Assembly (NCBI GenBank): GCA_026625165.1
Contig: CP112999.1
Location: forward strand, 1,302,001 to 1,366,000
Length of the DNA stretch: 64,000 nt
DNA from: Methanoregula sp.
GTDB taxonomy: Archaea; Halobacteriota; Methanomicrobia; Methanomicrobiales; Methanospirillaceae
Direction: 5' to 3'
Positions 1-64,000 of this stretch are shown piece by piece. Numbering within the stretch: position 1 is the stretch's first letter; each line of letters begins with the position of its first letter. The notes beneath the pieces were generated by a model. It saw only the letters and a program-made list of their open reading frames with translations, had not been told where the DNA came from and searched no databases. Made by a program: the position numbers and the translations under genes.

Positions 1-194
1 CGCCCCATGTGATCCAGCTGGGGATAGACGCGGGAAATGCCATAGGGAAGGGACTTTACGGGGTCGATATCAAAAATAATAACGGGGATGCCTACGTAAT
101 CGAAGTGAATGATAACCCATCGCTTGAAAGCGGTGAGGATACGTGTTATCCTTCGGTCTACCAGACCCTTGTCTCGCACCTCCTCAAAACGTGA
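1..194 (+). CDS. ATP-grasp (RimK-like) ligase, C-terminal fragment
   Basis: This is the last 63 or so codons of a gene that begins outside the window. The fragment contains YVIEVNDNPSLESGED, which matches the metal- and ATP-binding end of RimK-type ATP-grasp ligases (usual form VIEVNDNPN). These enzymes join a carboxylate to an amine through an acyl-phosphate. The stop codon overlaps a possible GTG start of the next gene (GTGA at 191-194), so the two are probably translationally coupled. RimK-like ATP-grasp and GCS2 ligases often occur as neighbours, and the pair may modify a peptide or protein. The substrate cannot be told from the fragment. Confidence 0.75.
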   Translation, partial: PHVIQLGIDAGNAIGKGLYGVDIKNNNGDAYVIEVNDNPSLESGEDTCYPSVYQTLVSHLLKT

Positions 195-1312
195 ATTTTC
201 CCATGACCATTGGAACTGAACATGAATACTCCATCAATGATATGGAGTTTAACCCGCGGCCGGTATCAGACCAGATCATAAAAAAGATATGCGGGCGGGT
301 CGAGAGCGAGATCCTCTTCGGGGACGTAAAGCTTTCAAAGGAACTCCAGAAAACAGTACTTGAGTTCATCCCAAAAAAGCCCGAACACAACCTTGCCCCT
401 CTTGAAGAGCACCTGTATAATGGCATCCGGAAATTTTCCAATATGTTCCACGGTAAATACCAGCTCCTGGGGCTCGGTATGCACCCGACGCTGACCCTTG
501 ACAGGACCGCCGTCTGGGATCATGACGAGGGGGACTATTATGAGGTTTATGACAGGCTGTTTGACATACGCCAGCACGGGTGGCTGAATATCCAGGCACT
601 CCAGATCAACCTGTCGTACGCCCATGAGCATGATCTTGTCTGCATGCATAACCGGATCCGGGCGCTCCTGCCCTGTCTTGTCGCTGTCACTGCGTCCTCA
701 CCCATGGTCGAAGGACGGCTGACCGGCAACGCGGACAACCGGCTCATTTATTACCGGGAGAACCAGAAGGAGATCCCCCGGATATGCAACAGGATAATCC
801 CCGGGCAGATCAGGGAGGTCGCAGATTACCATGCAATGCAGCAGGAAATTTTTTCCAGCCTCCGGGAATGCGGGGCAGGAATTCTCTGCGAGGAATGGGT
901 AAATTCCAGCGGTATCATCATCCGGTTCTCCCGCAGGTGTCTTGAGATAAAAGCGCTTGACGAGCAGGAATGTATCCGTTCGGATATGGCGGTCTGTGCT
1001 TTTGTACGGGCGTTGCTGCGGTGCAGCGCACCACTGCCTCCCATCGACCATGAGGGGCTCATCAGCCTTCTTGAAGAGGCTGTCAGGGAAGGTACCCGTA
1101 ATTTGCGACCCGAGCTTGAGCAGTTGTATGCCTGCGCATGGCAGCACGCAACCGATGAAGAACGGACCTACCTGCCGGTTATCCGGAACCGGATCGAGAA
1201 CGGGAGCCTTGCTGAACGGATGCGCGACCGGTACGAGAACGAGGGAGATATCGTGCCCATAATGAACGATATGGCCCGGTGCCTTCTTGATAACCACCCA
1301 TATGGCATGTGA
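191..1312 (+). CDS. GCS2-family carboxylate-amine ligase
   Basis: The protein is related to glutamate-cysteine ligase type 2 (YbdK-like). It has the N-terminal GTEHEY motif (usually G.E.E), a central HPT segment and the HRIRALLPCLVAVTASSPMV region typical of the family. About 370 residues is the normal length. Members form amide bonds between a carboxylate and an amine using ATP. I chose the GTG at 191 because it overlaps the upstream stop as GTGA. The ATG at 203, which starts MTIGTEHEY, is an equally plausible start, and neither has a clear Shine-Dalgarno. Context: it follows a RimK-like ATP-grasp gene, so the two may act on one substrate. True glutathione synthesis is unlikely in a methanogen. 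Confidence 0.8.
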   Translation: MNFPMTIGTEHEYSINDMEFNPRPVSDQIIKKICGRVESEILFGDVKLSKELQKTVLEFIPKKPEHNLAPLEEHLYNGIRKFSNMFHGKYQLLGLGMHPTLTLDRTAVWDHDEGDYYEVYDRLFDIRQHGWLNIQALQINLSYAHEHDLVCMHNRIRALLPCLVAVTASSPMVEGRLTGNADNRLIYYRENQKEIPRICNRIIPGQIREVADYHAMQQEIFSSLRECGAGILCEEWVNSSGIIIRFSRRCLEIKALDEQECIRSDMAVCAFVRALLRCSAPLPPIDHEGLISLLEEAVREGTRNLRPELEQLYACAWQHATDEERTYLPVIRNRIENGSLAERMRDRYENEGDIVPIMNDMARCLLDNHPYGM

Positions 1313-1384
1313 CCAGTCACCATTTTTTACAACAACACTCTTAACCAACCCTGCCAAGAATTGTAGTAGGAGGACTGAAAAGAA

Positions 1385-3439
1385 TTGTCCAGTACGCTTA
1401 TCCGGGAAGCAGAAGGCTACGAGTTATTAAAAAAATGCGGAATCCCTGTACCCCGCTATGAGATTGCCCGATCAGCTTTAGAAGCCGCAGGTGCGGCTGA
1501 CCGTATCGGCTATCCGGTAGTGCTCAAGATTATTTCCCGGCAGATCGTCCACAAAAGCGATGCCATAGGCGTGATAACCGGTGTCGGAAACGCAGCCCAG
1601 GCCCGCGAGGCATATGATTCGATCCTGAAAAGTGCTGCCCGGTCAACACCTGCCGCGGTGATTGAGGGGGTGATGGTGGAACAGCAGCTCCCGCCCGGGC
1701 TTGAAATGATTATTGGAGGGAAGACTGACCCGGCTTTTGGAAAGGTGCTCACGGTTGGGATCGGCGGCACGCTGGTGGAGCTGCTCAGGGACGTTGAAAC
1801 CCGTGTGCTCCCCATCGACAAAAATGAGATTGTTTCCATGATCCATGGACTGCAGGGGTATCCCCTCATTTCAGGATACCGCAACGAGCCCGCACGGGAC
1901 GAACAGGCATTGGTCGCCATGATTGAAGCCATTGCCAGTCTCTTTTTGTCGCGCCCTGATATTTCGGAGTTTGATATCAATCCCCTGATCCTGTACGGGA
2001 AAGGCGGGTGTGCAGTGGATGCACGTATCTATATGGGGGAAAGCCCGCACCCTGAACCCACGCAAACCGGAAAACAGGCTATATCCGGCCTGCTGACAGT
2101 GAAATCGATCGCTGTGGTCGGTGCGTCCCCGGAACCGAGCAAAGTGGGGTATGCGATCGTGCGGAACCTCCTCACCTTTCCCGGTTCGCTCTATCCCGTC
2201 AACCCAAAACACCCGATGATCCTCGGGCGGAAAACCTACCCGGCACTCGGGTCCATACCGGGCGAAGTGGATATCGCAGTCGTGTCAGTCCCCGCCCGCA
2301 TCGTCCCGCAGATTGTGCAGGAAGCCGGAGTGAAGGGAATTCCCCTCGTCATCATCATCTCCTCCGGTTTCCGGGAAAGCGGCCCGGAGGGCAGACTCCT
2401 CGAACAGCAGGTCATGTCGATCGCCACCCGGTACGGCATCCGGATCATGGGCCCGAACTGTCTCGGGCTGATGCTTCCTTTGCAGGGAATTAATACCACA
2501 TTTGACCCGGTATCGCCACGGCCGGGAAAGATCGCGTTTATATCCCAGAGCGGTGCGATCATCACTACCATCGTGGACTGGAGCCTGCCCGAAGAGATCG
2601 GGTTCTCTGCGGTGGTAAGCGTGGGAAACCAGGCCGACTTAACGTTTGAGGATTTCATCCAGTATGCCGGTTCCGATCCAGATACCAAAGCGATCATCCT
2701 GTACATCGAGCAGATCCATGACGGCAAACGGTTCATGGATATCGTGCGCACAATAACCCCGAAAAAACCCATAGTGGCGATAAAATCCGGCGCATCGAAG
2801 ATCGGGCAGAAGGCGGCATCGTCGCACACGGGGTCCCTTGCCGGGAGCAACGAGGTATACCTTGCTGCATTCCGTCAGACGGGTGTGATCCCGGTGCAGT
2901 CGATACGGGAAGCGTTCCAGGCAGCAGAACTGCTCGCTTCAGAGGGATATCCCAAAGGTGTGCGGGCGGTGGTGATCACAAACGCCGGTGGATTTGCAGT
3001 GCTCTCTTCGGATTATGCCGAACGGTTCGGGATTGACCTTATTGAATTCCCAAAAGAAATTGTTGCCGATCTCAATGCCGTGCTTCCCGCGGACTGGAGC
3101 CGGGAAAATCCTATCGATATGGTCGGGGACTCCAGTGCGGAACGGTACGCCCGCACGTTCGATGTGATGATAAAAAACCAGGATCTGTGGGATGTCGCAT
3201 TTGTCATCGCGGTCCCCTCCGCGATCTCCGACCCGCTCCGCGTTGCAAATGAACTCGTGCGGTTCTCCAAGCATACCCACAAGATGATCGTAGGCTGCAT
3301 GATCGGGGGGGACTCGATGAAGACCCCGCTGCGTATCCTGCGGGATGCAAACATCCCCAACTTCCCTGACCTTGAAGACGCATTCAGGGCAGTCGGGAAT
3401 ATCTGCACAAACACGGGCATGTGCTGCCGGTTAAAATAA
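1385..3439 (+). CDS. Acyl/acetyl-CoA synthetase (ADP-forming), single chain
   Basis: This 684-residue enzyme interconverts acyl-CoA + ADP + Pi and acid + CoA + ATP. Residues 1-230 are an ATP-grasp domain (YPVVLKI, VHKSDAIGV, EFDINPL). Residues from about 240 are a CoA-binding Rossmann domain (SIAVVGASPEPSKVGYAI), followed by ligase-CoA domains with SSHTGSLAGS near residue 480, which holds the phosphorylated histidine in this family. The order is beta (ATP-grasp) before alpha (CoA-binding), the reverse of the common archaeal alpha-beta fusion. The start is TTG at 1385, about 10 nt after the strong GTAGGAGGACT at 1366-1375. The acyl substrate cannot be read from the sequence. It appears monocistronic. 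Confidence 0.88.
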   Translation: MSSTLIREAEGYELLKKCGIPVPRYEIARSALEAAGAADRIGYPVVLKIISRQIVHKSDAIGVITGVGNAAQAREAYDSILKSAARSTPAAVIEGVMVEQQLPPGLEMIIGGKTDPAFGKVLTVGIGGTLVELLRDVETRVLPIDKNEIVSMIHGLQGYPLISGYRNEPARDEQALVAMIEAIASLFLSRPDISEFDINPLILYGKGGCAVDARIYMGESPHPEPTQTGKQAISGLLTVKSIAVVGASPEPSKVGYAIVRNLLTFPGSLYPVNPKHPMILGRKTYPALGSIPGEVDIAVVSVPARIVPQIVQEAGVKGIPLVIIISSGFRESGPEGRLLEQQVMSIATRYGIRIMGPNCLGLMLPLQGINTTFDPVSPRPGKIAFISQSGAIITTIVDWSLPEEIGFSAVVSVGNQADLTFEDFIQYAGSDPDTKAIILYIEQIHDGKRFMDIVRTITPKKPIVAIKSGASKIGQKAASSHTGSLAGSNEVYLAAFRQTGVIPVQSIREAFQAAELLASEGYPKGVRAVVITNAGGFAVLSSDYAERFGIDLIEFPKEIVADLNAVLPADWSRENPIDMVGDSSAERYARTFDVMIKNQDLWDVAFVIAVPSAISDPLRVANELVRFSKHTHKMIVGCMIGGDSMKTPLRILRDANIPNFPDLEDAFRAVGNICTNTGMCCRLK

Positions 3440-3459
3440 AAATTTCAGGGAGGAGCAGG

Positions 3460-5142
3460 TCAGAGGCTGATCTTTTTTAATATCTGGCCATTTTTAAAAA
3501 TCGTGATCCCTCCGCCGCTCTGCGAAACGACGATCCCGACTGATTTTGTGACACTGGTCATTGCAGCAACCGAGTTGTGCCGTGTTCCCATCCCTTTGGG
3601 AAGTGTTACGCCGCTTGTATCAACGGTGATGTACCTGCCGGAGGCAGTAATGAACCCATCCCCGGTGACGACAAATGCCCCGTCGAGCTGGGCAAACTCC
3701 TTGATGTTCTCCTTGAGGTCCGGGTTGGTCACAACCCGCATTTCGGGGGGATGGCCTTCAAAAGAATTCAGCATGATCTGCCGGGACTTGCTCATGACAT
3801 TTTCGGCATCCCCGACAAGGAATGTCGTCCCTACTGACTTACCCTCCCTGCCTTCAATGGAGATCTCGGTGCAGATATGGAAGATGGTGTCAAAAACATC
3901 CTCCCTTATATCAGTGTCAGCCACCACCTGGTCCTTCCACGTATCCGTGCTGATCCTGATCTCGGAGCTCCCGCGCCGGCGGTCGGTGATATCGTTTCCG
4001 ATGCAGAGCACCTGCACGATCCGCCCCTCTTCATCCCGGATTGCCTTGTTGATCCACGCAATCCAGACAGGGTCGCCGTTTCTCCTTACGTTCTCCATGA
4101 CATTGATCGCATACCCTTCCGCATTGAACCCGAGATCGTTTGCCATCATCGAGAGGTCATGGCCGGAACGCGATTTCCGGGGAATGATCGTTCCGACAAC
4201 ATTCTTTCCGATCACGTCTTCTGCGGCATAATCAAAGAACGAGAGGGCATAATTATTCAAAAACGCAATGTTGCCAAGAGTATCAATCCGTATGATGATG
4301 CTCTGGGTGTTCTGCATCATCTCCCGGTACTTCACCTCGCTTTCCTTGAGGGCATCGGCAAGCCTCCTGCGTTCGGATATGTCAGTGGCAATGAAGGTCC
4401 CTCCTTTTGAGATATCATGGGGATCGATTGCCTGTGCCTGCACCTGGCAGGGGACCGGGACCTTATCCCTTCTGATGAGATCGCAGTCGGCCCGTACCGT
4501 CCCGCCGGAATCCTTCTTAATCCGGAGATCACGGAGGAACTGGTCATACTCCTCATGGTTCTTAAAGATCATCCTGATATCTTTTCCGACGATTGCGCTC
4601 TCGTCATATCCCAGCATTGCTGCAAATGGGCGGTTCACCCATTCAAGGATATGATTGCGCATCTGGAAAATTCCCAGCTGCGTTGCAGAGAGGATGGCAC
4701 TCAGTTGTTCATTCCGTGCCTTGATCTCCCGGTCAGCCCGCCTGCGCAGCATCGTCTGTTTGACAAGCATCACGAGGTCTGTCAGCGGCGAGCGGGAATC
4801 ACCTGTTTTCGGGAGCGGCAGCTCAGATCCGGCGATCACCTCGGCGATAACGACCTTGTCTTTTCCCCTCCGGGCAAGGACGATAAACGGGGTTGCGTTT
4901 CCCTGCGACTTGAGATATTTTAAAAATTCGATGCCATTCATATCTGAAACAAACTCGATGCCATTGACATCCGGCACCTGTTCAAAGCAGACGATCACGT
5001 CATAGACCCGGGATTTCAGCTTTTCAAGCGCCTGTTTTGTGGAATGGACGATTTCGAGCCGGATCTCGCCGGATTTCTCAAGGACGGACCGGGCGTGCGC
5101 CATCAGTTCGGAGGCATCATCAACAAAAAGGACAGTGATCAT
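3460..5142 (-). CDS. Receiver-like/PAS/PAS diadenylate cyclase
   Basis: This 560-residue cytosolic protein appears to make c-di-AMP. From the N-terminus it has a CheY-like domain (VLFVDD at 4-9), two PAS domains (about 140-265 and 275-395), and a C-terminal DisA_N/DAC domain of about 150 residues. The DAC domain has LDGAF (DGA at about 487-489) and GTRHNSVAA (RHN at about 521-523, the RHR/RHx position). The receiver is degenerate: the phospho-acceptor Asp is Phe53 (VIVCFEQVP), and a 9-residue in-frame duplication follows (NGIEFVSDMNGIEF). PAS sensing, not phosphorylation, is therefore the likely input. The ATG at 5142 has GGGGAA upstream. A GTG 15 nt further upstream is possible. Confidence 0.85.
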   Translation of the reverse strand: MITVLFVDDASELMAHARSVLEKSGEIRLEIVHSTKQALEKLKSRVYDVIVCFEQVPDVNGIEFVSDMNGIEFLKYLKSQGNATPFIVLARRGKDKVVIAEVIAGSELPLPKTGDSRSPLTDLVMLVKQTMLRRRADREIKARNEQLSAILSATQLGIFQMRNHILEWVNRPFAAMLGYDESAIVGKDIRMIFKNHEEYDQFLRDLRIKKDSGGTVRADCDLIRRDKVPVPCQVQAQAIDPHDISKGGTFIATDISERRRLADALKESEVKYREMMQNTQSIIIRIDTLGNIAFLNNYALSFFDYAAEDVIGKNVVGTIIPRKSRSGHDLSMMANDLGFNAEGYAINVMENVRRNGDPVWIAWINKAIRDEEGRIVQVLCIGNDITDRRRGSSEIRISTDTWKDQVVADTDIREDVFDTIFHICTEISIEGREGKSVGTTFLVGDAENVMSKSRQIMLNSFEGHPPEMRVVTNPDLKENIKEFAQLDGAFVVTGDGFITASGRYITVDTSGVTLPKGMGTRHNSVAAMTSVTKSVGIVVSQSGGGITIFKNGQILKKISL

Positions 5143-5306
5143 GAGAATTCCCCGCACTCGACCGACGGTACACTTCTATTTAGAGGTGGAGGTTTGTGCA
5201 ATAAATAGTTGTTGAGAAAATGGTGCTTATCAGTTTTCAGGTGACTGAAATTGGACGGGATTGATCGATCAGGTTGAAAAATCTATAAAAAAAAGCCGGG
5301 TCCATG

Positions 5307-5807
5307 TCACTCAGTATCTTCTGGATTTTCCTCGTCAGACATCTCCTCGTCATCCTCGGGCCCGGGTTTCTGGTGATACAGCAACCAGCCAGTGATAAAT
5401 ATGATGGGGACACCTATCGGGATGGAAAAACCACCGGTAAACCTTCCCAGTGCCGAGAAGCAGTACATGATCCCGCCACCGATCACAAAAAGGGATGCTG
5501 TCCTTAATAGTCCGGATCGTTCGTAGATCCACGCGCAAAGGGTGATTAAAATCCCTGTAAGCAGGAGGACACTGCCTAACGTCCAGGACGATGCTGCCAG
5601 AATGTTGTAGATCCCGGTTGTCCTGCCCTCCAGTATATAGAAGATATCCTTGTAACACAGAATGATACTCGATCCAATAGGAGACTGCTGGTACCGCACA
5701 AGGGCCCATTGAACATTGACCAGCAGCCAGTCGCCCCACATGTAGACATTGAGTGGTATTAAAAAAATAAAAGCCTGAAGAGCCAGGAGATATTTGTACT
5801 TCGCCAT
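5307..5807 (-). CDS. Membrane protein, unknown function
   Basis: I do not recognise the family. The 166-residue product has about four hydrophobic segments: ALQAFIFLIPLNVYMW near residues 8-23, then SSWTLGSVLLLTGILITLCAWIY, TASLFVIGGGIMYCFSAL and IPIGVPIIFITGWLLY. Between the first two is a polar extracytoplasmic-type loop, and the tail is acidic (GPEDDEEMSDEENPEDTE). The ATG at 5807 (MAKYKYLL) is preferred to an upstream in-frame ATG at 5960 because the intervening 51 residues overlap the next gene and are not protein-like. It lies 77 bp downstream of the winged-helix gene on the same strand, so it may be the end of that operon. Confidence 0.65.
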   Translation of the reverse strand: MAKYKYLLALQAFIFLIPLNVYMWGDWLLVNVQWALVRYQQSPIGSSIILCYKDIFYILEGRTTGIYNILAASSWTLGSVLLLTGILITLCAWIYERSGLLRTASLFVIGGGIMYCFSALGRFTGGFSIPIGVPIIFITGWLLYHQKPGPEDDEEMSDEENPEDTE

Positions 5808-5884
5808 GATGAACAGGGTACTATGTTTTTGAATTGGTAATGAGTATACCGAAAGAGTGTGAAAATAATTTTTTGTAAAAAAGG

Positions 5885-6229
5885 TTATTCCTTGCCGTGC
5901 TGTACAATGGCCAGTTGGTACATCCAGTCCATGAGCGGGTGGCATTCTTCGACAATGCACTCAAGCTCACAACCGATGCAGGGTATGAGCTCATCGCCCG
6001 CGAGAAGGTCACGCGGGTTGACCGGAAGACGTTTTACCCGTAAAAGGTAGGTCTTTACCCCGTCCTTTTTGTATTCGATCCTGTCGATAAGCCCGGTCTC
6101 TTCAAGTTTTTTTACTATCCGCGAGCATTTCCTGCTGTCCACGCCTAGTTCCTTCCAGAGCTCACTCTGGAGCACGCCTTCCGGCCTGGACTGGATCAGT
6201 TTCAATCCCTCTTCTTCAGGGTCTCCCAT
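5885..6229 (-). CDS. Winged-helix transcription regulator with Cys cluster
   Basis: The 114-residue protein starts with a MarR/Lrp-like winged helix (LQSELWKELGVDSRKCSRIVKKLEETGLI, about 20-48, then a basic wing YKKDGVKTY). It ends with a cysteine motif, CIGCELECIVEECHP, in which C84, C87, C91 and C96 are spaced CX2CX3CX4C. That spacing could hold an Fe-S cluster or zinc, so redox or metal sensing is a reasonable inference. It follows the Sm-like gene by 24 bp on the same strand. The DNA-binding role is clear from the fold. The targets and the metal are unknown. Confidence 0.78.
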   Translation of the reverse strand: MGDPEEEGLKLIQSRPEGVLQSELWKELGVDSRKCSRIVKKLEETGLIDRIEYKKDGVKTYLLRVKRLPVNPRDLLAGDELIPCIGCELECIVEECHPLMDWMYQLAIVQHGKE

Positions 6230-6253
6230 AGGTTCCTCAGGTGAATAGGTCCC

Positions 6254-6490
6254 TCAGATAAGCGGGGCGATCGTTAAGATATTGTTACCCCGGATCACGA
6301 CCGTGCCAAGGCTCCTGCCCCGCTGGTTGTCCACAAACTCAATCGTCTCGTCCATGTGGATGTTTAAATATTCGTCCACGGCGACAAGGCGGCCCTGCAG
6401 CTTGCGCCCCTCGTCCTTTATCTCAACGGATATCTTCGAATCCACGAGGGCAAAAACTTTTTTTATCGGCAAAACAATTCCGTTAACCAT
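6254..6490 (-). CDS. Sm-like (LSM) RNA-binding protein
   Basis: This 78-residue protein is one Sm fold. The Sm1 part is ISVEIKDEGRKLQGRLVAVDEYLNIHM and the Sm2 part is LGTVVIRGNNILTIAP, with the family's RG(N)N before the last strand. Archaeal Sm proteins form rings that bind U-rich RNA and take part in RNA turnover. Usual lengths are 70-80 residues, which supports the ATG at 6490. A TTG at 6511 would add seven residues. It is the first gene of a short minus-strand run (Sm-like, then winged helix). The flanking V-L-P-I-K-K region suggests a specialised lineage paralogue; whether another LSM exists elsewhere cannot be seen here. Confidence 0.85.
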   Translation of the reverse strand: MVNGIVLPIKKVFALVDSKISVEIKDEGRKLQGRLVAVDEYLNIHMDETIEFVDNQRGRSLGTVVIRGNNILTIAPLI

Positions 6491-6705
6491 CTGCCCTAAT
6501 TTGGTGAGCAAGATAATTTAAAGTTTGCTTATCGGGAAAGAAACTGGGTATATCCCCTCATGGCACCGTATGCATACCAAAAAGTTGCTTTGTCTCTATG
6601 GCAGTTGAACCTTTACCAGGAACTGATGCACCCAACCAAACCTGTTTTTGTCAGGGAATGAAAAAGAAAATAGAATTTTTTTTTTAAATAAGGCCTGAAT
6701 GCCGG

Positions 6706-7803
6706 TTATTCCCCGATGGGCTCCCACCGTTTGGCAAGTTCTTTTTCAACAGACGGGAGCGTGGTATATTCCATCTCTTCGAGCGAGAGCCTGTGCGGCT
6801 CAAACGGCCCCTGTGCCCGGATGACATCGGCAAGTTCGTTGCACCGCGCCCGCACCCGGTCAAAACCGGGATCATCGAACATGTCCGCCGGCCCAATCAG
6901 CTTCCCGTTGCAGACCTGGAAACCAAAACACAGGACACGGGGGGGCCCGTCGAAACGGGTGCAGTTGGCATCGGGGAGCCCGACCGGCATGAACGGCCCG
7001 TGATGGGACCCCCGCATCCAGCCGGCGACCAGCACCGGTGTGCAGAACGGATCGATCACCTCGCCAACTGCAGGAAACCCGCTCTGGGAACGGACAATCA
7101 TCACCGGGTCGTCTTTTCCAACGTATTTCCCGGCGAGCAGGCTTAAGCGCTGCGTGCTCGTTGAAGCGGCAATTGTTCCATCTTTTTTAAATACATGCTT
7201 GATCACGTACCGCGACGGGGCGCCGATATAGGCAAGCATGCTGTAGAGCTCTTCTGGCATGCTGAACATGATCCTGCGTTTTTTTATCAAATCGTGGACT
7301 TCAAAGACAAAACCCCTGTGCATCGACGGGTCGATCACAAGCCCCGGTGTATTGAAGGGATCCGCAAAGATCTTGTATAAAAAAAAGTTCCATGCACCCG
7401 GCTCGGTCTTGTCCGCCATGAAGACAAGAACGGGATCGGAGGCGCGTTCTTCAAACTCCATCTCGGCTACGCCGGGGCCCAAACCCCTGATGTTTCCTGA
7501 AAAAGCATCAGAGAGCATGTCCTGCCCGGCGCCATAGAGTTTGAGGTCTTTTGCTATCTTTGTGCATTCAAGGAAAGTGTCCCATGCAAGCTTGTGGACT
7601 TTTTCGTTGTCCACACCATGGGTATGCGTCATGATCAACTCGAGGTCATCCCCACAGTGGGTGACAAACGAGTCGATCAGCAGCTTGCCCTCCTGCGCCC
7701 TGAGCATCTGCGCGGCTTTCTCAAGGAGCCGGGGGTGGGTGCGGGAGTGCCCGGGAAAACTTCCCACATCTGCCTTGATAACGGATATAGTGGTCTTGGA
7801 CAT
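6706..7803 (-). CDS. Fructose-1,6-bisphosphate aldolase/phosphatase (class V)
   Basis: This bifunctional gluconeogenic enzyme makes fructose-1,6-bisphosphate from triose phosphates and then dephosphorylates it to fructose-6-phosphate. The 365-residue sequence runs from TTISVIKADVGSFPGHSRTHP through HCGDDLELIMTHTHG and the metal-binding FMADKTEPGAWN region, and includes SRYVIKHVFKKDG, which carries Tyr and Lys residues of the kind used in the aldolase step. The family is nearly universal in archaea with gluconeogenesis. It is the most downstream of four co-oriented sugar-phosphate genes, 53 bp after the class II aldolase. The ATG at 7803 is the natural family start. A T-rich stretch on the transcribed strand follows near 6660-6675. 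Confidence 0.95.
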   Translation of the reverse strand: MSKTTISVIKADVGSFPGHSRTHPRLLEKAAQMLRAQEGKLLIDSFVTHCGDDLELIMTHTHGVDNEKVHKLAWDTFLECTKIAKDLKLYGAGQDMLSDAFSGNIRGLGPGVAEMEFEERASDPVLVFMADKTEPGAWNFFLYKIFADPFNTPGLVIDPSMHRGFVFEVHDLIKKRRIMFSMPEELYSMLAYIGAPSRYVIKHVFKKDGTIAASTSTQRLSLLAGKYVGKDDPVMIVRSQSGFPAVGEVIDPFCTPVLVAGWMRGSHHGPFMPVGLPDANCTRFDGPPRVLCFGFQVCNGKLIGPADMFDDPGFDRVRARCNELADVIRAQGPFEPHRLSLEEMEYTTLPSVEKELAKRWEPIGE

Positions 7804-7856
7804 AAAAACTCACAGTTAGAAATCTCCCGTTGATACAAAAAGATTATGGTGCAGGT

Positions 7857-8996
7857 TTACCCAAGAGTTCTTCTGACCAGGGACGCGGTCCCCTGCGAGC
7901 TGAACGCTTTGAAAAAGACGAGGCTTTCCGCGTATGCCATTGCCTGTATCGCATGTTCGGTGTCTTCCCCGACAGAATAGATCTCTTTATAAAATTCCTT
8001 TATGGCAAATTTGCAGTTGCCGTCAAAGATCTGCCGGTCTTTCTTCCCGGGATTTGCCGGCCGGTATTTTTCAATAGTCCATTCCTGGATGTCTTTATAC
8101 AACGCAGGTTCGTACACCTTCAGCGTGGAAAAGACAACGTCCTGCCAGAAAGTCCCGACATTTCCCTTGATGATGTCGCCCTTGGGGAAATGCAGGTTGA
8201 TCAAGTCCCTCGGAGTACCGGTGATCCCGTGCTGTGCGATGCCGACTTTAAGGTTGTTGTCCCGGAGGGCTTTTGCAATCTCCTTTGTGCGGGGGATATC
8301 GATGGAGAGCTGCTCGACCACATTCCCGTTCGCATCGTAGGTATGCCCGTGGGTGCTCCCGTTGGCAATCGCAATTGCATTGGGATATACCCCGTTCCCG
8401 TTGAGGGCTTTGATGAACTCAACTGCTTCCTCCGGTTTTGTCAGGATTAGCCCTTCCCCGTCCTTCCTGCCGATCTCGCCAACTTCCACTTCGAGGCCGA
8501 ACTCCTTTCCTTTCATCTTGTTTTTGATATAGAGTGCCAGATCGGATGTGACCTGTATATTTTCCCTGAGCTCGTCTTTAACTGTCTTTCCTTCAAAATT
8601 GAAGAGGTGGGAGGCATCGATGGCAAAGGAGGTGTAGCCTGCCGCGATCTGGGCATCGATCAGCTGTTTTGTCCCTTCGATCTCTGATGTGTCCCCTTTC
8701 TTTATCGTGATATGGTCGGCATGGAGTGCCCATGCATCGAACTGCACTGCCTTTGCGGCCGCCCGCATCTTTTCAGAGAAATCACGGGGAGTTAAGCCGG
8801 TATATCCTCCTTTTAAGTCGCTCTCGGACCGGGCAATTTCCATGAACAGTGCAGAATCCGTATCTTTCGCCGCCTTAAAAATACCCTGTGCCACCGAGGC
8901 AATGCGGATATTTGCGGCCATGATAATGGCTTTTTTTCCGGAAATACCGGAAAAGATTGCCGAGCCGGGGATTGGACCATACTCGTTCTGTTTCAT
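7857..8996 (-). CDS. Class II fructose-bisphosphate aldolase
   Basis: This is a zinc-dependent TIM-barrel aldolase of about 379 residues. The metal and phosphate motifs of the class II family are visible: WALHADHIT (metal His and Asp), the EVEVGEIGRKDGEG loop, ANGSTHGHTYD and GIAQHGITGTPRDLI. It would split or form fructose-1,6-bisphosphate; a related ketose bisphosphate is not excluded. Class II aldolases are mainly bacterial, so transfer is likely. I chose ATG 8996 (MKQNEYGPIP). A GTG at 9023 overlaps the FBPase stop as GTGA and would add nine residues. Either way the gene is tightly coupled to the class I FBPase upstream. Confidence 0.88.
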   Translation of the reverse strand: MKQNEYGPIPGSAIFSGISGKKAIIMAANIRIASVAQGIFKAAKDTDSALFMEIARSESDLKGGYTGLTPRDFSEKMRAAAKAVQFDAWALHADHITIKKGDTSEIEGTKQLIDAQIAAGYTSFAIDASHLFNFEGKTVKDELRENIQVTSDLALYIKNKMKGKEFGLEVEVGEIGRKDGEGLILTKPEEAVEFIKALNGNGVYPNAIAIANGSTHGHTYDANGNVVEQLSIDIPRTKEIAKALRDNNLKVGIAQHGITGTPRDLINLHFPKGDIIKGNVGTFWQDVVFSTLKVYEPALYKDIQEWTIEKYRPANPGKKDRQIFDGNCKFAIKEFYKEIYSVGEDTEHAIQAMAYAESLVFFKAFSSQGTASLVRRTLG

Positions 8997-9019
8997 AATC
9001 CTGATCACTACTCTGGTTT

Positions 9020-9937
9020 TCACGCTTTGTTCATTAACGTTTCAATGAGGGTGATCTCCTTCCTGCCCCCAACGTAGATCGGGGTGACCTGGCCGACCGA
9101 TTCCGGCTTGATGGTAAGGATATCATCCTTCCCGTTGCTGACCGCCCCGCCGGCCTGGCAGATGATCATCCCCATCGGGTTTGCTTCGTACAGGAGGCGC
9201 AGCTTTCCTTTCTCTTTCCCCTTGAAACCCGGGTAGGAGAAGACGCCCCCCTTGTGGAGGATCTGGTGCACATCACCAACGAAACAACCGCTGAACCGGA
9301 GCTTGTACCCTTCCTCTTCGAGAGCATGGATCCACTTCGCATGGGCAGGGAGGTAATCTTTCCGGAGCGCGCCGGGTGCATAGATCTTCCCTTCCGGAAT
9401 CCTCATGTCCTTGTGCCGCAGTACAAAATTGCCCGACTCATTCATCACGAACTCGTGCACGCCGTTTCCCGTGGTGAAGGTCAGGGTTGTGAGCGGCCCG
9501 TAGAGGATATAGAGGGCAGCAACCATGGAGAGCCCCTTGTTGAGGACATGGCCGGGATAGATGCCGATGATGGAGCCCACACAGAGGTTCACATCAAGCA
9601 GTGATGAACCGTCCAGGGGATCGATGACGACCCCGAACTCATGTTTCGGGTTGTCGACTTCAATGATCTGGGACTGTTCCTCCGTGGCGATGTAGCGTGC
9701 GAGCCGGGTCTTCTTTAAGCCGGAGATAAAGATTTCATCGGCATACTTGTCGAGGACCATCTGTTCTTCGCCGAACTGGTTGAGTGTGATCTCCTCTGAC
9801 GGGGTCCTGGGGATAGTACAGAAAAAACCGTTTCTGACGTTCCTGGCCTGTTCGCTGAGAAAGAGAATGAGTTCAATTAGGTTTTTTTCCGTACCCGTTT
9901 CGATAAGGAAATCTTTGAGTTTCAAGTTCTCCACCAT
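9020..9937 (-). CDS. fbp: Fructose-1,6-bisphosphatase class I
   Basis: The enzyme hydrolyses fructose-1,6-bisphosphate to fructose-6-phosphate. Diagnostic motifs are [24 protein letters not shown] (metal site) and [27 protein letters not shown], all of the bacterial/eukaryotic class I family. The 305-residue length is slightly short of the usual 320-335. The ATG at 9937 ([10 protein letters not shown]) follows GGAAC; an in-frame GTG at 9964 is an alternative. Since the archaeal bifunctional enzyme lies two genes downstream, this FBPase is functionally redundant. It overlaps or nearly touches the class II aldolase gene, forming a transcription unit. Confidence 0.93.
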
Positions 9938-10309
9938 TACCTGTTCCAAAGAGCCTGCAACCACGGGAGATCCGACAGGACTCCCTGATATATATAGTCG
10001 TTTGATTGGGAAGCTTATCAGGATTCTTATCTGGTCAGATAAGTCCCGGCCATTTTTTTGGATACCATTGATACATAAGGCGATAACCTGATTTGTTTTA
10101 CAGACAGGTTTTTGATGAACTGCTCGTTCCGGTAAATCCTTGAATTAGTTGGATCGGGCGCTCGTGGTATCCGGGGTTTCCAGAGTTCAGCCGGACAAAT
10201 CACGGGTAAAGGTTTCGGAATAAAGATTCGGACTTTTCCGGAAAATTGAGAATTTCCAGGACATGTGAAGTGGTTCATGATAACATGGCAGAGCGGTGTT
10301 TGTGGCTTT
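9938..10309. other. Intergenic gap between pfk and fbp
   Basis: About 370 bp without a supportable gene. An open frame of 99 codons on the minus strand has no family resemblance and no Shine-Dalgarno. The part near 9990-10005 (TATATATAG) could serve as a minus-strand TATA element for the fbp-fba unit, which would make it transcribed apart from pfk. I see no RNA gene or repeat. Confidence 0.4.
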
Positions 10310-11350
10310 TTATTTCTTTCCGCCAATTACCGTCATGGCCAGCTCATAGAAGTCCGGGTCAACGGTTTTTAACTGGTTGACGGCGGCCTCCAACGGGATA
10401 CTGGTAATGCGGTTTCCCTGCAATGCAACCATCCTGCCGAATTCGCCTTTATAAACGAGATGAACTGCGGCAACACCGAACCGGGTGGCAAGGACGCGGT
10501 CGAATGCAGTCGGCGAACCACCCCGCTGTACATGCCCGAGAATGGTTACGCGTGTCTCAATGCCAAGACGGCGTTCCAGTTCTTTTCCAAGAATGTTGCC
10601 CACTCCGACAAATTTTTCGTGGCCGCATTCATCCCGATCGTGTTCAGATACTTCTGGAACGCCAATATCCTCCGGCTGCACCCCTTCTGCAATCACGACA
10701 ATGGAAAATTTTTTGCCTGCATCGTACCGGGCCCGGAGTTTCTGGCAGACACCCTCCATGGTAAAACGAACTTCCGGGATCAGGATCTCATCAGCCCCCC
10801 CGGCAATACCCGCAGTCACTGCAATCCACCCGACTTTTCGCCCCATAACCTCAACAACAATGATCCGGTGATGGGACTCGGCAGTCGTGTGGAGCCGGTC
10901 GATTGCCTCTGTTACGGTATCTACTGCAGTATCAAACCCGAATGTCACGTCCGTTCCGCTGATATCATTATCTATTGTTTTGGGGATACCTACAAGAGGG
11001 ATACCCAGGTTTGAAATGTCCCGCGCCGCCGAGAGAGTGCCGTCACCGCCAATGACCACAAGGGCATGGATACCGTATTTTTTTATATTCTGCCGGATTT
11101 TCTGCAGGTCAGACGTCTTTAGCAGAGGGTTCATCCTTGATGTGCCGAGGATCGTCCCGCCCTTGGGAAGGATTCCGGAGACCGAGAAATCCGTGAGCGG
11201 TTCCACGTCGCCGTCAATAAGCCCCAGCCACCCGTTCCGTATCCCCAGCGTTTCAAATTCATATTTTATCCCGGACCGCACGACTGCCCGGATCACCGCG
11301 TTGAGTCCCGGACAGTCGCCACCCCCGGTCAGGACACCGATTGTTTTCAT
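10310..11350 (-). CDS. ATP-dependent 6-phosphofructokinase (PfkA family)
   Basis: This 346-residue enzyme phosphorylates fructose-6-phosphate. It has the PfkA motifs IGVLTGGGDCPGLNAVIR, VVIGGDGTLSAA, IPKTIDNDISGTD, GFDTAVDTVTEAIDRL, EVMGR and HVQRGGSPTAFDR. Gly in GGDG and Lys in PKTIDND is the combination found in group III, ATP-using enzymes; pyrophosphate-dependent forms usually have Asp (GGDD). Most methanogens use ADP-dependent kinases, so a bacterial-type PFK is uncommon. The ATG at 11350 lies nine nt after CAGGAG and gives the family N-terminus; an ATG eight codons upstream is also possible. It sits upstream of fbp, fba and the aldolase/phosphatase. Confidence 0.92.
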   Translation of the reverse strand: MKTIGVLTGGGDCPGLNAVIRAVVRSGIKYEFETLGIRNGWLGLIDGDVEPLTDFSVSGILPKGGTILGTSRMNPLLKTSDLQKIRQNIKKYGIHALVVIGGDGTLSAARDISNLGIPLVGIPKTIDNDISGTDVTFGFDTAVDTVTEAIDRLHTTAESHHRIIVVEVMGRKVGWIAVTAGIAGGADEILIPEVRFTMEGVCQKLRARYDAGKKFSIVVIAEGVQPEDIGVPEVSEHDRDECGHEKFVGVGNILGKELERRLGIETRVTILGHVQRGGSPTAFDRVLATRFGVAAVHLVYKGEFGRMVALQGNRITSIPLEAAVNQLKTVDPDFYELAMTVIGGKK

Positions 11351-11538
11351 CAGATCGAACACTCCTGTGTTCATGGTTCCCTGCTCATGTATATTTTAAT
11401 TGTCATACCTGTGCCGGCCGGTTCAACGGTTCTGCACAGGGCTGCAGGGGGACCGCAGTTTGGGATCAACCCTTCAATATTGCGGGAAAAACCAAGTGAA
11501 GGTTAAAAAAGAGTTGTGAGTTGGACTTATGGTTTGCG

Positions 11539-11982
11539 TTATCCTTCTTTTTCCTGTTCACCGGGAATGGTTGTGAATGATACTTCAAGCACACCGTTTT
11601 TCAACGAGTAGTGCATCGAAGCAGGGTCAACCGGCGGCAGGAAAGCGGTTGTGGCATAGTGCTGTCCCATACCATCTGCGTCAATTGCCAGCGTTTCTCC
11701 CTTAAGGTCCAGCTTAATCGTAGTGCTGTCTGCACCAGGCAATTCAGTTACCACTTTCACTTCATTGCCAATCCTGTGCACCTCGGGGACCGGCCCGTTG
11801 GGGTCGCTGGCAGGGGGGATTCTGCCCCCCACAGGGTTCTGTGGCATCCCTCCACGCCGGATGATAATATGGTAACCCGATGCACGGGGAGGCATTCCGG
11901 TAATCCCGCGATTCATCTCAGCAAACATCTGTGCCATCATCGCATCCATCTGGTCGAAAATGTCCTGCGGGTCTTCTATCAT
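11539..11982 (-). CDS. Small heat shock protein (Hsp20/alpha-crystallin)
   Basis: The 147-residue protein has a short N-terminal region rich in Met and Gly, then an alpha-crystallin domain (VKVVTELPGADSTTIKLDLKGETLAIDA, then FLPPVDPASMHYSLKNGVLEVSF, containing the G-V-L signature). It would bind unfolding proteins as an oligomer without using ATP. It lies 21 bp after cdc48 on the same strand, so holding chaperone and unfoldase are probably cotranscribed as a protein quality control unit. Confidence 0.92.
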   Translation of the reverse strand: MIEDPQDIFDQMDAMMAQMFAEMNRGITGMPPRASGYHIIIRRGGMPQNPVGGRIPPASDPNGPVPEVHRIGNEVKVVTELPGADSTTIKLDLKGETLAIDADGMGQHYATTAFLPPVDPASMHYSLKNGVLEVSFTTIPGEQEKEG

Positions 11983-12003
11983 AAGTTTTTCACCTCGGTC
12001 TGG

Positions 12004-14391
12004 TTACTTTTTCTCCATCTGTTCTTCAATCGATTCTGTCTGCTTCTTAATCTCGGCAAAGTCTTTTTTCCGCTGGAATGTCTGCCTTCGCAATCCATCG
12101 ACTGCAGCCGGATCAACCTTTGCTGCCGTCAGCCCGGATCGTTTGATTGTGGACACTGCATGTTCGAGCACCGTGCGCTGGTCCTGGTTATAGAGCATCT
12201 CCCATGCCTGCCGCTCGGATTTTTCGATCGCGTCCCGGTCAAGCGAGCCCCGTACCTTGCCCATCGCGGTTTCGAAATGCTTCTTTGTGATCATCACATT
12301 CTTGATTGCATCCGTCCGCTCCTGTTCGTTCTTGTCTGCCATTGCGATGATGAACTCGCGCATCGCACCCATCTTTGCCTCGCGGACGAGTGCTTCAATA
12401 TCGGCACCGACATATCCTTCGGTCTGTTTTACAAGTTCTCCTGTGTCTACGTCCTTTGCAAGGATCGCCCCGGATTCGCCGAGATAAACCTCGAAGATCT
12501 TCCTGCGGCTCTCTTCATCGGGCGCCGGTACGTAGATGTGTCGCTCGAGCCGCCCGGGGCGCAGCAGCGCATCGTCCAGCATATCCGGCCGGTTTGTCGC
12601 TGCCAGCACCGTCACGTTCTTGAGTTCCTCCATCCCGTCCAGCTCGGTGAGGATCTGGGAGACCACGCTCTCGGTTACGTGGGACGACCCCATGTACGTG
12701 CCCCGCTTGGGCACGAGCGCGTCGATCTCGTCAAAGAAGATTATGGACGGGGACGCCTGCCGGGCTTTCCGGAAGATCTCGCGCACACCCTTCTCTGATT
12801 CCCCCACCCACTTGGATAGGAGCTCCGGACCTTTGACTGCGATAAAGTTGCACTCGCTCTCGTTTGCCACTGCTTTGGCAAGGAGCGTCTTGCCCGTTCC
12901 CGGAGGGCCAAACAGCAGGATTCCCTTGGGTGGCCTTGTCTGGAGTTTCTCGAATACATCAGAGTATTTCAGCGGCCATTCGACGGCTTCACGCAGCTCC
13001 TGCTTGACATCCTCGAGCCCGCCCACCTGTTTCCAGGTAATATCGGGGACCTCGACGAGCACCTCGCGCATGGCAGAGGGTTCGACATGCTTCCTTGCCT
13101 CGTCAAAGTCCTCTTTATTTACCTTAAGCGCATCGAGAACCTCGTCGGGGATCTCTTCATCAATCTTGATCTGAGGGATTACCTTGCGCAGCGCATGCAT
13201 TGCAGCTTCTTTAACGAGCAGTGCGATGTCGGCTCCGACGAATCCATGCGTTGTGTTGGCAAACTCCTCGATCTTTACATCGTCTGCCAGCGGCACACCG
13301 CGGGAATGCACCTGGAAGATCTCCAGCCTGCCTTTCTTGTCAGGTATCCCGATCTCGATCTCGCGGTCGAACCGGCCGCCTCTCCGCAGCGCCGGGTCAA
13401 TGGAATCGGGAAGGTTTGTCGCTGCAATGACGATGACCTGCCCGCGCCCTTTGAGGCCGTCCATGAGCGCAAGGAGCTGGGCAACCACCCGCCGCTCGAC
13501 CTCCCCCTGCACCTCAGCGCGTTTTGGCGCGATTGCATCGATCTCGTCGATGAAGATTATCGCCGGTGCGTTCTGCTCGGCTTCCTCAAACTTCTCCCGC
13601 AGCCCTTTTTCGGATTCCCCGTAATACTTGCTCATGATCTCCGGGCCGGAGAGCGTGATGAAGTGGGCGTCCACCTCGTTTGCCACTGCCTTTGCAATCA
13701 GGGTCTTGCCCGTGCCGGGCGGCCCGTAGAGCAGCACCCCCTTGGGAGGCTGGATACCCAGACGTTCAAAGATCTCCGGGTGACGGAGCGGAAGCTCGAT
13801 CATCTCCCGGACGAGCTGGAGTTCCCTCCCAAGGCCGCCGATATCCTCGTAGTGGATATTTGAAGTATCCTTCTTGCCTTCCTCTTCCTTGTACGGTTCC
13901 TCCTTGAGTTCGATCTCGGTCTCATCGGTAACTATCGCTATCCCTTTTGGATTGACCTTTGCGATAACAAGCGTGATTGAATTTCCGATAACGTCAACCC
14001 TGACTGTCTGGCCCTCGATTACCGATCGCCCGCGCAGGAGCCGGGACAGGTACTGTTCTCCACCAACCAGCCGTATCGGCTGCGTTGGCTGGATGACCAC
14101 CCTCTTTGCGTACGCGGCTTCGGATTTCCGGATCTTCACCTTTTCATCAATACCGGTGCCCACGTTCCCACGGATGTTGCCATCTATCCGGAGGATTGCC
14201 CCCCCGGTATCCTGAGCAAACCCGGGCCATACGATTGCCGCGGCTTTCCGCTTGCCCTGAATCTCAATAACATCGCCGGACACAAGCCCCAGCTTCTTCA
14301 TCACCTCGATACTCACCCGCGCGATGCCGCGCCCTGCATCGTCGTGGGCTGCTTCCTTTATGGTTACTTCTGTGAATTCTTTTTCAGTCAT
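12004..14391 (-). CDS. Cdc48/VAT-type AAA+ ATPase
   Basis: This 795-residue protein unfolds or remodels proteins as a hexamer, often feeding the proteasome. It has an N domain (double-psi barrel, about 1-190) and two AAA modules, each with Walker A GPPGTGKT (near 223 and 494), Walker B FIDEIDA or FFDEIDA, and arginine-finger segments ([25 protein letters not shown]). The C-terminal tail is charged. The ATG at 14391 follows a strong GAGGAGG. A minus-strand TATA element lies at 14445-14452. The mobile element begins at 14466, directly upstream of that promoter. It forms an operon with the hsp20 gene downstream. Confidence 0.97.
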
Positions 14392-14444
14392 CGTAAAATC
14401 CTCCTCAAATCATTGAAGGTTTACCATAAGTTAGCGTGCTATTG

Positions 14445-14452
14445 TATATAAA
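14445..14452 (-). promoter_or_regulatory. Probable TATA box of cdc48
   Basis: Read on the minus strand, the bases are TTTATATA, a good archaeal TATA box, about 53 nt before the cdc48 ATG. The expected BRE would lie at about 14453-14458. The target duplication of the mobile element starts at 14458, so the insertion abuts or touches the BRE. Confidence 0.6.
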
Positions 14453-14465
14453 TATTGCGTGAATG

Positions 14466-14540
14466 GGTTCTGTTGCGTTGGAGGGACTTCGCGCTTTTTT
14501 ATTCAAGGTGTTGCATGGCGGGACTTTTTGGATTTATTAA
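14466..14540 (+). repeat. Left end of mobile element (bipartite inverted repeat)
   Basis: The outer box is 24 bp (14466-14489). It is followed by a 19-nt variable spacer and an inner box TGTTGCATGGCGGGACTT (14509-14526), then GATTTATTAA (14531-14540). The right end has the same boxes, inverted, with an identical 19-nt spacer. The two boxes in each end resemble each other, so each end looks like a pair of transposase binding sites. Confidence 0.85.
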
Positions 14541-14578
14541 CGTCACCTTTAATGGTTTGACATTCAAATTACTTTTCA

Positions 14579-17500
14579 ATGGCTCTTCCAGAAACTATCA
14601 TCACTCTTTTAAACAATTATGATTTTCATCGTACCGCATACCGCAAATCAACACAAGAATATAATGAGGCAAGACTCCGTAGAGATTTTTTAGATCCCTT
14701 CTTTAAAGAACTTGGTTGGGATATGGACAATAAAAAAGGATATTCTGAGAGATATAGAGAAGTCGGGCATGAACAGCCAATAAAAATTCAAGGCCAAACG
14801 GAATTCATCGATTACACATTTAGAATTGGGGGGATGACAAAATTCATCGTAGAAGCGAAGGCCCCCTCAGTAAATATAAAAAACAATCGTGATGCCGCGC
14901 TTCAAGTTAGAGGGTACGCGTGGAGTGCCAAAATTCCATTATGTATTTTGACAAATTTTGAAGAATTCGCAATATATGATTGCACAAAAAAACCTCTGGG
15001 TTCTGATGCAGCTGTTACCGCCCGCGATGATTATTTTACTTATAACGAATATCCAAAAAAATGGGATTTGATTTCCTCTATCTTCTCACAAGATGGTATT
15101 TTAAAAGGTTCTTTTGATAAATATGTGACTGTAGCAGAAGGTAAAAAGGGGACGGCAAGCGTTGATGAATCATTTCTTATTGATATTGAAAATTGGAGAG
15201 AGCAACTCGCAAAAAATATTGAACTTCGCAATCAAAATCCGTCATTATCTGTTGATGAATTGAACTTATCAGTCCAAACTATCCTCGACCGTATTATTTT
15301 CCTTCGTTTTTGTGAAGATCGGGATATCGAAACCTATGAGACGCTAAAATCATTCGTAAATAATGATAACATCTATAAATCTCTTTGTGATTTTTTTAAA
15401 AAGGCAGATGCAAAATATAATTCAGGACTTTTTCATTTTAATAATGAACCCGACCGTGAGCAACCAGATATTATAACACCCAATCTTGTAATCGATGATA
15501 AAATAATTAAAAATATTATTCTAGAGTTGTATCCCCCGAAAAATTATTATTTATTTTCAGCGATTCCCCCAGAGATTTTAGGGCAAGTTTACGAACAATT
15601 TCTTGGTAAGGTAATTAGAATCACGGAAAAAAATCATATAAAAATTGAGGAAAAACCAGAGGTAAAAAAAGCCGGCGGAATTTACTATACACCCCAATAC
15701 ATAGTTGATTATATTGTAAAAAATACTTTAGAGGAATTACTAAAAAATAAAACACAAAAAGACGTATCAAAAATTCACATTCTCGATCCAGCTTGTGGTT
15801 CTGGTTCATTTCTGTTGGGAGCTTATCAATTTCTTTTAAACTGGCATCTCGAATGGTATCTAAAAAATCTTGTTCCTTTACTTAATCCAGAATTTAATAA
15901 AGAACCCAAACCGATTTCAGATCCCGATATCCAAGCATTACTTCCAGAATATCCCCCAAATGGAAAAAAAGAGGTTCCAATTTATAACGCTGGATATAGT
16001 AAGGAAATCCATTCTCGTTTAGGAGATCGGCGGAGGAGTGATTGGAAACTTACGACCTCCGAGCGAAAACGAATTCTTTTACATAATATTTTTGGAGTTG
16101 ACATTGATCATCAAGCAGTGGAAGTAACCAAACTCTCACTTCTCCTCAAGGTATTAGAAGAAGAAAATGAAGAAACGATGAAATTTCAACTTGAGCAAAA
16201 TCATGGGCGGGCTTTACCATCACTTCATAAGAATATAAAATGTGGAAATTCGCTGATAGAGTGGGATATTTTAGAACTACAACCACCACAAGAAGAAGTT
16301 AAAAAAATCAACGCTTTTGATTGGGAACAAGAATTTCCAGATATAATAAATTCGGGGGGATTTGATGTGGTAATTGGGAATCCTCCCTATGATGTTTTAG
16401 AGAAAGAACGGGGTAAGAGTTCCTGGCCACATTATGTATTAAGTGATTATGTTAAAATGAGAGCAGATTATAGTAATGCACTCGGTGGGAAACTAAATTT
16501 ATACAGATTTTTCTTGGTTAGGTGCATGAAATTAACTAAAAATAAAGGTTTTTTTGGAATGATTGTCCCCTTATCTATTCTTGGAGATATTAGTTGCACA
16601 AAAACACGACTTTACCTGCTTCGATGTTTAACCAATTTAAACGCCGATTGTTTCCCCCAAAAGGATAATCCGAAACGGAGAGTTTTTTTAAAAGCAAAAT
16701 TATCGACTTGTATTCTTGTGGGTAGTAGAGAAAATATTGATCTCAACGATTCTCAAATTCACGTTCGAGTTTATCCTTGGAATAAATTTGATGATCTCCT
16801 CAAGGAATGTCGTTATTATACCCCAGATTTAGCGTTGCTCGATCCAATAAATTATCCGGTTCCGTTAGTCGATGAAAACAATTGGAATGTTTGTAAAAAA
16901 ATATACACAACCAAAAATATAAAACGGCTCGAAGAGCTGGGGGTGTATTTAGTTAATCGAGGAGAAATCAACCAAACTGTTTTCCGCAAATACATATCGG
17001 AGGATACTAAAAAATCACGATTATTAAAAGGTGTTGAAGTTGGGAGATATTTCATAAATCCAATTCTTCATCAGGGTTTCCGCGAATGGTTTGATGACAT
17101 TGCATGTAAAAAAGACGGGGTCGAGAAACCAATAGCACTAAAAGAACGTATCGCAACTCAACGGATTACTGGTGTAGATGACACATTACGTATTATTGCG
17201 ACATTGATCTCTCCTCCGACCTATTTTGCCGATTCGACAAATTCTATCACTTTATCTGATGATACTAAATACTCCCTAGAATATTTGCTTGGTCTATTAA
17301 ATTCAAAATTGTTTCAATGGCGTTTCAGGATAACAAGTTCGAATAATAACGTTGGAACAAACGAATTGGAGTGCTTACCAACCCGTATAATTGATTTTAA
17401 TAACCCAACCGAAAACGCTCTGCATGCACGTTTGGTCTCCTATGTAAAACAGATGCTTAACCTTAATACAAAACTGCAAACAACAAGAGATGATCAAGAA

Positions 17501-17611
17501 AAAACAGTAATTCAGAGGCAAATTATTGCGATAGATAACAAAATTGAATTATTAATTTTCGAACTTTATGGATTAACAGAAAACGAGATTAAAATAATCC
17601 AGATGTCTTAA
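14579..17611 (+). CDS. Type IIG restriction endonuclease/adenine methyltransferase
   Basis: This 1,010-residue single-chain enzyme would both cut and methylate DNA. The N-terminal nuclease domain shows a PD-(D/E)xK site (FIDYTFRIGG with D78, then FIVEAKAP with E92 and K94). The methyltransferase has motif X (GGIYYTPQYIVDYIV, about 366-380), motif I (DPACGSGSF, about 402-410) and motif IV (NPPYD, about 600), which marks an N6-adenine enzyme of the gamma class. The remaining part of about 350 residues (GLLNSKLFQWRF and onward) is the target-recognition region. Length and order match Eco57I/BseRI-like enzymes. Codons are strongly AT-rich compared with neighbours, which supports transfer. The recognition site is unknown. 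Confidence 0.9.
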   Translation: MALPETIITLLNNYDFHRTAYRKSTQEYNEARLRRDFLDPFFKELGWDMDNKKGYSERYREVGHEQPIKIQGQTEFIDYTFRIGGMTKFIVEAKAPSVNIKNNRDAALQVRGYAWSAKIPLCILTNFEEFAIYDCTKKPLGSDAAVTARDDYFTYNEYPKKWDLISSIFSQDGILKGSFDKYVTVAEGKKGTASVDESFLIDIENWREQLAKNIELRNQNPSLSVDELNLSVQTILDRIIFLRFCEDRDIETYETLKSFVNNDNIYKSLCDFFKKADAKYNSGLFHFNNEPDREQPDIITPNLVIDDKIIKNIILELYPPKNYYLFSAIPPEILGQVYEQFLGKVIRITEKNHIKIEEKPEVKKAGGIYYTPQYIVDYIVKNTLEELLKNKTQKDVSKIHILDPACGSGSFLLGAYQFLLNWHLEWYLKNLVPLLNPEFNKEPKPISDPDIQALLPEYPPNGKKEVPIYNAGYSKEIHSRLGDRRRSDWKLTTSERKRILLHNIFGVDIDHQAVEVTKLSLLLKVLEEENEETMKFQLEQNHGRALPSLHKNIKCGNSLIEWDILELQPPQEEVKKINAFDWEQEFPDIINSGGFDVVIGNPPYDVLEKERGKSSWPHYVLSDYVKMRADYSNALGGKLNLYRFFLVRCMKLTKNKGFFGMIVPLSILGDISCTKTRLYLLRCLTNLNADCFPQKDNPKRRVFLKAKLSTCILVGSRENIDLNDSQIHVRVYPWNKFDDLLKECRYYTPDLALLDPINYPVPLVDENNWNVCKKIYTTKNIKRLEELGVYLVNRGEINQTVFRKYISEDTKKSRLLKGVEVGRYFINPILHQGFREWFDDIACKKDGVEKPIALKERIATQRITGVDDTLRIIATLISPPTYFADSTNSITLSDDTKYSLEYLLGLLNSKLFQWRFRITSSNNNVGTNELECLPTRIIDFNNPTENALHARLVSYVKQMLNLNTKLQTTRDDQEKTVIQRQIIAIDNKIELLIFELYGLTENEIKIIQMS

Positions 17612-17618
17612 AAAATCT

Positions 17619-17780
17619 CTATTTTTCTTTTTCGTTCTCAATCGGATCTAAAAGAAGAATTTTCACTTGTTTTCCGATCCAATCCTTTGGTAGATAAATG
17701 CCCCCGGAGTTACCCATAGACTTAACGGGGCGATCTATTACCTGATACGCCTTTGTTGTAATTTCCATCATTTCTGGCAT
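17619..17780 (-). CDS. DUF2080-type transposon-associated small protein
   Basis: The 53-residue product reads ...AYQVIDRPVKSMGNSG followed by GIYLPKDWIGKQVKILLLDP. The pattern GNSG...YLPK.WIGK.VK..LL is that of the short AbrB-like DUF2080 proteins that accompany archaeal transposase genes. A DNA-binding or regulatory role in transposition is inferred. The gene is divergent from the transposase at 17904 and its stop lies 8 bp from the stop of the restriction-modification gene. The start could be ATG 17780, 17771 or 17768; no Shine-Dalgarno decides. The family call is from memory. Confidence 0.7.
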   Translation of the reverse strand: MPEMMEITTKAYQVIDRPVKSMGNSGGIYLPKDWIGKQVKILLLDPIENEKEK

Positions 17781-17865
17781 AACAATACATTGTATCGTTA
17801 TTGTATTTAAAATAATTTACTTTGTGCTGGTTTTGTCCATACTTTGTAACAAGTATTAAATAGTT

Positions 17866-17884
17866 GTATATACATAGTATATAC
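17866..17884. promoter_or_regulatory. Palindromic repeat before transposase gene
   Basis: GTATATAC occurs twice (17866-17873 and 17877-17884), separated by ATA. Each half is itself a palindrome, so the site is both a direct and an inverted repeat. It lies 20-38 bp before the transposase ATG, between a TATA-like stretch (TATTAAATA near 17854) and the start. It could bind a repressor such as the adjacent DUF2080-type product. Confidence 0.4.
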
Positions 17885-17903
17885 TATACAATACAAGGAG
17901 TGA

Positions 17904-19088
17904 ATGAAGATGGATCAATTCAGCAACCCAAGAGAATTGAGAGGATTAAAAATCCTGTCAGAACCGGATACGATTATTAAGACCGGCAAGAATGGGTGGG
18001 ATGTTCGGTCACAGTCAAAGGATGCATACTATCAGGTATCACGAAAGTTTGTGAGCCACGGAAAGGAAAACCGATATAGTTGGTCATGCACCTGCCCGGA
18101 TCATACGACAAGAGAGGTAATCTGTAAACACATTTTCGCCGTTCAGTTCTCCCTAAAACTTAAAGTAGATGTAGAGACTGATATTAAAGCTCAAAAAATT
18201 ATAGGTGATGAAATTGGGGTCACCTGTCCAATTTGTAAAAGCCAAAACGTCATAAAGCGCGGGATCAGAACAACCTCTTACGGTGAGATCCAGCGGTATG
18301 GTTGCCACGACTGCAACCACAGATTTGTTGTTGATAAGGGATTCAGCCGGGTTAAGTTCGATCCTAAAGTGATCACACTCACTCTTGATCTCTATTTTAA
18401 GGGAGTCTCCCTTCGGAAGATTACCGATCACATCCAGCAATTCCATGATAGGAAAGTCTGCCAGACAACGCCGATGCGCTGGATCAAGAAATATATCCAA
18501 CTGCTTGGGAAGTACGCTGAGAAGTACGAAGCTGAGGTTGGCAACATCTGGCACTCTGATGAGACAACCGTGTTCATCAAGAAGGAAGGCCAGAAGAAGT
18601 GCTATGAGTGGATCTGGAACATCATGGATGCAAAGACTCGGTATCTCCTTGCCTGCCAGATTACCGAGACACGGTTTGTAAACGATGCGCGGATACCGTT
18701 AAAGATTGCAAAGGAGACGGCCAACCGCAGACCGGATGCAATCGTTACCGATGGGTTACAGGCTTACCAGAAGGCAATCAAAGCGGAGTTTTATGATATA
18801 ACCGCACCGATCCAGAATCCCCATATCAGACTCAAAGACTTTGAGACAAAGCCAAATAACAATATCCTCGAACGGTTAAACGGGACATTCCGAGAGAGAA
18901 CAAAGGTTATGCGTTCCCTTGATAGCTCCGTAGGAGCGCAGGAGTTCGTTGCAGGAATGCAGACTTACTATAATTACATCCGACCTCATCAAGGAATCGG
19001 GGGATTAACACCGGCGCAGATGGCAAATATCCCGATCAATCTGATGGGGAATAGATGGGAAATGATGATTGGACTGGCGGTAAAATAA
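17904..19088 (+). CDS. IS6-like DDE transposase with N-terminal SWIM zinc finger
   Basis: The 394-residue protein has three parts. Residues 40-85 are a SWIM zinc finger (SCTCPDH...VICKHIF: C62, C64, C74, H76). Residues 105-140 are a zinc ribbon (CPIC and CHDC). A helix-turn-helix-like segment leads into the DDE catalytic core: D219 in HSDETT, D283 in VTDGLQAY and E323 in ILERLNGTF, with the ending NYIRPHQGIGGLTP typical of IS6-type enzymes. SWIM fusions are known in archaeal transposases. AAGGAG at 17895-17900 is only three nt from ATG 17904 but nine from ATG 17910, so the shorter form may be the real one. It is the only recombinase in the element. Confidence 0.9.
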   Translation: MKMDQFSNPRELRGLKILSEPDTIIKTGKNGWDVRSQSKDAYYQVSRKFVSHGKENRYSWSCTCPDHTTREVICKHIFAVQFSLKLKVDVETDIKAQKIIGDEIGVTCPICKSQNVIKRGIRTTSYGEIQRYGCHDCNHRFVVDKGFSRVKFDPKVITLTLDLYFKGVSLRKITDHIQQFHDRKVCQTTPMRWIKKYIQLLGKYAEKYEAEVGNIWHSDETTVFIKKEGQKKCYEWIWNIMDAKTRYLLACQITETRFVNDARIPLKIAKETANRRPDAIVTDGLQAYQKAIKAEFYDITAPIQNPHIRLKDFETKPNNNILERLNGTFRERTKVMRSLDSSVGAQEFVAGMQTYYNYIRPHQGIGGLTPAQMANIPINLMGNRWEMMIGLAVK

Positions 19089-19092
19089 TTTT

Positions 19093-19866
19093 TTAGATGA
19101 GAGCTGGAAGGATCTCCGGTCTCTCCTCCCAAAACAATACTTTATCCGAAAATTTCCTTAATTTTGGAAGTTGCCGTTTCCATACACTTATCTCATCGTC
19201 TACTTCGTCGTCCAAGAAACACAGTTTGTAAAAGTTACCATTTAGTCCCTTTAATTGAATCCAATTTACTATTGTTTTATTTGTTAGAGTTTCGGCATAC
19301 TGAGACGATTCGGAATGGAGCGCATAAGCGAAGACTGGATCTTTCTGATGTCTTTGAATTTCAAAATCTACCTTAATCCTTTCACCAGTATCAGATGTAA
19401 ATTCTTTATTTTGGGCATAGCTGATGCTATTATCCTTCAGCCATACAGAGACATCATCAATAAATGCAGACTGAACCCGTGCCTTGCTGGTGTAGATCAA
19501 ATATTGTATGGATTTTATCGCTTCAATAAAGTCCAAAATCTTCTCATACAATTCTGCCTTGTTCGAGTGAAGTATTAGTTCATCATTTTTTAATTCAATC
19601 TCGTATTGATGTATGATTGAGTCAAAATACCAATCTTGCTTTGTGTTGGGTTTGATATCCACTCCTTGTAAGAAAAGATACCCTTTTGTGCGGGTTTGAT
19701 CGGAGATCTCGATAATATCTCCAATCTCGGTTAATTGAATAGTAATCGGATCTTGGCTCGGATCTAAAAATGGAGTGACAATCTGGCATCCTGTCTTTCC
19801 CGATTTAATTTTGAATTTCTTTCCGAGATCTTTTAACAGGTTGCCAACTACGTCATCACACACCAT
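19093..19866 (-). CDS. DUF1828/DUF1829-type protein, possible toxin-antitoxin partner
   Basis: The 257-residue protein starts with a DUF1828-like half (QIVTPFLDPSQDPITIQLTE, then GDIIEISDQTRTKGYLFLQG). Its second half resembles DUF1829 (RIKVDFEIQRHQKDPVFAYAL). Such proteins are common on phages and mobile elements, and their biochemical role is not settled. The ATG at 19866 lies one nucleotide after the TAA of the preceding gene, so the two are translationally coupled. The stop is 4 bp from the transposase stop on the other strand. Family calls are from memory of the motifs. Confidence 0.7.
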   Translation of the reverse strand: MVCDDVVGNLLKDLGKKFKIKSGKTGCQIVTPFLDPSQDPITIQLTEIGDIIEISDQTRTKGYLFLQGVDIKPNTKQDWYFDSIIHQYEIELKNDELILHSNKAELYEKILDFIEAIKSIQYLIYTSKARVQSAFIDDVSVWLKDNSISYAQNKEFTSDTGERIKVDFEIQRHQKDPVFAYALHSESSQYAETLTNKTIVNWIQLKGLNGNFYKLCFLDDEVDDEISVWKRQLPKLRKFSDKVLFWEERPEILPALI

Positions 19867-19867
19867 A

Positions 19868-20422
19868 TTAAACCAACCCCAATGTCGGTTGAAATTTAAA
19901 ATCCTTCAAATCCACATTACATTCATTTAGAAAATCAATTAATGCTCCGTTTGCGTCATTTAATCGGATATCAATTGTAGCATAAGCGCATTTATCTCTA
20001 TAGGATGGGTGATGAAAGTGTTTGTGTGGCTCATCGATCACTATTTTTTTCCCATCGACCTTTGGATTTGGATGTGGAGTGGAATCGTCCCATCTTCTGA
20101 TAACGATATTTTTGAATAATAATGCAAATCCGTAATGAGACGTTTCTTCATTCTGATAACACCACCCCCTTATCCTCATTGGGGTTCCATCTTCTGTACT
20201 AAGTGTTATAGTGAGTTGTTGTTTTTTTCCTCGTTGATTGTCCCACCTCACCAATTGCGGACTCTGAATAATTTTTGGTGCGGTATAGAGAGCGTCTGCT
20301 TCCTCTTTAGACAGACTGAAAAAAGCCATTAATAATTCACAGATATTGAGTAATGATTTACAATATAAATTGTTTCTTAATAAATCGAAGTCCCGCGATG
20401 CAACAGTCTCATTTTTTTTCAC
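19868..20422 (-). CDS. Unknown protein (possibly DUF6978-like), first gene of pair
   Basis: This 184-residue protein has no family I can name with certainty. It may belong to DUF6978, because the stretch IRRWDDSTPHPNPKVDGK with EPHKHFHHPSYRD resembles the histidine-rich PHxH region of that group, which is often found next to DUF1828 genes. It is soluble, with no membrane segment. The GTG at 20422 is preferred because GGAGGGAC lies 5-6 nt upstream. That Shine-Dalgarno is inside the terminal inverted repeat, and the start codon lies 2 bp from the repeat's inner edge. A promoter must lie in or beyond the repeat. Toxin-antitoxin function with the next gene is inferred only. Confidence 0.6.
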   Translation of the reverse strand: MKKNETVASRDFDLLRNNLYCKSLLNICELLMAFFSLSKEEADALYTAPKIIQSPQLVRWDNQRGKKQQLTITLSTEDGTPMRIRGWCYQNEETSHYGFALLFKNIVIRRWDDSTPHPNPKVDGKKIVIDEPHKHFHHPSYRDKCAYATIDIRLNDANGALIDFLNECNVDLKDFKFQPTLGLV

Positions 20423-20448
20423 TCAAGTCCCTCCAACGCAACAGAACC
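20377..20448 (-). repeat. Right end of mobile element (bipartite inverted repeat)
   Basis: On the minus strand the 24-bp outer box (20448-20425) is identical to the left end. After a 19-nt spacer the inner box TGTTGCATCGCGGGACTT follows (20405-20388), then GATTTATTAA. The outer box contributes the ribosome binding site of the gene starting at 20422. The 8 bp beyond, CGTGAATG, repeat the bases left of 14466. Confidence 0.85.
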
Positions 20449-20456
20449 CGTGAATG

Positions 20457-20519
20457 GGTTCTGATTAGTTGGCGGGACTTTTACGGTTTTGAAAATAAGT
20501 GATAAATGACGAGACTTCC
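20457..20519 (+). repeat. Degenerate copy of the element's left end
   Basis: GGTTCTGATTAGTTGGCGGG and the next four bases (20457-20480) match the 24-bp outer box at most positions. After exactly 19 nt comes TGATAAATGACGAGACTT (20500-20517), a weakened inner box. It begins directly after the right target duplication, so the present element inserted next to an older end. Confidence 0.65.
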
Positions 20520-20593
20520 CTTATATTTTTTAATCAGGATAATATGTAGCAGAATCCACAATATATTTAAGATAAGATTTTGGATTTAATGTC

Positions 20594-20803
20594 ATGGAAT
20601 ACTTTGAATTGTTTTCCATTTTAGTAGGTGTTGCATCGTATTTTGTTCTTCGAGAAGTACTTAAAAAACATATGAATTTGACCCCAGAACAGGAATCTGC
20701 TGGTTTTTTTGCATGGTCAAATGAGAGAAAAGGTGCTCCTCTTCTTGTAATGATTGTAATATTGGTTATTGTTCTGGTATTATGCCTTATAGGATCAAGA
20801 TAA
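20594..20803 (+). CDS. Small membrane protein, unknown
   Basis: The 69-residue product has two hydrophobic segments (LFSILVGVASYFVLREVL and APLLVMIVILVIVLVLCLIG) joined by a polar loop (KHMNLTPEQESAGFFAWSNERKG). I do not recognise a family. The gene is AT-rich and lies between repeat copies at 20457 and 20809-20911, so it may be cargo left from an older insertion. No clear Shine-Dalgarno precedes the ATG. Confidence 0.45.
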   Translation: MEYFELFSILVGVASYFVLREVLKKHMNLTPEQESAGFFAWSNERKGAPLLVMIVILVIVLVLCLIGSR

Positions 20804-20849
20804 AGATTGGATTCTGTTGCATGAAGTGAGTCGAAGTTTTATGATCTGA

Positions 20850-20911
20850 GGTTCTGTTGCGTTGGAGGGACTTTTAAAAAAAGTGGGATGAGTGTTGCAT
20901 TAACGGGACTT
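20850..20911 (+). repeat. Solo copy of the element's left end
   Basis: The 24-bp outer box (20850-20873) is identical to the element's ends. It is followed by a 19-nt spacer and an inner box TGTTGCATTAACGGGACTT (20893-20911). A looser match (GGATTCTGTTGCATGAAG) begins 41 bp earlier at 20809. No right-hand partner with target duplication is seen nearby. The rest of the gap up to thiC (20912-21196) holds nothing I recognise. Confidence 0.75.
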
Positions 20912-21196
20912 TTGTCCCGAAAGAGGCGGAGGAGAGGCGGTGTCCGGTTGCAGAACTTATTTTTCTGCCCTGATTGGTAAAATGACATGATGATACCGCT
21001 GTACTGGAAGCTTCGCCGGATCGCAAAAGAAGTCAGGTTATGTTAAAATTTAATTGAGATCTTGACACAAAGACAAGGAAAACAAAAGAATTTTCCTTAT
21101 CCCAAATCAACTTTACTTGTGCTCAAAACAACTAAAATTTAGTCCAGAATCAGAAAAACGAGCCTTTATCTTGTCTTTTAAGAAAATATACAGGCT

Positions 21197-22474
21197 ATGA
21201 GTATTGTAAAAGATGCCAAACGCGGCATCGTCACCGATGAGATGAAGACCGTTGCTGCACAGGAGGGGGTCACCGAAGACTTCGTCCGTCGCAGCGTTGC
21301 CGAAGGCCACATCGTCATCCCCGTTTCCCCGTACCGCAATGTAAAAATCTGCGGGATTGGCGAAGGATTGCGCACGAAAGTGAACGCTTCGATCGGCACC
21401 TCGACCGATATTGTGGATATTCCGATGGAAGTCGAGAAGGCACGGCAGGCAGAACTCGCCGGTGCCGATACCTTAATGGAACTGTCAACCGGAGGAGATT
21501 TTGTTGAGATCCGAAAACAGGTTATCGCAAATACGAAACTATCCGTAGGGTGCGTTCCCCTTTACCAGGCATTCATCGAAGCAGCAGTAAAAGACGGTGC
21601 TGTCGTCCACATGAAAGAGGATGACCTGTTCCGGATCACCGCAGAACAGGCAAAACTCGGCACCAATTTCATGGCAATCCACACCGGTATCAACTGGGAG
21701 ACTGTCAAGCGCCTCCGGAACCAGGGCCGGCATGGTGGTCTTGTCTCCCGTGGCGGTGCGTTCATGACTGCCTGGATGCTGCATAACGAGAAAGAAAATC
21801 CGCTCTACTCGGAATTTGACTACCTGCTCGAGATCATGAAGGAGCACGAAGTCACACTTTCGATGGGCAATGGCATGCGGGCGGGTGCCGTCCACGATGC
21901 GACGGACCGGGCTGCTGTGCAGGAGCTGCTCATCAACGCAGAACTTGCAGACAAAGCGCACAACGAGGATGTCCAGGTCATTGTCGAAGGGCCCGGACAT
22001 GTACCAATCGATGAGATTGCGACAAATGTCACGTTGATGAAAAGGGTCACGAACAATAAACCGTTCTACATGCTCGGGCCGATTGTTACCGACATCGCAC
22101 CCGGTTACGATGACCGGGTTGCAGCGATCGGTGCTGCAATCTCCTCCTCTCTTGGTGCGGATTTCATCTGCTACGTGACCCCTGCAGAACACCTTGCCCT
22201 TCCGACTCCGGAGGAAGTATATGAAGGCGTCATCAGCTCCAGGATCGCCGCCCATATCGGAGACATGATCAAACTCAAAAAGACCCGGGAAGCCGACCTC
22301 GAGATGGGGCACGCCCGCCACGATCTTGACTGGGAGAGGCAGTTTGCAGTCGCAATGAATCCCTCACGGGCGCGCCAGATACGAGCCGAGAGGATGCCGG
22401 CGGATGCTGACGGGTGTACGATGTGCGGGGATTACTGCGCGATCAAAATTGTGAACCGTTATTTCAAATTTTGA
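21197..22474 (+). CDS. thiC: Phosphomethylpyrimidine synthase ThiC
   Basis: ThiC is a radical SAM enzyme that rearranges aminoimidazole ribotide to the HMP-phosphate pyrimidine of thiamin. The 425-residue protein shows conserved GIGEGLRTKVNASIGTST, HTGINW, SRGGAFM and VEGPGHVPIDEI segments. The C-terminal cluster motif is CTMCGDYC, spaced CX2CX3C, one residue shorter than the classical bacterial CX2CX4C. The length is typical of the archaeal form, which lacks the long bacterial N-terminal extension. I saw no thiamin riboswitch in the 280 bp upstream. A T-run follows at 22482-22491. Confidence 0.96.
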   Translation: MSIVKDAKRGIVTDEMKTVAAQEGVTEDFVRRSVAEGHIVIPVSPYRNVKICGIGEGLRTKVNASIGTSTDIVDIPMEVEKARQAELAGADTLMELSTGGDFVEIRKQVIANTKLSVGCVPLYQAFIEAAVKDGAVVHMKEDDLFRITAEQAKLGTNFMAIHTGINWETVKRLRNQGRHGGLVSRGGAFMTAWMLHNEKENPLYSEFDYLLEIMKEHEVTLSMGNGMRAGAVHDATDRAAVQELLINAELADKAHNEDVQVIVEGPGHVPIDEIATNVTLMKRVTNNKPFYMLGPIVTDIAPGYDDRVAAIGAAISSSLGADFICYVTPAEHLALPTPEEVYEGVISSRIAAHIGDMIKLKKTREADLEMGHARHDLDWERQFAVAMNPSRARQIRAERMPADADGCTMCGDYCAIKIVNRYFKF

Positions 22475-22480
22475 TACATA

Positions 22481-22494
22481 CTTTTTTTTTTAAA
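22481..22494 (+). terminator. Oligo-T terminator after thiC
   Basis: A run of ten T residues (22482-22491) starts 7 bp after the thiC stop. Archaeal RNA polymerase terminates at such runs without needing a hairpin. Confidence 0.5.
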
Positions 22495-22575
22495 CAATCA
22501 AGGACCCGGATGGTTTTCCGGCAACCCGATCGTCAATGCTTATAGCGCATTCCTGCCAATAGAGTACAACCTTTC

Positions 22576-23160
22576 ATGATCCAGATTCACCCGGTCCCAT
22601 CCAAGCAAACCCTGCGAAGTGCTGCAAAACAGAAGCGCAGCGCAATCCCAAAAGATGAAATCGCAGAAAAGAGCGTACGGATCTGCGACTACCTGTTTGG
22701 GTTGGTTGACGGGTGCGATCCGGTAATGGTGTATGTCTCAAAACTGCCTGAGGTCGACACACACCCGCTGATTGCAGGTCTGCTGCGCAAGGGGCGACGG
22801 GTGATTGTACCGATCATTGAGACGGATACGCGGACACTGCGGCTTTCGTATCTGATGGACCCATCCCTGCTTGTAAAAAGCACGTTCCATGTACCGGAAC
22901 CCATCGGGAATGAAATCCCCGCAAAGGCTTCAGATATCCGGACAATAATTATCCCCATGCTTGCATTCGACCGCAGGGGAAACCGACTGGGTTACGGTGC
23001 AGGATATTATGACCGGTTCCTCAAACAAAATCCCGGCGCAAAAAAGATCGGTGTCGCATTCTCCTGCCAAGAAACAGAATCTGTACCGGGGGACGAGAAT
23101 GACATCCGGGTTGACATGGTTGTCACTGAGGATGGGATTATCCACTGCACTAGAGAGTGA
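22576..23160 (+). CDS. 5-formyltetrahydrofolate cyclo-ligase family protein
   Basis: The 194-residue protein has the family signature PMLAFDRRGNRLGYGAGYYDRFL near its C-terminal third and the N-terminal basic helix KQTLRSAAKQKR. The known reaction is ATP-dependent conversion of 5-formyl-THF to methenyl-THF. Methanogens use tetrahydromethanopterin, so the real substrate may be a pterin formyl derivative, or the enzyme may be a repair enzyme. It lies 60 bp before the radical SAM gene, in the same direction. Confidence 0.9.
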   Translation: MIQIHPVPSKQTLRSAAKQKRSAIPKDEIAEKSVRICDYLFGLVDGCDPVMVYVSKLPEVDTHPLIAGLLRKGRRVIVPIIETDTRTLRLSYLMDPSLLVKSTFHVPEPIGNEIPAKASDIRTIIIPMLAFDRRGNRLGYGAGYYDRFLKQNPGAKKIGVAFSCQETESVPGDENDIRVDMVVTEDGIIHCTRE

Positions 23161-23218
23161 AACCAACTCAATATGCTCAAATAAACCCGGTTCAAACATT
23201 GTGTAGCAGGGTGGTTGT

Positions 23219-23941
23219 ACGCAGGTCAACTTCGGGGGCTTTGTCCCGCTTTCAACGGTAGACTGGAGGGGCAGGTCCGTGTGCACGGTCTTTTTCCGGG
23301 GTTGCCCGGTCCGCTGTGTATACTGCCAGAATGCCGCGATCCTCTCCGGGACCGACATGCGCCCGATAAACGAAGTGATCGATTTGATCCGCGGATCGCG
23401 GATGTTTGTCTCCGGCATCATTTTTTCCGGGGGTGAGCCCACCATGCAGAGGGATGCGCTGGTTGCGCTCTCACAAGCCTCAAAGGAGATGGGCCTTGTT
23501 GTCGGTGTCCAGACTAATGGCATCTACCCGGACACACTCGATGCACTAATTAAACGAGAACTAATCGATCGCGTAGCACTTGACATCAAGGCGCGGTGGG
23601 CTCGATATAATAACCTGATCGGTGGAAATTATGTGAAGAATGTACAGCGGTCGCTTGCCCTGTGCAGGGATGCATATGAATCACGGAAACTTCCGGAATT
23701 TGAAATCGTCGTTACCCTGTTCCGGGGATATGAGGACGAGGTACCATATATCATGGCAGAAGCAGGCGACACTGAGATCGTGCTCCAGCAGGGCGTCACC
23801 GGAGACGTGAAGCCTTTGTCGGAAGACGAGTTGAAGAAGATCGGGGACCAGATGGGCAGGGCAGTCAAGATCCGGACGCGCGAAGGAGGTGAACTGTTCT
23901 ATGAAAGTGATCGGAGTCGTCGGGCTTCCCGCAAGCGGTAA
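23219..23941 (+). CDS. Radical SAM activating protein (NrdG/PflA-like), noncanonical start
   Basis: CPVRCVYCQN is the CX3CX2C cluster of radical SAM enzymes, and FSGGEPTMQ is the SAM-binding GGE motif. The fold and length (about 240 residues) resemble activases of anaerobic ribonucleotide reductase. The first conventional start, GTG at 23279, would remove the segment NFGGFVPLSTVDWRGRS, which matches the family's usual N-terminus. That segment is open back to a stop at 23204 but contains no ATG, GTG or TTG. An ACG at 23219, behind CAGGGTGG, sits exactly where ATG is expected. The 3' end overlaps the next gene by 41 bp. Confidence 0.8.
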   Translation, partial: TQVNFGGFVPLSTVDWRGRSVCTVFFRGCPVRCVYCQNAAILSGTDMRPINEVIDLIRGSRMFVSGIIFSGGEPTMQRDALVALSQASKEMGLVVGVQTNGIYPDTLDALIKRELIDRVALDIKARWARYNNLIGGNYVKNVQRSLALCRDAYESRKLPEFEIVVTLFRGYEDEVPYIMAEAGDTEIVLQQGVTGDVKPLSEDELKKIGDQMGRAVKIRTREGGELFYESDRSRRASRKR

Positions 23942-24449
23942 AGGGGAGTTTGCGCGGATTGCAACCCAGCAGGGAGTTCCTGTGATCGTCATGGGAGACG
24001 TGATCCGGGCAGCCGTTCACAAAGCAGGCCTCACACCAGACGACAGGAACATGGGGGCAATGGCAAACAAGCTGCGGAAGGTTGATGGCATGGACGCAAT
24101 CGCAAAACTCTGTATTCCGGCAATACAGCAGCAGTCTTCCTCCATCGTCCTTGTGGATGGCATCCGTGGCGATGCAGAAGTCCGGTTATTCCGCAGGCAT
24201 TTCCCGGGTTTTGTTATGGTCGCCATCGACTCCCCGTTTGATATACGGCTTGCCCGCCTTGCCTCACGCGGGCGCTCCGATGACACCACGAGCGAAGAGT
24301 CGCTCCGGCTCAGGGATGAAAGGGAGCTCGGGTGGGGATTAGGTGCAGCGCTGTCAAAGGCAGAATACCGGCTGCAGAATGATGGCGATCTGGCAACCTT
24401 CGAGCAATCGGTTCGCAACCTTTTACAGATGATCGGGGATGACCCATGA
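23901..24449 (+). CDS. UPF0200 P-loop kinase-like protein
   Basis: The 182-residue protein has an N-terminal P-loop (VIGVVGLPASGKGEF), like dephospho-CoA and nucleotide kinases, and is of the archaeal UPF0200 type. LVDGIRGDAEVRLFRR and SRGRSDDTTSEESLRLRDERE are family blocks. The biochemical substrate is not established. GGAGGTG at 23885-23891 places the start at ATG 23901, inside the end of the radical SAM gene. Its stop overlaps the next gene's start (ATGA), so these genes form one operon. Confidence 0.85.
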   Translation: MKVIGVVGLPASGKGEFARIATQQGVPVIVMGDVIRAAVHKAGLTPDDRNMGAMANKLRKVDGMDAIAKLCIPAIQQQSSSIVLVDGIRGDAEVRLFRRHFPGFVMVAIDSPFDIRLARLASRGRSDDTTSEESLRLRDERELGWGLGAALSKAEYRLQNDGDLATFEQSVRNLLQMIGDDP

Positions 24450-25219
24450 GCCTTTCTCCCTATTTCTCCTCATCAGCAAAGGTCTGGGACTCAATTGAGT
24501 GGGTGTATGGCATCGAAGAGGCAGGATATGCCGGCTGGGAGATTGTGGCGGATGGTAACTACCGGCTAGATAATCCCGAAGCGTACAGAAAGATCGAGGA
24601 TGTTGTTGCGAGCACCGGGCTCCGTGTTTCTGTCCATGCCCCATACGGTGATCTGAACCTGGCCACGCTCAACGACCCGATCTACCGCGAATCCATCCGC
24701 CAGATCTGCACCTGCATCCGGCACGCTGCCAGGCTCACTGACAGGGTGACACTCCACCCGGGATATTTATCACCGGTCGGAAAACTGATGCCACAGAAGA
24801 TCTGGGATCTCCAGAAAGCAGCGCTCGTTGAGATAGGCAGGGTTGCGTCCGATCATTCGGTGCTTGCCTGTGTTGAGAACATGATCAGCACAAAGGAGTT
24901 TCTCTGCAGGTTCCCCGGTGAACTGATGGGCATGACGGAAGGCATAGAAGGCATTGGCATGACGTTTGATTTCGGGCACGCGAACACGGTCGGGAAAGTG
25001 AATGACTTTTTACCGTTTGTAAACAAGGCTGACCATATCCACCTTCATGACAATCACGGGATGTCTGATGAGCATCTCGCTCTCGGGGACGGTACAATCG
25101 ACTGGAACGTCGTTGGAAAAACAATCGCAGGAAACTATAGCGGGGTGACGGTGATCGAAGGGCGATCGATCGAAGAAGCAAAGATCAGTCTTGAGGTGTT
25201 CAGGAGGTATTTCACGTGA
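24446..25219 (+). CDS. TIM-barrel sugar-phosphate isomerase/AP endonuclease 2-like
   Basis: The 257-residue protein has the xylose-isomerase-like barrel pattern: VSVHAPYGDLNLA, TLHPGYLSP, VENM, MTFDFGHANT, HIHLHDNHG and VTVIEGRS. The His, Asp and Glu residues at the strand ends would bind a divalent metal. It may be an isomerase/epimerase or an endonuclease IV relative; the substrate is unknown. The start ATG overlaps the UPF0200 stop. The stop at 25217-25219 overlaps the first GTG of the tandem repeat ahead of the RNase Z gene. Confidence 0.8.
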   Translation: MSLSPYFSSSAKVWDSIEWVYGIEEAGYAGWEIVADGNYRLDNPEAYRKIEDVVASTGLRVSVHAPYGDLNLATLNDPIYRESIRQICTCIRHAARLTDRVTLHPGYLSPVGKLMPQKIWDLQKAALVEIGRVASDHSVLACVENMISTKEFLCRFPGELMGMTEGIEGIGMTFDFGHANTVGKVNDFLPFVNKADHIHLHDNHGMSDEHLALGDGTIDWNVVGKTIAGNYSGVTVIEGRSIEEAKISLEVFRRYFT

Positions 25220-25374
25220 ACGTGCGGGTTTATGAGAATGCTTCAGGAAAATCCCAATATGGATTTTATGTGAACGGTGAGCAAATGCGAACCGTTTCAG
25301 GAAATTCCGAGGAGGAATTTACGTGAGCGGGCGAGCCTGCGAGACCGCTTCAGGAATATCCGGAGGGATTTTCC
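25201..25374 (+). repeat. Tandemly duplicated translation-start region
   Basis: Four start-like units follow each other at 25216 (GTG), 25270 (GTG), 25323 (GTG) and 25375 (ATG, the real RNase Z gene start), spaced 54, 53 and 52 nt. Each unit has GCTTCAGGA or GTTTCAGGA in its middle and, in most, a purine-rich Shine-Dalgarno 6-9 nt before the start (CAGGAGGT, GAGGAGGAA, GGAGGGA; the second unit's is weak). The first GTG opens a 36-codon frame made of two 18-residue repeats, ending in a TGA that overlaps the third GTG. The frame from the third GTG runs 20 codons and ends past the RNase Z start. Confidence 0.75.
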
Positions 25375-26313
25375 ATGAGTGGTGAGACGCTTCATGTCCA
25401 TTTCCTCGGTACAGCGGGTGCTCTCCCGACTCCTCAGCGCAATCCGTCCTGTATCATGATCCGGCACGGCTCTGACACGCTCCTCTTTGACTGCGGAGAG
25501 GGGGCCCAGCAGCAGATGATGCGGGCAAGAACGGGATTTTGCGTCGATGGGATCTTTGTCACCCACTGGCACGCCGACCACTTCCTTGGTATCTTCGGGC
25601 TTGTACAGACGCTCTCCTTTAATGGCAGGACACAGCCACTTATCATCTACGGCCCGTCATGGGTTCATGAATTTGTGACCACCCTGCATAACGTAGGAAA
25701 GCATAATCTCGGGTTTACAGTTGAACCGGTGGAACTTTCCGACGGATCATGGATCCGGTTCAACGGCTATACAGTCACTGCATTTTCTGTCAGCCACGGC
25801 ATGCCGGCCCTCGGTTATGTATTTGAGGAGGACCCCCGCCCGGGAAAATTTGACCGCGGGCGGGCGATCGAGCTGGGTGTCCCTGCAGGGCCGCTCTTTG
25901 GCAGGCTCCAGCGCGGAGAGACAATAACTGTGGAAAAAGACGGAGTAGAACAGGTTATCAAGCCATCAGACGTGATGGGGATGCCCCGTCCGGGACGAAA
26001 GGTTGTGTATACCGGAGATACCGGCCCGGTTCCCTTGAAGATTGCCGCGGTTGCGCAGGATGCAGACCTCCTGATCCACGATGCCACCTATGATGACTCC
26101 GAAACTGTGCGGGCATCAGAATTCTATCATGCCACTGCAGGCCAGGCAGGAGAGGCTGCTGCAGCTGCTGAAGTCCGGATGCTTGCCCTTATACACATAA
26201 GCTCGCGGTACATCACCCCGGAAGTGCATATCGAAGACGCGAAAAAAAAATATTTTGGCCCCATCATTGCGCCGCAGGACCTCGACATGATCGAGGTCCC
26301 CTTCAGGAAATAA
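25375..26313 (+). CDS. rnz: Ribonuclease Z
   Basis: RNase Z cuts the 3' trailer from tRNA precursors. The 312-residue metallo-beta-lactamase protein has the long-Zn-site motif THWHADHFLG, the N-terminal FLGTAGALPTPQRNPSC and LLFDCGEGAQQQM blocks, VVYTGDTGP, HDATYDD and ALIHISSRY. Length and motifs match the short form found in archaea and many bacteria. The ATG at 25375 follows GGAGGGA. Upstream lie three tandem copies of this start region. It is the last gene of the run that begins at the radical SAM gene. Confidence 0.95.
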   Translation: MSGETLHVHFLGTAGALPTPQRNPSCIMIRHGSDTLLFDCGEGAQQQMMRARTGFCVDGIFVTHWHADHFLGIFGLVQTLSFNGRTQPLIIYGPSWVHEFVTTLHNVGKHNLGFTVEPVELSDGSWIRFNGYTVTAFSVSHGMPALGYVFEEDPRPGKFDRGRAIELGVPAGPLFGRLQRGETITVEKDGVEQVIKPSDVMGMPRPGRKVVYTGDTGPVPLKIAAVAQDADLLIHDATYDDSETVRASEFYHATAGQAGEAAAAAEVRMLALIHISSRYITPEVHIEDAKKKYFGPIIAPQDLDMIEVPFRK

Positions 26314-26495
26314 CGCTCACTTTTTACCGGATACCTGCACCAGCTCCGTTTAGTTGCGCTCAATGACAATGTAGTTAATGCACCAGAGAAAATTGATGGT
26401 ACACGCTGGCGTTTACAGTTATGAAACAAAAGAGAAGTGCAACAGGTAACAGATGAAGAATTTTATTTTGGTACGAAGTGTGTGGTGAGAGATCT

Positions 26496-28340
26496 ATGCA
26501 GAAGGACGATATACTCGTCATCAGGCTTGGCGCAACCTGCGACCTAGCCGATGTACAAGAGCAGCAAATATACGCAGGAAAGGTACAGGGATTTGCAAAT
26601 TTCGGGATGTTTGTCCAGTTAAATGAACGGATCAAGGGGCTCGTCCATAAAAGCAATATTAAGATGGAGCACAAAGAACGGGATTCCATTCTCGTGAAAG
26701 TCCGGCAGGTCCGCCCGAATGGCAATATCGACCTGGAGGAAGTCGTGATCCAGGTGTACCAGGTACAGAACCTCGAGAAGAAATCAACGACAGTGCGCAT
26801 CGCGGACCTCGGGACAAAAATTGGCAGGACGGTCGCCATTGAAGGTGAAGTCGCACAGATCAAACAGACAAGCGGCCCCACGATCTTTACGATTGTTGAT
26901 GAATCAGGCACCCAGAATGTCGCCGCTTTTGTTGAAGCCGGTGTGCGGGCTTTCCCTGAAGTCGAGCTTGCCGGGATCGTCAAGGTTGTCGGGGAGGTCA
27001 TGAAGCGAAATAACCAGCTCCAGATCGAGGCAGACGTGATCACCTCCCTGTCAGGGGAGGAGGAGGCAACCGTCAGGGTACGAATCGAAAAAGCGCTCGA
27101 TGCCCGTTCTGAACCCCGGGATATCCCCCTCCTTGTGAGATCGGATGTGATGGAACGACTGCGCCCAGAAATGAAAAAGGTTGCAAAAATTATCCGGAAG
27201 GCAATATTTACAGCGCAGCCGATCATCCTCCGTCACCACGCGGATGCGGATGGGATCTGTTCTGCTGTCGCAATCGAGCAGGCTGTCGTCGCGCTTATCC
27301 GGGAGAGCGGTACGGACTTTGATGCAGATTATTACCTTTTCAAGCGGGCCCCCTCAAAAGCCCCGTTCTATGAGATCGAGGACATCACCCGCGACCTGGA
27401 CTTCTCATTAAAAGACCATGTCAGGTTCGGGCAGAAAATGCCCCTTGTGGTCCTTACGGATAACGGGTCGACTGAAGAGGATGAACCCTCCTACAAGATT
27501 GCAAGCGTGTACGATATCCCGTTTGTCGTTATCGACCATCATCACCCGGATGCATCGATTGACAAATACCTGCTCGCCCACGTGAACCCGTATCATGTCG
27601 GAGGTGACTTTGGGATCACTGCCGGGATGCTGGGGACGGAGATCGCGCGTCTGATCAACCCGGACGTGGAACCGCTAATCCGCCACCTCCCTGCTGTTGC
27701 CGGGGTAGGTGACCGGAGCGAGGCTGCGGAACGTGCCCTCTTCCTTGCACTTGTCCGGGAAAGCTACAGTGAGGATGCCTGCAAGAACATCGCGCTTGCC
27801 CTTGACTATGAACAGTTCTGGCTCCGGTTCAACGATGGCAGGGAGATCGTAAAAGACATCCTCAACATCAGCGGAAATTCTGCAAGGCATGAAAAACTCG
27901 TCTCTTTACTTGTTGAAGGAGCAAACCTGATGATTGAGGACCAGATGAGTGCGTGCATGCCGCATGTCGTCCCCCGTGACCTTCCCAACGGTGCAAAACT
28001 TTTCCTCATCGATGTCGAGATCCATGCCCATAAGTTCACCTTCCCTCCCCCGGGAAAGACCAGCGGGGAGGTGCATGACCGGCTCTGCAGGGCAAACCCG
28101 GGATCGCCTGTTGTCACAATCGGTTTTGGCCCGGACTTTGCGGTGCTGAGGTCACGGGGGGTGCTCATGAACATCCCGCGGATGGTCCGCGAGCTCCATG
28201 GCGAAATCCCCGGCGGTGGCATCAGTGGCGGCGGGCACCTTGTTGTCGGCAGCATCAAATTTGTGGAAGGCATGCGCGATACAGTGCTCGAAGCGCTGAT
28301 CAACAAGATTGGCATGGCGCAGGTTCAAAAACAACCTTAA
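26496..28340 (+). CDS. DHH-family phosphoesterase with S1/OB domains (archaeal RecJ-like)
   Basis: This protein of about 614 residues begins with an S1 RNA-binding domain (YAGKVQGFANFGMFVQLNERIKG), then an OB-fold (IEGEVAQIKQTSGPTIFTIVDE). The DHH phosphoesterase follows: RHHADADGIC, VVLTDNGS and VVIDHHHPD, with a DHHA1-like end (GGGISGGGHLVVGSIKF). The layout matches archaeal RecJ-like nucleases and NrnA relatives, some of which act with the replisome (GAN) or trim RNA. The ATG at 26496 has GGTGAGAG upstream; an in-frame start at 26478 is not favoured. Confidence 0.9.
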   Translation: MQKDDILVIRLGATCDLADVQEQQIYAGKVQGFANFGMFVQLNERIKGLVHKSNIKMEHKERDSILVKVRQVRPNGNIDLEEVVIQVYQVQNLEKKSTTVRIADLGTKIGRTVAIEGEVAQIKQTSGPTIFTIVDESGTQNVAAFVEAGVRAFPEVELAGIVKVVGEVMKRNNQLQIEADVITSLSGEEEATVRVRIEKALDARSEPRDIPLLVRSDVMERLRPEMKKVAKIIRKAIFTAQPIILRHHADADGICSAVAIEQAVVALIRESGTDFDADYYLFKRAPSKAPFYEIEDITRDLDFSLKDHVRFGQKMPLVVLTDNGSTEEDEPSYKIASVYDIPFVVIDHHHPDASIDKYLLAHVNPYHVGGDFGITAGMLGTEIARLINPDVEPLIRHLPAVAGVGDRSEAAERALFLALVRESYSEDACKNIALALDYEQFWLRFNDGREIVKDILNISGNSARHEKLVSLLVEGANLMIEDQMSACMPHVVPRDLPNGAKLFLIDVEIHAHKFTFPPPGKTSGEVHDRLCRANPGSPVVTIGFGPDFAVLRSRGVLMNIPRMVRELHGEIPGGGISGGGHLVVGSIKFVEGMRDTVLEALINKIGMAQVQKQP

Positions 28341-28561
28341 ATTACAAATTTAATTTTTGAAACAGGCAGGAATCTTCATAGAACATTCGGATCACGTGTT
28401 TTTTGCGCGGATCGATTTTCGAATTCAAACCGGTGGGCAATAAATGCTTTCTGGTCAATTAATTGGTGGGCAAAATGAAAAAGGAGCCCGATTCTGCCAC
28501 TTGGGGTAGATATATATATATACAAGTGGATCTATATGAGTTTTTAATGCTGAGGCAGCAC

Positions 28562-28813
28562 ATGTCAACTTCAAAAAAGATCCGTGAAACGTATAATGAG
28601 ACCCAGCACAAAATTGTCGGCTATCTCCAGTCAGGGATAACCAAGGGCAAACACTACTTTAAATCAAAGTACATTGCAAAGGACCTCGGGTTATCCCCCA
28701 AGGAAGTGGGGACGAACATGGCGATCCTTGCCGATATCTGCAAGGATCTCAACATCATCCGGTGGAGCTATTCGAACAGCACGACGTGGATGGTCACGCC
28801 GCGGGCGATGTAA
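28562..28813 (+). CDS. Small archaeal winged-helix protein
   Basis: The 83-residue protein (MSTSKKIRETYNETQHKIVG...) has a predicted helix-turn-helix: SKYIAKDLGLSPKEVGTNMAIL, followed by a wing WSYSNSTTWMVTP. It resembles DUF7123-type proteins of archaea, from memory. A transcription role is likely but untested. GAGGCAGC precedes the ATG. A long alternating TA stretch (28508-28522) upstream could hold the TATA box. Confidence 0.7.
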   Translation: MSTSKKIRETYNETQHKIVGYLQSGITKGKHYFKSKYIAKDLGLSPKEVGTNMAILADICKDLNIIRWSYSNSTTWMVTPRAM

Positions 28814-28841
28814 TTTAACCATTCTCGCCAACCTTTTTTAT

Positions 28842-29030
28842 ATGCAAAAACTTCTTGAGATTGAGTCGGACGTCGAATTTGTCGCCGACATAAATGATCA
28901 CAAGGACTGCCTGATGTCCCAGGATCCCACACAGGACAATCCCGGAGCCCTCTGGTTCAACATCGATATCCCCAAAGGGCATGGCATAAAAGCCGGTGAC
29001 CGGGTCAGGGTTACGGTGGAAAAGATCTGA
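28842..29030 (+). CDS. Small hypothetical protein
   Basis: This 62-residue acidic product (MQKLLEIESDVEFVADIND...) ends in a short beta-rich motif GIKAGDRVRVTVEKI, which recalls a small barrel such as TRAM or AbrB-type folds. I do not recognise the family. The ATG lies 28 bp after the winged-helix gene with only a T-rich stretch before it, so it may be coexpressed with that gene. Codon use matches its neighbours. Confidence 0.55.
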   Translation: MQKLLEIESDVEFVADINDHKDCLMSQDPTQDNPGALWFNIDIPKGHGIKAGDRVRVTVEKI

Positions 29031-29175
29031 CATTTTCAATCGTGGTTGAATCCCTTCATTCCTGCTCACCGGAGTGTTATTGGGTATGTCCGATTCATGG
29101 GGCTTTCATTCTAAGGTATAATCCCGGCAACGGTAAACCACAGGATTTATTATGTCAAAATTTTACCATTGAATC

Positions 29176-29523
29176 ATGTCATCATGCCGGTTATCTCTCT
29201 GCATGCTGTGTATCATCCTTGTCCTGTCTGCAGGCTGCACGTCACTTGCGATTGGCGATGTAACTCCTGCTGACGGGGGAGTGAGGGTCCATGTCACCAA
29301 CAGCGGGGATCCGATACAAGCCGGCATCCAGGTGCGGGTATTCCGGATCAATGATCTGGCGCAGAAGGAACTGACCAACACCGGTGTCCCGGTTAACCTG
29401 CACCGTGGTGAAAATGACATTACGGTCCCGGTGCGGCTCGAACCGGGAACCTATAAACTCTATGTGTATGTCACCACGAACGGCGAGCGTAAAACCGCAA
29501 GCATCAAGGATATTGTTGTCTGA
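29176..29523 (+). CDS. Small secreted lipoprotein, unknown
   Basis: The 115-residue protein has a signal peptide ending in a lipobox (LCIILVLSAGC, Cys at about 21). The mature part looks like one beta-sandwich of the CARDB kind (VRVHVTNSGDPIQAGIQVRVFRI, then LEPGTYKLYVYVTTNGERK). It should be anchored on the outer face of the membrane. The function is unknown. The adenine deaminase gene follows by 12 bp, which may mean shared transcription but suggests no shared role. Confidence 0.7.
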   Translation: MSSCRLSLCMLCIILVLSAGCTSLAIGDVTPADGGVRVHVTNSGDPIQAGIQVRVFRINDLAQKELTNTGVPVNLHRGENDITVPVRLEPGTYKLYVYVTTNGERKTASIKDIVV

Positions 29524-29535
29524 GTAGTCTGATCA

Positions 29536-31197
29536 ATGCCCTCCAATCCTGCCCGCATGGTTGATGCTGCACGCGGACGTGTGCCTGCAGATGCGGTTTT
29601 TAGTAACGCGAATATATTCAACCCGTTTACCTGCACATGGGAGCGGGGTGATCTCGCGGTAAAAGATGGAATCGTCCTTGGAACCGGGGATTACCGCGGC
29701 ACCGTTGAACATGACATGAAAGGGGCATATATTGTCCCCGGCCTGATCGATGCCCACGTGCACATCGAGAGTTCGCTCCTTGTACCCCGCGAGTATGCCC
29801 GTCTTGTCGCACATCATGGCACCGCAACGGTGATCGCCGACCCGCACGAGATTGCCAATGTCGCGGGGGTTCCGGGCATCGGTTTCATGCTCTCCCAGAG
29901 GGAGGGATTGCCCGTTGACATCCGGTACATGCTGCCATCCTGTGTGCCGGCGACACCGATGGATGTGGGTGGCGCTGTCCTTTCCGCAAGCGATCTTGCC
30001 CGGTTCAAAGACACCGACGGGGTACTGGGACTTGGGGAGATGATGAATGTTCCCGGTGTATTGGCAGGGGATGCAGGAATATCAGAAAAACTTGCGGTCT
30101 TTTCGATCCGTGACGGGCATGCCCCACTGCTTGCCGGAAAAGACCTCAACGCGTACATCCTTTCCGGACTGCAGAGCGATCACGAGTGTACTTTTCTGGC
30201 CGAAGGTGATGAAAAACTCAAAAAAGGGATGTACCTGTATCTCCGGGAGGGTTCAATTGAGCGCAACATCGAAGCTCTGGCATCCCTCGTGACGCCGTTT
30301 ACCGTCGCCCGCTGCTGTTTTGCCACCGACGACTGCCACGCAGACCTCCTGATGGAAGACGGCCATATCGACCGCTGCATAAGGAGCGCGATTGCATGCG
30401 GAATGACCCCGGAACTCGCAATCCGTATGGCCACACTCTCTGCTGCAGAACGCTTCGGGCTTAACGACCGGGGAGCCCTCTCTCCCGGTCGGCGCGCTGA
30501 TTTCTGTGTTGTGGAGGATCCGGAGCGGTTCCGTGTACGGCAGGTTTTTGTCTCCGGCAGGGAGCTTGCTGATACCGGAGCATCAGCAGTAACACCAGTG
30601 CCAATTTCATTCCGGTGCGCGGTCCCATCCGTTGATACGATACGGATCAATGGCAGTGGGACGGCACGTGTCATCGGGATCATACCCCGTCAGATCATCA
30701 CCGAACCGCTCCGTCTGGAATATGAAGGGAGATCTATGCCTGACCGCGACATCCTCAAGGTCGTGGTCTGTAACCGGTACGGCACAGGCACATGCGGGGT
30801 GGGGCTTGTAAAAGGATTTGGTTTTACAGAGGGGGCTATCGCATCGAGCGTCGCCCACGATGCCCATAACCTGATCGCGACAGGGACAAGCGACAAAGAG
30901 ATCCTTTCTGCGATCGCAGAAGTGATCCGTATGCATGGTGGGATGGCGGCGGTTGCCGGGAAATATTATGCAAGCCTTCCCCTTGACTGCGGAGGGCTCA
31001 TGTCATCCCTGTCATACCCCGTGGTTGTGGAGCGGTTAAAATCCCTCCAGAATGTCACCCGGAGGATGGGCGGCATTGACGACCCTTTCATGTACCTCTC
31101 GTTTTTATCGCTTACCGTGATCCCGGCGGTCCGCATTACCGACCGGGGCGTTTTTGATGGAGCAGAGTTCCGGGACGTCCCTCTGTTTGTAGACTGA
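29536..31197 (+). CDS. ade: Adenine deaminase
   Basis: The enzyme converts adenine to hypoxanthine and ammonia in purine salvage. The 553-residue length is standard. The amidohydrolase metal motif is YIVPGLIDAHVHIESS, with ADPHEIANV and a lysine/histidine set later (DHECTF, FATDDCHADLL). The C-terminal domain KGFGFTEGAIASSVAHDAHN and SLPLDCGGLMS are adenine-deaminase-specific. The start ATG at 29536 is 12 bp after the lipoprotein stop. Confidence 0.95.
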   Translation: MPSNPARMVDAARGRVPADAVFSNANIFNPFTCTWERGDLAVKDGIVLGTGDYRGTVEHDMKGAYIVPGLIDAHVHIESSLLVPREYARLVAHHGTATVIADPHEIANVAGVPGIGFMLSQREGLPVDIRYMLPSCVPATPMDVGGAVLSASDLARFKDTDGVLGLGEMMNVPGVLAGDAGISEKLAVFSIRDGHAPLLAGKDLNAYILSGLQSDHECTFLAEGDEKLKKGMYLYLREGSIERNIEALASLVTPFTVARCCFATDDCHADLLMEDGHIDRCIRSAIACGMTPELAIRMATLSAAERFGLNDRGALSPGRRADFCVVEDPERFRVRQVFVSGRELADTGASAVTPVPISFRCAVPSVDTIRINGSGTARVIGIIPRQIITEPLRLEYEGRSMPDRDILKVVVCNRYGTGTCGVGLVKGFGFTEGAIASSVAHDAHNLIATGTSDKEILSAIAEVIRMHGGMAAVAGKYYASLPLDCGGLMSSLSYPVVVERLKSLQNVTRRMGGIDDPFMYLSFLSLTVIPAVRITDRGVFDGAEFRDVPLFVD

Positions 31198-31231
31198 TGT
31201 AATCCTATTTGAGTGAAGAGATTTACCACGG

Positions 31232-31978
31232 CTACAACAACGGGATTCCCGCAACAAAATGCAGCAGGAGGATGATTGCAGGCTGGTGCACGAGATAGAT
31301 CACCAGTGAATGCCTCCCGAGGACTGCCAGCGGTGACATGAAAATAAAAGGAATAGCCGGAGCCTCAAACCCGCGCCTTCCACCCGGGTATATGCTCTCT
31401 CCAATACCTAGCCCGATAAGGACAAGCCCAAACCATGGGAATAGGGGGGTGTAATCCACCGAGACAAAGGCCGCGGGGTGAATCCCGAACGGGCAGAGCC
31501 AGAGCGGCCCGGGGATGCCTGCATATGCTATTGCTATCCCGATGAAAACCACAACCGACCCGATGATGATATTATTGGAACGGAACCGGAAGAACAGGGG
31601 GGAGAGCATGATCGAGACGCCAATCGTATGCAGGATACCAAAGATTACAAATCCCTGCCCGAGATAAAGCCATGTTGCCACTGTGACGAGGACCCCGCAG
31701 GCAAAGATCCCGGCACCGCGTCTGAGAAATTTACCCGCGATCCGGACTGGCACCCCGTCCCCGGCCAGCCGCATTGCCCGGGAATGGCTGATGGAGAGTG
31801 AAATGCCCGCGATGAGCAGGAAGAGCGACGCAGTGGAAAACGCAAAGTACCGCCAGAAGCCGGATGAAACGTTCACCGGGTATATACTGAAAAAATACAG
31901 GTCAAAAACCGTGTGAAATATGATCATCATGAGGATCGCAATGCCCCTCGCGGCATCGATTTCACTGTACCGGTCCAT
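31232..31978 (-). CDS. DUF1624 (acyltransferase-like) membrane protein
   Basis: The 248-residue protein has about seven hydrophobic segments and begins EIDAARGIAILMMIIFHTVFDL, the R-G-I-A...H motif of DUF1624/HGSNAT-type membrane acetyltransferases. The C-terminal GRHSLVIYLVHQPAI is also typical. The acyl acceptor is unknown. ATG 31978 or GTG 31987 may be the start. It is convergent with ade, and divergent from the marker 8 gene at 32108. Confidence 0.82.
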   Translation of the reverse strand: MDRYSEIDAARGIAILMMIIFHTVFDLYFFSIYPVNVSSGFWRYFAFSTASLFLLIAGISLSISHSRAMRLAGDGVPVRIAGKFLRRGAGIFACGVLVTVATWLYLGQGFVIFGILHTIGVSIMLSPLFFRFRSNNIIIGSVVVFIGIAIAYAGIPGPLWLCPFGIHPAAFVSVDYTPLFPWFGLVLIGLGIGESIYPGGRRGFEAPAIPFIFMSPLAVLGRHSLVIYLVHQPAIILLLHFVAGIPLL

Positions 31979-32107
31979 TCCTGTCACACCGGACTATCGT
32001 TTGTAATCTGCAATAATCCTGTAGTACCTGATAATCACTCAGGGTCGCGCTGGATCAAAGGTCAGGGTTATGACGCACCAGTCGCAATATATAGACCGGG
32101 AAGAGCA

Positions 32108-32971
32108 ATGGCGGGACCTGCAAATGACGAACATATCATAGAGGCGATCGGGAGATGCCGGATCGTGGTCCGGAACGGTATTGTTGTCGAAGTTGGGGAT
32201 CCGATCATCAAAGACTGCCCGCTGGCAAAGAGGTTCGCATATCCCATACCTGCAATCACAAAAGACGAGGTTGCAAAAAACATTGCGCACCGTATTAAAT
32301 CGTTTGGCATGTGCACGGAGCGCCGGGAAGTCCTTGACAACAGGGAATTTGTCGGGTTCGGGGCATCGGAACTGCTCAGCTTTGCACTTTTAACCGGACT
32401 GCTGGATGCTGTTGTCCTTGCCTGTGATGGGGCAGGGACCGTGATCGCGACAACACCCGGCCTTGTGCAGGGTATCGGCGGCAGGATGTCGGGACTGGTC
32501 AGGACATCCCCTATCCATACCGTGATGGACCGGATTGAAGAGAACCATGGGATCGTACCCGATCGAAAAACCGCCCGCATCGACCAGCCCGCGGGTGTCG
32601 CCCTTGCAAGAAAAAGAGGATACAGAAACATTGCGGTCACAGTCGCTGACGCAGGGACCGCGGAGGAGATCCGCGCAGCATACCCGGATACCATGATCGT
32701 AGCTGTTCACGTATCCGGGCTCTCCCATGACGATGCTCAACGGCTTGTTGCCGTTTCCGACATCGTGACTGCCTGCGCATCAAAACCGGTCCGCGAGATT
32801 GCAGGAAAAAAAGCGCTGGTGCAGGCAGGTACTGCAATCCCGGTCTTTGCGATGAGCGAGAAGGGCAAGCAGATAATTGTCCGGAAGATGGCGCAGTCGA
32901 CAGACCCATTCCTTGTCAAGACCACAAAACTCCCGGTCAGTACGGGTTCCCAGCCGGAACCCCTTGTCTGA
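32108..32971 (+). CDS. Methanogenesis marker protein 8 (DUF2099)
   Basis: The 287-residue protein (MAGPANDEHIIEAIGRCRIVVRNG...) matches the DUF2099/TIGR03275-type family found almost only in methanogens. Characteristic stretches are VGDPIIKDCPLAKRF, SFGMCTERREVLDNREFVGFGASE and VLACDGAGTV. Its function is not established. The open frame extends 65 codons further upstream, but that part overlaps the divergent gene's promoter and start. The ATG at 32108 sits after GGGAAGAG, and a TATA-like CAATATATAG lies at about 32086. Confidence 0.9.
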   Translation: MAGPANDEHIIEAIGRCRIVVRNGIVVEVGDPIIKDCPLAKRFAYPIPAITKDEVAKNIAHRIKSFGMCTERREVLDNREFVGFGASELLSFALLTGLLDAVVLACDGAGTVIATTPGLVQGIGGRMSGLVRTSPIHTVMDRIEENHGIVPDRKTARIDQPAGVALARKRGYRNIAVTVADAGTAEEIRAAYPDTMIVAVHVSGLSHDDAQRLVAVSDIVTACASKPVREIAGKKALVQAGTAIPVFAMSEKGKQIIVRKMAQSTDPFLVKTTKLPVSTGSQPEPLV

Positions 32972-33121
32972 AAAACGACTCCTTCTCCGCCATTTTAAGG
33001 ATCACCGACTATTTTATTTTACCGTCAGGCAGATTCCGGATATATATTGCAATGTTCAAATGATATGCTTCAAGAGATCAACCATCCCATAATCATGCAA
33101 TAATTAAAAAGTCCAAGACCT

Positions 33122-34072
33122 ATGCCGATAATCACCTACTACCATATCCTTGGCGTGAAAGATACTGCAACAAGAGGAGAAATCGCTGCAGCCTACCGCA
33201 AAAAAATAAAACAATGGCATCCTGATGTCTGCCGGCACCCTGATGCCGAGGAAAAAATGAGGGGGGTCAACGAGGCAGCAGAAGTCCTGCTTGACATGGA
33301 TCGGCGTAAGGAGTATGACATTTCGCTTGCCAGGGAATTATCCTGGTTAGAGAAAGCAAAGTCATGGGCCCGTGAAGAAAGGCAGAGATCTGCCCATACT
33401 GGAGAGCCGGTTCAAGACGATCCTTTGGCTGAACATGCCAGAAGACAAAAGCCTTATGCGCACACTGATCCATGGATATCACCGGGGACTGCCCGGTTTG
33501 CAGCGGGATTCTGCGCCGCCGCATTTATTTTCCTTGTACTTGCGGCCGGAATATTTTCTGCCATTGCATCCTTGAACCCGCCAGGGAACACGTCAGTCCC
33601 TGCACCCGGCACTTCACAGGTAAACCCGGAGGTTGCCCCTTCAGGTGCTCAATTAACAATCGAAGAGGGCGATGAACTCTTTGCGGCAGGCGATTACGAA
33701 GGCGCACTCAGGATGTATGATGCGGTCATCGCACGGGATCCTGGTATTCCTGATAAAGATGTCTGGTACAACCGAGGTATGGCACAGAATATTTTAGGTC
33801 GCTATCACGATGCTTCGTCCTCATTTGACCATGTCCTCGCTTTGGCCCCTTCGGATTCGCTGGCGATGGGGCAGAAAGGAACTGCACTTCTTGGGCTGGG
33901 TAAGTATGAGGACGCCCTCGATTATACAGACCGGGCACTCTCAGGAAATTCCGATATTGCATGGATCTGGAACAACCGCGGTATCGCCCTGAGCCGGCTG
34001 GGACAGCAGAAGGAAGCCCGTGCAGCTTTCGATAATGCAATGGTAGTTACGACGGCAAGAACCGGATATTAA
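33122..34072 (+). CDS. Membrane-anchored J-domain/TPR protein
   Basis: Residues 1-70 are a J domain (YYHILGVKDTATRGEIAAAYRKKIKQWHPD, with the HPD that stimulates DnaK). Residues near 125-150 form one membrane span (FAAGFCAAAFIFLVLAAGIFSAIA). From about 175 on there are four TPR units (GDELFAAGDYEGALRMYDAVI, then VWYNRGMAQNILGRYHDASSSF and others). This is a J-protein that would recruit DnaK to the membrane, with the TPRs on the far side or as a partner-binding arm. It lies 175 bp before the giant TPR gene in the same direction, and its TPRs resemble those repeats. Confidence 0.85.
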   Translation: MPIITYYHILGVKDTATRGEIAAAYRKKIKQWHPDVCRHPDAEEKMRGVNEAAEVLLDMDRRKEYDISLARELSWLEKAKSWAREERQRSAHTGEPVQDDPLAEHARRQKPYAHTDPWISPGTARFAAGFCAAAFIFLVLAAGIFSAIASLNPPGNTSVPAPGTSQVNPEVAPSGAQLTIEEGDELFAAGDYEGALRMYDAVIARDPGIPDKDVWYNRGMAQNILGRYHDASSSFDHVLALAPSDSLAMGQKGTALLGLGKYEDALDYTDRALSGNSDIAWIWNNRGIALSRLGQQKEARAAFDNAMVVTTARTGY

Positions 34073-34247
34073 TCCCGGCAATACACACGTTTCCAGGATA
34101 CAAATACCAAATCCGGGAGTGGCAGGCCAACCTTTCCGTAAAATAAGGTGACGATTTTCATTACAGGTTTTCCTGTAAGAAGAGAATCTATTTTTATAAT
34201 CAGTATCAAGATTGTTCCTTGACTGCAGATCCGGAGGGAGGGGTTGC

Positions 34248-37200
34248 GTGCGTAAGGAGATGAGTGATCAGGAAGGCGCCTACAAATGGTTCAACCGGGG
34301 GATCGCGCTCATAAAGCTCGGGCGGTACGAGGAAGCGACAGCCGAATTTGACCGGGTGATCTCGGTGCTGCCCCGGTACGCTGATGCATGGTACAATAAA
34401 GGCAACGCGCTCAACCGGCTCGGGCGGTACGAGGAGGCAAACGGCGCATATGACAAGGCGCTCGAACTCAACCCCGACCATGCGGTTGCATGGAACAACA
34501 AAGGATCCGCACTCAACAAGCTCGGGCGGTTCAAAGAGGCGCTGGCCGCACTCAACCGTGCACTCACCATCGACCGGGAACAGGCAGTTGTCTGGTTCAA
34601 CAAGGGCACGGCGCTTGACAATCTCGGGCAATTTGAAGAAGCAATCAATTCCTATGACCGAGCCCTTACCCTGCGCCCCAGCGATCCCGATGCATGGAAC
34701 AACAAGGGCAGCGTGCTCATCAAGGTCGGGAAATATGAAGACGCTGTTGCGGCGATAGACAAAGCGATCAGCATCCTCCCGAAGTTTGTCGCGGCATGGT
34801 TCAACAAGGGAGATGCCCTCTACAGGCTCGGGCACCTCGAAGATGCGCTGGGAGCGTACGATATCGTAAATTCCCTTGATCCCAAGTACGTGGAAGCCTG
34901 GAACGCGAGGGGCGTCGTGCTCCGCCGGCTCGGCCGGCTGGATGAAGCGATCGACTCCTTTGACCATGCTATCGCCCACCGCCCGAATTATGCCGTGGCA
35001 TGGTTTGGCAAGGCAGAAGCACTCCGCGATCTCAAACAGGACCAGAAAGCGCAGAGCGTCTACGAAACAGCTGTCGCACTTGACCCGAAATATGCAGATA
35101 AATGGCCACAGACTCTCGTGATACCGCAGAAGGTACCGGAAGTACCTGCACCGGTTAAAAGACCTGCTGATACCATTTCCATCCCTGAAGAAAAAATTAC
35201 AATTATCAAGCCAAAAGCACCGGTTGACGTCCCGGAGGCAGAGCCGGTTTTTGAACAGGAACCATCAGAAGAACCACAGGAAATTGTTCAGGCAGACGAT
35301 GCAGTGACGTGGCATGATAAGGGGCGCGCACTGCACGCGGCCGGCCGATACGAGGAAGCAATCGAAGCCTACGGGCATGCGCTCTCTTTTGACACCGATA
35401 ACCCCATGATCTGGAACAACATGGGAAAAGCACAGGATATGATCGGGCACCACGATGAAGCGATCGAGGCGTACGACCGTGCCCTTGCTGTCGATAAAGA
35501 TAACGCCACCGCATGGTGCAATAAAGGATCGGCACAAAAGGAACTTGGAAAAATCGCGGAAGCAATTGAGTCCTATGATGCCGCGATCAAAATCGACCCC
35601 CACGACGCCATTGCATGGTTCAACAAGGGAGTCCTCCTCCACGGGCTCAAACGCGATACCGAGGCACTTGCTGCGATCGATACTGCTCTTGTCCTTGAGC
35701 CGGAAGACTCACGTGCATGGGCAATCAAGGGCTCACTTCATAATGCGCTTGGTTCCTACAAAGAAGCAGGCGACGCATCTGACCATGCAACCGCCATCGA
35801 TCCGAAAGATCCTGTTGCATGGATGACACGCGGCCTGGCCTTACGGCGGCTTGGGAAGACGGAGGAGGCGGTTGAATCGTTCGACCGCGCCATTGTCCTT
35901 GGTACACGCGATGCTGCTGCATGGAACGGAAAAGGGGAATCTCTCTGTGATCTCGGCAGGTACGAGGAGGCAGTGGCAGCATTTCAGAGTGCGCTCGAGA
36001 TTGCTCCCCACGATGCCGCCATCTGGAACAGCAAAGGGCTCGCCCTTGCCAGTTTTGGTATGCACAAGGAGGCGCTTGCTGCATATGAGCAGGCAACCGG
36101 GAACCGTCCGGACTATGCTGAAGCATGGGCAAACAAAGGAAACGCGTTATCGGAACTCGGGCAGCATGAAGAGGCAATCCGGGCATTTGACCGCGCCCTT
36201 TCAGAAGATACAGATAACCCTGCGCTCTGGTACAGCCGTGGAGCGGCGCTGGCAAAACTGAACCGGTACAATGAGGCAATCGCTGCGTACGACAGGGCAA
36301 TCACAATGCGTCCTGATTACTGGAACGCATGGTCCGGCAAAGGATCGGCGCTTGCCGGTCTTGGCGACCATGATCAGGCAGTCAGTGCATTCGACCGTGC
36401 GATATCACTTGAACCAGACCATGGAGCAGTCTGGAACATGAGGGGAGCATCCCTGAGATCACTCGGACGGCTGGAGGAGGCAGTCGGGTCCCTTGAAAAG
36501 TCGATCAGCCTTGATCCTGAAAATCCGTCTATCTGGCAGAGCAAAGGGGAACTCCATCATGACCTTAACCAGTATGCCGATGCGCTCACATCGTTTGACC
36601 GTGTGCTCGGCCTTGAGCCGGACAATCCTCTTGCAGAAAACCGCAGGGCAGATGTCCTCCTGAAACTGGGACGACTCGACGAGGCGATCACCTCATTTGA
36701 ACGGGTTGTCAGGCTCGATCCCAAAAATCCTGCTGCATGGGAAGATATGGGGGAAGCGTTTGCAGGGAAAAGGAACTACGAGCAGGCAGTGAAATCATTT
36801 GAGCGTGCCCTCTCCCTCAATACTAATGAGAGCAGGATTTGGCGCAGGAAGGGAGAAGTGCTGCTCGTGTCCAGGCAGGAGAAAGAGGCGGTTGCTGCAT
36901 TTGAGCGGGCCATTGCGCTTGACCCTGCTGATACTGCAGCGTGGGCAGGAAAAGGAACAGCGTACGGCAATCTCGGGGATTATGAACAGGCTGTTGCAGC
37001 GTTCGATACCGCCCTCTCGGCAAGCCCGGACAATGCAGGTCTGTGGATACAGAAGGGGAACGCGCTTCTGTCGCTCAACCGGTCAGATGATGCCCTTGCA
37101 GCGTTTGACCGTGCGGTTATCCTGCGCCCGACAGATGCAGGGGCATGGGCGGGGAAAGGCAGTGCACTTGCCTCACTCGGGTATGCAGACGAGGCCCTCA

Positions 37201-40200
37201 CTGCATTTGAACAGGCACTCGACGTGGACCCCCGTTCACCTGAAGTATGGGTCAAAAAAGGAGGAGCTCTTGCCAGCCTTGGGCAGCTGGATGATGCGGT
37301 TTCCGCGTATGACCGGGCAGTCACCCTCCGGTCTGATTATCATGCAGGATGGGCAGGACGGGGCACCGCGCTTGTATCTCTTGGACGGTATGCCGATGCC
37401 CTCGAAGCTTTTGACCGGGCTCTCGCCATTGTACCTGATGATGCGAAGGTCAGGGTAGCACAGGGGCGGGCCCTGTTCAACATGAACCGGTATGACGACT
37501 CGCTTGCAGCCTTTGAACATGCAATTGGGATCCAGCCGGAGAACGTGACTGCGTTATACTGGAAAGGAAGAGCACTACATGCCATCGCCCGTTATCCGGA
37601 AGCGCTTACGACCTATGAAAAAGCCCTTGCAACAGCCCCTTCGGATGCAGGGACATGGGCAGCCAAAGGGGATGCGCTGAGCAGCATGGGGCGATACGAG
37701 GAGGCTATCAGCGCATATACGAACGCACTCACACTGAACCCCTCCGATCATGTTGTCTGGAACAACCGCGGGTCCGCCTTCAATGAACTCGGACGCTATG
37801 AGGAGGCGATTGAGGCGTATGACAAGGCGCTCGCGCTCCATGCCAATGACCCGATTGTCTGGAACAATAAGGGATCTGCCCTCATCAATTCCGGGAATTA
37901 TGAACGTGCGCTTGGTGTTTTTGACACTGCGATCGGGCTTGCGCCGTCATATGCGCAGCCATGGTTGAATAAAGGCCACGCGCTCGATGCAATGGAGCGG
38001 TATGAGGATGCAGTCGCAGCCTACGATACCGCCCTTACTATCTTACCGGACTATGCCGATGTATGGTACCGCAAAGGCAGGGTGCTCGCATCCCTCAACC
38101 GTACCGAAGAATCTGGTGCTGCGTTCCGGAAAGCAATCGGCATCCAGCCGTCCCATGCCGACGCGTGGTCAGGTCTTGGCACCGTGCTCGAAGAACAATA
38201 CCAGTTAAAAGAGGCAATTGACGCTTTTGACCATGCACTATCGCTTGAGCCGGAGAATGCGGGGTTGTGGTTCACAAAGGCACGTGCATTAACAAACATG
38301 AAGCGCCATACCGAGGCATTGGAAGCATTTGAGCGGGCGATCAGCCTCGAGCCGGAGAACGCTGCACTTTGGCTTGCCAAAGGATCAGCACTTCGGGATG
38401 CTGGCAGACAGCAGGAAGCATCTGATGCTCTGGAACGGGCAACTGCCCTTAGTCCTGGCTCAGCCGAAGCATGGTTCTCGTTAGGACAGGTCCTGTGCAC
38501 GCTCGGACGGTACCGTGAAGCGGTCGCCTCGCTCGACCGCGGGCTTTCCCTCAACCCCGCAAATGCGGGCGCCCGGGCAATCAAAGGGCAGGCTCTCGAG
38601 AGCCTTGGCAGGGCAGAAGAGGCGATAAGGGAGTATGACGAGGCGCTTGCAGCCGAGCCGGGGAATGCCTTATTCTGGGATTTGCGCGGAAACGCCCTGT
38701 CAGAGTTTGGGCGGAATGAGGAAGCACTTGAATCGTATGACCGGGCCCTTGCAATCGATCCGGGTGATGCTTCAATCTGGAACAGCCGTGGCAATACCTT
38801 ATCGGCACTAGAACGATATTCTGAAGCTGTCGATGCATATGACAAGGGGCTGGCACATGAAAAGGACGACCCCACGCTCTGGTTCAACCGGGGGCTTGCA
38901 CTGAGCAGTCTTGAGCGGTATGATGATGCGTTCGAGGCATATGACCGGGGCCTTGCCCTGGCGCCCGATGATCCGGACGCCTGGAATAACCGGGGAAACA
39001 CCCTGGAGCAGCTTGGGCGGTTTGAGGAGGCGGCAGAAGCGTATGACAGGTCGATCGCCATTCATCCCGAAGATGCCGTAGTCTGGTATAACAAGGGAAA
39101 TCTCCTGCGCCGTCGTGAAATGGTTCAGGATGCTGTGGCTGCATATGAGCGGGCAATCGCGATCAGTCCAAACGATGCAGAAGCATGGTTCTCGAAAGGT
39201 TCAGCGCTATATGATCTTGGTTCCTTCAGGGAGGCAATAACCGCTCTCAATCAGGCGCTGTCGCTTTCCCCTGACCATGAGGGTGCATGGTACTGGAAGG
39301 GACTGGCGCTGGCACGGATGGGGCATTCTGAGGAGGCAATCGCTGCATTTGACCGTTCACTTGCAATCGATCCCCAGTTCCCGGATGCATGGAACGGCAA
39401 GGGTATGGCATTCACTTCTCTTAAAAAGTTCGAGGAGGCGGTTGCCGCATACGATGCCTCGCTCGCTTTGGATGCCCATGTTGCCTCATCATGGTTTGGC
39501 AGGGCGGACGCACTCCAGCATCTCGGGCGCCAGAACGATGCCGTCAACTCATATGAGCGCGGACTTGCCATAGACTCCCTCAATGCCGGTGCATGGTATA
39601 AAAAGGGGAATGCATTGTCCGATCTCGGCCAGTATCCTGAAGCACTTGCCGCATATGATAGGACCTTGTCCCTTGATCCTGCCCGCACTGCCGCGTGGAA
39701 CGGGAGGGGTTCTGCACTGGTCGGACTCGGGCGGTTCGAGGAAGCGGTTGCCGCTTTTGACCGGGCGCTGACGACCGATCCGGATGATCCGGTCATTCTC
39801 TACAACAGGGGCACTGCGCTGGAGAGCCTCAACCGGTATGACGAATCCGTTGCTGCATATGACAAGGCAAAAGAACGCCTTCCGGAAGACGCAGACCTCT
39901 GGCACAGGAGAGGGCTTGTCCTCCTGCGGCAGGGCAGGTTTGAAGATGCAATCGCTTCATTTGACCATGCGCTTGCTGTGCAACCGGATGATGCTGTTGT
40001 CCTGCACAACAAGGGACTTGCACAGGTCCGTCTCGGAAAACCGGAGGATGCGATCATCACAATCGATAAGGCACTCGCCCTTAAAGCAGACGATGCTGCG
40101 GCATGGAACACTAAAGGGACCATACTGAATATGACCGGGATGCACGAAGATGCCATCGTTGCATATGACCGTTCCCTTGCCCTGACCCCTGATGACGCTG

Positions 40201-41576
40201 ATGTATGGTTCAACAAAGGCAACGTCCTGACAGACCTTGGCAGGTACGAGGATGCCGGGGCAGCATATGAACATGCCCTTGCAATCAGACCCGATGACGG
40301 GGAGGCATGGGAAAACAAGGGGCTCGCGCTCCTTGCATTGGGCAGGTTATCCGATGCCATCGCTGCGCTCGACCGGGCACTTGCCATCAATCCCGATGAT
40401 GCCGATGCATGGAACAGCAGGGGATCGGCGCTTGACCGGCTCGGGCAGCATGACGATGCGATTGCGGCTTATGACCATGCCCTTGCTCTTGACCCGGAGC
40501 ACACGGATAGCTGGAAAAATAAGGGGCTCGCGCTCCACAAACTCGGGAGGTTTGAAGAAGCAATCTCAGCTTACGACCGCGCGCTTGCCCTCGATCCCGA
40601 TTATGCTGTCGGCTGGAACAACAAGGGCAACGCGCTTCACCGGCTTGGGCGGCATGACGATGCGATCGCTGCCTATGATGAAGCACTTACCCGGCACCCG
40701 GACCACCCGATAGGCTGGAAAAACAAGGGGCTTGCGCTCCACAAACTTGGCCGGTATGAGCAGGCGATTTCTGCATACGACCGCGCGCTTGCCCTCAGGC
40801 CGGAAGATGCCGATCTCTGGTACAACAAGGGCAATGCTCTCAACCGGCTCGGGAAGTTCCGGGATGCACTTGAAGCAATCGATAAAGCACTTGCTATCAA
40901 CCCCGAAGACGCCAGCTCGTGGAACAACCGCGGGTCGGCCTTAAACCGTCTTGGCATGCAGGACGAGGCAATTATCGCATATGAAAAATCTTTAGCGATA
41001 AACCCCGATGATGCGGATGCGTGGTTCAATAAGGGCAACGCGCTTGTAAAACTTGGGAGGATAGAGGAAGCGATCGAAGCATTTGACCATGCACTCGCTA
41101 TCAATCCAGATGACGTCAGTGCCTGGAACAACAAGGGGTCTGCTTTAAACCGGCTCGGTATGCACATCGAGGCAGTTGAAGCATACGACCGTGCACTCGC
41201 CCTTGACCCTTCCCATGCTGTCGGGTGGAACAACCGGGGGAATGCACTCAAGAAACTCGGGCGGTATGAGGAGGCCATCGCATCATATGACCAGGGACTT
41301 GCCGTTGAACCGGACTATTCGAAAGGCTGGTTCTCGAAGGGGACGGTACTCGGTGAACTCCGGAGGCACACCGAAGCGCTGGTGGCATTTGACCGTGCAC
41401 TCGCCCTTGACCCCAACGACTCGCTTGCATGGTTCAACAAGGGGACAGCTCTCCAGATGCTCGGGCGACACCGGGAAGCACTTGCATCCTACAACCGGGC
41501 GCTCGCAATCACCCCTCATGACGAGCGGGTACAGCGGATGAAAAATGACCTGATAAAAATGTTAAAACAGGCATAA
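34248..41576 (+). CDS. Giant TPR repeat protein
   Basis: The product of about 2,442 residues is made almost only of 34-residue TPR units with consensus AWxNKGxALxxLGRYEEAIxAYDRAL. By length there are about eight units (34281-35103), then a Pro/Glu-rich linker (35104-35310), then about 61 units to the end. Such arrays form long superhelices for protein binding. There is no signal peptide, membrane span or catalytic domain. Units differ at DNA level but stay highly alike, which points to expansion by internal duplication. The GTG at 34248 follows GGAGGGAGGGG. The ATG at 34260 and TTG at 34212 are less well placed. Confidence 0.92.
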   Translation: MRKEMSDQEGAYKWFNRGIALIKLGRYEEATAEFDRVISVLPRYADAWYNKGNALNRLGRYEEANGAYDKALELNPDHAVAWNNKGSALNKLGRFKEALAALNRALTIDREQAVVWFNKGTALDNLGQFEEAINSYDRALTLRPSDPDAWNNKGSVLIKVGKYEDAVAAIDKAISILPKFVAAWFNKGDALYRLGHLEDALGAYDIVNSLDPKYVEAWNARGVVLRRLGRLDEAIDSFDHAIAHRPNYAVAWFGKAEALRDLKQDQKAQSVYETAVALDPKYADKWPQTLVIPQKVPEVPAPVKRPADTISIPEEKITIIKPKAPVDVPEAEPVFEQEPSEEPQEIVQADDAVTWHDKGRALHAAGRYEEAIEAYGHALSFDTDNPMIWNNMGKAQDMIGHHDEAIEAYDRALAVDKDNATAWCNKGSAQKELGKIAEAIESYDAAIKIDPHDAIAWFNKGVLLHGLKRDTEALAAIDTALVLEPEDSRAWAIKGSLHNALGSYKEAGDASDHATAIDPKDPVAWMTRGLALRRLGKTEEAVESFDRAIVLGTRDAAAWNGKGESLCDLGRYEEAVAAFQSALEIAPHDAAIWNSKGLALASFGMHKEALAAYEQATGNRPDYAEAWANKGNALSELGQHEEAIRAFDRALSEDTDNPALWYSRGAALAKLNRYNEAIAAYDRAITMRPDYWNAWSGKGSALAGLGDHDQAVSAFDRAISLEPDHGAVWNMRGASLRSLGRLEEAVGSLEKSISLDPENPSIWQSKGELHHDLNQYADALTSFDRVLGLEPDNPLAENRRADVLLKLGRLDEAITSFERVVRLDPKNPAAWEDMGEAFAGKRNYEQAVKSFERALSLNTNESRIWRRKGEVLLVSRQEKEAVAAFERAIALDPADTAAWAGKGTAYGNLGDYEQAVAAFDTALSASPDNAGLWIQKGNALLSLNRSDDALAAFDRAVILRPTDAGAWAGKGSALASLGYADEALTAFEQALDVDPRSPEVWVKKGGALASLGQLDDAVSAYDRAVTLRSDYHAGWAGRGTALVSLGRYADALEAFDRALAIVPDDAKVRVAQGRALFNMNRYDDSLAAFEHAIGIQPENVTALYWKGRALHAIARYPEALTTYEKALATAPSDAGTWAAKGDALSSMGRYEEAISAYTNALTLNPSDHVVWNNRGSAFNELGRYEEAIEAYDKALALHANDPIVWNNKGSALINSGNYERALGVFDTAIGLAPSYAQPWLNKGHALDAMERYEDAVAAYDTALTILPDYADVWYRKGRVLASLNRTEESGAAFRKAIGIQPSHADAWSGLGTVLEEQYQLKEAIDAFDHALSLEPENAGLWFTKARALTNMKRHTEALEAFERAISLEPENAALWLAKGSALRDAGRQQEASDALERATALSPGSAEAWFSLGQVLCTLGRYREAVASLDRGLSLNPANAGARAIKGQALESLGRAEEAIREYDEALAAEPGNALFWDLRGNALSEFGRNEEALESYDRALAIDPGDASIWNSRGNTLSALERYSEAVDAYDKGLAHEKDDPTLWFNRGLALSSLERYDDAFEAYDRGLALAPDDPDAWNNRGNTLEQLGRFEEAAEAYDRSIAIHPEDAVVWYNKGNLLRRREMVQDAVAAYERAIAISPNDAEAWFSKGSALYDLGSFREAITALNQALSLSPDHEGAWYWKGLALARMGHSEEAIAAFDRSLAIDPQFPDAWNGKGMAFTSLKKFEEAVAAYDASLALDAHVASSWFGRADALQHLGRQNDAVNSYERGLAIDSLNAGAWYKKGNALSDLGQYPEALAAYDRTLSLDPARTAAWNGRGSALVGLGRFEEAVAAFDRALTTDPDDPVILYNRGTALESLNRYDESVAAYDKAKERLPEDADLWHRRGLVLLRQGRFEDAIASFDHALAVQPDDAVVLHNKGLAQVRLGKPEDAIITIDKALALKADDAAAWNTKGTILNMTGMHEDAIVAYDRSLALTPDDADVWFNKGNVLTDLGRYEDAGAAYEHALAIRPDDGEAWENKGLALLALGRLSDAIAALDRALAINPDDADAWNSRGSALDRLGQHDDAIAAYDHALALDPEHTDSWKNKGLALHKLGRFEEAISAYDRALALDPDYAVGWNNKGNALHRLGRHDDAIAAYDEALTRHPDHPIGWKNKGLALHKLGRYEQAISAYDRALALRPEDADLWYNKGNALNRLGKFRDALEAIDKALAINPEDASSWNNRGSALNRLGMQDEAIIAYEKSLAINPDDADAWFNKGNALVKLGRIEEAIEAFDHALAINPDDVSAWNNKGSALNRLGMHIEAVEAYDRALALDPSHAVGWNNRGNALKKLGRYEEAIASYDQGLAVEPDYSKGWFSKGTVLGELRRHTEALVAFDRALALDPNDSLAWFNKGTALQMLGRHREALASYNRALAITPHDERVQRMKNDLIKMLKQA

Positions 41577-41755
41577 AATCCCGCTGCTTCAATCTTTTTT
41601 TATTCGTCCGATTTATGGACCGATACCTCATGAGTCAGAATATCCCCTTTGATCCGGCAAAGCAGGGCATAGTACAAAAACAACTTATTTGAGGGCTAAA
41701 GATAACCACTCATGCGTCCGTGGACAATGGCATGTTCACGCAAAGGATGGAATTT

Positions 41756-42133
41756 ATGGCAGTGGAAGATATAACCAAAGCCGGAAAGAATGTCGGAGAG
41801 GGCGTCAGGGGGCTGACCAAGGGGGCACGGGGATTTCAGGAAGAGTTCCTGGAATTCCTCAAGAAGTACCAGGTGATTGGCCTGGCAGTCGCGATTGTGA
41901 TCGGTGCTGCAGCAACCAAGCTGGTTACGGCAGTGGTGTCAGATATCATCATGCCGGTGATTGCCATCATTATGCCCCAGGGCGACTGGCGCACGGCAAC
42001 CCTTAACGTCGGGCCGATCAAATTTCTTGCCGGAGACATGCTGGGCAACATCATCGACTTTGTCATCATCGCGGTTGCGGTGTTTATCATAGTGAAATAT
42101 ATCATGAAAGAGGATACAACGAAAAAAGTGTAA
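41756..42133 (+). CDS. mscL: Large-conductance mechanosensitive channel MscL
   Basis: The 125-residue protein has two membrane spans (VIGLAVAIVIGAAATKLVTAVV and GNIIDFVIIAVAVFIIVKYIM) joined by a periplasmic-type loop, the plan of MscL. It opens under membrane tension and vents solutes on osmotic downshock. The ATG at 41756 follows AAGGATGG. A GTG at 41720 and an ATG at 41747 are other possible starts. The N-terminus is longer and more polar than in E. coli MscL. Confidence 0.9.
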   Translation: MAVEDITKAGKNVGEGVRGLTKGARGFQEEFLEFLKKYQVIGLAVAIVIGAAATKLVTAVVSDIIMPVIAIIMPQGDWRTATLNVGPIKFLAGDMLGNIIDFVIIAVAVFIIVKYIMKEDTTKKV

Positions 42134-42273
42134 TTTTTTCCCGAGTTCTGTGGACATACCGCAGAAAAATATCACCTTTTTTAAGGATTTAATTATAAAA
42201 ATGACGCCCCTTTCCAGACCTCATCTGATTTTAATAAAATTAATTTCAGATCAGGTTCCGGTGAATGTGTGCC

Positions 42274-44511
42274 TCAGGAATGTTGCCCCCTTTCCTTTTC
42301 ATCCATCGTTCCCACCAGTACCAGAATCGCCGGCATTACGATAATTGCTCCGGCCAGTGCAAAGAAAACAGAGATGACAGTTACGGTGCCGAAATTGCTG
42401 ATGATGCCAAACGAAGAGGTCATAAGTGCGGCAAAACCGAAAACAGTCGTCATGCCCGAGACCGTGATTGCAGTACCGATCTGCTGGATGCTGTACTGTA
42501 TCGCGGGCAGGAGCGCCATCCCCTTATCACGTTCCTCGTAATACCGTTCCATGATCAGGATTGTATACTCTGATGCAACCCCGACCGACATCGAACCGAG
42601 CGTCGCAGTGAGCGGGGTGTAATCGATAGATAGCAGGTACATGATGAGCCCGTTCCATCCGACAATCATGATAATGGGGACAAGCGGGGTCGCAGCCTTG
42701 AGAAATTTCCGGTAGATGATGTACAGGAACGCCAAGATCATGCCAAAGCCTAGGAGCGTCATCTGGGTCTTACCCTGCCGGATCTCCCGGATGAGATTCG
42801 TGAACATCTCACCCATGCCAGTGAACGACGCAGAAATACCCGGCGGCGGGGCTTTCCATTCCAGGTCCCGGTCCATGTTCTCCATCATCGACATCGCCAC
42901 GTCATTTGGCATATCGACAGTCGAGAATTCGATCACTGCTTCCGTCCTTCCACTTAAGAACCGTTTTCGGGTATCTTCAGGAACCAGTACCAGTGTCCTG
43001 TCTATGTCAGGGCCGGTCTGGGGCAGTATTCCCCCATTATATTGCCTGAGGTAGGTAACGATGCTGGTTGAACCGGTGATCTTGTTGTTATGCGTCTCTT
43101 CATACTGCTGGAATTCCGCGATCCAGCGGACAGCATCCGGTGAGAGGACATCATCCCCGCGGACAAGTACCGGGGTAGTGGACGTCTCGCCCATCGTGCG
43201 CTTCACCTTGTCAAGGTTCACTTTTGCCGGCATGTTTGCCGGGACAAACGTCTTTTCATCGGTATTGACGATGATCTCGTTGTCCATCTGGAACCCAATA
43301 AACGCGATCATGATGCAGAGGATCAGAACCGGGACCGGATTTCTTGAAACAATCCCTACAATACCTCCGACAAAATCGTTATACCGGGCGACATAGGACT
43401 TCTCCGGTAATTTATCCGGATGACCCTCAACCACCGGGCGGTAGCGGGTAAGAATCCCAAACGTGGGTACAATGATAATTGATGCAAAATAACAGAAGGC
43501 AAGACCGATGACGCAGGTGATCCCGAAGCTTCGTATCATCGGGAGCGGGGAGATCCAGAGGGCAAAAAAACCCATTGCAGTGGCAAGCATCGCATAGATG
43601 ACCGAAGGGCCGGCTTTAGTAATGGTCGTTTTTACTGCCTGGTCCAATGAGGATTTTTTTGCTTCTTCGTCAAACCGCGAGTGGAACTGGATCGCGTAGT
43701 CGATCCCTATCCCGATCATCACCGGGAAAGCACCTATGGTGACCATCGTGATCGGCATGCGTGCAAGACCAATAAAACCGAATGTGAATACCAGTCCGGT
43801 ACCAACGATAAGGACCGGAAGCAGCCGGTAACGGACATGACCGAAGAGGAGCCCGACTGCGATGACCATCAGGATCATCGCGATCAGGATGAGCGTGCCC
43901 ATTGAGCTGCCCATCTCTGCTGACATTTCCTTGGAAAACGCCGGGTTGCCTGTGACGATAACACTTACCCCGGGCGGACTGTTTGAGAGGCTCACTCGTT
44001 TGTTGACATTTTCGATCAGCCTTGACTGCTGGGAGTCCTCAAGCCCGGGTTCGATTGTCACCACCGCTATTGTCATGGTACGGGACGGTACGAACCGCGA
44101 AATGATCTCCTGGGGGAACTCCTCTTCGATGCGCCGGATCTCCGCAGAATTTGCCGGAAGAACACCGCTGTTCTGGCCTTTGACCAGATCTGCGATGCTC
44201 GTCATGCCCGTGACATAGCGCTCCCGCATCACATCGTCCTGCAGCCGTCCAATATACGCGAGCACATCGGGAGTTAAGACATTGTCCGCCTCGATAAGGA
44301 TCAAAATACTGTCGGACTGGAACGTTTTGGTATACCTGTCCAGCAGCATCCCGCGTTCTGTATCCTTGTCCAGGTATGTCTCGCTGCCCGTCTGCATTGT
44401 GATGAACGTCGTCCCGTATAGTGCGACCGCGATAAAAACCAGAAAAAGGACCCCGACCATCCGGGGGCGGGTGATGATGACCGAGGAGAGTGTCTCAAAC
44501 GGGGAGTGCAT
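42274..44511 (-). CDS. RND-superfamily (MMPL/HAE3-type) exporter
   Basis: The 745-residue protein has the duplicated RND plan: one span near the start (MVGVLFLVFIAVALYGTTF), a large extracytoplasmic loop, five spans including the SSD-like core (IGIGIDYAIQFHSRFDEE), and then the same again (SVGVASEYTILIMERYYEE). This is the arrangement of archaeal HAE3 transporters. Acidic and Tyr residues in both GxxxDY/EY motifs suggest proton coupling. The substrate is unknown; in some methanogens these are grouped with hopanoid or lipid export. It is alone on the minus strand here. A TATA-like element lies near 44660. Confidence 0.88.
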   Translation of the reverse strand: MHSPFETLSSVIITRPRMVGVLFLVFIAVALYGTTFITMQTGSETYLDKDTERGMLLDRYTKTFQSDSILILIEADNVLTPDVLAYIGRLQDDVMRERYVTGMTSIADLVKGQNSGVLPANSAEIRRIEEEFPQEIISRFVPSRTMTIAVVTIEPGLEDSQQSRLIENVNKRVSLSNSPPGVSVIVTGNPAFSKEMSAEMGSSMGTLILIAMILMVIAVGLLFGHVRYRLLPVLIVGTGLVFTFGFIGLARMPITMVTIGAFPVMIGIGIDYAIQFHSRFDEEAKKSSLDQAVKTTITKAGPSVIYAMLATAMGFFALWISPLPMIRSFGITCVIGLAFCYFASIIIVPTFGILTRYRPVVEGHPDKLPEKSYVARYNDFVGGIVGIVSRNPVPVLILCIMIAFIGFQMDNEIIVNTDEKTFVPANMPAKVNLDKVKRTMGETSTTPVLVRGDDVLSPDAVRWIAEFQQYEETHNNKITGSTSIVTYLRQYNGGILPQTGPDIDRTLVLVPEDTRKRFLSGRTEAVIEFSTVDMPNDVAMSMMENMDRDLEWKAPPPGISASFTGMGEMFTNLIREIRQGKTQMTLLGFGMILAFLYIIYRKFLKAATPLVPIIMIVGWNGLIMYLLSIDYTPLTATLGSMSVGVASEYTILIMERYYEERDKGMALLPAIQYSIQQIGTAITVSGMTTVFGFAALMTSSFGIISNFGTVTVISVFFALAGAIIVMPAILVLVGTMDEKERGQHS

Positions 44512-44688
44512 GGAAACCTATGGAGAGAAAGGTTGGATCGGAAATGTGATAAATTGTGTTCAGGGCATATCAGCAATTGATGGATGACCGGATATCTGCC
44601 GGGAAGTTGCTGTATGCCGGTAAGATTGCCCTCTTTTCAGAACAGATACCCCCTGCACTATATATGAAAAGGTGGCAATGACCTTAGG

Positions 44689-45597
44689 CTATAGTGCAAG
44701 CATCCGGTCGATGGCAGAGCGTGCCCCCAATGCGATATTTTCAGGGACGGAGATAACCGGTTGGAGATTGGCAAGGGCATCCTTCACTTTAACCAGATCT
44801 GTCCTTTTCATATTCCTGCAGACCGCCGCGTCAGAGAGGGGATGGCATTTCTTTTTGGGGCACAGGATACTGATACGGTGCAGGATACCCGTTTCAGTAC
44901 CGATAATAAATTCAGTATCCCGCGATCCGCAGACATGGCGTATTATTCCTGATGTACTCGCCACTTCATCCGCGAGATCGATGACTTCGGGGCGGCACTC
45001 GGGGTGCACCAGCACCTTTGCCCCGGGGTATTTTTTTTGTGCCTTGGTCACATGCTCCGGGGTGATCTGGTCGTGCACAATGCAGAACCCTTCCCATGGC
45101 AGGACTTCCTTGTCTGTGAACCGGGCGACATAGCGGGCGAGGTTCCTGTCAGGAACGAAGATAACCTGGTCCTGATCAACCGAGTTCACGACAGTTACCG
45201 CATTTGCTGACGTGCAGCAGATATCGCTCTTTGCTTTCACCCCTGCTGAGGTGTTTACATAACACACGACTGCCGCATCAGGATATCGTGACCTGGCAAC
45301 CTCAAGCCCTGGCGCTGTGATCATCTCTGCCATCGGGCAGCAGGCGTCAGGAGCAGGCAGGAGGACGGTCTTATCAGGAGACAGGATCGCCGCAGTCTCT
45401 GCCATAAAATCCACACCGCAGAAGACTATGACATCCTCTTCTCTTTTTGCAGCTGCCCGCGCCAGTTCAAGAGAGTCCCCGACTACATCGGCAATATCCT
45501 GCACCTCACCGATCTGGTAATTATGGGCAAGTATGACCGCATTCCTCTCCTGCTTTAATGTAAGGATATCATCCCTGATTGATCCGGAATCCTTCAC
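44689..45597 (-). CDS. nadA: Quinolinate synthase A
   Basis: NadA condenses iminoaspartate with dihydroxyacetone phosphate to quinolinate for NAD synthesis, using a [4Fe-4S] cluster. The 302-residue protein has AVILAHNYQIGEVQDIADVVGDSL, VIFCGVDFMAETAAIL, YVNTSAGVKAKSDICCTSANAV and VHPECRPEVIDLADEVASTSGI. Conserved Cys residues in CGVDFM, ECR and CPKKKC-type segments fit the cluster ligands. The partners nadB/aspartate dehydrogenase and nadC are not next to it. The start ATG at 45597 has GAAGGA upstream. Confidence 0.95.
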   Translation of the reverse strand: MKDSGSIRDDILTLKQERNAVILAHNYQIGEVQDIADVVGDSLELARAAAKREEDVIVFCGVDFMAETAAILSPDKTVLLPAPDACCPMAEMITAPGLEVARSRYPDAAVVCYVNTSAGVKAKSDICCTSANAVTVVNSVDQDQVIFVPDRNLARYVARFTDKEVLPWEGFCIVHDQITPEHVTKAQKKYPGAKVLVHPECRPEVIDLADEVASTSGIIRHVCGSRDTEFIIGTETGILHRISILCPKKKCHPLSDAAVCRNMKRTDLVKVKDALANLQPVISVPENIALGARSAIDRMLAL

Positions 45598-45702
45598 GTT
45601 TCAGACCTCTGCGAATTGATGACCATTCTTTTTCTTTTTTCGTGGATCGATAATTCAGGACTATAACCGCAGTACCCTGCTGCATGCTTCAGCTGTTTAT
45701 CT

Positions 45703-46476
45703 TTACGGCAGATCATCCACATTACCCGCTCCCTCCACACGCTGTGCGTGCGTGTATATATTCATCTTTCCGCCGCGGGCAAACCCGATAAGCGTGAGCC
45801 CGGATGTATGTGCAATCCTGATCGCAAGCGTAGTTGTAGAACCCCGGGAAATTATTACTGGCACCTGTGCGATCAGGCACTTGCGTACCATTTCCGATGA
45901 GACCCGGCCCGATGAAACAACATAGGTCTGCTGGAAATCGACCTTGTGGTTCAGGCCGTACCCGATGACCCGGTCGAGTGCATTATGCCTCCCGATATCC
46001 TCGGAGATGGTGATGACGCCGTCCGCATTGAAGAGTCCTACGAGATGAATTCCACCGGTTGTGCGGTGGACCTCGGAATCAAGGGCTGTTTTAACGGCAT
46101 TTATTATTGTCTGTGGCCTGATGACCAGCCCGGACTGTATCTGTGGCAGTTTCTCGATGTCTATGTATGAAGTGGTCCCACCACAGCCGGAGAGGATAGT
46201 CCGTTTCGGCCCGAATGATTTGAACACATTTTTTGTGAGCACGCTGATCCGGTTTTTCTCCACCTTGACAGATTCGATCTCGTCCGGGCTTTTTATGATC
46301 TGCTCGGTGAACAGGTAGCCCGTAACAAAATCCTCAAGCCGGACCGGGGTCATCAGGGCGGTCATCGCATGCCTGCCGTTGATAAAAAGGGCGACAGGGA
46401 GTTCTTCTACCACTTCATGCATGGACGGTTCAAATACATCTCCGTCTACCCGGATGCAGGGCACTTTCTGGTACAT
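45703..46476 (-). CDS. fdhD: Formate dehydrogenase accessory sulfurtransferase FdhD
   Basis: FdhD moves sulfur to the molybdenum/tungsten cofactor of formate dehydrogenase. The 257-residue protein has RLEDFVTGYLFTEQIIK, RTTGGIHLVGLF, SEDIGRHNALDRVIGYG and SRGSTTTLAIRIAHTSG. At the loop where E. coli FdhD has CxxC it reads SGCGGTTS, so only the first cysteine is present. The start lies one nucleotide after the LarE-like stop, so the two genes are coupled. Formate is a main electron donor in many Methanomicrobiales, which fits. Confidence 0.95.
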   Translation of the reverse strand: MYQKVPCIRVDGDVFEPSMHEVVEELPVALFINGRHAMTALMTPVRLEDFVTGYLFTEQIIKSPDEIESVKVEKNRISVLTKNVFKSFGPKRTILSGCGGTTSYIDIEKLPQIQSGLVIRPQTIINAVKTALDSEVHRTTGGIHLVGLFNADGVITISEDIGRHNALDRVIGYGLNHKVDFQQTYVVSSGRVSSEMVRKCLIAQVPVIISRGSTTTLAIRIAHTSGLTLIGFARGGKMNIYTHAQRVEGAGNVDDLP

Positions 46477-46477
46477 C

Positions 46478-47386
46478 CTACTTCACCTGTTTTGCCGGTA
46501 TTGCGCTGCTGTAATGTCCTGTGCTCCCATGATTGTTAAAACGATTTGCTGTACCGCGGTTTTGTACTTCATCCATGCTGCCGGTACGGTACCCGGCAAG
46601 GTCGAGGGTCACATATAAAAACCCGATCTGCCGGAACACATTCACCAGTTCTTGTTGCATCCTCAAAACTATTAACATATTTTTTTTATCGACTTCGATG
46701 CGGGCAATACCGGCATGCATCCGGACCCGTGCCCGTTCAATCCCTTTTTCTGCAAGATACGCTTCAGCTTTCTCAATCATTGTGAGTTTTTCTGCTGTGA
46801 TCGCTTCGCCATAGGGAATCCGTGTCGCAAGACAGGAGGCAGACGGTTTGTTCCAGAACCCGTATCCGCACCGGCGGGCGATGTTCCTGATGTCCTGCTT
46901 TGTGATTCCTGATTCCATGAACGGATGTAAAATTCCTTCCTCAGTCATCGCGATAAGTCCCGGCCGGTATTCGCTGGTATCAGATATATTGCTCCCGTCA
47001 GCAATACAGGTTATCCCCAGCTCACCGGCCCGCTGTTTGAGAATGCGGGCAATCATTTTTTTACAAAAGTAACAACGGTCAACAGTATTTTTTAAAATCT
47101 TTTTATTTTTCATAACCGGCGCTGTGATCACTTCAAGGGAAAGGCCCATTTCCCGGGCAACCAGTTCTGCATCCTCCAGTACTCTTCGTGGAATGAGCGG
47201 GCTGTCAATAAATACGCAGCATGTCTTCTCCCCGAGCGCCTCGTGGGCGAGCACGGCAAGGAGTGCACTGTCCGTACCGCCGGAAAAGGCAACAAGCATT
47301 GAGCCTTGTCCTGATATGTTATTTATAAGAACCTGCTTTTTTCCCGGGTGGGGGGTTCTCCTTACCGGGAGTTTTTCTTTCATCAT
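46478..47386 (-). CDS. LarE-like ATP-dependent sulfur transferase
   Basis: The 302-residue protein is a PP-loop ATPase (AFSGGTDSALLA) of the LarE group, with RCYFCKK and NKPSASCLATRIPYG. LarE gives its own cysteine sulfur to a nicotinic acid precursor of the nickel-pincer cofactor. Here the gene leads into fdhD, so it could instead serve sulfur transfer for the molybdopterin-formate dehydrogenase route. No larB or larC is visible. The double ATG at 47383/47386 is my choice. A GTG at 47431 adds 15 residues. No Shine-Dalgarno is apparent, so the mRNA may be leaderless or nearly so. Confidence 0.85.
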   Translation of the reverse strand: MMKEKLPVRRTPHPGKKQVLINNISGQGSMLVAFSGGTDSALLAVLAHEALGEKTCCVFIDSPLIPRRVLEDAELVAREMGLSLEVITAPVMKNKKILKNTVDRCYFCKKMIARILKQRAGELGITCIADGSNISDTSEYRPGLIAMTEEGILHPFMESGITKQDIRNIARRCGYGFWNKPSASCLATRIPYGEAITAEKLTMIEKAEAYLAEKGIERARVRMHAGIARIEVDKKNMLIVLRMQQELVNVFRQIGFLYVTLDLAGYRTGSMDEVQNRGTANRFNNHGSTGHYSSAIPAKQVK

Positions 47387-47668
47387 TATTATGTAAGGTT
47401 TCACGATTGTTTCATAATACGTTGTTGTCACAAATACACAGCATTAATATTGACAGCTGCCTGCAATTATGCGAGCCGAAATATTCAGGGAGGCAGTGAA
47501 AGGCAAAATCACTTCCAAAGATCAGATACTCAACCGGCACCGGTCATTCATCAGCAGATATTACAAGAGCAGGAAAGAATAATCCAGAGATAAACGAACA
47601 TATTCAGATAGCACATACGACCATTAGGAAAAACCGGCATAGACTGACGCTTGCCTTTGAGGTGGATT

Positions 47669-48418
47669 ATGTTTTCAGAACGGGAGCGCACACGATATAC
47701 ACGCCAGATGATGCTCATTGGAGATGCAGGACAGGAACGCCTGAAAAAAGCGCACATTTTTATTACCGGTGCCGGCGGGCTCGGCTCCCCGGTCTCGATC
47801 TATCTCGCAGTTGCAGGTGTAGGGAGAATTACGCTCGCTGATATGGATGTCGTGGACCAGACCAACCTCAACCGGCAGATCCTTCATTACGACAGGGATA
47901 TCGGCAGAAAGAAGACGGCATCGGCAGAAGAAAAATTGCATGAGATGAATCCTGATATTACGGTAAAGGCAATTGACACGGTCATCGATGGATCAAACGC
48001 CGAAAAACTTGTCGGGAAGGCTGACGGCATCGTCGATGCCATGGACAACTACACGACACGGTACATTCTCAACGATGTCGCAATAAAAAAGGAGATCCCC
48101 CTCTTTCATGGGGGGATCCGGGGGTTCTACGGTCAGGCGACCACGATCATTCCGAAAAAGACGGCATGCCTCAGGTGTATCTTCCCCAAAGCGCCACCAA
48201 AGGAAGTGTTCCCGGTGCTCGGCGCCACGGCCGGTATAATCGGGACGTTGCAGGCAACGGAGGTCCTGAAGTACCTGCTCCATTCCGGTGAACTTTTAAC
48301 AAACCGGCTATTCATATGGGACGGGATGCGCTCGCATGCCGATGAGATATCTGTGGAGAGGAATGCCCGGTGCGAGGCATGCGGCACTGGTAAACGATCA
48401 ACAAGGAGAGATATATGA
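47669..48418 (+). CDS. HesA/MoeB/ThiF-family adenylyltransferase
   Basis: The 249-residue enzyme is an E1-like activator: RYTRQMMLIGDAGQERL, the nucleotide-binding GAGGLGSPVSIYLAVAGVG, DMDVVDQTNLNRQ and the zinc cysteines CLRC and CEAC. It would adenylate the C-terminal Gly-Gly of the MoaD-like protein encoded next, whose start overlaps this stop. This makes a molybdopterin role more likely than thiamin. GAGGTGG lies 5 nt before the ATG at 47669. Confidence 0.9.
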   Translation: MFSERERTRYTRQMMLIGDAGQERLKKAHIFITGAGGLGSPVSIYLAVAGVGRITLADMDVVDQTNLNRQILHYDRDIGRKKTASAEEKLHEMNPDITVKAIDTVIDGSNAEKLVGKADGIVDAMDNYTTRYILNDVAIKKEIPLFHGGIRGFYGQATTIIPKKTACLRCIFPKAPPKEVFPVLGATAGIIGTLQATEVLKYLLHSGELLTNRLFIWDGMRSHADEISVERNARCEACGTGKRSTRRDI

Positions 48419-48693
48419 ACGTCAGGGTACGGTTTTTTGCTCAGTTCGGTGAATTATTCGGGCCAGAGACACTCCAAAAAACTCTGCCCGGAACGACATT
48501 TACCAGCCTGATCAAGGAGATAGCATCAAAGAACCAGGAAGGCTATGATGCGATCTTTGATGAGCTAGGTGCATTCCGCGAGTTTGTAATCTTAATGAAA
48601 AACGGCAAACGGGTAGATATCGCTGACGCAGCCAAAACCGGAGTTGATGATGGAGACGAGATCGCAGTATTCCCGCCTGTCGCGGGAGGATGA
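48415..48693 (+). CDS. MoaD-type sulfur-carrier protein
   Basis: This 92-residue ubiquitin-like protein starts VRVRFFAQFGELFG and ends VFPPVAGG. The C-terminal Gly-Gly is the site that becomes a thiocarboxylate and gives sulfur to molybdopterin. It overlaps the upstream adenylyltransferase by 4 bp (ATGA), and its own stop overlaps an ATG ahead of moaE. Together the three genes form the molybdopterin synthase unit. Confidence 0.92.
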   Translation: MNVRVRFFAQFGELFGPETLQKTLPGTTFTSLIKEIASKNQEGYDAIFDELGAFREFVILMKNGKRVDIADAAKTGVDDGDEIAVFPPVAGG

Positions 48694-48719
48694 GGAATCC
48701 CTTATCAGGAGATTCGGGT

Positions 48720-49142
48720 ATGATAACCATCCGGAAAGATGATGTTGATATCGGGGCGCTGATTAATGCGGCAAAAAAACGTGGTACCGGCGCGATCGTC
48801 GTCTTTGACGGGATCGTCCGTGACGATGATATCAGGGAGATGGAACTTGAAGCTTATGAAAAGGTCGCGGTACGGGAACTCGAACGTATCGCGGACGATG
48901 CAAAGCAGAAATTCAACCTCATCTCTGTGGACATCATTCACCGGACCGGGCGCCTTGCAGTGGGCGAAAACATCCTGATTATTGTTGTCGGTGCCGGGCA
49001 CCGGAAGGAGGCCTATGAAGGTTCCCGGTTTATAATAGAGGCGATCAAAGCCGGCGTCCCGATCTGGAAAAAAGAGCTTACCAGAGACGGCGGGCGCTGG
49101 GTGCCGGGCGAGCACGGGCACGGGTCAGGATCAACAAAATAA
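48720..49142 (+). CDS. moaE: Molybdopterin synthase catalytic subunit MoaE
   Basis: The 140-residue protein uses the MoaD thiocarboxylate to make the dithiolene of molybdopterin. Family blocks are GAIVVFDGIVRD, LELEAYEKVA-like text, HRTGRLAVGENILIIVVGAGHR and KAGVPIWKKEL, with the active-site lysines of the last block. ATG 48720 follows CAGGAGA and gives the usual N-terminus (MITIRKDD). An ATG at 48690, overlapping the MoaD stop, would add 10 residues. Confidence 0.93.
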   Translation: MITIRKDDVDIGALINAAKKRGTGAIVVFDGIVRDDDIREMELEAYEKVAVRELERIADDAKQKFNLISVDIIHRTGRLAVGENILIIVVGAGHRKEAYEGSRFIIEAIKAGVPIWKKELTRDGGRWVPGEHGHGSGSTK

Positions 49143-49332
49143 TATTTTAGGACAAGACAAAAATTTCTGTCTTTGTGCAACTTCCTTGAAAATCCGTTAT
49201 TTCCCTCATTTTTATTTTACTTATTACGCCTTTTAAAAAAGCCTGGTTTCTGGATAACCAAACAGGGTTCCGGAAAAATGGACTGATAAGGGAAAAAAGG
49301 GATTTGGAGATACCTGACTTAAATCAGACCTT

Positions 49333-49845
49333 TCACGATTTTCCTATTGATATCTCATTCTTTTTTTTATGGAGATATATGAGCAGTACTGCTAGGAAGA
49401 CCGGATACAGAAGATCCATAAACATAACCCCACCGGCATTGTTGGGCGCATAGTTACCGTGGAATATCATCTCGTATACATGGCCGGCCCCGGCAGAGAA
49501 TAAGAAGAGACCGCACCCGATAATGGTCGCCGTCCAGAACCCCTCGTTGCGGAACCTTAAGCAGAGCACACCAACAAACCCCATGAAAAAGTCCCACATC
49601 CCGACTTCACGTTGGAACGGGCTGCCGGCAGGCCAGCCGATCGATTCGGCAACTTTATCCGGTGTCAGCAGGTGGCCCAGCCCTCCGAACATGAGCCCCA
49701 GACCAAGCCCGAGTGCAATCTGCCACATGAGGAACGTTTCGAGAGCCTTAACGCCCGTATACTGTTTCCACCTGTTGTGGACGATTGCTATACCTGCACC
49801 GACAAGAGGGAGAAAGAATGGCCAGAGGAAATTCATCAGATCCAT
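49333..49845 (-). CDS. DUF6790-type membrane protein
   Basis: This 170-residue protein has four membrane spans (FLWPFFLPLVGAGIAIVH, ETFLMWQIALGLGLGLMFGG, FWTATIIGCGLFLFSAGAGHVYEM and FMDLLYPVFLAVLLIYL). The E-M-F or Y-E-M-I motif and the loop GWPAGSPFQREVGMWDF match the archaeal/bacterial DUF6790 group (from memory). The function is unknown. It is divergent from the DUF2178 gene. Confidence 0.75.
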   Translation of the reverse strand: MDLMNFLWPFFLPLVGAGIAIVHNRWKQYTGVKALETFLMWQIALGLGLGLMFGGLGHLLTPDKVAESIGWPAGSPFQREVGMWDFFMGFVGVLCLRFRNEGFWTATIIGCGLFLFSAGAGHVYEMIFHGNYAPNNAGGVMFMDLLYPVFLAVLLIYLHKKKNEISIGKS

Positions 49846-49971
49846 ACCGGGATGTTTGTTACGGGGATATTAAATTGGTGTGATAGCCATCGTGGAGAGA
49901 AGGGAAAATATTGTCAGGGTTGGACTATTGCTTCAGGAACTCATACAATAGTCACATTTATATTACTAAAT

Positions 49972-49987
49972 GTTAAAATTATTTAAC
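49972..49987. promoter_or_regulatory. Palindrome in DUF2178-HTH promoter (operator candidate)
   Basis: GTTAAAATTATTTAAC has inverted arms GTTAAA/TTTAAC with a 4-nt centre. It starts 15 nt downstream of the start of a TATA-like TTTATATT (49957-49964) and 12 nt before the gene, that is, over the probable transcription start. The XRE regulator encoded in the same operon is the natural candidate to bind it. Confidence 0.5.
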
Positions 49988-49998
49988 AAAGAGGCTAT

Positions 49999-50448
49999 AT
50001 GAAAAAGAATTCGTGGTATCTGATTATCGGCTGTATCGCTCTTTTCCTCCTCGCCATTTTCTGGTACTCTGTCGAGACCCGCTTATCACCGCTGGTGATC
50101 GAATCTGCGTTTGTCATCTCAATCGGGATCATCTACCTTGCACGGAAAAAGGTGACCGATCTGATCGAAGATGAACGGAGTGCAAAGATCACCGAGATGG
50201 CAACCATGAGGACATTCCAGGTCTTCTGGGTGGTGTTCTGCGCTATTTCTATCGGCGCCGTGATGCAGATACTCTATATACCGACCTTTCCAAAGGAACA
50301 CTTACCGATCCGGCCACCGGAGATTCTTCCCCCAAGGATGATGGGATATTTCCAACTCGGCCTTCTCTGCATGATGATCTTCCTCTACGTCGGGTTCAGG
50401 ATATATTATGCCCGAAAATACGGGGACTGGGAGACCGATGAAGAATAG
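49999..50448 (+). CDS. DUF2178 membrane protein
   Basis: This 149-residue protein has about four spans: YLIIGCIALFLLAIFWYS, VIESAFVISIGIIYLA, FQVFWVVFCAISIGAVMQIL and MGYFQLGLLCMMIFLYVGF. Between the second and third is the soluble stretch KVTDLIEDERSAKITEMATM, the family's conserved DER...K.A motif. Function is unknown, but DUF2178 genes are regularly followed by small XRE regulators, as here. Its last 11 nt overlap that gene. GAGG precedes the ATG. Confidence 0.8.
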   Translation: MKKNSWYLIIGCIALFLLAIFWYSVETRLSPLVIESAFVISIGIIYLARKKVTDLIEDERSAKITEMATMRTFQVFWVVFCAISIGAVMQILYIPTFPKEHLPIRPPEILPPRMMGYFQLGLLCMMIFLYVGFRIYYARKYGDWETDEE

Positions 50449-50656
50449 GATTAAAGTATTCCGGGCAATGCACGACCTTACGCAGGAGGACCTCGCACAG
50501 GTTGTTGGCGTAACCCGGCAGACGATACTTGCAATAGAGAAAGGGAAATATGTCCCGTCCCTTGACCTCGCCTTTAAGATTTCCCGGCATTTTAAGGTAA
50601 ATATTGAAGAAGTGTTCATGTATGATGCAGAAGGCAGGACAATCGATGTTGATTAG
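50438..50656 (+). CDS. XRE-family regulator
   Basis: The 72-residue protein is one helix-turn-helix: RIKVFRAMHDLTQEDLAQVVGVTRQTILAIEKGKYVPSLDLAFKISRHFKVNIEEVF. The ending IEEVFMYD is typical of the archaeal/Firmicutes group paired with DUF2178 proteins. It starts inside the end of the membrane gene, at ATG 50438, after GGGAGA. It may repress its own operon through the palindrome at 49972 and perhaps the operon downstream. Confidence 0.88.
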   Translation: MKNRIKVFRAMHDLTQEDLAQVVGVTRQTILAIEKGKYVPSLDLAFKISRHFKVNIEEVFMYDAEGRTIDVD

Positions 50657-50810
50657 AACACTACACCGGTTAAGGGCAGGACAAAAGAGATTACATGCAC
50701 CTTTCTTTTATATGTATTCCGTGATCGTGGTCTGACCCGATAACAATACCAATAATTATTTTAAAAATGTAATGTTTAACAGTAAAATCAAAAGGTATAT
50801 ATTACAAAAT

Positions 50811-50826
50811 GTTAAATATACTTTAC
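50811..50826. promoter_or_regulatory. Second palindrome-like site before COG1361-MacB operon
   Basis: GTTAAATATACTTTAC resembles the site at 49972 (GTTAAA...TTTAAC, here with one arm CTTTAC). It also lies 16 nt downstream of a TATA-like element (GGTATATATTAC, near 50794). The next gene starts about 100 nt further on, giving a long leader. Confidence 0.4.
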
Positions 50827-50928
50827 ATTGTGTGTTCAGTTCGCACACCGGCATCCGCACAACACCATGGATGATAAAATCTGCATATCAGACTCAAAAA
50901 CTTGGACTGAAAATACAACGGAGAAAGT

Positions 50929-52263
50929 ATGAAACCTCAGACAATTGTCCTAAGCATCTTTTTGTTCCTTATCTGTGTTGGAACAGTGAGCGGGGCAACC
51001 AGTGTGATCAGTGCCACGTCACCAGAGGATGCCGTTGCACTCGTATATATTTCAGGGTATGATCTCGATCCTCAGGTTTTTTATCCCTATGAAAAGGGAG
51101 TAGTCACTGTACATGTATACAACGCGGCCAATGCTTCGGTCGGCCTCTCTCCCCCCAATCTCATCGACCCGAACGTGAATGTCATAAACAAGAACTCCTT
51201 TAACACGATGACCAACATTGGGCCAGGGGCGACGGTAGATTTCTCATTCCTTGTCACCGTAGATCCGCCGGATGGCACGTATTTTCCCTTATTTACCGTA
51301 CCGACAAAAACAGCTAATTCCGTCCACTCGACCCTCAAGATCGTTGTGGATTCAACAGATATCAGGGCAAGCATCTCAAAAAAACCGGACACATTCTCTC
51401 TCTTAAAAAAAGACACGGTGAATGTCAGCATTATCAATCCCCGTAAAGGAGACATCACCAATGTCCTGGTCATACCAGAAGGCACCGGGATTGATGTAAC
51501 GCCGTCAGAATACTTTGTCGGTACATTAAAAGCCGGAAGTTCTGTTCAGGTCCCATTCCAGGTCACCCCTGTCCAGCAGTCAAACCTCACGTTCCACATC
51601 AGTTTCCGGAACGGGGATAACAAGCACACGACTGATGTGACCCTCCCGATACTCCTTGGAGAAGATAAACTGGCTGTAGTGCCTGTTGTCAACAATGTTG
51701 CCCTTACATCTTCCGGATCAGCCTACACGGTGAGCGGCGATATCAGTAATGCCGGCCTTACGGATGCAAAATCCATGGTCGTTACGATAGGTGCGCCTGC
51801 ACGGGCAGTCGAACCCTATTCGGAATACGCGATTGGGTCACTTGCTTCAGATGACTTTTCAAGCTTCGAGCTTTCATTTACCGGTAACGATCTTTTAGCA
51901 GTCCCTCTTGTCATCACCTGGAAGGACAAGGACGGGAATTCATTTTCCACGAAAAAGATCCTCGATCTCCGGTCTGGTTCTGCGGGGACCTCCCCGGGGA
52001 TCTCTACGGGAACAGGAATAAGCGGTTCAGGTACTATTGGAAGTTCCGGTACAGCCACAGTTACATCGGGAAGTCCTTCATCAAGGACAGCCGGCGGCGC
52101 CCCCGGAGGTGGCAGCATATTCGGGTTTGGAGGAAGCCGGGGGGGAGGTATCAGTTCGTTTTATCCTGTCATCGCAGGTGGCATCATCCTTGTTGTCGGT
52201 ATTGTGCTCTATAAGAAGCGGAAATGGATTGCTGCAAAGATTCCAAAGATAAAGAAGCCCTAA
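50929..52263 (+). CDS. Secreted COG1361/CARDB-type surface protein with C-terminal anchor
   Basis: The 444-residue protein has a signal peptide (IVLSIFLFLICVGTVSGA) and three Ig-like sandwich domains of the kind used in archaeal S-layer-associated proteins (VTVHVYNAANASVG..., VNVSIINPRKGDITNVLV..., YTVSGDISNAGLTDAKSMVV...). A low-complexity Gly/Ser linker (about 350-405) leads to a membrane span (FYPVIAGGIILVVGIVLY) and a basic tail. It is outward-facing and precedes MacB-type ABC genes by 11 bp, so it may act as the extracytoplasmic partner, in place of the MacA of bacteria. Confidence 0.85.
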   Translation: MKPQTIVLSIFLFLICVGTVSGATSVISATSPEDAVALVYISGYDLDPQVFYPYEKGVVTVHVYNAANASVGLSPPNLIDPNVNVINKNSFNTMTNIGPGATVDFSFLVTVDPPDGTYFPLFTVPTKTANSVHSTLKIVVDSTDIRASISKKPDTFSLLKKDTVNVSIINPRKGDITNVLVIPEGTGIDVTPSEYFVGTLKAGSSVQVPFQVTPVQQSNLTFHISFRNGDNKHTTDVTLPILLGEDKLAVVPVVNNVALTSSGSAYTVSGDISNAGLTDAKSMVVTIGAPARAVEPYSEYAIGSLASDDFSSFELSFTGNDLLAVPLVITWKDKDGNSFSTKKILDLRSGSAGTSPGISTGTGISGSGTIGSSGTATVTSGSPSSRTAGGAPGGGSIFGFGGSRGGGISSFYPVIAGGIILVVGIVLYKKRKWIAAKIPKIKKP

Positions 52264-52274
52264 AGGGTTTTGCC

Positions 52275-52955
52275 ATGACAGCAAATCCCCTCATCCAGCT
52301 CCATGATGTCACAAAAGTGTACACTCTGGAAAGTGGGGACTTTACCGCGCTCGATTCTGTCTCACTGGATATCATGGAGAACGAATTCGTGGCGATCATG
52401 GGACCCTCGGGCTCCGGTAAATCGACAATGCTGAACCAGCTCGGAATCCTTGATGTTCCCACATCAGGAGAACTGTTCATCGATGGCAGGAACGTTGCCT
52501 CCATGACAGCTCTTGAGCGCACGCATATGCGCCGGGACATCATCGGGTATATCTTCCAGAAATTTTACTTAATCCCCCTGCTTTCGGCATACGAGAATGT
52601 GGAGTACCCGCTGATCCTCAAATACAAGCACCGGGACACGAGCGGTAAAGCTGCCGCAGTCCTGAAGTCTGTTGGCTTTGACGATTCGCTCAGCGCCCAC
52701 CGCCCGTCACAGCTCTCAGGAGGGCAGCAGCAGCGCGTTGCGATTGCCCGGGCACTGGTCAATGACCCGAAGATCATCCTTTGCGATGAGCCTACCGGCA
52801 ACCTCGACCGCAAAACCGGGTTCCAGATCATGGATATCCTTATCGGCCTGCATAAAGAGGGAAAGACCGTTATCCTGGTCACCCATGACCCCAAGATCGC
52901 AGAATATGCACACCGGACGATACAGCTTGAAGACGGGAGGGTGATCGGATCGTGA
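52275..52955 (+). CDS. MacB/LolD-type ABC transporter ATPase
   Basis: The 226-residue ATPase has Walker A GPSGSGKST, the Q-loop YIFQKF, signature LSGGQQQR, Walker B IILCDEPTG and the H-loop VTHDPK. Its early residues (VTKVYTLESGDFTALDSVSLDI) are those of the MacB group. It couples ATP hydrolysis to mechanotransmission by the FtsX-like permease that follows, overlapping its start by 4 bp (GTGA). The ATG at 52275 is chosen over a start within the previous gene. Confidence 0.95.
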   Translation: MTANPLIQLHDVTKVYTLESGDFTALDSVSLDIMENEFVAIMGPSGSGKSTMLNQLGILDVPTSGELFIDGRNVASMTALERTHMRRDIIGYIFQKFYLIPLLSAYENVEYPLILKYKHRDTSGKAAAVLKSVGFDDSLSAHRPSQLSGGQQQRVAIARALVNDPKIILCDEPTGNLDRKTGFQIMDILIGLHKEGKTVILVTHDPKIAEYAHRTIQLEDGRVIGS

Positions 52956-54145
52956 AAGACATATTCTTCGATCTCTCTGTGCGCAGCGTAAAACTCAATT
53001 TCATGCGCTCGCTCCTTGCGTCCATTGGGATCGTCATCGGGGTTGTTGCCATATCGTCCATGGGGATGCTTGGGACAAACATGCAGCTGATGGTCAAAGA
53101 CCAGCTAACGGCGGGCGTCAATACGATTGTTATCACTCCGGATGTTGTGAGGGCTGAACCGGGGTCAACCATTACCTCCACATCGGGTATCACCGAAAGC
53201 CAGCTTAATGATATCCGGGACGCGGCTGGAATAAACGGGGTCATCCCGATTGACCGGACAAACACCCAGTTCTCGATAGGGTCAAATGACGGGAGAGGTT
53301 CGATCTACGGGCTCGATGTAAATGACATTAAAAATATCATGAACGTTACCGAAGGCTCAACGATTCGCGGGGAAAGCGATGCCATTGTCGGTGCCACCAT
53401 CGCAAGCAGGTTTAATTTAAAAATCGGCACCCGGATCAAGGTCGGTGAGCCCAATTTGAGTGTCACCCGGCCGGTGATCCGGGTGGTAGGCATTCTCCCG
53501 ACAGTGGGAATGTCATCTTCCAATGGCATTAATACGGATAATGCGATTGTTGTATCCGATACCTGGTATAGCGCCCAGTTCGGCGGGGATAAAGTGTATG
53601 ACCAGGTGAACGTGAACCTAAAGGATGTCAGCACCCTTTCGGCTGTTGAAACGGCGATTGCAAAAAAAGTCAACCGTAATAAAGAGGTTGTGCGGATCTC
53701 CGATTCCAGCTCACGGATCTCAAGTATCGCTTCAACCTTAAGCTCCCTCACCACATTCATCCTTGCGATCGGAAGTATCTCGCTCCTTGTCGCTGCGACA
53801 AGTATATTCAACGTGATGATGATGTCGGTCAATGAACGCGTGCAGGAGATCGGCATCCTGCTCTCCATCGGGACAGAGAAAGGCGAAGTGCGACGGATGT
53901 TCCTGTATGAAGCGTTCATCCTGGGAATTATCGGTGCCACCATTGGCGGGGTCATGAGCCTTGTCATCGGGTACTCGGTGGTAAGTGCGATGATTGGCAA
54001 TACGGCATATTTCTTCAAGCCGGACAGCCTGATCTATGTCCCTTACGGGATGGTAATCGGCGTTGTTGTCTGTGTCTTGTCCGGTCTGTATCCTGCGTGG
54101 AAGGCATCCAACATGGACCCTATCGACGCGCTCAGGCAGGAGTGA
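52952..54145 (+). CDS. MacB/FtsX-type ABC permease
   Basis: The 397-residue protein has one N-terminal span (MRSLLASIGIVIGVVAISSMG), an extracytoplasmic MacB periplasmic core domain (about 45-265), then three spans of the FtsX domain (LTTFILAIGSISLLVAATSIFNVMMMSVNER, FILGIIGATIGGVMSLVIGYSVV and MVIGVVVCVLSGLYPAWKAS). This is the full MacB plan. The GTG start overlaps the ATPase stop. With the secreted COG1361 protein it makes a three-gene efflux or envelope-stress unit. Confidence 0.93.
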   Translation: MKDIFFDLSVRSVKLNFMRSLLASIGIVIGVVAISSMGMLGTNMQLMVKDQLTAGVNTIVITPDVVRAEPGSTITSTSGITESQLNDIRDAAGINGVIPIDRTNTQFSIGSNDGRGSIYGLDVNDIKNIMNVTEGSTIRGESDAIVGATIASRFNLKIGTRIKVGEPNLSVTRPVIRVVGILPTVGMSSSNGINTDNAIVVSDTWYSAQFGGDKVYDQVNVNLKDVSTLSAVETAIAKKVNRNKEVVRISDSSSRISSIASTLSSLTTFILAIGSISLLVAATSIFNVMMMSVNERVQEIGILLSIGTEKGEVRRMFLYEAFILGIIGATIGGVMSLVIGYSVVSAMIGNTAYFFKPDSLIYVPYGMVIGVVVCVLSGLYPAWKASNMDPIDALRQE

Positions 54146-54253
54146 GCAGGGAAGAACACTCCCTTTTTAACTTTAGAATTCAGCATCGGGCAGGTTGAGG
54201 AATAAAAAGGTTGCCAAAGAAAATGACCGCGGGCCGGCGCTGACAACTGCAGG

Positions 54254-55156
54254 TCAATGGAATCCGGAGGAGACGAGGTCAACCTGACCGGTGATTGCGG
54301 CTGCAAGTATCCGGAGATTGTTGACAAACGGAGATTTTTGTTCAAGGAGCCCTGAGACCTCCGGCTCAATGCGGAGCACTTCCTGGTTAAACGGCAAATA
54401 AAACAGCCGGGAAAATTCCTCAAGCTCTTGCACCTTTCTGCCGATTTTGCCTTCATCTTCCTGTCCGGCTGCCCGGTTTACAACGAAAACGACCTGCCCT
54501 ATCCCCAGTTGCCGAGCGAGGTCTGCCGACTCTCTGGCTACGGAAAGGGCATTGTAGGACGGATCTGCCATTACGATCGCCGTGGAAAACCCATCGGCGA
54601 CTGCCCTCCCGAAATGTTCAAGTCCCGCCGGGGTGTCAAGAAGGATCACCTCATCGGAAAAAAGCCTGATGTTGCGGAGGATAGAAGAAAGCAGTGTATA
54701 TTCGGGGCACAGGCAGCCTGTCCCGGCCTGCTTGACCCCACCCATGACAAGGAGCCGGAGGTTGGGAGCAACCCTGACGGAGAACCGGTCGACCACATCA
54801 CCCACATCGGGGTTTAGCGTTAACAACCCCCCGGGAGACAGGTCAGGGCTGGCACCGGTCTTCTCACGGATATAGTCCGGGCTCCTGCAGACCGGCACGA
54901 TCTGTTTTGCTTCATTTGGGGCAATTCCCAGCGTCACTGCAAGGTTTTTCTGGGGATCGCCGTCAACGGCAAGTACCCGTAATCCCTCCCGCGCAAACAA
55001 ATGGGAGAGAAGCGCGACAAGGGTGGTCTTGCCCACTCCGCCCTTGCCCGTCACAACAACGCGTATTCCTTCTTTATTGCCGCGGATCGTTGTGGTTCCC
55101 CCTGTCATTGCACGCAGCGGCACAGCGGTCCCGGATGCTCCAGAGCCGAAGTTCAT
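54254..55156 (-). CDS. cooC: CooC-type nickel insertion ATPase
   Basis: The 300-residue protein is a MinD/ParA-like ATPase with the P-loop VVVTGKGGVGKTTL and the deviant lysine. VDGDPQKNLAVTLGI and the cysteines in GTGCLCPEY (the CxC that binds Ni/Zn) identify CooC, which loads nickel into CO dehydrogenase. The ATG at 55156 overlaps the cooS stop (ATGA), so it is translated with cooS. The N-terminus is about 30 residues longer than usual before the P-loop. Confidence 0.93.
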   Translation of the reverse strand: MNFGSGASGTAVPLRAMTGGTTTIRGNKEGIRVVVTGKGGVGKTTLVALLSHLFAREGLRVLAVDGDPQKNLAVTLGIAPNEAKQIVPVCRSPDYIREKTGASPDLSPGGLLTLNPDVGDVVDRFSVRVAPNLRLLVMGGVKQAGTGCLCPEYTLLSSILRNIRLFSDEVILLDTPAGLEHFGRAVADGFSTAIVMADPSYNALSVARESADLARQLGIGQVVFVVNRAAGQEDEGKIGRKVQELEEFSRLFYLPFNQEVLRIEPEVSGLLEQKSPFVNNLRILAAAITGQVDLVSSGFH

Positions 55157-57111
55157 ATCCCCAGCTCGGTCCGCTTCCGCTCGATGTGACTTGTGATAAG
55201 ATCCGCTGCTTTGACCGGGTCTGGTTCTACCGCGAAGCTCGCGTTCACCGCACCCTTGAGCCCTTCGGTCAGCAGCGATATTACAGCCGGGCTGCCGGAG
55301 ATATGCGGCATAACACCAAGCACGGTGTAGACCCCGGATGCAACGAAGTACGCACCGATAGAGACTGCCTTCTGGGAGTACCATTCCGGCGCTGCACCCG
55401 CAATAGGCAGCTTGTGGATGGGGACGTTGAGCGCATTTCCAAGCTCCGCAGCGAGGACAAGGATTCGGGAGTTGTCAACACAGGAACCCATGTGGATTAC
55501 TGGGGGGATTTTTAAGGATTCGCATACCGCTCGCAGGTCATCACCTGCCAGTGCAGCCGCTTCCGGCCGGAGGAGACCGGCTTTTCCAGAGGCAATCGCC
55601 GCGCAGCCTGTCTCAACGCAGAGAATATTTTTCTTAATGAGTTCCTTTGCCAGTGTCACATGGCCAAAGTCGTGTTTTACATGCGGGTTGTTGCATCCGA
55701 CAATCCCGACCGCTCCACGGATCTTACCGGCAGCGATCAGATCGATAAGGGGCTTGAAGGAACCACCCAGCGCTTTTTTGATCGCTTCGTTGGAGAAACC
55801 GGACATCAGCGGGACAGGTTCTCCGGGAATCATGACCCTTTTGGGGTTCCGGTTTTTGAAGTTCTCGACCGCCATCCTTACGATCGCTTTTGCAGTCTGG
55901 TAGCCCTTGTCGGCTCTAAAATCGAAGTAGTACGATCCGGGAATCTTTGCTTTGGAGCTTGTCGATATGATGAGAGTATGGTAACAGCTCGCGGTCCTCG
56001 GGAGCGATGGGAAGATACACTGGTAATCGACGATCATCGCTTCAAGGGCGCCTGTCGTGATAACGAGTTCCTGGTTCAGGTGGTTGCCGCTCATCGGGAT
56101 ACCCTTGCGCATCAGTAACTCGCTTCCCGTGCAGCATAACCCGACAAGGTTGATCCCTTTCGCACCGTGTTTCTTTGCGAGCGCCAAAAACTCGGGGTCC
56201 GCGACAGCTTTCACGACCATCTCTGATAGCACCGGGTTGTGGCCATGAACGGCGATATTCACATGGTCTTCTTTGAGCACCGCAAGGTTGACACGGGATT
56301 TCAGGATCGATGGCGTACCGAACAGGACATCGGAGATATCTGTCCCGATCATTGACCCGCCCCATCCGTCCGAGAGACTGCAACGGAGTCCCTGCAGCAG
56401 AATGTTGGTATAATCTGCCCCGACACCCATCTGGATCCGGTGCATGCAGTCCACCACTTCGCGGTCGATCCCCCTCGGGGTGATTCCGAGCGCATTCCAG
56501 ATATCCCGGGTTGCTTTCGGGGCACGGTTTAGGAGCTGGAGTGTGTTTTTCACCATCCCGTACTCTTCGAGCATGGCACGCCCGAGTTCGGCGGCAAGTT
56601 TCTCCGTGCTCTTGCCCTCGGTTCTGATACTATATTCCACACAAAGGCGGCGAAGTTTTTCCGGATCGGAAATACCGTAGTCCTTTGTCTTTCCGGTGCC
56701 GACAAGGTACAATGTTTCAACAATATCCCGGCCATGATCAGAATGCGCCGCAGAACCAGTCGCAATGGTGTCCAGAAGGTTGCGGGCAACGATCAGATCC
56801 GCATCAGCACCACAGACACCGCGGATGCGGTGGGGCGGGATGATCCGGCACGGGCCCATGGTGCACCGCGAACAGGATATTCCCGCTTCACAATACTTGC
56901 ACGGAGGCTGCTGCATCTCAAACCGGTCCCAGACCGTTTCGATGCCCTCCTTCATCGTCATTTCAAGGAGTGGTTTTGCATTCTCATCGATCGTTCTGGC
57001 TTCTTTCTTCTCTTCGATTAACACAGGGTTCAGGAGGGACATCCGGGCACGATCGAGCTCGCAGACATCGATCCGTTCACGGATCAACTTGGGTTTTGGT
57101 TCTTCTGCCAT
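55153..57111 (-). CDS. cooS: Anaerobic Ni-CO dehydrogenase catalytic subunit
   Basis: CooS interconverts CO and CO2 at a Ni-Fe-S C-cluster. The 652-residue protein has the N-terminal cluster cysteines (PPCKYCEAGISCSRCTMGPCRI), DADLIVARNLL, HGHNPVLSEM, LVGLCCTGSELLMR, and GIVGCNNPHVKHD, VETGCAAIASGKAGLL and MGSCVDNSRIL with the other C-cluster ligands. It is the monofunctional (bacterial CooS) type, not the CdhA of the acetyl-CoA synthase complex. No cooF or hydrogenase gene is adjacent. Its ATG at 57111 starts MAEEPKP. Confidence 0.96.
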   Translation of the reverse strand: MAEEPKPKLIRERIDVCELDRARMSLLNPVLIEEKKEARTIDENAKPLLEMTMKEGIETVWDRFEMQQPPCKYCEAGISCSRCTMGPCRIIPPHRIRGVCGADADLIVARNLLDTIATGSAAHSDHGRDIVETLYLVGTGKTKDYGISDPEKLRRLCVEYSIRTEGKSTEKLAAELGRAMLEEYGMVKNTLQLLNRAPKATRDIWNALGITPRGIDREVVDCMHRIQMGVGADYTNILLQGLRCSLSDGWGGSMIGTDISDVLFGTPSILKSRVNLAVLKEDHVNIAVHGHNPVLSEMVVKAVADPEFLALAKKHGAKGINLVGLCCTGSELLMRKGIPMSGNHLNQELVITTGALEAMIVDYQCIFPSLPRTASCYHTLIISTSSKAKIPGSYYFDFRADKGYQTAKAIVRMAVENFKNRNPKRVMIPGEPVPLMSGFSNEAIKKALGGSFKPLIDLIAAGKIRGAVGIVGCNNPHVKHDFGHVTLAKELIKKNILCVETGCAAIASGKAGLLRPEAAALAGDDLRAVCESLKIPPVIHMGSCVDNSRILVLAAELGNALNVPIHKLPIAGAAPEWYSQKAVSIGAYFVASGVYTVLGVMPHISGSPAVISLLTEGLKGAVNASFAVEPDPVKAADLITSHIERKRTELGI

Positions 57112-57262
57112 TTCATACACCACGATAATCGATTAGTACGTGGTAATCAATTCAGGCGATATTTATAACTTCTTCTGATGTGAAGGGTCTTATTTTGACT
57201 ATTGGGTAATTAAAAAAAAACGGGTGAGAAGTAGTCTTATACCAAAATGAAAATAATAAAAA

Positions 57263-57533
57263 AGGGTATAGTACCATTCTAACCACCAATTTTTCTTTGA
57301 ACAATTGGAAAAGTAATTCATTCAGACACTCATGGGGGCTTCGCCATCGGCTCGCCCCCGCCATTGAGGCGACCCCCATATTGCGATATATGGGTAAAAT
57401 CCTGTTTGAGCCGGGATCAACCATGTCTTACATTATCTCACTTTTTTTCTAACTATTTAATTTCTAATTTTTCAGCTAATTTTTACATCTGAACTCAAAT
57501 TTTATTTTAGTGGTTTAATAAGGACTATACCCT
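57263..57533. repeat. Inverted-repeat-bounded element with GC-rich hairpin (unclassified)
   Basis: The 527-bp gap between cooS and the helicase gene is AT-rich, but holds an inverted repeat: AGGGTATAGTACC (57263-57275) and GGACTATACCCT (57522-57533). Between them lies a sharply GC-rich block (57330-57422). There, ATGGGGGCTTCGCC (57332-57345) pairs with GGCGACCCCCAT (57368-57379), and GGGGGC (57334) can alternatively pair with GCCCCC (57354). It may be a MITE-like or IS remnant, or a structured RNA. A 90-codon frame across it is not convincing as a gene. Confidence 0.4.
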
Positions 57534-57638
57534 AAAAATCAAAAATCGTTACCGGATACGGTCTGCTGGCATGTCCGACTGCGCCATTCCTGATGTGTCC
57601 GGGATTCGCTGTGCCCACAGGTTGAGGGTGGATTAATC

Positions 57639-58943
57639 CTATCCCTGGCTGCCTGCATCCATCTGTAACTTCAGCAGCGCAGCGGCGATCTCAAGAGATG
57701 TGTAATCGTCCACCATGATCCGCTCGATTGTCTCCAGCTGTTTGTCAAGGTTGCCCGCATCGATGGTCTGTTTGATCTTGTCGGCAAGGGCTTTTATCCG
57801 TGATTCTGCAGCATCACGCGCCGAGGGGATCGGGATCCGCGAGATCGTGATATTTGCGATACGCTGGATCTCGCGCATCTTGTATACATCTTCAGGGCCT
57901 ACAAACGTGATCGCACGTCCGCTCCTGCCCGCCCGCGCCGTCCTGCCGATCCGGTGGACATAATATTCGGCCACCTGCGGGACGTCTAAGTTGACGACAA
58001 GATCGATATCATCCACGTCAATACCCCGCGCTGCGACGTCGGTTGCGACAAGTAAGTCGATCTCCCCTTTGCGGAACTGCGCCATCACCCGGTCACGCTG
58101 GGACTGTTTTAAGTCCCCATGAATTTCCCCGACACGGTACCCAAGGGTCTTGAGCCTTTTTGTCAACTGGTCGACCCGCCGCTTTGTATTGCAGAACACC
58201 AGCACAAGCTTGGGGTCCATCTGGTCAAGGAGGCGGCAGAGGATATCGAATTTGTCCCGGCTGTGCACCTCGACATACCTCTGTTCGACCTGGGGGACGG
58301 TCAGTTCCTTATGGGGGATCTCGACAAATTCGGGGTTCTTCTGGAACCGGCGCGAGATCGCTAAGATCGGCTTGGGGAGGGTTGCAGAGAAAAGGATGGT
58401 CTGGCGGTCTTTGGGAGTCTGCCCGATAATCGTTTCGATATCAGGCAAAAATCCCATGTCCAGCATCTGGTCTGCCTCGTCAAGGACGACCATCTTCACC
58501 CGGGACAGCGACAGCGTCCTGCGGCGGAGGTGGTCAAGCACGCGCCCCGGTGTCCCGACAACGATCTGGACGCCGGTCTTTAACGAGCGCAACTGGCGTT
58601 CGATCGGCTGCCCGCCATAGATGGGCAGCACAGTCGTGTGGGCCATGTGAGCTGCAAGCAGGGCAATCTCTTCTGCTGTCTGGATTGCCAGTTCCCTCGT
58701 GGGGGAGAGGATGATGACCTGCGTCTGCCTGTCGCGGGGATCAAGCCGTTCGAGGGCAGGGATGCCAAACGCCGCGGTTTTTCCCGTGCCGGTCTTTGCC
58801 TGACCGGTCACGTCATTACCTGCGAGGATTATGGGTATTGCACTGGTCTGGATTGGTGTGGGCTCTTCAAAGCCCATATCTTCGATAGCCCTGAGTATTT
58901 TCGGGCTGATGCTGAAGTTTTTGAATGAAAAAGAAGTTTCCAT
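57639..58943 (-). CDS. DEAD-box RNA helicase
   Basis: The 434-residue ATPase has all helicase motifs: Q motif EEPTPIQTSAIP, I AKTGTGKT, Ia PTRELAIQ, GG, TPGR, II VLDEADQM, III SAT, IV LVFCNTKR, V TDVAARGID and VI HRIGRTARAG. It would unwind structured RNA, for example in ribosome assembly or cold adaptation. A short C-terminal extension (about 380-434) is helical and charged. The ATG at 58943 starts METSFSFKNF. A cold-shock type role is likely in this lineage but is not shown here. Confidence 0.95.
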   Translation of the reverse strand: METSFSFKNFSISPKILRAIEDMGFEEPTPIQTSAIPIILAGNDVTGQAKTGTGKTAAFGIPALERLDPRDRQTQVIILSPTRELAIQTAEEIALLAAHMAHTTVLPIYGGQPIERQLRSLKTGVQIVVGTPGRVLDHLRRRTLSLSRVKMVVLDEADQMLDMGFLPDIETIIGQTPKDRQTILFSATLPKPILAISRRFQKNPEFVEIPHKELTVPQVEQRYVEVHSRDKFDILCRLLDQMDPKLVLVFCNTKRRVDQLTKRLKTLGYRVGEIHGDLKQSQRDRVMAQFRKGEIDLLVATDVAARGIDVDDIDLVVNLDVPQVAEYYVHRIGRTARAGRSGRAITFVGPEDVYKMREIQRIANITISRIPIPSARDAAESRIKALADKIKQTIDAGNLDKQLETIERIMVDDYTSLEIAAALLKLQMDAGSQG

Positions 58944-59183
58944 TTATCAGGTATTGGTGTTCTGATGTCTTTATATATCTTATTGGACAAAAAATTAAAC
59001 CCTGCAGGCAATCGGATACTGGAATAAAAATCCAAAAAAATTCCCGCTTCTGTTTTACACGGGATTTTTTGCACTGGACCGTACACACAATACCTTAATC
59101 CCGTCAGACATCATTTCTATATACTCTGATACAGCGTTTTAAGCAGAAATTGGGTTATCAGGAAATAAGAAGGAGTGGATTAA

Positions 59184-59522
59184 CTGTCATTCAGGAAAGA
59201 CCAGAATAACGGGGAATTTGATGTTGAGACTCAGAACGAGACCGGTACTGAAGTTATCCGCGTCCGTCTGCCAAAAAAACGGAACCGCGAGATGTTTGCT
59301 TCTGCTGACCTCATGATGGGGGCAAACCACATACGTGTCCGGTGTTTCGATGGCGTCACCCGCATGGGCAGGATCAAGGGCAAGATCAAAAAAAGGGTCT
59401 GGATCCGGGAAGGAGATACGTTAATTGTTATTCCATGGAGCTTCCAGGACGAAAAATGTGATATTGTGTACAGATACCTCAAACCACAGGTCGAGTGGTT
59501 GCGAAGAAACCGGTACCTGTAA
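59184..59522 (+). CDS. Translation initiation factor aIF1A, apparent CTG start
   Basis: aIF1A binds the small ribosomal subunit A site and helps choose the start codon. The 112-residue frame contains VIRVRLPKKRNREMFA and the S1-like fold, with VRCFDGVTRMGRIKGK, KKRVWIREGD and VIPWSFQDEK. The first ATG in frame (59292) falls after the conserved RVRLPKKRNRE stretch and would remove 36 residues. A TAA stop lies at 59181, and the codon right after it is CTG at 59184, six nt after AAGGAGTG. No ATG, GTG or TTG lies between. CTG initiation is therefore the best reading, and it gives a normal family length. Confidence 0.88.
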   Translation: MSFRKDQNNGEFDVETQNETGTEVIRVRLPKKRNREMFASADLMMGANHIRVRCFDGVTRMGRIKGKIKKRVWIREGDTLIVIPWSFQDEKCDIVYRYLKPQVEWLRRNRYL

Positions 59523-59561
59523 CTTTTTTTTTAAATTTTTTTTATCTTTAGCTTTTTTTTA
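59523..59561 (+). terminator. Multiple oligo-T terminator after aIF1A
   Basis: Three T-runs (59524-59532, 59536-59543 and 59553-59560) follow the aIF1A stop within 40 bp. This is a strong archaeal termination signal. Confidence 0.6.
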
Positions 59562-59712
59562 AACAACTGCGGCATATCAATCGATTCAAGCATAAAAAAA
59601 TCCCTTCTGGCACAGGGCATAATACTTCCGGTGTGCCCCACCTCCTGATGAGGCATGACTACATCATCCTGCAGGACATATACTAATATGTGATTCGTTC
59701 ACAGGATGAAAA

Positions 59713-59976
59713 ATGAAAGGGATATTTCTTGATTCACGGGTCTTTGTGCCTGACCCCACGCAGATCCAGATCCTCAAAACAGTGGCAGAAAAACCAGCAT
59801 GCCATATCAGTCATGTTGTGCACCAGCTGCTTCCTGACTACAGCGAGAGCAGCGTTCGCTCGGGCGTCCACAAGCTGCTCTCAAAAAGATATCTGGACGG
59901 TGGGAAAGCCAACAACGAGATCCTTTTAAGGATCACATCGGGCGGCCGCATGGCCCTCCAGCGGACAGCGGACTGA
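59713..59976 (+). CDS. Small winged-helix protein
   Basis: The 87-residue protein looks like one winged helix: PTQIQILKTVAEKPACHISHVV, then YSESSVRSGVHKLLSKRYLDGGKAN, and a wing NNEILLRITSGGRMAL. It resembles PadR/ArsR-like DNA-binding folds but has no sensing domain. I do not recognise the family. Fifteen nt before it are GGATGAAAA, a weak Shine-Dalgarno. The target is unknown. Confidence 0.65.
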   Translation: MKGIFLDSRVFVPDPTQIQILKTVAEKPACHISHVVHQLLPDYSESSVRSGVHKLLSKRYLDGGKANNEILLRITSGGRMALQRTAD

Positions 59977-60163
59977 CTGCCGGGCAATCATTATATTATT
60001 TTTTTATTCCTTGTAACCTTTAGGCAAACAAGAGTCTTTTTTTGTAAAAAATTCTTTTTACGACTGCGTCACAGTCAGGCAATAAAGGGTATCCCAAGGA
60101 TTTATCATCCGGATCGTTGTTCATTGTAGCAGGTTAAAGAACACATAAAGGAGACCGATCGCG

Positions 60164-61228
60164 GTGATTTCACTCCGTTTTTACCGGATTTATGACATTG
60201 GCAGGGAGATTGACCTTGACTGGCTGGAGCGCGAGCTTGCAGAGAGCTTTGTAACGGCAAGGGCGAGTTTCTTGAGGGTCAAGCAAAAGTCTATCATGAT
60301 CGAAGATCCGCCTCTCGCCATCCGGATGCAGCCGGTGCAGGTGGAGCGGCAAGGGAAAACATTTGAGTTTTCCGTTGTCGCACGGGTATATGATATCGGT
60401 GTGATCAGTTTCTGTTTTGTTTACGAAAACCCTGCTGCGGATTATTCCATGCTCAGCGAGATCACGTTTAAGTTTGCCGGCCAGGAAGGGCTGTCAGACT
60501 TATTCTTCGAGAACCTGACAAAACTGGGAGAGATCATCCGCCCGCATATCAGGAACTTTGCAATCGACCGGGATTTCTTTGAAGATTATACCGTCTATTT
60601 GACCGACCGGAGGGACGACACGGTTGACCCGGTACCACTGCTCATCGGCGAAACGACAGAAATCTCCCCCCAGATGAGAGAGGAGATTATCCGGAATTCG
60701 CTCAGTTACACCCCGGACGACCTTGCATTAATCTCATGGGATTCCGCGCTCCTCTGCAACCCGGAAGTTCCGACCGATCTCATTGACCTTATTGAATACG
60801 CCAATGTACAAGTCCTCGAGCTGAGGTACTATGACCGGGAACTGACCCGGCAGATGGAGAAGATGTATGACGATATTGAACATGCCGACCGTATGTGGCG
60901 GTTCCTCCGGATGCACCAGTACCATACAATCATGGGGAAACAGATGGAGACATATGCAGAGATCTCCGAGATTATTGAGAAAGTCAACAACCTGATCAAG
61001 GTCACCGAGGACGTGTATTATGCCCGGGTCTATGCAACTGCATTAAAAGTGTTCCGGAGCGGCCAGTGGAGCAGGAGCGTGAGCCGTAAGATTGATGTGA
61101 TCCGGGAAAACTATTCGATGCTTTCCGACGAGGTCCGCATCCAGCACTCCAATTTCCTCGAATGGATTATCATCATCCTGATCGCCATGGAGTTTTTCTT
61201 TGCCATCTGGCAAAGCATGCGGGGATAG
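60164..61228 (+). CDS. RMD1/YagE-type DUF155 protein
   Basis: The 354-residue protein has the RMD1/DUF155 pattern: WDSALLCNPEVPTDLIDLIEYANVQVLELRYYD, a helical region (EIIEKVNNLIKVTEDVYYARVYATALKVF), and a C-terminal span (LEWIIIILIAMEFFFAIWQ). Fungal and human relatives act in mitochondrial translation, while the prokaryotic role is unknown. The GTG at 60164 follows AAAGGAGA by nine nt. It should be anchored in the membrane by its C-terminus, with the bulk in the cytoplasm. Confidence 0.85.
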   Translation: MISLRFYRIYDIGREIDLDWLERELAESFVTARASFLRVKQKSIMIEDPPLAIRMQPVQVERQGKTFEFSVVARVYDIGVISFCFVYENPAADYSMLSEITFKFAGQEGLSDLFFENLTKLGEIIRPHIRNFAIDRDFFEDYTVYLTDRRDDTVDPVPLLIGETTEISPQMREEIIRNSLSYTPDDLALISWDSALLCNPEVPTDLIDLIEYANVQVLELRYYDRELTRQMEKMYDDIEHADRMWRFLRMHQYHTIMGKQMETYAEISEIIEKVNNLIKVTEDVYYARVYATALKVFRSGQWSRSVSRKIDVIRENYSMLSDEVRIQHSNFLEWIIIILIAMEFFFAIWQSMRG

Positions 61229-61292
61229 AAATTTAAAATAAGAACGGAACTGTATCGTAAAATATTTTTTAAAAACAAAAGAGAGAAAAAAA

Positions 61293-61460
61293 TTAAAACC
61301 GGGGTTTCCGGTGCTTCGGGAGGCAGTCCTGGCAATAGACAGGTCTTCCCTCGGTCGGCTTAAATGGAACTTCGCAATCTTTACCGCAGTCTGAACAGAC
61401 TACTTTTGTCATTTCACGGGGGCCGAAGTTTCTCGGGCCACCAAATTTTGATCCGTACAT
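61293..61460 (-). CDS. Zinc-ribbon miniprotein (CxxC-CxxC)
   Basis: The 55-residue product has a Gly-rich basic start (MYGSKFGGPRNFGPREM), then KVVCSDCGKDCEVPFKPTEG with VYCQDCLPKH: two CxxC pairs spaced like the CxxC-x17-CxxC zinc-ribbon proteins of archaea. It probably binds zinc and perhaps nucleic acid. It is too short for a 60-codon cut-off. It converges with the DUF155 gene, and is divergent from the fusion gene at 61634. Confidence 0.75.
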   Translation of the reverse strand: MYGSKFGGPRNFGPREMTKVVCSDCGKDCEVPFKPTEGRPVYCQDCLPKHRKPRF

Positions 61461-61633
61461 AATGTTTCTCAAACAGCCTTTTGTTAGAAAACTGTATACT
61501 TAAGAGAACGGCTGAGGTTAAGAAGCTCTGCATGCCTGCAGGGGCACATGCACCTTGTTTGGAGGGCAGGTTTGCCAGCATCCTACGCGCAATCGTTTCT
61601 CTTATCTCCTGAACCACCCCACCAGTGAGTGTG

Positions 61634-64000
61634 ATGCGCGAGCCGCCGGTCAAAAAGATACTATACTGGTGCGACAACTGCAATGTCCCCCTTATAGGGA
61701 AGGGGTGTGCATGTGGAAAGGAGGGAAAGAAGATCCCACTTCTGCAGCCGTACGATGTACGCCCGGCACTTGCCGCAGACATGGAACTTTTAGCACGCCT
61801 TGTGCACGAGCATTTCGGTACCGTAACGCTCCAGAACATTGTGCTCTTCAACAAGACCGGCGGCGTCGACCGGGCAGATCTCGTGATCATGAGCGGGGAG
61901 CGGTTCGGATGGCTCACGTTCGATCCGGTCACGAGGGAATATAATCTCGATATCGCACCGGAAGCCCTGCTGTTCCTGCTCCCGCATGCGACCCGTGGCA
62001 TCGTCGACCTTGAACAGTACACCAATGTCAGCAGGGAACAGGGGAGGATAGGGGGCAAGAAGCTCGTGCTCAACACCCCGGTCTCCGATGGGACGGTGAT
62101 CGTAAAATACCGCAGTAAGTTTGGAACCGCCATGGTAAGGGACGGGCAGATCAAAGTCAGGGAGATCGTTTCTGTTGATCCAAGAACTCCCCCAAACCCG
62201 GACTGGAGTGTTGCCGTCCACCAGAACCGGTATCACCTCAAAAACCTTGAGCGCACCGCGGTCAGGACTATCAGGCACCATATGAATGACCGCCCGGTCA
62301 TCAACGTCTCGTTCTCCGGGGGCAAGGACAGCACTGCCGTACTGCACCTTGCCCGCAAGGCAGGCGTGACATCGGCGTTTTTTATTGATACCGGAATCGA
62401 ATTTCCTGAAACGGTGGAGTTCATCCGGTCACAGGGTATTGAGATCATCCCGCCGGTTGTCGATTTCTGGCAGGCCGCAGAGAAGGCGGGACCTCCCGGC
62501 AAAGACCACCGATGGTGCTGCAAGCTCTTAAAACTCCGGCCCCTCAAACTCTACCTCGCAAAAATTGGTCCGTGCGTGACCGTTCAGGGGAACCGTTGGT
62601 ATGAGTCATGGAACCGGGCCGATCTCGAAGAGACAAGCCAGAACCCTGAAAATGTGCTCCAGCTCAACATCTCGCCAATCCGGAACTGGCGGGCGCTCGA
62701 AGTGTTTTTATACCTCTGGTGGCAGAAGATTCCCACCAATGTACTCTATGAACGGGGTATCGAGCGGATCGGGTGCTACCCCTGCCCGTCGATGCTTGAG
62801 AGCGAGTACGAGGAACTGGGGAAGATGCACCCCGGTGCGGTGCATCGCTGGAACGAGATACTTGAAAGATGGGCGGCAAAGAAAGGACTTCCGGAAGAAT
62901 ACTCCAGATGGGGTCTATGGCGCTGGAAGGCGCTGCCAAAGAAGATGCGGGAGCTGTGCAGTGCAAAAGGGATATTACTCAACGATGATTATTCCTTAAA
63001 GCCTGTGAGGGAACGCAAAGTGGAACAGAAACAGGATACCAACGAAGGTGATACAGTCGTGACCCAGACGGATGTACGGGAACCGGATACATTTGATGCA
63101 GAGAGAGCACGCAGGGACTTCCCGATCCTTTCAGAACTCATTTACTTTGACAATGCTGCAACTTCATTCTCCCCTGAGCCGGTTGTGCAGGCACTTGTTG
63201 AATTCGAGCACCAGTACCGTGCCAACGTCGGGAGAGGGGTGCACCGGCTGACAAGGATCGCCTCGCAGCGTTACTGGCACGCCCACGAGAAGGTGGCAAA
63301 GTTTATCGGCGGGCAGGATGGCATGACTGTCTTTACGAAAAATACCACCGAGGCGATCAATATGGTGGCGCAGGGGCTTGCATGGAAGGCAGGCGATCAT
63401 GTCATTACCACAGTCATTGAACACCATTCAAATCTCCTGCCGTGGCGGAACCTGACCAGGCAGGGGGTCAAAGTCGATATCATCGGGATACAGCCGGACT
63501 ATTCCCTTAATCCTGCTGCATTTGAACGGTCAATTTCAGATAAAACCCGTCTTGTCGCGGTCACGCATGCCTCTAACGTGCTCGGTACCATAACCCCGGT
63601 TGAACAGATCGCAAAGATCTGCCATGATCATGGCGCGCTCCTGCTTATCGATGGTGCACAGGCAGTCCCCCATATACCGGTTAACGTCGCAGACATCAGG
63701 TGCGACTTTTATGCGTTCTCCGGTCATAAGATGCTCGGGCCGACCGGCACCGGAGTCCTCTGGATGAAGGATCCGGTCATCGAACCTTCGGTGCTAGGAG
63801 GCGGGATGATCGAGACCGTGACAGCCGAAGGGTTTACTCCTGCGCAAGGCTACCAGAAATACGAAGCGGGCACCCCTAATATTGCCGGGGGGATCGGCCT
63901 TGGAGTGGCAACCGATTACCTGACAGCAATCGGCATGGACCGGATACGGGAACACGAGGAGCGGATCACAACCCGTCTTATCGACGGTCTTTCAAAGATC
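61634..64000 (+). CDS. PAPS reductase-like PP-loop protein fused to cysteine desulfurase (partial at window end)
   Basis: One frame stays open from ATG 61634 to the window edge (789 codons). Residues 1-30 are a zinc ribbon (CDNC, CAC). The PP-loop SFSGGKDSTAVL begins near residue 227, followed by the PAPS-reductase-like block HRWCCKLLKL and IGCYPCPS near 380. After a charged linker (about 455-490), an aminotransferase class V domain begins: IYFDNAATSFSP, NTTEAIN, EHHSNLLPW, LLIDGAQ, and the PLP lysine K699 in FSGHKMLG. The fusion suggests direct passage of desulfurase sulfur to a thiolation or sulfur-activation PP-loop enzyme. The true substrate is unknown. The start has no clear Shine-Dalgarno. 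Confidence 0.88.
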   Translation, partial: MREPPVKKILYWCDNCNVPLIGKGCACGKEGKKIPLLQPYDVRPALAADMELLARLVHEHFGTVTLQNIVLFNKTGGVDRADLVIMSGERFGWLTFDPVTREYNLDIAPEALLFLLPHATRGIVDLEQYTNVSREQGRIGGKKLVLNTPVSDGTVIVKYRSKFGTAMVRDGQIKVREIVSVDPRTPPNPDWSVAVHQNRYHLKNLERTAVRTIRHHMNDRPVINVSFSGGKDSTAVLHLARKAGVTSAFFIDTGIEFPETVEFIRSQGIEIIPPVVDFWQAAEKAGPPGKDHRWCCKLLKLRPLKLYLAKIGPCVTVQGNRWYESWNRADLEETSQNPENVLQLNISPIRNWRALEVFLYLWWQKIPTNVLYERGIERIGCYPCPSMLESEYEELGKMHPGAVHRWNEILERWAAKKGLPEEYSRWGLWRWKALPKKMRELCSAKGILLNDDYSLKPVRERKVEQKQDTNEGDTVVTQTDVREPDTFDAERARRDFPILSELIYFDNAATSFSPEPVVQALVEFEHQYRANVGRGVHRLTRIASQRYWHAHEKVAKFIGGQDGMTVFTKNTTEAINMVAQGLAWKAGDHVITTVIEHHSNLLPWRNLTRQGVKVDIIGIQPDYSLNPAAFERSISDKTRLVAVTHASNVLGTITPVEQIAKICHDHGALLLIDGAQAVPHIPVNVADIRCDFYAFSGHKMLGPTGTGVLWMKDPVIEPSVLGGGMIETVTAEGFTPAQGYQKYEAGTPNIAGGIGLGVATDYLTAIGMDRIREHEERITTRLIDGLSKI

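Follow-up and report, generated by a model that had tools for sequence, protein, structure and literature searches.

An element at positions 14466–20448 of the window (the whole 64,000-nt stretch of Methanoregula sp. DNA analysed here) very probably belongs to a family of archaeal cargo transposons that insert at a fixed distance from promoters and stack there by renewing their own landing site. The family is widespread and, it appears, not yet described. In the window, the element is 5983 bp long, holds five genes and lies upstream of a cdc48 gene, in the following arrangement.

12004–14391, minus strand: cdc48/VCP-like ATPase, 795 aa, the target gene, promoter intact
14445–14452, minus strand: cdc48 TATA box, TTTATATA on the minus strand
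14458–14465, no strand: target-site duplication CGTGAATG, left copy, 8 bp
14466–14489, plus strand: left terminal inverted repeat, 24 bp
14509–14526, plus strand: second (inner) repeat, left end
14579–17611, plus strand: type IIG restriction–methylation enzyme, 1010 aa, cargo (PADLOC PDLC03604, E = 2.5e-182)
17619–17780, minus strand: DUF2080 transposase-associated protein, 53 aa (Pfam PF09853, 7.5e-8; NCBIfam NF033496, 1.7e-14)
17904–19088, plus strand: transposase, 394 aa, one intact DDE (profile matches and invariant motifs)
19093–19866, minus strand: PDC-M24B / DUF1828, candidate defence cargo gene
19868–20422, minus strand: PDC-M24A / DUF6978, candidate defence cargo gene
20388–20405, minus strand: second (inner) repeat, right end
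20425–20448, minus strand: right terminal inverted repeat, 24 bp
20449–20456, no strand: target-site duplication CGTGAATG, right copy, 8 bp
20457–20480, plus strand: decayed left end of an older element, directly after the right duplication
20850–20913, plus strand: orphan end (exact 24-mer and inner repeat), older remnant

The terminal inverted repeats match at 24/24 positions (25/25 with one base of the duplication included; chance expectation 0) and the inner repeats at 94%. The perfect 24-bp repeats and the exact 8-bp direct repeat outside both ends, as described in an earlier note on this DNA, are confirmed. Its picture of a complete, intact-ended transposon with a single transposase and defence cargo is supported, and the one DDE transposase is intact. 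Alongside the four large ORFs (the type IIG gene, the transposase gene and the two minus-strand genes at the right) lies the 53-aa ORF at 17619–17780, which that note did not contain; the DUF2080 partner was missed.

The transposase combines a SWIM-type motif (CxC-x9-CxH; C62, C64, C74 and H76), a zinc ribbon (C108, C111, C134 and C137) and the catalytic residues D219/D283/E323 with R330, all invariant in 25 relatives. Its catalytic domain is nearest to IS6 (Pfam DDE_Tnp_IS240, PF13610, 52 bits; cut-off 27), and the earlier assignment to the IS6 type holds for that domain. It does not extend to the whole protein, which reaches 106.9 bits against the NCBIfam IS6 equivalog, under the cut-off of 125 that some relatives pass, and which carries at its N terminus a SWIM-type motif and a zinc ribbon, both absent from typical IS6 transposases. 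The SWIM profile score is 12.3, under the Pfam cut-off of 19.6, and this assignment relies on the invariant CxC..CxH motif. Pfam Transposase_mut gave only 13.9 bits (cut-off 21), the closest solved fold is that of ISCth4, a Mutator-family transposase (TM 0.40), and a PDB sequence search returned no strong match. Within the searches made, which included bacterial plasmids and viral contigs, the family was seen only in archaea: the plasmids held no full-length homologue, only the zinc-ribbon/DDE part at 24–29% identity, with the matches among those listed starting after residue 102 and thus without the SWIM part, and the viral contigs held only SWIM-sized fragments.

Consistent with the earlier identification of a type IIG restriction–modification cargo, PADLOC and Pfam both place the 14579–17611 gene there; its predicted product has HSDR_N, an Eco57I/MmeI-type methylase and TaqI_C (Pfam matches Eco57I, HSDR_N and TaqI_C), joining endonuclease, N6-methylase and specificity parts as in a type IIG enzyme. 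The two minus-strand genes, previously taken for a toxin–antitoxin pair, instead match the PADLOC candidate PDC-M24A/B (DUF6978 and DUF1828), of which we found no earlier report in the open-access literature. A toxin–antitoxin identity found no support: TumE scored 20.9, below the Pfam cut-off of 23.4, and neither gene matched a recognised toxin or antitoxin family. The DUF2080 gene is divergent from the transposase gene, and the small DNA-binding protein in this position (DUF2080/AbrB-like, ribbon–helix–helix or zinc ribbon) is probably the repressor of the transposase. Across the family, elements measure 1.9–8.8 kb and nearly all copies carry cargo, largely restriction–modification and other defence genes. 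Because it occurs family-wide, cargo carriage, which had seemed unusual from this one element, is the norm.

Exactly 5 nt (14453–14457), occupying the BRE position, separate the cdc48 TATA box from the left duplication upstream of it. Two checks that the earlier note had proposed gave positive results: six relatives have the cdc48–thiC interval without an insert, and elements with the same ends around other cargo were found in other genomes. Beyond the right duplication, the degraded end at 20457 and a further exact 24-mer at 20850–20873, the third in all, had both escaped that note. An end resembling 20457–20480 adjoins the cdc48 promoter in a relative (genome G919, locus L288). The remnant at 20457–20850 was considered as a homologue of a short element at another locus (L042) and rejected, the match being confined to the end. 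No CGTGAATG duplication accompanies the orphan end at 20850, and a search of the rest of the genome for the exact 24-mer found none besides the three copies in the window.

We assembled a set of 59 elements, bounded by duplications and sharing the SWIM–zinc-ribbon–IS6-like transposase, from Methanomicrobiales, Nitrososphaerota and Bathyarchaeia, selecting them by their ends and duplication alone and ignoring promoters. In 35/59, a TATA match (≤1 mismatch) starts exactly 5 nt past the duplication, whereas 2000 draws at other offsets in the same flanks gave a mean of 0.65 and a maximum of 4, and the intergenic null predicts 1.31%. Counting one element per target gene, the figure is 25/47 (P about 1e-34). 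About 40% of the 59 elements have no ≤1-mismatch TATA at exactly 5 nt, but most of these have a weaker one; relaxing the match (≤2 mismatches, offsets 2–7) gives 53/59 against 28% expected. The position logo beyond the duplication reads (C/A)AAnA and then TTTAWATA. The target genes begin a short distance beyond the TATA and are transcribed away from the element, which itself may point either way (20 insertions toward, 15 away). Classical archaeal IS6 copies, used as a control, had a TATA at +5 in 0/11 cases, although these copies probably lie mainly in GC-rich genomes, where the TATA pattern is rarer. Zinc-ribbon-only archaeal IS6 relatives (L108–L115), sought as a contrast for the SWIM part, yielded no convincing bounded copies. 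Separately, short pairs of facing ends, about 80–92 bp, occur at five loci (L033, L034, L041, L045 and L046), without a duplication or a consistent TATA.

The targets, named by reading the translations of the genes, are housekeeping promoters: cdc48, thermosome, Hsp20, radA, TFB and ribosomal proteins. Different elements sit independently at one base of the cdc48 promoter (the window, L037 and L288), and the thermosome promoter was struck independently at the same base at four loci (L038, L051, L185 and L187). At the radA promoter, 11 genomes have an element and about 23 have none, with a breakpoint constant to the base. In about 14 loci a second end adjoins the duplication on its far side. 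In such stacks all copies share one duplication, and end identity was higher in the promoter-proximal than in the distal copy in 5/5. These sequence patterns suggest that newer copies enter on the promoter side of older ones, regenerating the same 8 bp; we infer this timing rather than observing it, because the genomes surveyed are mostly uncultured single assemblies. Promoter-fixed insertion, stacking and family-wide occurrence had all gone unnoticed in the earlier note.

We propose that the transposase, with its SWIM, zinc-ribbon and IS6-like DDE parts, inserts at one fixed place upstream of the TATA. The duplicated 8-bp site stops 5 nt before the TATA, flush with the BRE and with the gene on the other side, and the core promoter is therefore left intact. 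Because insertion would copy the same 8 bp beside the same promoter, the landing site would be renewed; the next element would therefore land nearer the promoter than those before it, and stacks would grow with the newest element closest to the promoter. The transposase may read the TBP–TFB–promoter complex instead of bare BRE/TATA DNA. We give even chances to the idea that it docks on TBP–TFB, making strong housekeeping promoters self-renewing pads on which defence cassettes are ordered by arrival. A serious though somewhat less probable alternative is that it recognises the BRE/TATA DNA itself, as a bent AT-rich motif, requiring no host transcription factor: the spacing relates to a DNA motif and the logo is sharp. 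Yet conserved housekeeping promoters are preferentially struck, again in different species, the family is restricted to archaea in our searches, and clear insertions all lie on the BRE side of a near-palindromic TATA, a bias that would also be expected from selection against insertions separating TATA and gene.

The earlier reading, an ordinary IS6-type transposon with a chance restriction–modification gene and a toxin–antitoxin pair, now appears improbable. The window element and IS6/IS26 do share GG-tipped ends with a CTGTT motif, 8-bp duplications and a related DDE domain (PMC7986276); the ends here are GGTTCTGTTGC..., with the cTGTt motif and the duplication CGTGAATG, and IS6 clades h and i include a zinc finger or an extra N-terminal extension (PMC7986276). 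However, a typical IS6 element is about 800 bp long with one gene (PMC7986276), against 1.9–8.8 kb with cargo in nearly every copy of the family, and the window element exceeds even a range of about 0.7–1.8 kb with a single gene; we found no report of promoter spacing for IS6, the gene pair is not a recognised toxin–antitoxin system, and the family survey contradicts this reading. It is very unlikely that stacks arise by self-targeting beside ends already in place, in the manner of the targeted reactions of IS30 or IS26: relatives of both work on existing ends (PMC7986276) and abutting ends are common in the family, but first insertions are also at +5 from the TATA where the promoter has no older element, the better-matched copy is always promoter-proximal, and one duplication is common to all copies. 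Random insertion with selection alone keeping copies at harmless upstream positions is scarcely credible, since, although insertions in genes are purged and any element may be tolerated in upstream intergenic sites, tolerance cannot fix a distance to one base (35/59 against 0.65 expected), classical archaeal IS6 lacks the spacing (0/11), and radA and cdc48 were struck repeatedly at the same base.

We found no earlier report of TATA-, TFB- or promoter-directed archaeal transposition in the open-access literature, going by which this family would be the first case in archaea of a DNA transposon anchored to promoters. Where this widespread class of archaeal mobile elements lands can be told from a simple sequence rule, which explains the accumulation of defence genes next to cdc48, thermosome, Hsp20 and radA. 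The archaeal TBP/TFB machinery is a simple relative of the eukaryotic one used by Ty elements, and how a transposase reads a promoter could therefore be studied with just TBP, TFB and the 394-aa transposase in purified form. In uncultured archaea, the constant +5 spacing and the stacks can serve to locate promoters and to put insertions in order; a promoter-sparing insertion tool is a further possibility.

Among known systems, ISH6 (p-MULT 2), a mostly archaeal IS with the AT-rich target AANATNTT, has been speculated to prefer promoters (PMC3942029); there the AT-rich motif is itself duplicated, whereas in the present family the duplication excludes the TATA, which lies a fixed distance away. 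Thaumarchaeal integrated elements and casposons resemble the family in integrating in tandem, with shared duplications, in related hosts, but use a casposase or tyrosine recombinase and target mainly tRNA or protein genes (PMC6563490); the same survey gives IS-like transposons one or two genes and mentions neither promoters nor TATA (PMC6563490). TnGBS, ISLre2 and ISKra4, the prokaryotic Mutator-like p-MULT 3 and 4 (PMC3942029), share with the family a DDE transposase, variable size, cargo and a fixed distance upstream of promoters, the bacterial elements inserting 15–17 bp ahead of the −35 in sigma-A promoters (PMC3942029) and those with symmetric ends inserting both ways, as the archaeal elements do. 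By behaviour, with a TATA at +5 in 35/59, the family is TnGBS-like; descent from TnGBS/ISLre2 was rejected, the best-matching families being IS6/IS240 and not Mutator-like (p-MULT 3/4). Those elements are bacterial, with sigma-A promoters and a Mutator-like transposase, unlike the archaeal family with its BRE/TATA at 5 nt, IS6-like catalytic domain, N-terminal SWIM motif and stacking. According to two accounts (PMC5911963, PMC10050235), the transcription machinery directs integration of the Ty3 and Ty1 retrotransposons upstream of genes; these are eukaryotic Pol III-associated retroelements for which protein contact is proven, whereas in the archaeal family we infer it. Docking on TBP–TFB would be the archaeal counterpart of Ty3/TFIIIB targeting, and the proposed ordered stacking, newest nearest the promoter, would be the DNA-transposon equivalent of spacer addition at the leader end of a CRISPR array.

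The earlier note had proposed a complete transposon, and this reading was borne out at 14466–20448, where inverted ends, a target-site duplication, one transposase and cargo are all present. The ends match at 24 of 24 positions (25 if one flanking base is counted), two repeats spaced about 40 bp lie in each end, and the element is flanked by an exact 8-bp duplication, CGTGAATG. Its genes are as follows.

14579–17611, type IIG restriction-methylation enzyme (PDLC03604, E=2.5e-182)
17619–17780, minus strand, DUF2080 transposase-associated protein
17904–19088, transposase with a SWIM-type CxC-x9-CxH, a zinc ribbon and a DDE domain nearest IS6/IS240

The toxin–antitoxin pair also suggested there is not a recognised one; its two minus-strand genes (19093–19866 and 19868–20422) correspond to the PADLOC candidate PDC-M24A/B. 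The SWIM-type, zinc-ribbon and DDE residues of the transposase are invariant across 25 sequences with identity down to 29%, and the structures closest to its AlphaFold model (mean pLDDT 81) are DDE transposases and retroviral integrases.

This transposase turned up in Methanoregula, in other Methanomicrobiales, in a Methanosarcinaceae MAG, and in Nitrososphaerota and Bathyarchaeia. Collecting members by ends and duplication alone, with promoters not consulted, yielded 59 bounded, transposase-bearing elements of 1.9–8.8 kb, nearly all with cargo. Among 114 cargo proteins scanned, the top families were N6_Mtase (8), N6_N4_Mtase (6), type I specificity (6) and Eco57I (6), alongside HaeIII, MvaI/BcnI and Bpu10I-type endonucleases and AbiV, Fic, proteasome-like and SDH-protease genes. 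Most of the 59 also have an ORF of 45–80 amino acids upstream of the transposase and in divergent orientation to it; the ORFs tested match unrelated DNA-binding folds (DUF2080, AbrB/MazE-like, ribbon-helix-helix, zinc ribbon), several of them only weakly, and we infer that the encoded protein probably acts as a repressor. A few bounded elements without transposase were also recovered, for example at three of the compared loci (L numbers).

L032, 12514–13629, non-autonomous, 1.1 kb, with end pairs, a duplication and one ORF, proteasome-like in translation
L187, 1623–5065
L042, 402 bp

Facing end pairs only about 80–92 bp apart, without duplications, at L033, L034, L041, L045 and L046 may be miniature derivatives or hairpins.

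Nearly every element has, on one of its sides, an outward-reading TATA box separated from the duplication by 5 nt. A match to YTTAWAWA with at most one mismatch, starting exactly 5 nt beyond the duplication (+5), was found in 35 of the 59 elements; other offsets in the same flanks gave a mean of 0.65 matches and a maximum of 4 (2000 draws), and intergenic DNA from these loci matched at a rate of 1.31% (149/11,372). Counting one element per target gene left 25 of 47 (P about 1e-34). Across 52 distinct promoters, the position profile shows a BRE-like (C/A)AAnA at +1 to +5 and TTTAWATA at +6 to +13. The gene on the TATA side usually starts 27–100 nt out and is transcribed away from the element, which may itself point either way (20 toward, 15 away). 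None of 11 classical archaeal IS6 copies with recognisable ends and duplications (about 700–750 bp, transposase without the SWIM part) had a TATA match at +5, a control weaker than desirable because the copies appear to come mostly from GC-rich haloarchaea. Target genes, named from reading translations, include ribosomal protein genes, secreted proteins and the following.

cdc48, in the window and L037
thermosome, in L038 (second copy in the window's genome), L051, L185 and L187
Hsp20, in L030, L031 and L036
radA, by 7 of the 59 elements
TFB, in L191

The L191 element (10363) lies at the promoter of the very factor suspected of guiding insertion. The L038 element (5234–9727 on G000:C1) has perfect 24-bp ends of different sequence, a transposase interrupted by one TAA, and methylase-like and other cargo genes.

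At the radA promoter in the Nitrosopumilus group, 11 genomes carry an element and about 23 are empty (L258 is the empty counterpart of occupied L207); all occupied genomes share one break point in the host sequence, 8 + 5 nt ahead of the TATA box. The empty-site comparison that had been suggested for the window likewise succeeded: the cdc48–thiC interval lacks an insert in genomes G164, G140, G081, G089, G184 and G915, relative to which the window's extra DNA runs from 14466 to about 21075.

A further element end lies directly against the duplication's far side at about 14 loci, and one 8-bp sequence is common throughout each stack (L032, L058, L187, L207, L226 and the window). Each insertion at a promoter-fixed site would regenerate that site and displace older copies outward. 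Such repeated insertion predicts better-matched ends on the promoter-proximal copy, as found in all five stacks with two bounded elements (proximal/distal matches 24/17, 22/17, 24/22, 23/19 and 24/16). The window fits, with an intact element beside cdc48 and a decayed one farther out: directly beyond the right duplication lies a decayed second left end (20457), absent from the earlier note, as was a third exact copy of the 24-mer end at 20850. In G919 the same cdc48 position is independently occupied, and the end there resembles the decayed one. A search of the full genome, a single contig of 2.17 Mb, placed the exact 24-mer at only three sites, all in the window. The right-pointing orphan ends at 20850–20913 (exact 24-mer) and 20805 are older remnants for which simple stacking does not account; their flanking 8-mer is not CGTGAATG, and no TATA box adjoins them. 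At L044 (8945–8968, genome G029), a lone end with the window's exact 24-mer lies +5 from the TATA box of an HTH-regulator-like gene, which resembles the one targeted in L103.

What we observe, then, is a DDE transposase that is intact, elements with clear bounds, a fixed spacing, empty sites and a stack order in end identity. The transposase would appear to read the promoter. It may do so directly on the DNA, but recognition of the TBP–TFB complex on BRE/TATA seems more likely, because every member of the family located in our searches is archaeal and conserved housekeeping promoters are preferred.

The family has ends, duplication and catalytic domain in common with IS6 members (PMC7986276). 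A survey of thaumarchaeal mobile elements (PMC6563490) mentions neither promoters, TATA nor SWIM, and the open-access papers searched gave no account of archaeal transposition anchored to TATA. Insertion at a fixed distance upstream of promoters is known for bacterial TnGBS, ISLre2 and ISKra4 (15–17 bp before the −35; PMC3942029) and for yeast Ty elements, whose integration upstream of genes is directed by the transcription machinery (PMC5911963, PMC10050235). The behaviour is therefore known elsewhere, and what is new, as far as the open-access papers searched show, is the transposase lineage and the domain of life in which it occurs.
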